Positions 1 to 33,993 of a stretch of DNA of 33,993 nt are shown here, piece after piece. Origin of the DNA: a virus; the IMG/VR virus record IMGVR_UViG_3300044993_000431, positions 1 through 33,993 of that record, one strand, 5' to 3'. A program made the translations under genes and the position numbers. The notes below the pieces were generated by a model, which was given only the letters and a program-made list of their open reading frames with translations, was not told the DNA's origin and searched no databases. The first letter of the stretch is position 1; each line of letters begins with the position of its first letter.

Positions 1-2
1 TG

Positions 3-137
3 ACATACTACGTCTACTACCGCGGCGACCACGGCGCCCTTCGTCAGTTGCCCGGGCGACTCGCGCTGCCCGAGGTGGTATCTGGCCCCGTTGTTCTTGC
101 GAGGCCAGATGTACATGACCGATCGCGAGTTCTATAG
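3..137 (+). CDS. C-terminal end of an unrecognised protein (5' truncated)
   Basis: Reading frame 3 is open from the window edge to a TAG at 135-137 and encodes about 44 residues beginning TYYVYYRGDHG. The first codons mostly end in C or G and the start is rich in Tyr and Arg, which looks like real coding sequence. The same DNA is also open in frame 1 after a TGA at 1-3, so the frame is not certain. It would overlap the next small ORF by 29 bases. No domain can be recognised from so short a tail. Confidence 0.3.
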   Translation, partial: TYYVYYRGDHGALRQLPGRLALPEVVSGPVVLARPDVHDRSRVL

Positions 138-249
138 GTACCGCGATGTTGTCGAGGAACTCTTCAACCTGACCAGCCCTTATCGCGGATCGCACAAGCT
201 CGTTATGTTCCGCGAGTACCAGCGTCCGCAGTCCAGGAGGTCCAAGTGA
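109..249 (+). CDS. Small unknown protein (46 aa)
   Basis: The ATG at 109 has a GAGG at 101-104 as ribosome binding site; an in-frame ATG at 115 is a second candidate. The product is 46 residues, starts MYMTDREFYRYRDVVEELF and has a basic C-terminus (RPQSRRSK). Its stop overlaps the GTG start of the next gene in a 4-base GTGA, the same style of coupling seen throughout this genome, which is the main argument that it is real. No family was recognised. Another reading is that frame 1 continues upstream and this is the tail of a longer protein. Confidence 0.45.
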   Translation: MYMTDREFYRYRDVVEELFNLTSPYRGSHKLVMFREYQRPQSRRSK

Positions 250-758
250 ACAACCACGCCGACAAATTCGCTTTCATCAATAAGCTGATGCACTTCGGCG
301 ATGACGTCTGCAACAAGGCGTCGAAGTGCCAGCGCGTCAGGACCGAGTCCCCGTGTATCCTGCTCATGTCGCCCTACGAGGACGGCGCTGCGAGCTGTTC
401 GCAGTGCGGACGCATCGGGGATTTTTACGTTCGAATGGACCTGCTCGCAGACCCGGCCAAGTTGACCGAGGTGCTCGAGGGTCTGTTCAAGACGCTCCAG
501 AGACGCTTGGTTCGCCCGGCGCCTGAGGAGCGCACTGTCGAGACGTTCGCGTCAGACGAGCGCTACTGGGGTACGAACAAGCCAGACCTGATGGAAAAGG
601 TCCTCAGGACCGCGATGGTCGACGAACAGGTCCTCAACAAAGCGACCGCGGTTATCTGGCTACCGAACCAGGAGGACGAACAGGAGCCACATGAGGTCTG
701 GGTGACCTATGAAAGCAACCCGCTAGAGACCGGCTGCAAGTACAGTCGGATCCTCTGA
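246..758 (+). CDS. Hypothetical Cys-containing phage protein (170 aa)
   Basis: The gene starts with GTG at 246 behind a strong AGGAGG at 235-240, spacing 5. The 170-residue product is soluble and mixed in charge. Its N-terminal third carries several cysteines (Cys22, Cys28, Cys37 and a CSQCG motif near residue 52) that could bind a metal, followed by a helical acidic C-terminal part. It overlaps the helicase start by one base (TGATG), so it is translated in the same operon. I do not recognise the family. The position just before an SNF2 helicase suggests a role in DNA metabolism, but that is only context. Confidence 0.75.
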   Translation: MNNHADKFAFINKLMHFGDDVCNKASKCQRVRTESPCILLMSPYEDGAASCSQCGRIGDFYVRMDLLADPAKLTEVLEGLFKTLQRRLVRPAPEERTVETFASDERYWGTNKPDLMEKVLRTAMVDEQVLNKATAVIWLPNQEDEQEPHEVWVTYESNPLETGCKYSRIL

Positions 759-2299
759 TGCAGAGCGCGAGCGCCGGGCTCGGCAAGCCTGTTCCACAGG
801 CGAAGCTCGATGAATGGATCGAGCGCTGGAACGCCAGCCCGCCGATTACGTTCAAAACCCAGCCGTATCGGCATCAACTCGAAGCGTTGGTGTCCAGTGC
901 CAAGCTTCCGGCGTTCGCGCTTTTCATGGAAATGGGTACAGGCAAGTCGTGGATTGCCATCCAGAACATCGCGTACCTGTGGACCAAGCGATTGATCAGC
1001 CAGGCCGTGGTCGTGGCCCCGAATGGGGTGCACGTCCAGTGGGCGCGTGAACAGATCCCAGAACACATGCCGCTGAGCGTGCCCTATAAGACCTACGTCT
1101 GGAAGCAGCGTTTCGAAGCGGCTATTGATCAACACGACCCCTCGATGCTGCAGATCCTGTGCTGCAACGTAGAGGCGTTCAGCACGGTGCGCTCAGCGGA
1201 GCGCCTAGCTGCGCATATCCGAGAAGACAGCATCTTAGTTGTAGACGAGTCGTCGAGGATCAAGTCGCCTGACGCTCGGCGCACGCAACTACTCACCCAG
1301 ATCGCTCATCAGGTCAAATTTAGGCGCATCTTGACCGGCACACCAATCACTCGTCAGCTAGATGATCTTTGGGCGCAGTTCTATTTTCTAGACCCCAAGA
1401 TCCTGGGGCTGCAGTCGCAACACGCCTTCCGCGCTCACTACTGCGTGAGCGTCCCCAGGCGAGTGACATATCGAGTATACAACAAGCAGACACATAGATA
1501 CGAAGAGCGGTCCAAGACGATCCAGCTTGTCATAGGGGTCAAGAATGCCGACCTGCTCAGAGAGCGTCTACGGCGCTACGTGTACCGTGTCACGAAAGAG
1601 CAGTGCTTAGACCTACCGAACAAGATCTACATGACCCGCTACGTCGCGCTGAGCGACGAACAGCGTGAAGCCTACAACGCTGTTCTCGCTGAGCTACGGG
1701 TCCAGTTTCATGACCGTAATATCGACTTGCAGATCAACACAGTGCTGACCCAGCTACTGCGCTTGCAGCAGATTTGTTCGGGCTGGTTGCCTGATACCAG
1801 CGGGCAGATCAAGCCGCTTGCGAATGATCGGATAGCCACGCTCGAGGAATGCCTCGAGGAACTCGACACGGGAAAGGTCATTATTTGGTCGCGTTTCGTG
1901 CACGACATTGAACTTATGCTAGAGAGATTCGGGCCGCAAGCCGTTGGATTTTATGGCGCTTGCTCGTCTGAAGAGCGGGCTGCTAATATTGAAGCGTTCA
2001 GAAAGGACCCTAATGTGCGATACTTGATCGGGAACCCTCAGGTTGGTGGTCTCGGCTTGAACTTGACTGTTGCGTCCACGATGATCTACTACAACCAGGA
2101 CTGGGCGCTGGAAACGCGCTTGCAATCTGAAGACCGTATTCATCGCATCGGCCAGGACCACCATTGCACCTACATAGACTTCATCGCACCAGGTACGGTA
2201 GATGAATTAATCCTACGAGCGCTCCGCCGCAAGCAAGCGCTGGCCAGCATGACCCTAGACGATCTCAAAGCCACTATCGAGAGCCTGGAGGAAGTCTAA
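758..2299 (+). CDS. SNF2-type superfamily 2 DNA helicase
   Basis: The 513-residue protein is an ATP-dependent DNA translocase of the SNF2/Rad54-like class often found in phage replication regions. Visible motifs in order are: Q-like YRHQLEA (36-42), Walker A GTGKS (60-64), Walker B VVDESS (161-166, DESS in place of DEAH, common in phage members), motif III LTGTPI (192-197), a motif V-like GGLGLNL, and motif VI EDRIHRIGQ (about 458-466) with its arginine finger. Both RecA-like lobes are complete and no extra nuclease or DNA-binding domain is visible. The start overlaps the previous stop by one base, and the stop overlaps the next start (TAATG). It sits with a RuvC-fold nuclease, so a role in replication, recombination or branch processing is likely. 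The substrate is not known. Confidence 0.93.
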   Translation: MQSASAGLGKPVPQAKLDEWIERWNASPPITFKTQPYRHQLEALVSSAKLPAFALFMEMGTGKSWIAIQNIAYLWTKRLISQAVVVAPNGVHVQWAREQIPEHMPLSVPYKTYVWKQRFEAAIDQHDPSMLQILCCNVEAFSTVRSAERLAAHIREDSILVVDESSRIKSPDARRTQLLTQIAHQVKFRRILTGTPITRQLDDLWAQFYFLDPKILGLQSQHAFRAHYCVSVPRRVTYRVYNKQTHRYEERSKTIQLVIGVKNADLLRERLRRYVYRVTKEQCLDLPNKIYMTRYVALSDEQREAYNAVLAELRVQFHDRNIDLQINTVLTQLLRLQQICSGWLPDTSGQIKPLANDRIATLEECLEELDTGKVIIWSRFVHDIELMLERFGPQAVGFYGACSSEERAANIEAFRKDPNVRYLIGNPQVGGLGLNLTVASTMIYYNQDWALETRLQSEDRIHRIGQDHHCTYIDFIAPGTVDELILRALRRKQALASMTLDDLKATIESLEEV

Positions 2300-2526
2300 T
2301 GCGCTACCGCACGCTGGATGTCTTGTTGCTCCTGCAAAAGGGTCATCGTCCATGGGAAATCGCCCGCATACTGGAACGAGCTAAGTCAACTATCTGGGCA
2401 CACATCCAGATTGGTAAGGGGATGTTTCGGGTTCGCACCACAGACGAACTGCGAGACAAGCTCGCCAGCATGACCCCCGACGCTTTGAAAGAATTCGTTA
2501 AAGAAATGTCCCCTCGAGATGCCTAA
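2299..2526 (+). CDS. Small LuxR/GerE-like helix-turn-helix protein
   Basis: The 75-residue protein has a compact HTH: residues 5-35 (LLLLQKGHRPWEIARILERA, then KSTIWAHIQIGKG) match the pattern of LuxR/GerE-type recognition helices, followed by the characteristic F-V-RTTDEL segment. It has no receiver or other sensor domain. The start overlaps the helicase stop (TAATG), and its end overlaps the next gene by 8 bases, so it is co-translated with them. It may be a small transcription regulator or a DNA-binding accessory of the neighbouring helicase and nuclease. The DNA target is not evident from the sequence. Confidence 0.75.
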   Translation: MRYRTLDVLLLLQKGHRPWEIARILERAKSTIWAHIQIGKGMFRVRTTDELRDKLASMTPDALKEFVKEMSPRDA

Positions 2527-3013
2527 GATCCTAGCGCTGGACGTCGCCAACGTGACTGGCTGGGCGATCGCAGAGGACCAGCAAGTCCTGGCCAGCGGAG
2601 CGATAGAACTCGTTAGCGGCGAGATCAAATCAGACCTGCGGAACATGCCCGGGTCTGAGCTCAGCCGCTTAGCGACGTTATCACTCTACGTGTTTATGAT
2701 CAACACGCTGGACAAATGGCGACCCGATGCTGTGGTCGCTGAGCGGCCGTTCTGGAACCACAGGTCTCCGATGGCTGGAGCGCAGTTGTTCACGCTGCGA
2801 GGAGTCGTTCTGCTGGTGTCCATTTTACGGAAACTCCCGTTCTACGAAGTAGAGGCCAGGGTCTGGCAGGCCTGGGCGTCTCGCTGTACCGATTGGAGCA
2901 AGACGAAAGTCAAGGGAGTCGGCGACAAACTAGACGCAGAAGCTCTGGGTCTCTGGGCATCCGTGATGCTAGACCCCGTCTTCCTCAAAGTGGCGAACAG
3001 CGGTCGTGGATAA
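2519..3013 (+). CDS. RuvC-fold Holliday junction resolvase-like nuclease
   Basis: The 164-residue product begins with a RuvC-like first strand, ILALDVANVTGWAI, giving the first acidic residue at Asp8. A second-acid strand VVAERPF supplies Glu75, and a C-terminal helix GDKLDAEALGLWA supplies Asp136/Asp139, which matches the D-E-D metal-binding layout of RuvC-like resolvases. Length and domain content fit the family. Such enzymes cut four-way or branched DNA; in a phage they process replication and recombination intermediates before packaging. It overlaps the HTH gene (8 bases) and the DndC-like gene (8 bases). The identification rests on motif spacing. Confidence 0.8.
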   Translation: MPKILALDVANVTGWAIAEDQQVLASGAIELVSGEIKSDLRNMPGSELSRLATLSLYVFMINTLDKWRPDAVVAERPFWNHRSPMAGAQLFTLRGVVLLVSILRKLPFYEVEARVWQAWASRCTDWSKTKVKGVGDKLDAEALGLWASVMLDPVFLKVANSGRG

Positions 3014-3371
3014 TATATCCGCCATACTCGAAGACATGCGGGATGAGTATCTCCAACCGCGTACCAGCCCGTGGGCGATCGGGTTTTCTGGCGGCAAGGA
3101 TAGTACGCTGGTCACCCACCTCGCGCTGCAGATGCTGCTAGATCTACCGCCTGACCAGCGCACTAGGCCGGTGCACATCGTAGCAAACGACACGCTGGTC
3201 GAGAGTCCGTTAGTTATCCACCACCTCTACAAGACCACAGAACAGATTGCCGCCGCTGCTCGCCGGTTACAGCTACCGGTCACTGTTAAGATCACGTCAC
3301 CAGAACATACGCAGACGTTTTGGGCGAACCTTAGCGCCGAACAGATCGTCTTAAGATCAAGCCCACCATGA
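3006..3371 (+). CDS. DndC/PAPS-reductase-like PP-loop ATPase, N-terminal fragment
   Basis: GTG at 3006 opens a 121-residue frame with the PP-loop SGGKDS (28-33) in the context WAIGFSGGKDSTLVTHL. It is followed by DTLVESPLVI and a segment ending TFWANL, all in the order expected for DndC (the sulfurtransferase-like protein of DNA phosphorothioation) and related phage PAPS-reductase family proteins. After TFWANL the frame turns into SAEQIVLRSSPP and stops, while the expected continuation RTDRLKIKPT is present in another frame (about 3340-3367). The family usually has a loop of about a dozen residues with a Cys between those two motifs; it is absent here. I read this as a deletion that broke the frame. 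The stop overlaps the next ATG as ATGA, so a split two-subunit gene cannot be fully excluded. Confidence 0.75.
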   Translation: MDNISAILEDMRDEYLQPRTSPWAIGFSGGKDSTLVTHLALQMLLDLPPDQRTRPVHIVANDTLVESPLVIHHLYKTTEQIAAAARRLQLPVTVKITSPEHTQTFWANLSAEQIVLRSSPP

Positions 3372-3715
3372 AATATCTGCGCGAGCTGGCTAAAGAGACC
3401 CGGCGCGTGATTCTCTTGCTCGGCGTGCGACGCAGCGAGAGCCTCAACAGAGCCAGGATCGCAAAGCGATACAACACGGGGTTCCGTCTCAACCCCCATA
3501 GCGACATGAAATTCTGCCTAGTTTATAGACCGATTCTCGAACTGACCACAGACGATGTCTGGGAAGCTCTAGCGACGTACTCGCCGCCTTGGGGCGAGTC
3601 ACACCAGGATCTAATCCAGCTCTACCGGGACGCGCTCGGCGGTGAATGCCCTGTGGTGACCTCGGTGTCACAGGCTACAGGAAACCGTTGCTCAGCGCTT
3701 GATCTCAGACGCTGA
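3368..3715 (+). CDS. DndC/PAPS-reductase-like protein, middle fragment
   Basis: The 115-residue frame continues the DndC-like fold: VILLLGVRRSESLNRA (the conserved LGVR-ES motif), LVYRPILELTTDDVWEAL, PPWGESHQDLIQLYRDA and GGECPVV. In intact relatives GGECP is followed by a Cys-rich GCW-C segment; here the frame runs into unrelated residues and stops at 3713-3715. Upstream, the same frame encodes DRLKIKPT directly before the ATG, so this is a continuation of the previous fragment and not an independent gene. It would lack the ATP-binding PP-loop by itself. Confidence 0.7.
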   Translation: MKYLRELAKETRRVILLLGVRRSESLNRARIAKRYNTGFRLNPHSDMKFCLVYRPILELTTDDVWEALATYSPPWGESHQDLIQLYRDALGGECPVVTSVSQATGNRCSALDLRR

Positions 3716-3751
3716 GCTAACCGAGATCTACCAACTGTGGGAACAAGCATC

Positions 3752-3997
3752 ATGCGAGACGTGTTCAAGCGCGGCAGCAAGTGCCTCGGCTACCGGCTGA
3801 CGGACAATGGTGTGTTGATTCTGGTGCGCAACGAGCATGCTCCGACCGACTATGAGACTTACGAAGTCTACGATCTTTACGTAAGAGAATATCTGGAGTA
3901 TTCCGACGGCTATAACTGGGACGGTCTTTGGATGTGTCTCGTAGACGTGTGGAAGATGACCGATGAGCTCACGCTGTTGGTGTTTGAGCAGCCTTGA
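3752..3997 (+). CDS. Small acidic hypothetical protein (81 aa)
   Basis: The ATG at 3752 gives MRDVFKRGSKCLGYRL and a product rich in Tyr, Trp and acidic residues, with no membrane segment. An in-frame GTG at 3737 would add five residues. No strong ribosome binding site is seen; GGGAAC lies 8-9 bases upstream of the ATG. The beginning overlaps the end of the broken DndC-like gene in another frame. It is the last plus-strand gene of the early operon except for a possible small membrane protein. I do not recognise it. Confidence 0.6.
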   Translation: MRDVFKRGSKCLGYRLTDNGVLILVRNEHAPTDYETYEVYDLYVREYLEYSDGYNWDGLWMCLVDVWKMTDELTLLVFEQP

Positions 3998-4007
3998 TCA
4001 TCAAGGC
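3991..4007 (+). terminator. Hairpin at the end of the early operon
   Basis: GCCTTG (3991-3996) and CAAGGC (4002-4007) form a perfect 6-bp stem with loop ATCAT, overlapping the stop codon of the last early gene. It is followed by an A-rich stretch, not a U-run, so a classical intrinsic terminator is not shown. The place, between converging operons, suits transcription termination or transcript-end protection. Confidence 0.3.
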
Positions 4008-4019
4008 CAACAAATAATC

Positions 4020-4040
4020 CCGGCCGGGCATAGGTACGGC
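4020..4040. repeat. 21-bp intergenic repeat, left copy
   Basis: The sequence from CCGGCCGGGC to TAGGTACGGC is found again at 31264-31284 with one mismatch (A for T at position 11). Both copies begin in a GC-rich palindrome and both lie outside major genes. An AATTG/GCAATT-type motif lies some 13-16 bases beyond each copy on the same side (here at about 4053-4060), so the shared element may be longer and bipartite. Confidence 0.7.
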
Positions 4041-4076
4041 GCCCAACCACAACCGCAATTGTAGGAGTAGTTGGTC

Positions 4077-4184
4077 ATGCCCTCCCCGCGCTGCTTGATA
4101 TGGGCTTTGGTGTTCAGCGCAGCGCTGTGGGTGATTCTTTACTGGCTGGTGCGGCTGGCTCTGCTTGCAGTGACCGGAGCTTGA
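4077..4184 (+). CDS. Possible small membrane protein (35 aa)
   Basis: The ATG at 4077 has GTAGGAG 10-16 bases upstream and encodes MPSPRCLIWALVFSAALWVI followed by LYWLVRLALLAVTGA. This is essentially one long hydrophobic helix with Arg near each end, and codons mostly end in G or C. It overlaps the end of the o-spanin gene by 71 bases on the opposite strand. A 35-residue single-span protein beside the lysis cassette could be an accessory holin or inhibitor, but the opposite orientation argues for an early-operon function. It may also be a chance ORF. Confidence 0.4.
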   Translation: MPSPRCLIWALVFSAALWVILYWLVRLALLAVTGA

Positions 4185-4521
4185 CCCGCTCTACTTGCTC
4201 GATTGTGGTCTCGGCGGCGATCACGCAGGTCTGCAGCGCTCCCCAGATCGAAACGAGACCCTCCGCCGGAGAGCTGGGCAGAATCGCCGGTAACCGGCAT
4301 TTGTAGAGCGCTGTCACGTCAATATCACACGCCATCAACACGGTAGGCGCTGGCGCGGGGCTAGCGCAGCCGGCTACGGCTAGAGCAAGCCATAGCGCGC
4401 CAGCACCCCGCCGGCTAGCGCAGCCGGCTACGGCTAGAGCAAGCCATAGCGCGCCAGCACCCCGCCGGCTAGCCGCTAGGGTACGACGAGTTGTCGATAC
4501 GTCTCTAGGACGGCACGGCAT
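4114..4521 (-). CDS. Outer-membrane spanin lipoprotein (Rz1-like)
   Basis: The 135-residue product has a basic N-terminus, a hydrophobic stretch ALWLALAVAGC ending in a lipobox, then a Pro/Ala-rich ASPAPAP segment and further Pro-rich sequence, as in Rz1-like o-spanins. These are processed by signal peptidase II, anchored in the outer membrane, and bind the i-spanin across the periplasm to fuse the membranes at lysis. Its start lies inside the end of the i-spanin gene (46-base overlap), the usual Rz/Rz1 arrangement. The 18-residue lipobox segment is present twice in tandem (Cys34 and Cys52), encoded by an exact 54-bp repeat. At 135 residues it is longer than typical Rz1. The start is uncertain: the ribosome binding site is weak (AGGCG). 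Confidence 0.75.
   Translation of the reverse strand: MPCRPRDVSTTRRTLAASRRGAGALWLALAVAGCASRRGAGALWLALAVAGCASPAPAPTVLMACDIDVTALYKCRLPAILPSSPAEGLVSIWGALQTCVIAAETTIEQVERVKLRSLQAEPAAPASKESPTALR
4361..4468 (-). repeat. Exact 54-bp tandem duplication in the o-spanin gene
   Basis: Two identical 54-base units (4361-4414 and 4415-4468) stand head to tail. Each encodes the same 18 residues, RRGAGALWLALAVAGC with flanking AS, so the frame is kept. The absence of any mismatch suggests a recent duplication, or an assembly artefact. Confidence 0.9.
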
Positions 4522-4835
4522 TCTGCTTGCTCGCCTTCGCTTAACGGCGCGCCGGAAAGTCGAGCTGCTCTGACGGCTTCTAAGAGCTTTGCTGATTGAC
4601 GCAGTTGTTCTTGGATTCGCTGCTCAGCGGCTCGCCGAGCGGCTACTGCTTCCGCAGCTTCGAACTGAGCGGTCATTAACTGAGACTTGGTCAGTACCAA
4701 CTGGACTTCAGTGTCTCGTAATTTGACCGCCGACGCTTCGAGCTCGGCGCGTAGGAGCTTCACCCAGAACCCTAAGGCCGCGACCACCAGGACAAGCCCA
4801 CCGCCGATCCACAATGTTGGAGACCACATGCTCAC
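4476..4835 (-). CDS. Inner-membrane spanin (Rz-like)
   Basis: The 119-residue protein has a single N-terminal membrane segment (about residues 8-25, LWIGGGLVLVVAALGFWV). A long periplasmic coiled-coil region follows, rich in Ala, Glu, Gln and Arg (about 28-95), and a short C-terminus holds one Cys. This is the i-spanin plan: inner-membrane anchor, periplasmic coiled coil, C-terminal contact with the lipoprotein spanin. Size is close to typical Rz. It overlaps the endolysin stop by 4 bases (ATGA) upstream and the o-spanin start downstream, which fixes it as part of the lysis operon. Confidence 0.85.
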   Translation of the reverse strand: MSMWSPTLWIGGGLVLVVAALGFWVKLLRAELEASAVKLRDTEVQLVLTKSQLMTAQFEAAEAVAARRAAEQRIQEQLRQSAKLLEAVRAARLSGAPLSEGEQAECRAVLETYRQLVVP

Positions 4836-5509
4836 GTCTCTCTAGTCGAGCGGCGCGGCTTGGGATTGGCGCGATTCTTCCGCCAGAAGTAGACCACAAG
4901 TCCAACAGCCAATAGGACGACCAGCGCGATCCCGATCGCGCGTAGCTGAGTCGCCCTATCGATGACCGGCACTGCCTGGTTCACGACCTCGAGCGCGCTG
5001 ACCACCGCCGCTGAGCCGCCGGCCGTGGTGATGGCAGTCGCTTTCGCTGTGTCGGTCTTGGTGAATTCGAAATTGGGTTTGATACCAGCGAGCATAATCC
5101 CGTCACGAATAACAGAATCCGGCCAAGGATAATAACCGCATTCCACCTTTGTCATCGCCTTGAGCAATTTGAACATCGTATCGAAATCTGTCAAGTCCAG
5201 CGTGTCGAGCTGACCGAACCCCGTAAGGCGGCTGACCGTGGTACAGTAGGCACGAGTGTCGTTTTCGGAAGGAGGTGCCCAGCGATGAATAATGCCAGTG
5301 ATCGTGTTGAGCCCGTAGTGCTCGCTGTAGTAGAGCAGCGTCCTAGCCGCGGCGCGATAGCCGTAGTCAGGGCTGACGAACCATTCGAAGCGCGGATTAG
5401 GATCAGCGCTGGCGTCCCCGCAGAGCGGGTGGCGGCCCTTCCAATTGAGCTTCGGGTTATAGACGATGTTCAGTGGGTTGTTTCGCCGCACGCCGATCGG
5501 CTCTTTCAT
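4832..5509 (-). CDS. Endolysin, P5-like lytic enzyme with C-terminal membrane anchor
   Basis: The gene has a strong GAGGTGAT ribosome binding site before the ATG. The 225-residue product begins GVRRNNPLNIVYNPKLNWKG and continues with SPDYGYRAAARTLLYYSEHYGLNTI and IIHRWAPPSENDT-AY. This RNNPxNI...G.RA...L.....GL.TI..II..W.PP.EN.T pattern belongs to phage P5-like muralytic enzymes, which cut the glycan strands of peptidoglycan. Residues about 1-150 are the catalytic part. A Ala/Thr-rich linker follows, then one membrane segment near residues 191-210 (IGIALVVLLAVGLVVYFW) and a basic tail. A C-terminal tail anchor is unusual for an endolysin: it could hold the enzyme at the inner membrane until the holin triggers. 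No N-terminal signal is visible. Confidence 0.8.
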   Translation of the reverse strand: MKEPIGVRRNNPLNIVYNPKLNWKGRHPLCGDASADPNPRFEWFVSPDYGYRAAARTLLYYSEHYGLNTITGIIHRWAPPSENDTRAYCTTVSRLTGFGQLDTLDLTDFDTMFKLLKAMTKVECGYYPWPDSVIRDGIMLAGIKPNFEFTKTDTAKATAITTAGGSAAVVSALEVVNQAVPVIDRATQLRAIGIALVVLLAVGLVVYFWRKNRANPKPRRSTRET

Positions 5510-5513
5510 GGTA

Positions 5514-5873
5514 TCACCTCAACCACTTGAGGAGCTCGTAGGTCGCGAGCGCTCCGGCCATCATCCATCCCAGCGGGAGCCCGATGCGCAGGAACCCGCC
5601 GAGCTCCTTCGCCGCTTGATCAGCAGCCTGTCGCCTGGCTAGCTCGATACTCATACTGCGCAGATCTTCCTGCATTACACGAATTTGTGATCGCAGATCA
5701 TTGATTTGCTTACAGAGAGAATCGATCTGTTGGCCCTGTCGAATAACTTCGTGAGTAAGATCATCAAAGTCGAGCCGCGACACTGGAGATTCCCTGTTGT
5801 GGTTTGGAGCAGGAAACGGGATGACTCGCGGTTCAGTGGGCATCTCGTGTGGTCCGATCTCGAGGGCGGTCAT
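5514..5873 (-). CDS. Holin-like protein with coiled coil and C-terminal membrane segment
   Basis: The 119-residue protein has a Pro-rich polar N-terminus, a heptad-rich coiled coil (about residues 40-75) and a single hydrophobic segment near the C-terminus (about 97-117, GLPLGWMMAGALATYELLKWL). Coiled coil plus one C-terminal membrane span is the plan of XhlA-type holin partners. It stands directly upstream of the endolysin, the usual holin position, and is the only candidate in this cassette on the minus strand. The start could also be the internal ATG at 5843. Function is inferred from topology and position, not from a family motif. Confidence 0.55.
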   Translation of the reverse strand: MTALEIGPHEMPTEPRVIPFPAPNHNRESPVSRLDFDDLTHEVIRQGQQIDSLCKQINDLRSQIRVMQEDLRSMSIELARRQAADQAAKELGGFLRIGLPLGWMMAGALATYELLKWLR

Positions 5874-5922
5874 TGTTCGTCTACCACGATTTGATTGTGA
5901 TAATCCAGAACCTCTTCATCAG

Positions 5923-6264
5923 TCAATATGCGATTGTGTTGAGTGGTACGAATAGTAGTCTGTCGTCTCCATCGACGTGTCCGCAAATCTGTATTCCGCG
6001 TTGTGTTGGAGGCGTATTCATTGGTATAGTCTGCCTGACCCCGTCTTTATAGGGTGTGATTTGCCAATTAGTGTCTAAAGACACCGCCAATGTGTGCTTA
6101 TTGCTTGAAATAGAACCATAGTCGATATACGGGAGAAATTGTCCAAATTGATTACCTGACAATTGAAGTGGAGTGTAAACAGGGTCATTGTGTCGCCCGC
6201 TGTTGAAATTCTTGGCCTTGATGATCAATGCCGTTCGCTTTGAGAAATCCAATCTGGCCATCAT
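5923..6264 (-). CDS. Small protein of the tail-fibre cluster (113 aa)
   Basis: The start is set at the ATG at 6264, which overlaps the stop of the upstream fibre gene as ATGA and has GGAG about 10 bases upstream. A longer reading from 6285 has no such support. The product is soluble, beta-rich by composition (many Asn, Thr, Gly, Ile) and ends in Tyr. It may be a fibre chaperone, a receptor-binding tip, or a short structural protein. I recognise no family. The DNA here is visibly more AT-rich than the head genes. Confidence 0.6.
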   Translation of the reverse strand: MMARLDFSKRTALIIKAKNFNSGRHNDPVYTPLQLSGNQFGQFLPYIDYGSISSNKHTLAVSLDTNWQITPYKDGVRQTIPMNTPPTQRGIQICGHVDGDDRLLFVPLNTIAY

Positions 6265-8075
6265 GGTAGAGAGATCTCCGCGCACTCAGAATCCAGCAGT
6301 GCTCCAGACCAAATGCGACACTTCCTAGTGAATGGAATCGGGTGATTAGGACCACCGAGTTCCCACTGCTGAGCAGGTCCATATAGAGGCACACCGATCG
6401 GTTGATTATTGATTAGCTTTACACCATCTATCCAGACGTCCACCATGCCGCGCCAAACGCGAACTACTAGACCAACTACTCCGATCTCGATACAATCAAC
6501 AGACAGCGTGTTCGAGCCCAGCGCGATGTGAAGTTTATCGTCCCGTAGATAAATCGCCGCTGAGCCGCAGGTTATAAGATCGCTACGATACGACCAAGTC
6601 GAGATCTTGGGTTCTGTGAACGGTCGATACAATTCGAGGAAAATAGTGAATGGGTCTGTGAGATCAAGTTGTCCCAGGTAATAGCGCTCACCACTACGAG
6701 TGACGTTCGCATTTCGGTAGCCCGCCGGAAGACCTGCCCACGGAACATTGGTCAGTTCTGCCTTATAGACCTTGATGGTGTGGCTAGAACCAGTCTGCAG
6801 ATCCCCATTAGGAGTTACGAGGCGAATTTGGTTACCCCAACCATCATTACTGTAAACGTCACACCACCAATAAGCGACATAGAGTCTGGTGTCGCCATTG
6901 ACCGGCAATCGCATGATCTTCGCGATACACGGTCTGGGTGTGCTGAAATATGTCCAAGTTTGTAGGTCGTTGTTCAGACGTGCATCAGAGGTCCCCCATG
7001 GACCATTGGTCGCAAAGCCAATACGAGCAGTCTCTGGATTGAACACGCAAACAACGTGATTAATTCCATTGACTGTGCTGAAATAGAAATATGCGTATAA
7101 TCCGGATGCTCGGTAGCGATAGACCAAATTGTGCTCGTATTCTCCGATGTTTTCACGGGTGCAATTGTGGAGCGTGGCGTTATAATCAGTGTATCTAGTT
7201 CCCCCAGGCTCTGGGCGAATACCGAGGATATCGTCTGTGTCAATAGAAACAATCGGAGAATAGTTCAATGTGACCAGCGCGCCGCTGGTCACAGTACGTA
7301 CACGAGTCCGGCTGTATTTGACACCAGATGCGCCGGACTTATAGTTCGTTTCGCCAGCCGTATAGTCAAACGGCACAGCGAGACCGCCCTGGAGACGACT
7401 GACTTGTGGGCGTCTGAGCTGGATCCCGTATTGCGGAACTTTAGAGTTATCAGACAGGCCCCATGTAGTGAGGTGGCAAACTCGCTTGACATAAGAAATG
7501 TCTTTTATGTAGAGAGAGACTCGGACCCGTTGCCATTCAGTAGAAAGTGGAATAATCGCTACAGAACCACTCCAGCCGGATCCATCAGCCTTAAGAAAAC
7601 CGACTTCAGCGCAGATTTCTTTACCTAATTCTGGAGCGACCAATCGAATGTCAAAACAGAACTGCCATCCGCCAAGCAGTAATTCTCCTGTGGAGAAAGT
7701 GAAAATCTGCTCAAGCCACATGCGGTTGATGTTAAAGTCAGTCGGTGTGAACGTGAGGATCTCACCCTCGCGGGTCACGTTGCCATAGTACACAGACCAA
7801 TCACTTAGGATATCGTATGAACTGGGGTTGAACTGATTCTCGATGCGCACCTTGCCATGTTGCGGGATCTCCCCCGGCAACCGGCTATTGAACACATCCT
7901 TAGGAGTTAGTTCAAGATGATCCCTATCATATGTCCAAACTGGTGTGCGATATGGATCTGTAGGAAGCTGAGCGTTGACCAGCAACGCCTCTGGTAGTTC
8001 GTCGGAGGCCAGAGTATCTAGATCAAAAATCGATCTGACTGCGTGACCGATCTGAGACCAACCGGCAATTTTCAT
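6261..8075 (-). CDS. Tail fibre/adhesin with LamG-like C-terminal domain
   Basis: The ATG at 8075 is chosen: it overlaps the upstream stop as ATGA and has GGAG six bases upstream (an ORF start at 8108 would lie inside the upstream gene). The 604-residue protein contains beta-sandwich-like segments: about residues 115-215 (WQFCFDIRLVAPELG, WQRVRVSLYI), resembling carbohydrate-binding modules, and a C-terminal concanavalin/LamG-like part (about 470-600, TDPFTIFLELYRPF, LHIALGSNTLSV, VWIDGVKL, ending in a domain-closing I-SG---D-E motif). Such proteins bind host surface glycans. It carries a perfect 11-bp inverted repeat in its DNA (7269-7293). Exact family is not certain. Confidence 0.65.
   Translation of the reverse strand: MKIAGWSQIGHAVRSIFDLDTLASDELPEALLVNAQLPTDPYRTPVWTYDRDHLELTPKDVFNSRLPGEIPQHGKVRIENQFNPSSYDILSDWSVYYGNVTREGEILTFTPTDFNINRMWLEQIFTFSTGELLLGGWQFCFDIRLVAPELGKEICAEVGFLKADGSGWSGSVAIIPLSTEWQRVRVSLYIKDISYVKRVCHLTTWGLSDNSKVPQYGIQLRRPQVSRLQGGLAVPFDYTAGETNYKSGASGVKYSRTRVRTVTSGALVTLNYSPIVSIDTDDILGIRPEPGGTRYTDYNATLHNCTRENIGEYEHNLVYRYRASGLYAYFYFSTVNGINHVVCVFNPETARIGFATNGPWGTSDARLNNDLQTWTYFSTPRPCIAKIMRLPVNGDTRLYVAYWWCDVYSNDGWGNQIRLVTPNGDLQTGSSHTIKVYKAELTNVPWAGLPAGYRNANVTRSGERYYLGQLDLTDPFTIFLELYRPFTEPKISTWSYRSDLITCGSAAIYLRDDKLHIALGSNTLSVDCIEIGVVGLVVRVWRGMVDVWIDGVKLINNQPIGVPLYGPAQQWELGGPNHPIPFTRKCRIWSGALLDSECAEISLP
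7269..7293. repeat. Perfect 11-bp inverted repeat in the fibre gene
   Basis: TGTGACCAGCG and CGCTGGTCACA are exact inverse complements around a 3-base spacer CGC. Each arm contains the octamer GACCAGCG or its complement, which is over-represented in this genome. It lies within coding sequence, encoding TSGALVT, and no T-run follows. Confidence 0.85.
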
Positions 8076-8989
8076 GCGATTCTCCAGGCTCGCACGCGTA
8101 GTTGCCACTTAGTCGGGTCGATCTGGACAGTATTATTCGGGTTGTTGGGAGAGACTACTCTGGGTCTTGTTCGTAAATAGACCTTGATCGCTGACGCTGA
8201 TCCCACGGCATGACAAGTAGGCTTGTTCTCAGAATTGAGTAGATCTGGTGCGTATAGTTCGTCATCCACAGAAAATCCCTCATCGCTAGACGCACATCGC
8301 AGCGAGACCGTGAAAAGTGGAAGATGGCCCAGCCCATGTGAAAAAGTGAACGTCGCAGGATACGTAGACCCCAGCGAAGCCGATCCGGTGTAGGCTGGAC
8401 CCATGCTCATGGGTAGCCATGACACGCCGTTAGCGTATTCAGGTCGCTGCAGCGTTTGATTGTAGCCCATCCGACCAGCGGGGCTCGCTGCAGGGCGACC
8501 AGCCGTGTCCCAAGTCGGAAGCGTCAACGGCCCGCTGATCGGCAATATCGCAGCGACATAGACCCGCCATGCGGATTGAGATGAATCCCATGCAGCGATC
8601 AGGACAGTGCCATAGGTCGACAGCACGAAGTCAGCAGACTGAGGCAGTAGAAGTCGCCCAGTACCAGACATATTGTGCTTAAGAGTAATGGACTTGCCGG
8701 TATTCGCTAGGGTGAGCAGCAACACACGACCAGCGGTCGTGTCTCCGGTATCGAATAGATTCTGTGGATTAATGTATTTTAAGTCGTCGCTAGAAGCCCC
8801 GCCTTCGGGTTCAAGTCTGATGAATGGAGTAGATGGAGTGATCGTGTCATTAGATATGGTGAGAAAAGAGATTGCTCCACCACCGACCACTTGAGACAAG
8901 AAAGTGGTGAGTGCGTTGATCGTATCAGCAGTTTGCTGCTGAGTAGACCCGTTCTCCCCAGTCGTCAGTTGAGTAGGTAGGGTGACCAT
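8072..8989 (-). CDS. Tail fibre-like structural protein (305 aa)
   Basis: AGGAG five bases before the ATG supports the start. The N-terminal part (1-40) is polar and helical (TTGENGSTQQQTADTINALT). The middle is beta-rich with a DTAGRPAASPAGRMGYNQTL segment, a linker type common in phage tail fibres just before an EYANG-SW repeat. The C-terminal part, about 200-305, is a beta domain (YPATFTFSHGLGHLPLFTVS) that ends in Trp-Arg-Ile-Ala. It overlaps the next fibre gene as ATGA, which suggests that the two products are made in a fixed ratio. The GH-L--P-F-V motif is similar to that of tail fibre head-binding or tip domains, but no named family was recognised. Confidence 0.65.
   Translation of the reverse strand: MVTLPTQLTTGENGSTQQQTADTINALTTFLSQVVGGGAISFLTISNDTITPSTPFIRLEPEGGASSDDLKYINPQNLFDTGDTTAGRVLLLTLANTGKSITLKHNMSGTGRLLLPQSADFVLSTYGTVLIAAWDSSQSAWRVYVAAILPISGPLTLPTWDTAGRPAASPAGRMGYNQTLQRPEYANGVSWLPMSMGPAYTGSASLGSTYPATFTFSHGLGHLPLFTVSLRCASSDEGFSVDDELYAPDLLNSENKPTCHAVGSASAIKVYLRTRPRVVSPNNPNNTVQIDPTKWQLRVRAWRIA
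8724..8742. repeat. 8-bp inverted repeat containing the octamer
   Basis: ACACGACC and GGTCGTGT are perfect inverse complements around AGC. The arm and spacer include GACCAGCG. It lies within the fibre-like coding sequence. Confidence 0.75.
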
Positions 8990-9035
8990 GGCAACTCCTG
9001 GGCGAGGCTAGCACGACTCGAATTTGTCAGCAAGT

Positions 9036-9731
9036 TCATCCCCCAGGTGCGCGGATCAGCGCGCTCTTTGCTCCGGAAGAAGCTGCGATCTCAGACCAAG
9101 TAACAGCAACCATGATTCCGGGTCGCATGTAGCCAGCGCTGAGCGTGCCCACAGGAGCTGATGGAGGGGTTCCAGTAAATCCGGATCCCCGAAATGTGAA
9201 GTAGCCTGCGCTCGTGGAATTATCTGCTGTTGTCCAATTTGAAATCGAAATGGTTCCAGACGTGTTGGTCCTGTAGCAACCGACCAGCGCGAGCCCTAGT
9301 GCTGCTCCGCCGGTCGCTGGACTAGCGGTGACATCTACATCTGTGTCTCCAGAGGATAGACCATCCGCTTGTCCAATGATCGAGTCTATGTCAGAGACTT
9401 GCCAGGCCAAGACCTGGCAGCTCCAAGCGTCGGTGCTGTTGATATTGATAGTGAGGGTTCCAGAACCCCCACTACTGTCCGCGGAATACAGAGCGATCCT
9501 GGTTCCTCGGTTCTCGGTGGAATTAGCGTGAGTAGCTTCTCTGATCAGTGTGATATTACTTAGATTAGGATGTGTGATAGATGCAATGGACGGGGCTCCA
9601 GACGCCGTCTTGCTTACCTTCACGCCCAGAAGAATCTTGCCAGACGGGAAATTGACGTTACTAAACGAGTAGGAAGTCCTGGCGACCGCGTCTGAAAGAG
9701 CAACAGATGTCGCAGACAGGCTGGCCGGCAT
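9036..9731 (-). CDS. Beta-rich virion protein of the fibre cluster (231 aa)
   Basis: The protein is rich in Ser, Thr, Ala and Gly with alternating hydrophobic residues throughout (for example KILLGVKVSKTASG and GTLTININSTDAWSCQVLAW), as expected for an all-beta virion or fibre domain. There is no signal peptide or membrane segment. Its ATG overlaps the tailspike stop by one base (TAATG), so it is translated right after the spike. Possible roles are a spike cap, a fibre connector or an extra glycan-binding module. I recognise no specific family. Confidence 0.6.
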   Translation of the reverse strand: MPASLSATSVALSDAVARTSYSFSNVNFPSGKILLGVKVSKTASGAPSIASITHPNLSNITLIREATHANSTENRGTRIALYSADSSGGSGTLTININSTDAWSCQVLAWQVSDIDSIIGQADGLSSGDTDVDVTASPATGGAALGLALVGCYRTNTSGTISISNWTTADNSTSAGYFTFRGSGFTGTPPSAPVGTLSAGYMRPGIMVAVTWSEIAASSGAKSALIRAPGG

Positions 9732-12700
9732 TATGGAGCGACTCCACCAGGCTTGTATCGCTGACGATAAGGCTCTCCCCAGGACCCTCGATCAAACATA
9801 GAAGTGTAGCTATCCGACAAGTACACAAAATATAGGAACGCGTCGATGTATCGCTGACGCAGCGTTTCAAAGCCTGCCCAAGCTGCTTCTGGATTCTCAG
9901 TGACCGGGAAGTACTGCTTAGCCGTGTGATTGAACGACATCTCGCTGATGCCAACTGGCTTGCCCCTCGAGCGAGCAAAATCAAACCACGGATGCAGACC
10001 TTCTAGCTGATTGTTCTTGTCGTATTCCAACAAGCGCTGCCAATCTGCTGAAGATTTGATGCCAATGTTATCGTGGAGACTCAACGAGACGATATCTACA
10101 TAAGCATCGCCAGGATAGATATTCCATAAGCGCTCGCTCGTGCGATTCCCGAAGCGTAGCTGATAAGACGGTCCAAACTCCCAGAGGAACCGCTTACCAG
10201 AACCCATGATCGCAGCGACTGCAGCGTTCCCGAGAGTTACGATGCGCTGCCACGCAGCGATGAACCCTGCTTTGTCTGATCCAACAGCATGATTATACCA
10301 GGTACCGTTCATTTCCCAAGCGAAGCGGATAATGACTTTGTTCGCCGGTTTGCCGGCCTGCTGACAACGATAAGCTAGTCTACGGAACAGTCTAGTGTAG
10401 TAGACATCAAATTCACCGTTAGCAACCTGCTGCCAGGAATTGGCGTTCTGCCATTGATTGTTGGACAACCGCACAGCATGAGTCGCTGGTAGCCCAGTGA
10501 TACAGATAATAACCGGTCGATCAGCGGGCCAGAGAGACGTGTCCAAGGCTTTCGTGATATTCCACATATTGATCTGACCGGACCAAGTAGTGTCGTCTGG
10601 ACCAGCGCCTCCGGCCAAGCTGTCCCAATCTGGAACGTTCTGCTCTGCCCAGACAGTCGCTACATTCGTCGGTCTGCCAAGCCACTGATCATAGCGCTGG
10701 AAGACGTACAGACCTCCCCAGTAGTTGAACGCTTGTCCAATGCCGTGATACGACTTCAGAGAAGGAACTGTCCAGCCGGCCGGCCAGCCAGAAGGAGTCG
10801 TAGTGGGGAGTTGGCCAGCCTGCTGACCAACGTCAGCGCTAGTCAACCGAACAGCGGCCGGGACGGTTCTGTTAAGGGAGGGTGTCGTTGTTCCTGAATG
10901 AGTACCGTAAGTGATCGTTCCCACGTGACCACTGACTTCAGTCGCATTGGCTGGTACCGTCTGGTCCCCAGAACGACCAGGAAACACATGTCCTACCAGG
11001 AGTGCTCCATCATTACCGGCGACCACAGATCGCTTGGCTGCGGGGTAGTCCAGCGGGGGAGTCTGCCATCCAGGACTGGTGTCTGGGTCGTGTGTTCCGG
11101 CGCTGACTTGAAATTGACCACCCAGACACTTATTGCCCACCGCAGAGTTGTCGCGATCCATAATTCGCCACCCGCCAGATTGATCAAAGTAGTTGGCGAG
11201 TAGCGCGTTGTTCACACCGTACTGAATCTGGACATAGCGGCTGGTTCCGCAATTGACGAACGTGTTGTATCGCAAGATGTTCGTGCTGGACAATACCTGA
11301 ATTACCTGATCATGAGTCGTAACGTTCTCAAATAGATTGAATTCCACAACACAGGCAGCCTGCAGCGAGATATCCGTTCCAGCCACCCCGAGCAAAATCG
11401 CATGGCGATCGGTGCCGCTGGACGTAGAGTTGTAGAAGTAATTGTGGTGGATCCAGGCCCTGCGACCACCGTCCGCAGGGCGGACGTTCACGCCCTGGGC
11501 TTGTAGGCCAACAAATTCGCACCAAGAAATTTCGCAGTCCTCTTTTGAGACCTTGATTACAGGCGAACTAGTGCATCCATCGAAGCGACAACGAACCACT
11601 TTCTGTCCGACATTCGAAACCTCTACGCGACCCCCTCCAGAGAACCTGACACCATAGACCTGTTGATACATCCCCTGCAAAGACAAGACGCCAGTGATAG
11701 AAGCGCCGTTGATCGACGCAGCGACAAGGGCGACCTGGGCAACGTTGACCGTGTAGTTCCCAGAATACGTCCCATTGGCCAAGACTATCTTGTCGCCGAC
11801 CTGGGCGTTTTGAAGTGCATTAGTCAGTTCTGTAGAATTCGTGACGTTGACAATGCGAGCCCCAGACGGCTCAGCGGGAGGACGATTGAGGCCTCCGCTC
11901 ATGTTCGCGTAAGGACCGACGTCTGTGTCCACCAAGCGAACAGGGGCCGGGACGCTGATCGACGAGGTCGCAGAGACGGTTGTGCCGACCTCACGCTGGC
12001 GCTGGACAGTTCCTTGGTTAGCTTCTACGACAGTGTCAGTAGCGGGTACGTCGCTAGGAGGAGTCGCTCCAACGATGACGGTGGCGATGTTGCTGACAAC
12101 AGATGCTCGCAGCGACGCTGGCGTGTCTCTAGCGTCAATAGTCAATGGACTACGATTACCAGCATAGATCGAAATCTTACCAGAGCAGAAATTGCCGTGG
12201 ATAGCGTTATCCGCTCCGTAATTATTGATTCCCCCTACGCCAGACTGTGGATCACTGATCCAGTTGCCCTTGATAGAATTGCCATTACCGGCGCGATTGT
12301 TGATCAGCGCGCCGTAGCACTGTTCGATCGTGTTGTTATTGATCGAGACCCGACTACAGAAGTTTAGAATCAAGTTGTTCTGTTTGGACAGACATCTGCG
12401 GAAAAGATTGTACTCCACCACCCCACCGAGCTCGACGAGCTCGTCTGACGGCGACCCTATGACGATGCCATAGAGTTGATACCGCTGATCGGTGTTGCTG
12501 TCGTGGAAATAATTTCTATGAATCCAAGTCCTGCGCGCGCCAGCGCCCGGCAGGACTTCAACTGCTTTCGCACGATAGCGATCGAATTCACAGAACCCGA
12601 CCTGGCAATCAACTCCTGTCACAGACACACAGGCCGCGGAAATGTCGTCTTGACCCTGGCGCCAATAACACCGGCTAGCGACAGTTCCTTCTCCGATCAG

Positions 12701-13537
12701 GCGCAACGTCGCAGCGTTGAATTGTACTCCATAGATCCAGGTGTGGTTACCTCGCAGTTCAAGAGATCCAGTGAACTCCGCGGTATGAAGCTGTTCACCA
12801 CGAATTACAATCGGGCTCTCCTTGGTGCCGTGCTTGAACGCAGAAAACTGTCCGCTATAGGAGCCCGAACTAAGAACGATATGTTCTCCAGGCTGAACCG
12901 CCTGCAAGGCTGCTTGCAGTTCCTGGCTATTCGATACCAGAATAGATCTAGAGGCAGTAGGATAGGTCGCCGGATTCTGTGGACCAGCGCTGACAGTTTG
13001 ACTAGTGCGGGTTCGAATCAGATCAACCGCCGAGACCGTGTAGTACCCGACGTTCGGCGCGCTGGCAGAATCGCTGAACTCGAATACGAATCTAGCCTGC
13101 GCTCCAGTTTTGTCAGATAACAGGTTCGAAGAATACGTCCACGTGTAGGTGGCAAAGGACGTTGTTAGATTCTGCCATGTGCCCGTACTCTTAAGAACAG
13201 TTCCTTCATAAAGAGATGCTCTGACCTTGGGCGCGCCGGTAGTCGTGGAAACCTTGGCTCGCACTCGTAGCAAAAGGTCGCCGGACAATTGTCCAGAAAC
13301 AGCGCTGAACACGGCGGTCGCGCCGAATGTTCCTCCTGCGGTGAAGCTGTGATTCTCATACGTGGAATCTGAGCTCGCTTCTGCAACACCTTTGATAGAA
13401 TCTTTATTAGTAATATTCCAGTTAGCCGGGTTGATTAAATCAGCAAAATCCACCCGCTCAGTGACGGTTTCTACTGTAACGGGAGCAGCGCTGACAGAGG
13501 TCAGCGGGCGAAGACCAGCGGCAACACGCCTACGCAT
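9731..13537 (-). CDS. Giant tailspike: two PL6-like beta-helices plus GH26-like glycosidase
   Basis: The 1268-residue protein has these parts. (1) Residues 20-180, a beta-sandwich of carbohydrate-binding type. (2) Residues 198-490, a right-handed beta-helix opening NSQELQAALQAVQPGEHIVL, the start pattern of PL6 alginate/chondroitin lyases. (3) Residues 560-850, a second such helix, opening NSTELTNALQNAQVGDKIVL. (4) Residues 930-1262, a TIM-barrel-like domain resembling GH26 mannanases, with FAWEMNG (Glu1075, acid/base candidate) and GISEM (Glu1199, nucleophile candidate). A short motif, VPAxVRLxxxDVG, follows each helix (529-541 and 892-904), marking module duplication. By remembered alignment, the PL6 catalytic Lys is replaced in both helices (Phe, Leu), while the Arg survives only in the first (Arg415). 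So the helices may bind and the GH26 part may cut. It is the likely depolymerase of this phage. Confidence 0.8.
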   Translation of the reverse strand: MRRRVAAGLRPLTSVSAAPVTVETVTERVDFADLINPANWNITNKDSIKGVAEASSDSTYENHSFTAGGTFGATAVFSAVSGQLSGDLLLRVRAKVSTTTGAPKVRASLYEGTVLKSTGTWQNLTTSFATYTWTYSSNLLSDKTGAQARFVFEFSDSASAPNVGYYTVSAVDLIRTRTSQTVSAGPQNPATYPTASRSILVSNSQELQAALQAVQPGEHIVLSSGSYSGQFSAFKHGTKESPIVIRGEQLHTAEFTGSLELRGNHTWIYGVQFNAATLRLIGEGTVASRCYWRQGQDDISAACVSVTGVDCQVGFCEFDRYRAKAVEVLPGAGARRTWIHRNYFHDSNTDQRYQLYGIVIGSPSDELVELGGVVEYNLFRRCLSKQNNLILNFCSRVSINNNTIEQCYGALINNRAGNGNSIKGNWISDPQSGVGGINNYGADNAIHGNFCSGKISIYAGNRSPLTIDARDTPASLRASVVSNIATVIVGATPPSDVPATDTVVEANQGTVQRQREVGTTVSATSSISVPAPVRLVDTDVGPYANMSGGLNRPPAEPSGARIVNVTNSTELTNALQNAQVGDKIVLANGTYSGNYTVNVAQVALVAASINGASITGVLSLQGMYQQVYGVRFSGGGRVEVSNVGQKVVRCRFDGCTSSPVIKVSKEDCEISWCEFVGLQAQGVNVRPADGGRRAWIHHNYFYNSTSSGTDRHAILLGVAGTDISLQAACVVEFNLFENVTTHDQVIQVLSSTNILRYNTFVNCGTSRYVQIQYGVNNALLANYFDQSGGWRIMDRDNSAVGNKCLGGQFQVSAGTHDPDTSPGWQTPPLDYPAAKRSVVAGNDGALLVGHVFPGRSGDQTVPANATEVSGHVGTITYGTHSGTTTPSLNRTVPAAVRLTSADVGQQAGQLPTTTPSGWPAGWTVPSLKSYHGIGQAFNYWGGLYVFQRYDQWLGRPTNVATVWAEQNVPDWDSLAGGAGPDDTTWSGQINMWNITKALDTSLWPADRPVIICITGLPATHAVRLSNNQWQNANSWQQVANGEFDVYYTRLFRRLAYRCQQAGKPANKVIIRFAWEMNGTWYNHAVGSDKAGFIAAWQRIVTLGNAAVAAIMGSGKRFLWEFGPSYQLRFGNRTSERLWNIYPGDAYVDIVSLSLHDNIGIKSSADWQRLLEYDKNNQLEGLHPWFDFARSRGKPVGISEMSFNHTAKQYFPVTENPEAAWAGFETLRQRYIDAFLYFVYLSDSYTSMFDRGSWGEPYRQRYKPGGVAP

Positions 13538-13543
13538 GATGAG

Positions 13544-14479
13544 TCACCCACTAAGGTCATATGTGATGATCGCCACGTTGCGCTTCGTACCATTGGCATC
13601 GACGATAACTTTCTTTCCCGGCCCAACGTTTACTGAACCTCCCCCTTCTAGACTAAGAACATGTGTCGTACTCGAGGTTTCATTCAGCGCGTGGAACACA
13701 CCTCGCCAACCAGTCGGTACTTGAATAGTCTTAGCCGTAGTGGCTGTGATGCGCCGTTCTACGCCGATGTCAGAATCTCCAAGAACAATCGGTGAAGAAG
13801 TACTATTGTCAATAGTAGGACCGAGCTTCATCCACCCGCCATAGACCTCTTGCTTGTTGAAATTCACACTTCCAGCAAACATAGTCGGACCAGTAAATGT
13901 CTGGCCCGAACTGATCTGACCGCTAGCGTAATACGTCACATTCGCGCCGGAGACGGCTCCAACGGTCACGATAGCTTCAGCATTCGGACCATCCAGGGAG
14001 ATGCTGGATTCTCCATTAATAGTAGAACCGCTCGGTGCCTGTATGGTCAAGGTGCCGCCCTGATCAGGCGCGGCCATGATGCTCCACCACATTCCAACGG
14101 TCACAGACGCGCCGCCGGGCAGAGTCACAGTGACATTGCCAGCCGGCGGAGTACCTGAATTTCGTAGAATGACCGACCTTTCGTAAAAGGTAATCACACC
14201 GGACTCAGACACAAGACGCTGAGCCACGTGATCAGCGCCGATGGTTTGGCCGGTCCCCAAGACGATCGGAGAACGAACATGTTGAACCGGAACTTCGCCA
14301 ACTTCCAGTCCGGTTTCGTCTGATTTGACCTTTACGATCTTATTTGCGAGACCAGTATAGTTCGTCGGCAAGGTGCTGATCTGATCATAAACACCCTTAA
14401 TGAACTGATCCAGTCTAGTGCGGTTATTCGGATTTGTATTGTCTCCCTCAACGAAGATGACTGCTCTACTGTACGTCAT
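13544..14479 (-). CDS. Tail fibre protein following the tail tip (311 aa)
   Basis: The protein begins MTYSRAVIFVEGDNTNPNNR, has a short helical N-terminal part, then a segment ending VKSDETGLEVGEV (a common fibre N-terminal motif). A beta-rich region follows with GNVTVTLPGGASVTVGMWW and DQGGTLTIQAPSGSTINGES, typical of phage fibre or host-interaction stalks, and a trimer-like C-terminus. It overlaps the J-like gene start (TAATG) and lies directly after it, the position of the lambda side-tail-fibre genes. Its likely role is to link or decorate the tip. No enzyme motif is seen. Confidence 0.65.
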   Translation of the reverse strand: MTYSRAVIFVEGDNTNPNNRTRLDQFIKGVYDQISTLPTNYTGLANKIVKVKSDETGLEVGEVPVQHVRSPIVLGTGQTIGADHVAQRLVSESGVITFYERSVILRNSGTPPAGNVTVTLPGGASVTVGMWWSIMAAPDQGGTLTIQAPSGSTINGESSISLDGPNAEAIVTVGAVSGANVTYYASGQISSGQTFTGPTMFAGSVNFNKQEVYGGWMKLGPTIDNSTSSPIVLGDSDIGVERRITATTAKTIQVPTGWRGVFHALNETSSTTHVLSLEGGGSVNVGPGKKVIVDANGTKRNVAIITYDLSG

Positions 14480-17400
14480 TAGACATACTCCACTGTGATG
14501 TCCGCCAGGGTTTCCACGTCTGACGCGACTACCACTTCCGGCTCCTTAGATATCACCCGGACCGTCGCATTACCGATGGGTATCGCATGCACGGCAAGCA
14601 CGAATCGATACGGGGCCTCGAGCTGGATAACGGTCCCATCAGGAGAAACGACGACATTCGTTTGATAATACTTTCGCGCTCTACCTCGGATTTTGAAATA
14701 GAGGTGCTCGAGGTAGCTGGCGACAATGGTAACTTCGATCTTGGCTCCCGCCTGATATCGCAACTCACCAGGCCAAGGCAGATAAGAACCAACCCCAGCT
14801 TCCGTGAAGCGCGTACCATCGTCAAAGACAGTTTCGTCATCAAATGCTGTCTCGACTAGTGTCCTGACCTCCCTAGTATACTGTAGAGCGCTCACGACTC
14901 CAATAGGTTGAATAATCAAAACATCAGAAGGTTCGAACCCGTCAGGGAACTCGAACTCTGTTCTGTACGTGAATTCAGCTCCCCTGGGAACAAACATGGG
15001 CGCTTCTGGCGCAGGAAACATCGGCTCGCCAGGAGCAGGAAACATCCATAGAGAATTTTCACTCGTCAAAATATCTGTTTTCTGTACGTGTGAGGGCAGT
15101 ACGCCTGGCCATCCCAGAGTTTTATAGTCCACTGACCATAGATCATACCGATCCCCACCTAGATCAGCGGGAGCGTAGGGCAGCCGGTACGGTTCGCTAG
15201 GGACACCGTTATAATAGACAGTGATCAATAGCTCACAATTATAGAACGGAAGATTGCTGATCGGAAAATACTGTGTCTGCAACAACCCCTGGTGGAGCGG
15301 AGTAGCCAGTTCCCACGGCACTCCGGGAGGTCCATACCTGATCTGCCAACCATCGTAGTGCTTACTGGTATCTCGCATCGCCCAGCGCAAGTAGTCTGAA
15401 TCGATCCACGCTGAGCTGACACCAAACGAAGAAATGGTCTGCGCTGCACGCGATGTGCTAACGCGAACGGTCGGGCTCCACAAGCTGACGCGACCGTTCA
15501 GCGTTCGCCACCTGCCCTGGACGAGCGCGTCCCTTGCCAGGGTCAGTCTGACGGAACTCGTGTCTGGGGGATACGAGTTAATAGTCATCGTATCTTCGGG
15601 ATTGTATCTCCATCCAATTTCCAGAGCAGCCAGCGGTTGAGTGTATGTTCCAGTGTCCTCGACAGCCAGCACAGCCTCGCTAGTTCGATAATCCCATATC
15701 GCGAACGTGACGATAGGTGGTTCTAACAAGGAAGATGAGATGCCACTAGACCATGGGGGAATAACTTCGGTGTCTGCTTTGTAGACACCATCATGATACC
15801 GTACGGCGGTGATCTCCGCCATCAACTGTTCCGCTGGTCGGATATTAGTAATCAGTAGTGGAATAGTTTCTACTTGAAGGTCCCCAATCGAGACCAGATC
15901 GTCGACCTCAACAGAGCCGTCTAGTGGCGTTTCAAAGTCAAGATGCGTGGAAGTAAATCTACTGATCGCCACGGTATAGATCTCAGCCCCTCTGATACGA
16001 GCACCGTAAGATCCTTCTTCTTTAAGATTCACCGGGGAAGTTAAATCAACACCAGTGATTCGGTTCTCTCGATCTGTGTAGACTTTAAGAACACGCGACC
16101 ACGAAACACCTACTCCCAGCGCGTGATGGGATAGGTGCACCAGATCGCCTACACGACAAGTTAACCAGTCCCACGGCGACAGCCATGTGAAACGCTCGCG
16201 GCGCAGCAAGATCTCAGCTAGTCGCCGGCGCGCGTGACGATATATCAGCTTAGGGCTCGTAACGCCGGGGATCTCGAAATCTTCGAATTTCGATGCGTTA
16301 TCTGGTCCGTAGCCGTCCATATAGACGACTCGCTCATCAGGCTCGTAGTCCCGTTCCTCGTTCAAGAACCTGACTCTCAGCCCGTGCGGAACGTCTATGA
16401 AGGTTAGATCAGATTTCAGATCTCTGATGTTCAAAGGAGTGAACATCTGTACAGGGGTCGTCTGTACGGAATCTATGACCGGAACACGTCGACCATTGAT
16501 AAACGGTACAATGGCGTCGCCAGTAGCGGCGACTAGCTGGAGTACTTCTTCCTGTGTGGCGTTGTCCCAGTCTATGACGATATTACATTCAAGCCCATGC
16601 TGCTGGCAATATTCATGCCATCTGACGAACCCGGCCAGATCCAACTCACTATCCGGAGTCGGCTCCCAGGCACCGGATGCCTGCAGAACAGCGCGCGCTA
16701 TGGACGCGGGATTGGACGTTTCCCGCAATACCCAATCGGAACCATTCCAGTCTAGAACCTTAGCAGAGATAACTCCACTGATCTCGTCTACAGACCCGCT
16801 GAGCTGTTCCCCTGAACGAAAGTCATAAGTGCTGATAGCGACTCCCGGCAATTTGAAGGGATTACCAGCGCGCCTGGAAATCAAAAACCGCCAGAACAAT
16901 GAATCTGATTTCGCGAAGTCTTTGCGGTCCCTAGTGATTCTAGTTAGACGCACATCAACCTGACCAGTCACATCAAGCGTGTAGGTCAAATTGAATGGAT
17001 TCGTAGTTTCTCGTCTGACGGTCTCTGTAACCCAAGTCTGCCAGACCCCAGAATCAACATAGGAATACTCTAATTCGAACGTAACAGCGAGTTCATCGGT
17101 ATCTCCATCTGACAAATCTACGAGGCCTCGGGGGAAGCTGAGTACTACCTCGATTTGCTCGGGAGCGACACCACTCCGACGAACCAGAGGTCCGAACTCA
17201 TTGACGACTTCTTCATTGATGGTCTCGACATGAACATCTTGAGAGAACAGAGTTGATTCCGGCACCACGCCAGGGTCGCCAGGGAAGAACTCCGACTGCA
17301 CATTATCAAAATATGTGATCGGAGTCTTACCGACCTTGATATCCGTTACCTCAAGAGGACCATATCCCCAGCACAGCGCGACCTGAACATGTTCTCGACG

Positions 17401-17958
17401 CTTCTTACGATAGGGAATCGGTTCTGCAGCTAGAGGAGGGTAATAACGAATTCGTCCAAAAGCACGGGGAACCGCGCTATAGATCCTGGCCTGATTAGAA
17501 ACGCGATCCAGCGACCAAGACTTAGAACCTCGACCCCCATCGGTCGAGAGCTCTGCAGGCGACACTAGGGCATTAACCAACAACCCGCCAGCCAGCCCTA
17601 CAGCCGCGCCTAGCGCGCTAGAGCCTAGCACGCCAAGCCCTAGCCCGCCTTGCGCGACGGGCAATGCCGCCCATTGCCCCGTTGCCGCGGCTGCAACGAC
17701 GACGGCGAAGAACAGTCCGATGCGAACTAGTTCTCTGTTCTGCGGCCTGATGGTCAAGCCGACCAGGCCACTAGTAATGACCTTATCCCAGTCTTCTATA
17801 GGGATTAGTTTTCCATCAAGAAAGACGATTACATACGGTTGATGACTAGGAGGAAAATATCGCTGAACCAGCGCGCGAGCAGTAGTCGGACCAACCTGCT
17901 CTACGACCCGGTCGAGAGCAAACGGGTTCTGTCTCGCTGCTACGACTAGGTGCGCCAT
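14479..17958 (-). CDS. Tail tip attachment protein, gpJ-like
   Basis: The 1159-residue protein is the lambda J-type central tip and host-specificity protein. It has an N-terminal region with a hydrophobic stretch (about 100-150, Ala/Gly/Leu-rich), then RIYSAVPRAFGRIRYYPPLA and the J-like segment LCWGYGPLEVTDIKVGKTPI, typical of phage tip hubs. Fibronectin-like beta domains follow, and near residue 980 an 8-residue tandem repeat (MFPAPGEP, MFPAPEAP). It overlaps the K-like gene by 13 bases and the fibre gene by one. The gene order tape measure - M - L - K - J confirms the assignment. A gpI-like gene between K and J is absent. Confidence 0.9.
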   Translation of the reverse strand: MAHLVVAARQNPFALDRVVEQVGPTTARALVQRYFPPSHQPYVIVFLDGKLIPIEDWDKVITSGLVGLTIRPQNRELVRIGLFFAVVVAAAATGQWAALPVAQGGLGLGVLGSSALGAAVGLAGGLLVNALVSPAELSTDGGRGSKSWSLDRVSNQARIYSAVPRAFGRIRYYPPLAAEPIPYRKKRREHVQVALCWGYGPLEVTDIKVGKTPITYFDNVQSEFFPGDPGVVPESTLFSQDVHVETINEEVVNEFGPLVRRSGVAPEQIEVVLSFPRGLVDLSDGDTDELAVTFELEYSYVDSGVWQTWVTETVRRETTNPFNLTYTLDVTGQVDVRLTRITRDRKDFAKSDSLFWRFLISRRAGNPFKLPGVAISTYDFRSGEQLSGSVDEISGVISAKVLDWNGSDWVLRETSNPASIARAVLQASGAWEPTPDSELDLAGFVRWHEYCQQHGLECNIVIDWDNATQEEVLQLVAATGDAIVPFINGRRVPVIDSVQTTPVQMFTPLNIRDLKSDLTFIDVPHGLRVRFLNEERDYEPDERVVYMDGYGPDNASKFEDFEIPGVTSPKLIYRHARRRLAEILLRRERFTWLSPWDWLTCRVGDLVHLSHHALGVGVSWSRVLKVYTDRENRITGVDLTSPVNLKEEGSYGARIRGAEIYTVAISRFTSTHLDFETPLDGSVEVDDLVSIGDLQVETIPLLITNIRPAEQLMAEITAVRYHDGVYKADTEVIPPWSSGISSSLLEPPIVTFAIWDYRTSEAVLAVEDTGTYTQPLAALEIGWRYNPEDTMTINSYPPDTSSVRLTLARDALVQGRWRTLNGRVSLWSPTVRVSTSRAAQTISSFGVSSAWIDSDYLRWAMRDTSKHYDGWQIRYGPPGVPWELATPLHQGLLQTQYFPISNLPFYNCELLITVYYNGVPSEPYRLPYAPADLGGDRYDLWSVDYKTLGWPGVLPSHVQKTDILTSENSLWMFPAPGEPMFPAPEAPMFVPRGAEFTYRTEFEFPDGFEPSDVLIIQPIGVVSALQYTREVRTLVETAFDDETVFDDGTRFTEAGVGSYLPWPGELRYQAGAKIEVTIVASYLEHLYFKIRGRARKYYQTNVVVSPDGTVIQLEAPYRFVLAVHAIPIGNATVRVISKEPEVVVASDVETLADITVEYV
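14974..15045 (-). repeat. 24-bp (8-residue) repeats in the gpJ-like gene
   Basis: The Met codons of three MF-P units are spaced exactly 24 bases apart (15043-15045, 15019-15021, 14995-14997). They encode MFPAPGEP, MFPAPEAP and a degenerate MFVPRGAE. It is probably a flexible Pro-rich hinge. Confidence 0.7.
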
Positions 17959-18329
17959 CTATAGATCACGCGCTTGGGAGGCAGCATCGGATCATCTAAT
18001 CTAGAAAAATAGCCATGGCCAACTTGATGATCAATATGAAGGAGAAGATAAGAATTGACGAGTACGCCACAATGCGGATTCGGTTCCGGGAAATAGACCA
18101 CATCCCCGCGACGGTAAGGAGGAAGGACTTCAACCCAGAGAGGAGCGTGGACATGTTTGATCGCCTTGCTAAACTCCAGCGCGGTCAGCCTACCACTAGG
18201 AGCGACGGTTGGCAACTCACGACCTAGTTCGTGTCGATACCACAACACGACCAAGCCCCAGCAGTCGCACCCTTCAAACGACATGCCCCAAGGTCGGTAG
18301 GGGATCTCGAGGTAACGAAGATCGCTCAC
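17946..18329 (-). CDS. Tail tip assembly protein, NlpC/P60 type (gpK-like)
   Basis: The 127-residue protein has the NlpC/P60 pattern: FEGCDCWGLVVLWY supplies the catalytic Cys, GDVVYFPEPNPHCGVLV supplies the His, and LLHIDHQ follows as the third polar position. Such enzymes (lambda gpK C-terminal domain) cleave peptidoglycan cross-links and take part in tip assembly or entry. The JAB/MPN protease domain found in longer gpK proteins is missing. It overlaps the L-like gene (ATGA) and the J-like gene. Confidence 0.85.
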   Translation of the reverse strand: MSDLRYLEIPYRPWGMSFEGCDCWGLVVLWYRHELGRELPTVAPSGRLTALEFSKAIKHVHAPLWVEVLPPYRRGDVVYFPEPNPHCGVLVNSYLLLHIDHQVGHGYFSRLDDPMLPPKRVIYRWRT

Positions 18330-18772
18330 GGCACAAGGCCCGGGAAAGTCGCCGGGGAGAAAACATCGGCCGGATATCGACGCGACGCTCTTTGAGGGAC
18401 GACCAGCGGCACCCGCAGAACGTCTGCAGTACAGGTCAGTTCCGGGACCTCCAGGTTTGGAGTTGCGAGTAGCAGCGTGTCTGGTTGATCAATAGACACG
18501 ATTTCCAGTAAGCACTGGCTCGGTTTCACCGTGTCTCTAAGCAGTGAAGTGAACAAGACCCCATCGTTGGCGAGCAGTAGCGAACCAGGATCGCTCCCCT
18601 CCTTAGAAGATCCTGGCAAGATAGGTTCCATAGGCCAATAGAGATAAGTCTGTCCCCTAGACACAAATTCTGGATAATGAGTGCTCAAGCGTACCGGCTC
18701 GGTCCACGCCTCATTGGTCAGCGTCACGAGGAGTACGAACGGGTCTGTTAGAAAGGATTTACGCAACATCAC
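18326..18772 (-). CDS. Minor tail protein, DUF1833-like (gpL position)
   Basis: The 148-residue protein has a beta-rich core with FLTDPFVLLVTLTNEAW near the start and ends RYPADVFSPATFPGLVP, the C-terminal signature of DUF1833 tail proteins as I remember them. It occupies the gpL slot between the M-like and K-like genes, overlapping each by 4 bases (ATGA). No cysteines of the lambda gpL iron-sulfur type are clearly placed. Its function is structural, in the tail tip. Confidence 0.65.
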   Translation of the reverse strand: MMLRKSFLTDPFVLLVTLTNEAWTEPVRLSTHYPEFVSRGQTYLYWPMEPILPGSSKEGSDPGSLLLANDGVLFTSLLRDTVKPSQCLLEIVSIDQPDTLLLATPNLEVPELTCTADVLRVPLVVPQRASRRYPADVFSPATFPGLVP

Positions 18773-19788
18773 AGCATGCGCAGCTTAAAGAGTTGATCCC
18801 AAGCAACAATGTCCATATTCGTGATCTGAAATGGAAATAGCAGAAAACAATAGACATTCAGATAAGAAAAGTTGTACGTGTCGTTAGATTCTGTTTGTAG
18901 CGTCAAATAGAAAGAGGTGCCTGGGACAACATCTTTGAGTTGTGGAGCAGACGTGGAACCAGCCAACACACCATCAATGAACGTGTCTAGCGTCTCCCCG
19001 CCGCGCATGAAAATGGTCTGTTTAGTGAATACCTGAAGAGCATCTACTCGACTGATGAAATCCTGAGTACGAAAAGTCGCATCAGTACCACCGATAGTAG
19101 TCACCCAGCAATCCAGCGCGGGCGATGAAGCCGACGGGGTTCGTATTGATCCCCGACCAACGGTCAAACCAAGGCCGATAGTGAAATCGTCTAAAGAAGG
19201 AACATAGTTCGCAAGCTCCAGGCCCTTACCAGAAGTGATCTCCACATAGCGCTTGCTGCCGTCGGAACGTAAGGTAACTGGAGCGATCCATTGATTAAGC
19301 GATTTTCCAGAAGCGCTGTCCCAACGAACAACAGTCTCGTTCGGACTGGCTAGAGTCAGAGGACTAGTCGACTTGTAAACCAGCGCATCTGCATACCAGA
19401 CGTGTTGATTCGCATACGGGGTCTCCGGACCGTACTCTGCCAGTCGCAACAGTTCCAGAGTTACGTCCACATATCCCGGAGCAACGATCTTTGGCGCACT
19501 GGGCGGTGATTTGAAAACCCAGATGCCGTACTGATCAAGATATGGCTCTCTCCAGACAAACTGCTTGACCCCAAGCGACAACTGCTTAGACCACCAATCA
19601 CGAAGGATCTTATAGTGGGCGTCCTTGAGCCGCCAGACACCTCGAGCGACTACAGGTTCCCACGATGTGGCAACCCGCTGCAACGGAGGACCATGATCTG
19701 GTTCAAAACGAATAACGGTATCTACAGTTTCAAGCTCATACGACTTCCAAAGCGGGTTCGGCAGCTCGCCCGGCCAAACGGACAGCAT
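18769..19788 (-). CDS. Minor tail protein M-like fused to a LamG-like domain
   Basis: The 339-residue protein is much longer than lambda gpM (109 aa). Residues 1-115 look like an M-type minor tail domain (WPGELPNPLWKSYELE, then WRLKDAHYKILRDWWSKQL). Residues 125-330 form a concanavalin/LamG-like beta-sandwich (RYVEITSGKGLELANY, LDDFTIGLGLTV, TLDTFIDGVLAGS). The fusion would put a possible sugar-binding module on the tail tip, between tape measure and tip genes. It overlaps its neighbours by 1 and 4 bases. Confidence 0.65.
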   Translation of the reverse strand: MLSVWPGELPNPLWKSYELETVDTVIRFEPDHGPPLQRVATSWEPVVARGVWRLKDAHYKILRDWWSKQLSLGVKQFVWREPYLDQYGIWVFKSPPSAPKIVAPGYVDVTLELLRLAEYGPETPYANQHVWYADALVYKSTSPLTLASPNETVVRWDSASGKSLNQWIAPVTLRSDGSKRYVEITSGKGLELANYVPSLDDFTIGLGLTVGRGSIRTPSASSPALDCWVTTIGGTDATFRTQDFISRVDALQVFTKQTIFMRGGETLDTFIDGVLAGSTSAPQLKDVVPGTSFYLTLQTESNDTYNFSYLNVYCFLLFPFQITNMDIVAWDQLFKLRML

Positions 19789-22700
19789 TACCGAGGCCTC
19801 CTAGACAGACCATATCTACCGCGCATAGAACGATCAAGAGCGCCGCGTTCTATCAATCCGTTCACAGTATCTGTTATGACAGCCTCCAACAAGACACGGC
19901 TTCCTTCGCGTCTTTCCTGGACCTTAACCTGTGGCGCATCCGGTCCGCGCTGATCGATGATGTTCACTTGTACCGGCTGAGCAGTACTGGCCTTGACCCC
20001 GAGCTCGCCGCGTGCGTTTCGGCTCAACGGCATGATGGCTTCTGGACCAGCCTCCGCCATCAGCCCCAGGTTGAAATAAGAAGGCTTCGCGTAGACCGCA
20101 CCTTTGGCGTGAGGCACAGGCGAGCTAGTCGTGGGAGTGGTCGTAGACGACGCGGCAGGTGTCTTCGGGGAAAAGTAAGATCTGACTCCAGCACCAAGCG
20201 CGCTGGCGAACGGCTCAATCAACAGATACTGCGCTAGCATGTCGACCAAGCTGCGCGTGATGTCGATTATGGTCTCATTAAGAGACCGACCAGCGGTGAC
20301 CGCATCCCACAGACCGCTAGTCAGCGTGTAGCCGGCTTGTTCTCCGAGTCGTTGGACATCTTCTAGCTTCTTTTCTCGCTCGTCTAGCTGCTTTTGTTCC
20401 TCCATCTGGAGCTCTTTGAGCTTCATTAGAAGCTGAATTTGCTCTTCGAGCCCGGGAAGATACTGCTGCAATAGTTCTAGACGGTACTGCTCAAGAGTAA
20501 CAAGTTCTTCTAGGTTCTGAGCGTGCAAGTTGTCCGCACGGAACCGAAGCAGCGAGATCTCTTGTTCTAGACGAATTCGCTGTTCCTCGAGACGCTCAGC
20601 GCGCTCGTCGAGAACCTCTTCTCGAGACCTAGGTGGCTTAATGTCTGGGATGTTCCTAGCCGCTTCTTCCGCTTCCCTGATCTGTTGCTTGAGCTTAGCG
20701 ATCGTTAGTAACTGATCACGAAGCTGCTTGACCCGCCATTCCTCTTTGTACGGATTCGCTTCATATTCGTCTAGGATGCGCATGACCTCGAGCTGGTATT
20801 CAAGGTCCTTGCGTCCAATGTTATTGAGTTGATAACGTAGACGAGCGATTTCTCGCTGCTGCTCCATCCACTTTTCACTAGCGGCCGTCATCGCGTCTTC
20901 TTTCTTACGACGCTCTTCAGCGGCCGCGGCTTCGATCTCTTGTCTGAATCGAGTCTCTTCTGTAACGCGGATGATTTCTTGGCGAACAGCGCGCAGCTTG
21001 GCGATTTGTTCGTCAGTAAAGCCGAGAGCCTTGAAATCTGCTAATTCGTACTCGAGAGTCCTGAAAGCTATAACTGCTTCGGTAGCTTCATTGCCGAAGC
21101 CGTCCAATCGCTGCCTAGCAATGTCTAGTTCGCGATTGGCCTTTTTGAGCTCTTCTTCGAACCTACTCGTGTCAACAGAATCCGCCGCCTTCTGTAGATC
21201 CTTCAAACGTTCTGCATCATCTTTCGCGCGTTTAGCAATCTCAGCAGACGACAGAGCTTCATAGGCCAGGTTGAGCAACCCCTGCTTTCGCTCAGTGGGG
21301 ATTCTCAGTTTCCCGATCTGCTCAACTAGCTGTTTAGCCCGCGCCTCAACATCACCAAAGACACGATACATCGTCTCGAGCTCAGTGACACTGTCACTTT
21401 GCAGTTCACGAAGCTCAGTCCACAACTCTATAGAACGTTCTTCGTCCTCTTCGATCTTTGCTCGATCTTTGGCCTGTTCTCGCAGATACAGATTCAAGCG
21501 AGCCTGTTCGATCCTACGCTTGCGCAACTCCTCGATCTGCGAGACCGTGAACACCCCTTCAAACGATTTCAATTCTTGATCAATATCTGCTAGCGTCTGT
21601 TCCCAATCAAGCGTCTCTGTACTGACACCTGCGATCTGTGCCTGCAAGATACTTATCGAACGAACAGCGTTACCGAACAATGTGTTGAATCGTTCGGCGA
21701 TCGCGGGTAGCTGAGCCGCGGCCTCTCCGAGCTCCTCGAGACGCTTCCTCGCCTCTTGCGCCCGCCGAGCAGCGTACTCCGAGAACAGCGTGTCAGAAGA
21801 GCGCTGCAGCAACAGTTCTCGCAGTTCCGGAGCTCGTTCGGTGATCTTAATAATCTGTTCTCGCAGCGCCGACGCTTTGGTTTCCAGATCACCAAAAGCA
21901 CGATCGCCTTCGTCGGCAATGCGCGCGTTCTGCTCCAGCTCCTGCCCGAGTTTTGCATAGAGTCGAATCGCTTCTTCAGCGGCCTGTGCTTGAGCCTCTA
22001 GGTCTTTATCACGTTCTTCACGAGCGAGTTGCTGGGCGGTGAGCTTCCTACGAAGTTCCAAAATCCTACCTAGTAGATATTCGAGAGTCTCGTACTCCTG
22101 CGTCCCTTTGAGGTCCTGGAACTGGAGCAGCGGGCTGAACGCCTGTGCCTGCTCCTGGCCAAGCACTCCGGTCTGCTCCAGAGCGCGTAGTTCAATTTCT
22201 AGTTGAGAAACCTCTGTGCGAGCCCTTACGATAGACCCGGTCAATTCTTTAACACGAGACTCATACACCTTGAGCGCATCGCGCTCCCTAGCCGCCCGCT
22301 CGAAGCTCTGCCAGGCCTCCCTGAACTTCGCCAGCGCCTCGTTGAGTTGTTTGGTCATGTCCTCGTTGAGCTTGACGCCAGCGGCTTCGAGCTCAAGCAT
22401 GAACTGCTCTATACGAGTTTCTAGCGAATCTGGCTCATCTCCAGAAGACAGTTTAGATTCCCTAGCTCTCAGCGCCAAGGTCTGACGCTGAATATTCGCT
22501 AGATTAGCTTGAAAAGCGGACTCATTACGTCTAGTTTCGGCCTCCTCCTTTCGGCGCTGGTCCTCGCGCTCTTCGCGCCAGAGCTTTTCGCGGTAGAGCG
22601 TGACCAGGTTGTCAATAAGCTGATTGACGGTAGCCAAGCGAGGATCGTTGGGGTCCAGACCCAACGAAAGTCGCCGCTGGAGTAGGTTCTCTTCGAACTT

Positions 22701-24098
22701 GGATAGCTTGATTTGCCAGTCTTCGGGAGCCTTTCCAGGCTCCATCGCCCGAAGTTGTCTGCTAAGAGCGGTATTCTCGAGCTCAAGAGATTTTTCTAGC
22801 GCGTCAATGCGGCGCTGTTCAATCTCGAGGCGACGTTGTTCTTGTTCGCGCAGATCCTTCTCGACTTGAAGTTCCTTAAGGCGTTTATCAAGAATATCAA
22901 CGGCTGCAGCAAGACGCTCAGCGTAAGCTGCGCGGTCTTCGCCGACCCCTGGCAAGTCCTGTAGCGCCCGAGCAATTTCAGCACGTTTCTTATTCTGCTC
23001 AGGTTGGTCAAATTCAACGACCCTGCGATACAATTCGTCTCGGTCAGCTTCGAGTCGCTGGATCAGTTTCTCTAGTGATTGGATGTTCTTAAGCTGATCC
23101 GCCGGCAGAATCGTTTTACCAGGAAACTCAACCTGCTCGCCTTGAGCAGCGCGCAGGCGAGCCATCTGGTCGTTCGCCTTGGCCAACGCTTCCTCTAGCG
23201 CGATGACCTGCTCGGTCATCGCTCGGAACTCTTCGCGTAATTGAGTCCTTTGCGGCTTGTCTCCTCCGTAGAACGTGCTGAACGTTTCTTCTAGCTGGCG
23301 GTCAAGATCCGCCATAGCATCGCGAAGCTCAAATGCGCTGATCTTACCTGCGTCGAACTCGGCGCGCAGGCGATCCATTTCGCGAGCGATTTCCAGCGCT
23401 CGGCGGGCTGCTTCCTTGCGAACGGGCTCCGGCGGCCTGCCCGGAATCTCGCCTAGGCTGGGTGACTCAATCGCCAACTGCAGAGCCCGACGATCGACAG
23501 GGGACAGCGTCAGCCCCTGCGCCGACTTGCTCAACAACTGGCGAAACTGGGAGATCTTTTCGTTTAAGACCTGTACTTGACCAGCGTATTCCTGGATGAC
23601 GGTCTCGCGCGCCGGCTTGTTCAGGTTCGTCAGGGCCTGGCGCAACTCATCCGCAGAACGAGCTGTGTCAAAGAACTCAGCGATAGAGCTCTTAGCCTGA
23701 TCAGTTAGTTTTTGAAATTCTTTCTGTACTTCGGTAGATACTTCTCCGATTCGCATCAAGCCCTGAACGACCAGCGTCATGGCAGAGCCGATCGCGAACC
23801 AAAGACCGATCTGTCCTCCCAACAGATAAGCGATCTGGGAGCCCTGTTGCAGGAATACGCGGAAGGCGTTCGCACCAGCCTCGAGCTGGACTACGATGTC
23901 GGAAATCTGCTGACCGATCATGTTCGCCTGACCACGGAACGCGCGTTCCGTGCGGCGAGTAGAGTCTTCCCACGAACGACTAGCGCTTTGAGCGGCCTTG
24001 GAAGACCGACGATCGATGTTTTCTACGACGCGCTCAAATTCGCGAACGACTACGTCATTATTTTCAAGCTGTAGCCTGATCGCTTTCTTGAGCGTCAT
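19788..24098 (-). CDS. Tape measure protein (gpH-like)
   Basis: The 1436-residue protein sets tail length. The N-terminus carries the lambda-like motif GQQISDIVVQLEAGANAFRV near residues 62-80, followed by a hydrophobic segment (about 92-120). A very long, charged, heptad-rich coiled coil spans roughly 130-1280. The C-terminus holds DAVTAGRSLNETIIDITRSL and LIEPFASALGAG, then GPEAIMPLSRNARGELGV, typical of gpH-type tape measures. At about 0.15 nm per residue the tail would be near 200 nm, longer than lambda's. It overlaps the end of the GT frame by 35 bases. No muralytic domain is visible. Confidence 0.95.
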   Translation of the reverse strand: MTLKKAIRLQLENNDVVVREFERVVENIDRRSSKAAQSASRSWEDSTRRTERAFRGQANMIGQQISDIVVQLEAGANAFRVFLQQGSQIAYLLGGQIGLWFAIGSAMTLVVQGLMRIGEVSTEVQKEFQKLTDQAKSSIAEFFDTARSADELRQALTNLNKPARETVIQEYAGQVQVLNEKISQFRQLLSKSAQGLTLSPVDRRALQLAIESPSLGEIPGRPPEPVRKEAARRALEIAREMDRLRAEFDAGKISAFELRDAMADLDRQLEETFSTFYGGDKPQRTQLREEFRAMTEQVIALEEALAKANDQMARLRAAQGEQVEFPGKTILPADQLKNIQSLEKLIQRLEADRDELYRRVVEFDQPEQNKKRAEIARALQDLPGVGEDRAAYAERLAAAVDILDKRLKELQVEKDLREQEQRRLEIEQRRIDALEKSLELENTALSRQLRAMEPGKAPEDWQIKLSKFEENLLQRRLSLGLDPNDPRLATVNQLIDNLVTLYREKLWREEREDQRRKEEAETRRNESAFQANLANIQRQTLALRARESKLSSGDEPDSLETRIEQFMLELEAAGVKLNEDMTKQLNEALAKFREAWQSFERAARERDALKVYESRVKELTGSIVRARTEVSQLEIELRALEQTGVLGQEQAQAFSPLLQFQDLKGTQEYETLEYLLGRILELRRKLTAQQLAREERDKDLEAQAQAAEEAIRLYAKLGQELEQNARIADEGDRAFGDLETKASALREQIIKITERAPELRELLLQRSSDTLFSEYAARRAQEARKRLEELGEAAAQLPAIAERFNTLFGNAVRSISILQAQIAGVSTETLDWEQTLADIDQELKSFEGVFTVSQIEELRKRRIEQARLNLYLREQAKDRAKIEEDEERSIELWTELRELQSDSVTELETMYRVFGDVEARAKQLVEQIGKLRIPTERKQGLLNLAYEALSSAEIAKRAKDDAERLKDLQKAADSVDTSRFEEELKKANRELDIARQRLDGFGNEATEAVIAFRTLEYELADFKALGFTDEQIAKLRAVRQEIIRVTEETRFRQEIEAAAAEERRKKEDAMTAASEKWMEQQREIARLRYQLNNIGRKDLEYQLEVMRILDEYEANPYKEEWRVKQLRDQLLTIAKLKQQIREAEEAARNIPDIKPPRSREEVLDERAERLEEQRIRLEQEISLLRFRADNLHAQNLEELVTLEQYRLELLQQYLPGLEEQIQLLMKLKELQMEEQKQLDEREKKLEDVQRLGEQAGYTLTSGLWDAVTAGRSLNETIIDITRSLVDMLAQYLLIEPFASALGAGVRSYFSPKTPAASSTTTPTTSSPVPHAKGAVYAKPSYFNLGLMAEAGPEAIMPLSRNARGELGVKASTAQPVQVNIIDQRGPDAPQVKVQERREGSRVLLEAVITDTVNGLIERGALDRSMRGRYGLSRRPR

Positions 24099-24752
24099 TT
24101 GAGATATCCGCTAGAGCGCCTTCAAGCTGTTTGATCAACCAACTCAGCTCGTACGGATCGTGTTCTATGTTAGAATACGTCGCGTACACCGCCGGAAGAT
24201 CGACTCTCAAGCGTCCTTCCGTCGCAACGATCCAAGAAGTGGAGAACACTCCCAAGAACACCATCGCGCCTCGAGAGGTCGGTAGATCAGCGTAGTACGG
24301 GCACCTCCATCGTTCTTCGGTCGCGCACGGAGCGTTTAGCTGACGACAGGCGGCACAGTACTGACTTCCTCTACCGAGCGACCACGCGAGGTATCGTCTG
24401 AGACGTTTCCCTCCTGGTTCCGGTTTTCAAGGACAGCTTCCCATTTGAGGTAGAACTGCATCGCGAAGCCTGGGACGTTACGCAGAACGAGCTCCACATT
24501 GTCCGGCGTGCACTCGAGCGGTCCTTCTTCGGTCTCCATGTTTTCCCATTCTACGACCACCTCTCGCGCAACAGCGATAACGCGTTCCAAGATCGCCTTG
24601 CCGGTCCCTTCCCGCATCTTAGCGGAATAGGCCGCCATGCCAATGAAGTCAGCCACTGGCGAGTTTCGACGAACCCGCCAAACGGCTCCATCCGGCATGT
24701 CGATCGACTCAAGAACAGCGCTCTTGAGCTCACTCAGCTTGATCCTAGCCAT
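24064..24752 (-). CDS. Tail assembly chaperone GT, made by -1 frameshift
   Basis: The second chaperone reads the G frame from 24752 to 24405, slips -1 at the heptamer at 24405-24411, and continues to a stop at 24064 (about 229 residues in all). The T part begins RLRRYLAWSLGRGS and contains a Cys-rich stretch YCAACRQLNAPCATEERWRC, then a hydrophobic core and an acidic end. The T frame has no start of its own near the slip and is closed just upstream by a TGA at 24427-24429, so it must be reached by frameshifting. As in lambda, the ratio of G to GT is needed for loading the tape measure. An ATG at 24264 exists inside it but has no supporting site. Confidence 0.85.
24336..24752 (-). CDS. Tail assembly chaperone G
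   Basis: The 138-residue unshifted product is a small acidic helical protein starting MARIKLSELKSAVLESIDMP, with EEGPLECTPDNVELVLRNVP and FYLKWEAVLEN before the slip site. It is the lambda gpG equivalent, lying between the tail tube gene and the tape measure. It binds the tape measure during tail assembly and is not in the finished virion. Its start overlaps the tail tube stop by one base. Residues after the slip site (about 22) have a polar, disordered composition. Confidence 0.85.
   Translation of the reverse strand: MARIKLSELKSAVLESIDMPDGAVWRVRRNSPVADFIGMAAYSAKMREGTGKAILERVIAVAREVVVEWENMETEEGPLECTPDNVELVLRNVPGFAMQFYLKWEAVLENRNQEGNVSDDTSRGRSVEEVSTVPPVVS
24405..24411 (-). other. -1 ribosomal slippery site GGGAAAC
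   Basis: In the G frame the codons read GAG-GGA-AAC, so the heptamer is G GGA AAC, a canonical X XXY YYZ slip site one base different from lambda's G GGA AAG. The -1 frame is open from 24426 downward, and the frame relation of the G and T stops agrees with -1. No strong downstream stem or pseudoknot was evident to me. Confidence 0.88.
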
Positions 24753-25675
24753 CAGTAGCTCGACTTGGAGTTGGTGAGGTCGATCTTGATAGAGGGGTTG
24801 CTACCAGACTTCGCCCCAACGAGATTGAACGTGGCCTGAACCGCTCCAGGGCCCTCGAACGGCACGCCAGCGCTAGCGATCTCAGCCGACTGGTAGCTGA
24901 GGTTAAGCACGTTCGTACCAGAAGTGAATGTCAGGTCGAGATCGAACAGCGTTCCGGCGTTGGCGAGCGTCAACAGGGTATTGTCCGAGATCCTGGCCTC
25001 GATAGTTCCAGTGGCCTGGAAGATCCCGGGCACGACGTCCTCAACCGCACCTGCGCCGCCGATGTACCGCATCAGCTCGATGTTGTTCGACAAGCGGAGA
25101 TCAGCGGCCACGATCTTGGCGAGTGCAACCCCATCCTTCTTGATCGCACCGTCGAACGCGTTGAACCTGGTCAAAGTGCCGCTAGTCGGAGAACCTGCGA
25201 CGGAAGACGTAGCGTAGGTCACAGACGCGCCGAGCAACTCAAACACGGCATTGACACGACCGGTCGGTTCAGCGCGCAACTGGAAACTGTTCGCAACGAC
25301 GCCCTTGTAAAGATGATAGAGTCCAGCGTCGCCGAACTCGAGCTGTGCAGAGGGGAGCGTATCCGACCCGGAGACGAACGAATGCTGATAGGGCCCAGTG
25401 CCAGTTGTAGTCGGATTTCCAAGCAACAGCTTAAGCCAATATCCGACATTGACCGCGTCAATAGGAACAGTGACGCTGCCGTTGATATTCACGACATCCC
25501 GAGCCGGACGCTGAGCGTCACGTCCCAAACCCAAGATGTCATTGTCGAGAAGCGTCTGTTCTCCCCTCAGCCCGGAGCTGATGAACGGAACATAGCTAAA
25601 CGCTCCTGGAGAAGCCCCATACGAACCTTCGTACGCGAGGGCCAGCTTGACCGAAGATCCCTTCATCAGAGGCAT
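24752..25675 (-). CDS. Major tail tube protein
   Basis: The 307-residue beta-rich protein begins PLMKGSSVKLALAYEGSYGA, the usual opening of siphovirus tail tube proteins. It contains VTVPIDAVNVGYWLKLLLGN and a C-terminal immunoglobulin-like part (GIFQATGTIEARISDN, AGVPFEGPGAVQATF). It stands in the lambda gpV position before G/GT. Hexamers of it form the tail tube. It is somewhat longer than gpV (246 aa). Confidence 0.88.
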   Translation of the reverse strand: MPLMKGSSVKLALAYEGSYGASPGAFSYVPFISSGLRGEQTLLDNDILGLGRDAQRPARDVVNINGSVTVPIDAVNVGYWLKLLLGNPTTTGTGPYQHSFVSGSDTLPSAQLEFGDAGLYHLYKGVVANSFQLRAEPTGRVNAVFELLGASVTYATSSVAGSPTSGTLTRFNAFDGAIKKDGVALAKIVAADLRLSNNIELMRYIGGAGAVEDVVPGIFQATGTIEARISDNTLLTLANAGTLFDLDLTFTSGTNVLNLSYQSAEIASAGVPFEGPGAVQATFNLVGAKSGSNPSIKIDLTNSKSSY

Positions 25676-25680
25676 CTGAG

Positions 25681-26109
25681 TTACCCCGTGCTGCGAGCTG
25701 TAAGATACTCAAGATTTACCTGTCCCGCAAGGATCGCCAAGGGAACAGAGCCGAAACTGTAGTCCACAGAGAACGTGAACGGATCCAAGCTAACCGACTC
25801 AACTAATGGATGCAAGTGCGAAGTCGTAATCAAAGTGTCGTGGATCGTATCAACTGCCGTGTCCAAGACACTGTAGACGCTGATTGGATCAATAGACCTA
25901 CAACATGCCGCCAATTGATAAGAATGTCTAAGCTGCCAAGTGACTGGGGACATCGTTGTTTCCAACACCTCGATGTCCTGATCCTGTAGAACCAAAAACA
26001 CTCCAGGCGGCAAATCCAATGCCGGGGTCAAGGCATGGACTACTGGACCGACCGCAGCGTCGCTCAGCGCGTTCAAGAGACCCTGAAAAACTGTGTAGCG
26101 AACCGACAT
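25681..26109 (-). CDS. Tail terminator-like protein (gpU position)
   Basis: The 142-residue protein begins MSVRYTVFQGLLNALSDAAV and has a compact alpha/beta composition with no membrane segment. It lies between the Z-like and tail tube genes, exactly where lambda encodes U, the ring that ends tail-tube polymerisation and joins the tail to the head. Size matches gpU (131 aa). Assignment is mostly from gene order; the sequence motif is weak. It shares one base with the Z-like gene. Confidence 0.6.
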   Translation of the reverse strand: MSVRYTVFQGLLNALSDAAVGPVVHALTPALDLPPGVFLVLQDQDIEVLETTMSPVTWQLRHSYQLAACCRSIDPISVYSVLDTAVDTIHDTLITTSHLHPLVESVSLDPFTFSVDYSFGSVPLAILAGQVNLEYLTARSTG

Positions 26110-26834
26110 CAGGGGACCTTGGTGAATTTGAGGAGCAAGGCGAGTTGCGCCTTGTTGGCCAAATTCGGTAGATCAAATGTTTTTCTGAACCCGACCATCT
26201 TCACTAGCCAGAACATCGGGATCCACACCGCATTATCGGTCTTTCCGCGTTTCGGCGCGAAACCCTTCTTGCTCAGCGTGTTGGACGATTTGGCCGCTGG
26301 AGTAGTCTGTCGGGCTGCTCCGAATAAGATCAACGCACCAGAAGCGAGTCGAACAGCCTTGAACTGCCAGCCGCGAGCAGCCAATAGCTCTGGAGTATAT
26401 CTAGCTTGGACGAGCCTGGCCTTATTCACTTCGACTTGCTTGCGTCGCCAAATGAGGCGTTCTACCCCACGAGCGGACGAAATGAGTTCATTCCTCGTAA
26501 ATGACACGGTTTCTGGGTCGAGCGGGATAGCCATGAACCGCTTGTGCACGGGTCCATATGGTGTTCCCCGCTCATGCGCGTCAATGATCTTAGGAACTTT
26601 TGAATAGATCAAAGTGGCTGGATTATAAGCCAAACGATCCCTAGGTGGATAAACTTCCTGACGCCACGTGCGCGGTAATCTAGTAGACTTAAATCGGCCT
26701 TTAGTCTGCTGACGCAACACCGTCAGCACATCGCGACCGACGTCTTTAACAGCCTCTTTCGAGAGGCGTAGCCACGCCTCCTCGAACTGCTTCGCCGGAG
26801 GGGCTGTCGGGGACGTGGTGATCTTAAGCGACAC
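26109..26834 (-). CDS. Minor tail protein, HK97 gp10/DUF6441-like (gpZ position)
   Basis: I prefer the GTG at 26834 (GGAG and GGA lie upstream) over the GTG at 26855, which has no visible ribosome binding site; the longer form adds seven residues. The protein is basic and begins SLKITTSPTAPPAKQFEEAW, with helices rich in Arg and Lys (AVKDVGRDVLTVLRQQTKGR). A middle segment VYPPRDRLAYNPATLIYSK is followed by a C-terminal VWIPMFWLVKMVGFRKTFDL. This resembles the DUF6441/HK97-gp10 group of connector or minor tail proteins in the Z position. It overlaps the FII-like gene end. Confidence 0.6.
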   Translation of the reverse strand: MSLKITTSPTAPPAKQFEEAWLRLSKEAVKDVGRDVLTVLRQQTKGRFKSTRLPRTWRQEVYPPRDRLAYNPATLIYSKVPKIIDAHERGTPYGPVHKRFMAIPLDPETVSFTRNELISSARGVERLIWRRKQVEVNKARLVQARYTPELLAARGWQFKAVRLASGALILFGAARQTTPAAKSSNTLSKKGFAPKRGKTDNAVWIPMFWLVKMVGFRKTFDLPNLANKAQLALLLKFTKVP

Positions 26835-27117
26835 GTAGATCCATTCTCCATTCACCGGTCACAAGATCATGTTCCGGAGCAGAGATGATATAATAATCAG
26901 TAGTACCAATAGTCAATCGCTGACCCGCTGAAGGTGTGGCAGTGGACAACATATAGCACACGATTCGGTCTCGCGTGAAATTGCCGTCCAGCGTGGACAT
27001 CTGTTCCGTAACGCTATCCAGTATCACCTTGACGTTAACAGGAGTGGAGCCGACGTGCAACGTCGCTGGTTGAGCCAACCATCCGTCGTAGAGCACGTCG
27101 GCTCCAGCCTGAAACAT
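26824..27117 (-). CDS. Head-tail joining protein, gpFII-like
   Basis: The 97-residue protein has the small beta-barrel composition of lambda FII and related connectors: MFQAGADVLYDGWLAQPATL, a middle strand VNVKVILDSV, and a C-terminal TIGTTDYYIISAPEHDLVTG followed by WRMDLRV. It sits in the FII position after the head genes and before the Z-like gene. It is expected to bind the connector end and receive the tail. Confidence 0.7.
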   Translation of the reverse strand: MFQAGADVLYDGWLAQPATLHVGSTPVNVKVILDSVTEQMSTLDGNFTRDRIVCYMLSTATPSAGQRLTIGTTDYYIISAPEHDLVTGEWRMDLRVA

Positions 27118-27123
27118 CGCGTG

Positions 27124-27471
27124 TTACGAGCCGAGAGCGTTGGTGTTCGGAGTCAAGAGCACCGCGACCTTCGTGTCCGACGATGCGGCGGCGGTTTCCA
27201 CGAGCCCGATCACTTTGTTACCGGTAGCCGTCGTAGTCACCCTGGAGTTGGTCGCGTCCCAATACACGACCGTCCCGGCAGTCAAAGCCGATCCGGTCGC
27301 CTTGGGCAAATACCAGACTCCAGTCACGCCCAGCGTAAGTAGCTCGTTCACCACTGCGTCGTGAAGCGCCACGCCGAACAGGAGCCCGATCAGAACTCCG
27401 GATCCACTAGTGACGGTCCCTGGAGACAGGACAGTTACTTTGTCGCCCTCGTACTTGAAGTTAGTCGCCAT
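27124..27471 (-). CDS. DUF2190 capsid decoration protein
   Basis: The 115-residue protein has the DUF2190 pattern: MATNFKYEGDKVTVLSPGTV, then SGVLIGLLFGVALHDAV, VTGVWYLPKATG, TVVYWDATNSRVTTT and a C-terminal KVAVLLTPNT. Members are small beta-rich capsid cement or decoration proteins that stabilise the expanded head, filling the role of lambda gpD. It lies 3 bases after the capsid fusion gene and 6 before the FII-like gene. Confidence 0.8.
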   Translation of the reverse strand: MATNFKYEGDKVTVLSPGTVTSGSGVLIGLLFGVALHDAVVNELLTLGVTGVWYLPKATGSALTAGTVVYWDATNSRVTTTATGNKVIGLVETAAASSDTKVAVLLTPNTNALGS

Positions 27472-27474
27472 GGA

Positions 27475-29505
27475 TCAGGCTCCAGCGTTGTAGATGCAGC
27501 CGCGAGGATCAGCCGGCGCGACACCCCACACGTGCACGATCCTCCACTGGACACCAGTCGTGTTGAACGGCTGCTCCTGGGAGATCTGGGGAGCCTCAGC
27601 GCCCGACAGATGGACCATCTCGAACGACCGTACTCGAGACGGACGGACGAACGAGTACCACGCCGTGGAGGCCGGACCGAGACGCGCCGTCGAGATGATC
27701 TCGCTGTAAGTGTTCTGGACCACGTTCACCACGCCAGCGGACATGTTCGTGGCGACCATCGACTGCGAAGCGTTGATCCGCCGAGCGACAGGCTCCACGG
27801 ACTTACCGCAGAGCATGAAGTCCGGAGACAGGTCCAGATAGTCCTCTCCGGCGATGTCCTTGAACGCGGCAAACTTGAGCATCACGTCGATGAAGCTCGC
27901 CTCCGACGGAGCGGCCGCAGTCGCGACATTGCCGCGGCTGGAGTGGAAGAACGGATTGCCGTCCGGCAGCACCGGGTTAGACATGAGGAGGTTGATCGCG
28001 TCGAGCTCCTCAGACCGGCGGGCGGAAGCTCCGAGCTGCGCGACGAGGTCGCTAAAGGTGTTAAGATCGTTGTCCACGATCGCTTTGCGGCTGAGCCCGA
28101 TGCGGACACCGTTCTCATCCACCGACACCATGTACCGCTCGCCGTCGGGGATGCGGATGAACGGGATCTCACCGTCCTCGCTGAGGGTCTTCAGTCGCGG
28201 CAGCAGACCCGTGCGGTACCTGATGTGGTTGCGGAAATCGTCCACCGTGACGCTGTAGCACCAACGCGACCAGGTGTACGGCTCCGTGTTGTAGGCCGCG
28301 AGGAGCGTCTTGTGCATGACGTTTTCCATCAGCACAGCGAAGTCGCTCGCGGTCTGCATGCCGAAGAGCCGATTGCTCTGCAGCGCCTCGGTGACCAACT
28401 CGTGCGGGAAGCGGCCCTTGGTTCGCACCCCGGCTCGCTCGAGGCATTCGGCGGCGATGTTGACCAGCGTCATGCCACGGAACTCGCCCGGGTCGCCGGC
28501 CTGGAACGCAGAGCCGAACCGCTCCGGGAGCCGCATCCGCATCGTGAGCCAGTTGGTCACACCCTCGCGAAGCTTCGTGACCTCATCCTTGCCAGGGGCA
28601 CCCTGGACCGAAGGATACGAGACCACAGGCTGCGTCCCCTTGGCGAGCACCCCGACCAGCGCATCGGTGAACTGCTCGACGGGACGGTCGACGTGGGTGA
28701 GGTAGTCGTAAACGAGCTCCTGTACCTCGGGCAGATGCATGAACGGCTTAGCTCGCTCACGGATCTTGGAATTGCGAGCCACGATCTGTGCGGCATGGTC
28801 CACCGGCGGGCTGGCGGCCGGCGGGCAGGCAACCGCGGCCGGCGGGCTGGCGGCCGGCGGGCTGGCAACCGCGGCCGGCGGGCTAGCGGCCGGCTGGCTG
28901 GCAACCGCGGCCGGCACAGGGCTAGGCGTTGCGGTCTGGGGCGACTCCTGCACTGTAGAACTCCTCATGGTGCGCGGGATGAAGTTGAGCAAGCGGGCCG
29001 AAAGCTCCAAGAACGGGGTCTTTCTAACCTCGTCTACGAAACCGTGTTCCAGCGCCTGCGACGCCGTGAACCAGTTATCTTCTCCGTTCTTGAGCCACTC
29101 CTCCAACTTCGACTGATTGATCTGCGGACGCAGACGGTAGAACTCACGCATCTGGTCCGAGTAATTGTCAAGGAAATCGGACACCTTGCGCAGGCGATCA
29201 GCGTTGGCCTGGATCACAAGCAGCGACGGTCCATGGACCATGTACGATCCACCTGCGTCGATGGTCACCTTGCGGCCAGCACAAGCCACGACGGTCGCAG
29301 CGCTGGCTGCGAGACCATCAATAGCAATATCCACATTGCCGCGGTCAACGATCATATTTGCGATCGCAACCGCCTCGGACAGATCACCGCCGGCGCTGCT
29401 CAACCTGACCAGCGTGTCTTCCTTGCTGGTCTTGAGCTCGTCATAGAAATCCTTTGCCCGGATCTCTAGACCGAAGTCGCCGTACAGGAACAACTCACGC
29501 GCCAT
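27475..29505 (-). CDS. ClpP-type prohead protease fused to major capsid protein
   Basis: The 676-residue protein joins two roles. Residues 1-180 are a ClpP/S14-type prohead protease: SSAGGDLSEAVAIANMI, then GLAASAATVV with nucleophile Ser68 and SYMVHGPS with His91, ending in WFTASQALEHGFVDEV. Residues 182-235 are a Pro/Ala/Ser linker with three 12-residue repeats. Residues about 235-676 hold a scaffold-like stretch and the major capsid protein, with no separate shell gene elsewhere. Protease-capsid fusions of this type are known in phages; the protease would release itself and the scaffold segment during maturation. Internal translation starts (Met182 and others) are possible. The ribosome binding site GAGGA precedes the ATG. 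Confidence 0.85.
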   Translation of the reverse strand: MARELFLYGDFGLEIRAKDFYDELKTSKEDTLVRLSSAGGDLSEAVAIANMIVDRGNVDIAIDGLAASAATVVACAGRKVTIDAGGSYMVHGPSLLVIQANADRLRKVSDFLDNYSDQMREFYRLRPQINQSKLEEWLKNGEDNWFTASQALEHGFVDEVRKTPFLELSARLLNFIPRTMRSSTVQESPQTATPSPVPAAVASQPAASPPAAVASPPAASPPAAVACPPAASPPVDHAAQIVARNSKIRERAKPFMHLPEVQELVYDYLTHVDRPVEQFTDALVGVLAKGTQPVVSYPSVQGAPGKDEVTKLREGVTNWLTMRMRLPERFGSAFQAGDPGEFRGMTLVNIAAECLERAGVRTKGRFPHELVTEALQSNRLFGMQTASDFAVLMENVMHKTLLAAYNTEPYTWSRWCYSVTVDDFRNHIRYRTGLLPRLKTLSEDGEIPFIRIPDGERYMVSVDENGVRIGLSRKAIVDNDLNTFSDLVAQLGASARRSEELDAINLLMSNPVLPDGNPFFHSSRGNVATAAAPSEASFIDVMLKFAAFKDIAGEDYLDLSPDFMLCGKSVEPVARRINASQSMVATNMSAGVVNVVQNTYSEIISTARLGPASTAWYSFVRPSRVRSFEMVHLSGAEAPQISQEQPFNTTGVQWRIVHVWGVAPADPRGCIYNAGA
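28804..28911 (-). repeat. Three 36-bp repeats in the protease-capsid linker
   Basis: Units 28804-28839, 28840-28875 and 28876-28911 encode AAVACPPAASPP, AAVASPPAASPP and AAVASQPAASPP with few base changes. They form a Pro-rich flexible linker between protease and capsid parts, and the copy number could vary by slippage. Confidence 0.88.
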
Positions 29506-30961
29506 AGATCCTCACAACGCGTCCAGCGGGCTCGTTAGACGCAGGGGCTGCGGTCTTGACGTCCAGTTGACCGGTCGGTTCCCGATCCCATTCCTCACGC
29601 TGTCTCCGAACATCGTCTGGGTCGAGACCGAGCTTCCGCATGATGTACTGGGGAGACACGTAACCTGCTTTGTCCAATTCGACCCAAGCCTGCGCCTCTT
29701 TGAGGGGATCGATCCACGGCACGGTGGGGGTCAGGTACACTGCGTTTGACATACGTCGGAGATCGCCTGCCGGCAAGACCCCCACAGCGATAGCGTGCCG
29801 CAAGAATTCACGGTAGATTGGTCGCACGAATCCAGCCGTGAATTGATGAGCCAAGAGCTGGTCCAGCATGCTTTGCTCGACTAGCTCCTGCCGCTGACTG
29901 GAGTACGACCCTTCGTAGTCGCGCGCGATTGAAGAATACGGCGCGCCGGTCCCTGCCGCGACCGCCTTCAGCATCGCTCTACGGAAATCAAACAAGGCGG
30001 AATTCGGACGGCGAGTATCGATCACGTCAATCGACTCGCCGGGAGCGAGCTCGTAGATCTGGCCGGGTTTGAACGTCCATTCACGTTCGCCGTCTACGAT
30101 TTTCGTGGGGTCGAACATGTCCGGTGAACCGCGCTTGATAGCTGCGGTCATCGCGCTGGCCACCTTGGCAGCCAGTCGCTCGGACTCTTCGTAATCGGCC
30201 AGGTCGCGAAGACGCTCGATCGCAGAAGCCAACAGCGGAACCCCGCGCAATTGCCCAACATGATCTCGCAAAGCGAGATGCAAGATACGCTCAGCGGGAA
30301 TGCGTACGAGTTCCTGCGTCGTCGGAGCTTGATCGTTAACAGACCGCTTATAGAAAAGATAGGCTACTGGTCGCCGCCAGTTATTGACTACGATACCGTC
30401 GAAAGCATTTTGAGCTTCGTCAGTCTCGGAGCTCAACCAGTCCGTCTCGATCAGTTCGATGCCGAACGGCACCTGTACTTGCTCAGCGGTACGGTTCCAC
30501 GATACTAGCTGAGCGAAAACTTCGCCGTCCCGCAGCCAGGCTCGACACGCCACCTGCTGGAGTCGGGACATATCATAAAGCCCCGACATTTCAGGAGACT
30601 CACACCACTGGTTCCAAGCATCAGTGATGCGTCTCGCCAGAGCTTGGTCTAGGTTCCCGGACGAAGTAAGTGGTTGAGGATCGACCTCGATGCCAGTGCC
30701 TACGATTCGACCGACCAGCGTCGTGATGATGCCTCTGGCGATGTCGTGATTACGCTCAAAGTCGCGAACAATAGACCGTAGCTTAATGCGGTCAGCCGCG
30801 ACGACCTGGTTCTGAGGACGATCAGGTGGGATCGGGTTACGATACCTAGACGGCTGCGCTCCGCGATAGCGCATCAGCGCGCGGTACGCAACCCTACGAT
30901 AAGCCGCAGCCGGGCTGAATACCCCAATGATGCGATCCAGCCAGGTGGGCTCGAAAGTCAT
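29495..30961 (-). CDS. Portal protein (lambda gpB family)
   Basis: The ATG at 30961 is chosen, as it overlaps the gpW-like stop (ATGA) and has GGGGGA upstream; the frame is open to 31048 but that part lies inside the gpW-like gene. The 488-residue product has the lambda-type portal layout: SIVRDFERNHDIARGIITTL and VGRIVGTGIEV, WLRDGEVFAQLV, FGIELIETDWL, LHLALRDHVGQLRGVPLLAS and GAPYSSIARDYEGSYSSQRQ. It forms the dodecameric ring through which DNA is packaged. It overlaps the capsid fusion start by 11 bases. Confidence 0.95.
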   Translation of the reverse strand: MTFEPTWLDRIIGVFSPAAAYRRVAYRALMRYRGAQPSRYRNPIPPDRPQNQVVAADRIKLRSIVRDFERNHDIARGIITTLVGRIVGTGIEVDPQPLTSSGNLDQALARRITDAWNQWCESPEMSGLYDMSRLQQVACRAWLRDGEVFAQLVSWNRTAEQVQVPFGIELIETDWLSSETDEAQNAFDGIVVNNWRRPVAYLFYKRSVNDQAPTTQELVRIPAERILHLALRDHVGQLRGVPLLASAIERLRDLADYEESERLAAKVASAMTAAIKRGSPDMFDPTKIVDGEREWTFKPGQIYELAPGESIDVIDTRRPNSALFDFRRAMLKAVAAGTGAPYSSIARDYEGSYSSQRQELVEQSMLDQLLAHQFTAGFVRPIYREFLRHAIAVGVLPAGDLRRMSNAVYLTPTVPWIDPLKEAQAWVELDKAGYVSPQYIMRKLGLDPDDVRRQREEWDREPTGQLDVKTAAPASNEPAGRVVRIYGA

Positions 30962-31182
30962 CTGTCCCCCGGCCCGCCTGAGGACCACGTCGCGGTGATG
31001 ACATAGCCCATCGCACCATAGCGCTCGCGCGCGGCCTGACGCTCCCAATACTTGCGACCCTCAATGATCCATTGAAGATCGGGGAGCGACAACCAGCGCT
31101 CGCCAAGCCGAACGGTCTGACCGCGTAACACGGCTTGCTCCGCAGCCAGATACAGTTCGTACATTTCTTGAGGGGTGGGCAT
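30958..31182 (-). CDS. Head-tail connector gpW-like
   Basis: The 74-residue protein begins MPTPQEMYELYLAAEQAVLR and continues GQTVRLGERWLSLPDLQWII, the compact helix-hairpin-helix plan of lambda gpW. It plugs the portal after packaging and is needed for head-tail joining. GGAGG lies about 11 bases upstream of the ATG. Position between terminase and portal matches lambda. Confidence 0.88.
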   Translation of the reverse strand: MPTPQEMYELYLAAEQAVLRGQTVRLGERWLSLPDLQWIIEGRKYWERQAARERYGAMGYVITATWSSGGPGDR

Positions 31183-31309
31183 GGTGCCTTATACCTCCGT
31201 TCGAGCCCGCGCACAAGGGTTTTGGTGGTTGACGAAACACTGCAAAAATTGCGTCCTTGCCGGCCGGCCGGGCTTAGGTACGGCTGGCATTAATTTTAGG
31301 CGCAATTGG
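31183..31309. other. Intergenic region with 21-bp repeat and long inverted repeat
   Basis: This is the only sizeable gap in the late operon. It holds the right copy of the 21-bp repeat. An inverted repeat, AATTGCG at 31247-31253 and CGCAATT at 31301-31307, encloses the GC-rich palindrome; on the minus strand it begins 2 bases after the terminase stop and ends in a run of five T. That layout could be a terminator, an attenuator or an RNA processing site between terminase and the head operon. The gpW ribosome binding site lies at the left end. Confidence 0.5.
31264..31284. repeat. 21-bp intergenic repeat, right copy
   Basis: It matches 4020-4040 in the same orientation with one mismatch (20 of 21). 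It is embedded in the region between the large terminase and gpW-like genes. Confidence 0.7.
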
Positions 31310-33268
31310 TCAAGCCAGTTGCCACGAATCATCGACCAGCGAGCGCTTAGGTTTGGGAGTCGGCGGGGCCTGAACCTCTGTTTCTTGATCCGGTTTCGGC
31401 TTAATGGGGTCTCGTCGCCTGGTGAGTTCTTCTTGAAGAGAGTCAAAATTCGGTCGCAGAAGTTGAATCGCTGCCATCGCGAGAATACGACAATCCAACG
31501 CCTCGTTGCGCTGGCCATGGGTAATCACCCATTTTGATGTCACCTTACCGCCGAACCGAGTAGTGATCAGTCGTTCACTGACCAATTGCTGATACCATGC
31601 GGCCGGTCGGTCAGTAGGGAAATGACAATAACCTGGTCCAGGTTCCGTCACCAACGACAACCTGTTATAGAGCAGCGCCTTCGCCTCGTCCACCCCCAGG
31701 ATGACAGGTGTCACAATGCCTCGGGCCAACAACGCCCGGCGCTTGAGGTGATGCGCCCGCGAGATCATATTGATCATCGGGCGACCAGGACCTGGTACGC
31801 CTTTCGTGGGCCATACGGTCAAGGAGGTGCGCCTAGTGAATTCGTATACAGATTTTGTCAAATAACCGCTATCGACGCACACTCCAGACACATAGATCGG
31901 AATTCCGCCCGGCAAGTGATACGGTTGCTGGAGTAGTTGTTCTAGCTGATCCCAAACCTCCGTCTGCGTCGGATTCCCCGGTAGGATGTGATAATCCAGT
32001 GACCAGGACTCTTCACCGAAGCCCCAACCAACGACTTCGCACTCAAGGCGATCTCCTTGGACGTCCACACCTGCCGTGATGCACAAAACGCCTTCCGGAG
32101 CCTCAGCGGTATACGGCTCAGCGCGGTCACGCAGAACTTCCCACGGAACCTTTTCCTGAGTATTCTCAAACGGCTCGCCTAGAACAGTGTTTACGAACAC
32201 CGTGTAGGCACGATCGTCGCCTCGAGTTCGTAGATACCCCTTGACAATTTCTGCCGGGGTCGCTAGCGGATGCAGCGCGTATCCGGCCCAGATTCGGAAC
32301 CCGATCACACCGTTGAAGTTAGGAGCGAAAGTGAATCCCTTGTCCAGCTCCCACGACCAGCGGTCCGCGAGCCATCGCCCGCGCTTGAGCATAGATAAGT
32401 TCTTAGTTAGTGGTTGAACAGCGCCGCAGGTTTCGCAAATCCAATTCGCTGTGGAAGGATCGTCGTTCTGCCAATCCACATACGCTTTAGGGATCTGTTT
32501 TCCACGAATGACGGGTGCTTTGCTGTCCTTGCGGAAGACTCGGACGTGTTCTACTCCACAATGACAGCACGGGATCAAGAAATGTCCTTGCTCACTTTTC
32601 TCCCACCATTCCTCGATGCGCGACACGCCGCTCAGCGTGGGCGTGGACCCGATGGCGATTTTCCGGTTATAGTAGGTCGTGGCTCGGGCCATGCCGAGAA
32701 AGATTGGATCACCTTCCGAACGCACAGCGATGGGATACGCGTCAACCTCGTCAAACAGCACTAGACGGACGGTTATGCGGCGGAAAGACCTCGGGGAGTT
32801 GCTGCCGATCACATACAACAGACCGCCGGGAAACTCCCGTCGGAAAATCGTACCGTGCGAACCGATCCGCTTTTGCTTGATCGGCAAGCGGGACAACACC
32901 GAATCGATCGCGTCTCGAACCTCGCCATACGCATCTTGCTGCGTCGGCTGAACCAGCAAAATCGGCGACGGTTCTACGTGAGCGTAATAGCCGACCACAT
33001 TTCCGAGAATACGCGTCCAGCCTACTCGAGCGCTCTTCATCGCGACCACGATCTCGACGCGATCTTCGACGAAGGCGTCCATCATGGCGATCTGATATGG
33101 ATAGGACCGCCACGGACCAGGCTCTGCAGACACTGTCGAGTCCAAATAAGCGTGATCTTCCGCCCATTCAGACACTTTTCTGTATCGCCTGGGGGCAACT
33201 TCTTCAGCCAGTCGCTCAAGAAGCGACCCAAATCGCTCCTGCAGAGCCTGTTGATAAGCCGACATCAC
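31310..33268 (-). CDS. Terminase large subunit (GpA family)
   Basis: The 652-residue protein is a lambda GpA-type packaging motor. It shows a Walker A variant MKSARVGWT (77-85), Walker B LVLFDEVD (169-176, Asp173/Glu174), and a zinc-ribbon-like CCHC...CETC (234-281) between ATPase and nuclease domains. The nuclease motif GVDVQGDRLECEVVGWG (Asp402/Asp406) follows. It cuts DNA at the packaging site and pumps it into the head. The start may be the GTG at 33268 (GTGA overlap with the small subunit stop) or the ATG at 33265; no strong ribosome binding site decides. Length fits the family. Confidence 0.95.
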   Translation of the reverse strand: MMSAYQQALQERFGSLLERLAEEVAPRRYRKVSEWAEDHAYLDSTVSAEPGPWRSYPYQIAMMDAFVEDRVEIVVAMKSARVGWTRILGNVVGYYAHVEPSPILLVQPTQQDAYGEVRDAIDSVLSRLPIKQKRIGSHGTIFRREFPGGLLYVIGSNSPRSFRRITVRLVLFDEVDAYPIAVRSEGDPIFLGMARATTYYNRKIAIGSTPTLSGVSRIEEWWEKSEQGHFLIPCCHCGVEHVRVFRKDSKAPVIRGKQIPKAYVDWQNDDPSTANWICETCGAVQPLTKNLSMLKRGRWLADRWSWELDKGFTFAPNFNGVIGFRIWAGYALHPLATPAEIVKGYLRTRGDDRAYTVFVNTVLGEPFENTQEKVPWEVLRDRAEPYTAEAPEGVLCITAGVDVQGDRLECEVVGWGFGEESWSLDYHILPGNPTQTEVWDQLEQLLQQPYHLPGGIPIYVSGVCVDSGYLTKSVYEFTRRTSLTVWPTKGVPGPGRPMINMISRAHHLKRRALLARGIVTPVILGVDEAKALLYNRLSLVTEPGPGYCHFPTDRPAAWYQQLVSERLITTRFGGKVTSKWVITHGQRNEALDCRILAMAAIQLLRPNFDSLQEELTRRRDPIKPKPDQETEVQAPPTPKPKRSLVDDSWQLA

Positions 33269-33885
33269 GTCATCACTGTGCCAAGAGGCGACGATTTGAG
33301 CGAGCCGTTCTCTTTAGTGATCGTGATTAGTTCTTCCTTCGCGCCGAGGAAGTACCTCTGCGCGGTGAGCAGCGTGTCGGAAATGGCGCGTGTGATATGT
33401 TCGTACGCTTCCTCTTCCAGACCAGGGAACCGCTGACGAAAGACCCTCGGGATCTGCTCGAGCTCGATCTTGATCTTCTTCCACGGATCGAACACGACCT
33501 GTTCGATCACCCAATAAGGAACAAGATCGGCCTGTCGGACACGCCGTTCCAGCGCGGCTCGACGCGCCTTCTCCCTAAGATAGATCGTCTTATAGCGCAG
33601 AAGCTCGATCGGCGTGCCGTACACGAGCCCGTCGTCGGCGACCGCGTCGACGCCGGTCTGCTCGGCGTCATTCATCGCCTCGACTTCAGGATCAGGAATA
33701 GGATCAAAATACCCGGCACCGAAGAACTCGATCGCTTGCTGGCGACGAGTTTCAGGATTAGTGGCGGAATCGATCAGCGCGTCCTTGCCGAGAGTGCGAT
33801 CCACCCTTCCGCGATTGTCAAAGACAGTCGCGAGCTTGTTGATCTGCTCTTCAGTAAGCTCGACGCTCTCGTCATCTGCGCGCAT
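33265..33885 (-). CDS. Terminase small subunit-like protein
   Basis: The ATG at 33885 has GGAGG five bases upstream, so I start there (MRADDESVELTEEQ); an in-frame GTG at 33906 lacks such a site. The 206-residue product is acidic at the N-terminus and strongly helical and charged in the second half (IYLREKARRAALERRVRQAD). It lies directly before the large subunit with coupled translation, the Nu1 position. No clear N-terminal winged-helix motif like that of Nu1 could be read, so the role rests largely on position. It would bind the packaging site to the right of the gene. Confidence 0.65.
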   Translation of the reverse strand: MRADDESVELTEEQINKLATVFDNRGRVDRTLGKDALIDSATNPETRRQQAIEFFGAGYFDPIPDPEVEAMNDAEQTGVDAVADDGLVYGTPIELLRYKTIYLREKARRAALERRVRQADLVPYWVIEQVVFDPWKKIKIELEQIPRVFRQRFPGLEEEAYEHITRAISDTLLTAQRYFLGAKEELITITKENGSLKSSPLGTVMT

Positions 33886-33993
33886 TGTCACCTCCGATTG
33901 CGTCACTACACCAAGACTCTATGAAATGCAAGCCCTAAAAATCGACGAAAAATTAATCGGCTGCGCAAAAATCAAGCCGCGCCGCCGCCCGCC
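33886..33993. other. Region before the terminase genes: possible cos end and binding repeats
   Basis: Read on the minus strand, the window end starts GGCGGGCGGCGGCGCGGCTT and turns into T-rich sequence with TTTTTGCGC. This is close in composition and order to lambda's cohesive end (GGGCGGCGACCT then CGCGGGTTTTCGC), and at a similar distance from the small terminase gene. Three AAAAAT repeats (33937, 33948, 33967 on the plus strand), two of them 11 bp apart, might be terminase binding sites. No convincing promoter pair was found, although the late operon should start here. Confidence 0.4.

Follow-up and report, generated by a model that had tools for sequence, protein, structure and literature searches.

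A phage tail-operon protein joining duplicated PL6-derived beta-helices to a GH26 domain is a predicted receptor-binding depolymerase

A single gene in a virus record from IMG/VR (33,993 bases, analysed whole and called the window here) encodes a 1,268-residue protein that carries folds from two families of polysaccharide-degrading enzymes, which raises the question of which of these folds still act as enzymes and where the protein does its work. The ORF runs from an ATG at 13537 to a stop at 9731 (9731..13537) without an internal stop, and comprises an N-terminal region, two PL6-derived beta-helix modules and a GH26 domain. The first-pass annotation had recognized this polypeptide, which proved real, but had not stated that it lies on the minus strand. 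We consider it most likely that the product is a virion tail protein with GH26 as its sole active site, set on lyase-derived helices that probably bind sugar, and we assign a probability of roughly 60% to the reading that it is a tail-borne receptor-binding depolymerase of this design.

The contig is that of an uncultivated lambda-type siphophage, and the ORF lies within its tail operon. Read along the minus strand, the genes for the terminase large subunit and portal are succeeded by one in which a ClpP-type protease is joined to the capsid protein, and then by genes for a minor tail protein, the tape measure, three smaller proteins of the tail or virion and a gpJ-like protein of the central tail tip (14479..17958, minus strand; PHROG phrog_31, E=1.5e-68). 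The gpJ-like gene is two genes upstream of the 1,268-residue ORF, with a 311-residue protein of no family between them (13544..14479, minus strand). Directly downstream, with a one-base overlap, is a 231-residue protein (9036..9731, minus strand), also of no family, and proteins of 305, 615 and 120 residues lie between it and an endolysin-like gene. Most adjacent ORFs abut or overlap one another. We read the protein as tail-borne because the tape measure, minor tail genes, gpJ-like gene and then this ORF form an almost gapless series, which is the gene position characteristic of tailspikes.

The best relatives of the terminase large subunit are 33–37% identical and come mostly from phages of Gram-negative hosts. 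Over 18.5 kb the window matches a sister contig (IMGVR_UViG_3300044940_000245) at 99.98% identity, with a single synonymous difference within the ORF (codon 1016, CTA/CTC). Relatives of the 311-residue and gpJ-like neighbours were found only in contigs of this same virus. A whole-protein tblastn search of 50,697 deposited phage records returned no match to the 1,268-residue protein, so its virion role is proposed without an anchoring described homologue. Residues 1–190 (12968..13537, minus strand) belong to no recognized family and are modelled with pLDDT below 50; family searches of this region, PHROG included, recognized no virion-attachment domain, and no trimerization element was recognized at the N-terminus.

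Three other features of the window are recorded here. Two short overlapping plus-strand ORFs in different frames (3006-3371 and 3368-3715) match successive parts of a DndC-type sulfurtransferase family (NF005316/TIGR03183; E=5e-31 and 4.5e-27, far below the full-length cut-offs), and we annotate 3006-3715 as a putative split and shortened DndC-like gene. On the minus strand, ORF 4114-4521, with a lipobox-like stretch (GALWLALAVAGCAS) present as a tandem pair, overlaps ORF 4476-4835, whose product is hydrophobic over an N-terminal stretch and which adjoins the endolysin-like ORF 4832-5509; 4114-4835 resembles a spanin pair that has undergone an internal duplication. A 702-residue plus-strand open frame (27361-29469) lies antisense over the protease-capsid gene (27475-29505) and is probably a by-product of codon usage.

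The two helix modules are duplicates from one PL6 ancestor. Module 1 (residues 191–545; 11903..12967, minus strand) and its diverged copy, module 2 (residues 546–925; 10763..11902, minus strand), are 31% identical over their full length (E=7e-42). Residues 201–467 match Pfam Chondroitinas_B at E=8.5e-20 and 71.6 bits, against a cut-off of 24, and PL6 enzymes in the PDB by sequence at about 3e-10, which bears out the duplicated lyase-type helix of the first-pass annotation. An AlphaFold2 model of residues 1–545 gave pLDDT values of about 70–98 over most of residues 192–460 (residues 1–191 fell below 50), and in a fold search of the PDB with the module 1 model the best 26 matches were all PL6 enzymes (first E=3.8e-11). 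A right-handed parallel beta-helix is thus accompanied by PL6 sequence similarity. Both modules also share with bacterial PL6 relatives the C-terminal tail LTxADVGPxA; the duplicated unit is therefore a PL6 unit rather than a generic helix. Among viral contigs, the only helix relatives were those of the sister contig and a single weak one (L007), and a viral fold library searched with the helix model yielded nothing beyond weak, generic beta-helix matches. Lentzea genomes carry two side-by-side PL6-type ORFs (5731-7260 and 7264-8736 in L018; similarly in L017, L021, L024 and L025), a bacterial parallel to the duplication in the phage protein.

The lyase site of these helices is largely gone. 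Every one of the 21 bacterial relatives that were compared retains the PL6 Lys together with the Arg-His pair. Module 1 has Phe393 or Cys394 (depending on the alignment) in place of the Lys and Ala416 in place of the His, and keeps Arg415; in module 2, Leu749, Gln772 and Tyr773 occupy the positions of Lys, Arg and His. The near-invariant PL6 Glu beside the Lys, which we take to be a calcium ligand, is replaced by Asn387 in module 1 and by Gln744 in module 2. Neither copy has the full set of catalytic Lys, Arg and assisting His, or the acidic residues of the calcium site. In BcelPL6, a PL6 enzyme, bound calcium neutralizes the substrate carboxylate, and activity is lost on replacing Lys249, Arg270 or His271 (PMC6879350). 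Because Lys, His and the near-invariant Glu are replaced in both modules, and the Arg too in module 2, both are, judged from these residues, very probably inactive as PL6 lyases. The absence of the Lys had been suspected beforehand; most of the remaining site has been lost with it. The helices probably bind sugar.

The C-terminal domain (residues 941–1249; 9791..10717, minus strand), a predicted catalytic domain, is GH26 and retains both catalytic Glu residues. Scored alone against Pfam GH26 it reaches 13.9 bits, below the 20.2 cut-off; phmmer with this domain alone found nothing in the PDB, and a pattern search of genome contigs found no relatives of it. A profile built from six phage relatives, each above the Pfam GH26 cut-off, with the window left out, matches the domain at 6e-17 and reported none of 2,000 shuffled copies. 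The profile of all seven phage domains matches the lichenase CtLic26 at 2e-47 and aligns the two catalytic Glu residues of that enzyme to Glu1075 in WEMNG (10313..10315, minus strand) and Glu1199 in ISEMS (9941..9943, minus strand), the predicted acid/base and nucleophile and the very residues that the first-pass annotation had named in its GH26-like hydrolase. Both Glu residues, the acid/base on strand 4 and the nucleophile on strand 7 as in GH26, occur in all seven phage domains. WExNGxW, PG, VD and E are invariant across the seven, the other six being 23–26% identical to that of the window. Modelled with low confidence (mean pLDDT 56, pTM 0.66), the domain has a TIM barrel of GH26 type, and the 20 best Foldseek matches of this model in the PDB were all GH26 (first E=1.8e-7); the comparison of predicted structures with PL6 and GH26 that had been proposed for this protein agrees, for module 1 and the C-terminal domain, with both assignments. 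Mannan as the substrate was considered and rejected, since the profile matched a lichenase best and an altered residue adjoins the acid/base.

That residue is Trp1074 (10316-10318, minus strand), in place of the His that usually stands just before the GH26 acid/base Glu. His is found at this position in the solved GH26 enzymes shown in the alignments, in the two GH26 enzymes that mangrove phage GX15bay encodes and, by our own reading of the list, in 12 of 13 GH26 domains with a clear EMNG-type motif, sampled from the phylum to which one actinobacterial relative belongs. It is usual in the family without being strictly required. Since Trp1074 replaces a residue that is near-universal among GH26 domains with a clear motif, activity may be altered, and the Trp may mark a GH26 subgroup with another substrate. 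The remaining phage GH26 domains in our set have Trp as well; because this set was gathered with sequence patterns containing Trp, its share there is not a frequency, and Trp1074 as a typical trait of phage GH26 was rejected.

Given that sites have already been lost in two of the three catalytic modules, and that Trp1074 has displaced the usual His, we entertained the possibility that the protein is a pure adhesin, its helices and GH26 domain all catalytically dead and serving for glycan binding only. However, the catalytic Glu residues and those flanking them are invariant in seven divergent phage GH26 domains, arguing for retained function, and we regard this explanation as unlikely.

The company that GH26 keeps in other phages also points to the tail. 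About 20 distinct ORFs in viral contigs, collected with the Trp-containing patterns, carry GH26 of the window's type. The domain is fused to a phrog_1887 tail protein with Ig-like domains in L050, to a collagen-type tail-fibre stem in L061, and elsewhere to LamG (L052), malectin (L040, L048) or CBM60 (L009); these fusions to tail or carbohydrate-binding domains are a second reason for our tail-borne reading. One further contig, L011 (IMGVR_UViG_3300027265_000005), encodes a 1,210-residue chain that, like the window's protein, has a beta-helix with weak PL6 similarity (Chondroitinas_B, E=2.8e-4, below the cut-off) followed by GH26, and adjoins structural genes. It differs in having a single helix and an extra C-terminal part and in belonging to a different phage lineage; the two GH26 domains are 35% identical over about 96 residues. 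On the evidence of L011 and of the tail and carbohydrate-binding fusions, the architecture is of a recurring kind, and we found its tandem PL6 form in the window's virus alone. The first-pass annotation knew of no spike with this combination; the joining of a beta-helix to GH26 is shared with L011. In some phage contigs GH26 occurs in two separate ORFs (3-929 and 5113-6546 in L005; also the contigs of L042/L051 and L043/L050).

Environmental phages also have GH26 genes outside tail operons, read as auxiliary (PMC6460857; GX15bay), and the PL6 relatives of the helices are bacterial proteins. Both facts would suit a non-virion enzyme made during infection, whether auxiliary metabolic or lysis-stage, that frees sugars from environmental or host polysaccharides. 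Against this, the ORF is packed into the tail operon just past the gpJ-like gene, the protein starts with no obvious signal peptide, and the loss of lyase residues from the helices would be unexpected in a nutritional enzyme; we consider such a role improbable. That the helices are still lyases by another mechanism, metal-independent or with a relocated site, giving three active domains, is very improbable: module 1 keeps Arg415, and PMC6879350 cites a report of a PL6 enzyme that is independent of calcium, but replacing Lys or Arg abolished BcelPL6 activity (PMC6879350) and the Lys, near-invariant Glu and His are missing from both copies.

We therefore return to the tail-borne depolymerase. 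In the mechanism that we propose, two PL6 modules would have arisen from one ancestor by duplication and been stripped of lyase chemistry, leaving long beta-helical arms whose probable role is to bind or position exopolysaccharide or capsule. The C-terminal GH26 domain would act as a retaining beta-glycosidase, with Glu1075 as acid/base and Glu1199 as nucleophile, and cleavage of the bound glycan would let the tail tip reach the cell. Virion location, trimerization, hydrolase activity, substrate and host are all points that we infer. More tentatively, at somewhat short of even odds, the protein would represent an undescribed depolymerase class, in which a divergent GH26 with Trp beside its acid/base is the sole enzyme and duplicated PL6 pseudo-lyases are the glycan-binding arms. 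If so, a phage has reused enzyme scaffolds of two families as a single adhesin-enzyme.

The open-access literature yielded no described GH26 or PL6 phage tail depolymerase. It does include a roseophage R4C baseplate protein with a mannanase-like fold (PMC10276861), a GH26 mannanase as an auxiliary gene of mangrove soil viruses (PMC6460857) and a glycoside hydrolase that forms part of the virion in a Bacillus jumbo phage (PMC4870245). GH26 tail proteins recur in uncultivated phages, yet none is described as a tail depolymerase in the literature searched, and the window's protein is therefore a concrete, testable candidate, both for a GH26 depolymerase class and for binding arms made of pseudo-enzymes.

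Among known systems, the PL6 lyases (AlyGC, BcelPL6, Pedsa0632 and chondroitinase B) share the fold of module 1, the sequence of both modules and, in bacterial relatives, the LTxADVGPxA tail; module 1 also gave fold matches to longer PL6 enzymes of ~730 residues, AlyGC and BcAlyPL6. Unlike them, the window's protein has lost the Lys, His and near-invariant Glu in both copies and the Arg in the second, and it is phage-borne, with two paralogous copies per chain fused to GH26. With the GH26 hydrolases (CtLic26 lichenase, CjMan26A and other mannanases) it shares the barrel fold, the catalytic Glu pair and a YPGD..VD motif, and it departs from the solved enzymes in its Trp in place of His, its insertions and an identity of about 16% in the fold alignment. 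P22-type tailspikes resemble it in their right-handed beta-helix, tail-gene position and predicted depolymerase role; the window's protein, a putative trimer, differs from them in that its helices are PL6-type and apparently dead. The majority of phage depolymerases described so far are beta-helical proteins that carry their active site on the helix itself, whereas here the helices look dead and the predicted active site lies in a separate TIM barrel.
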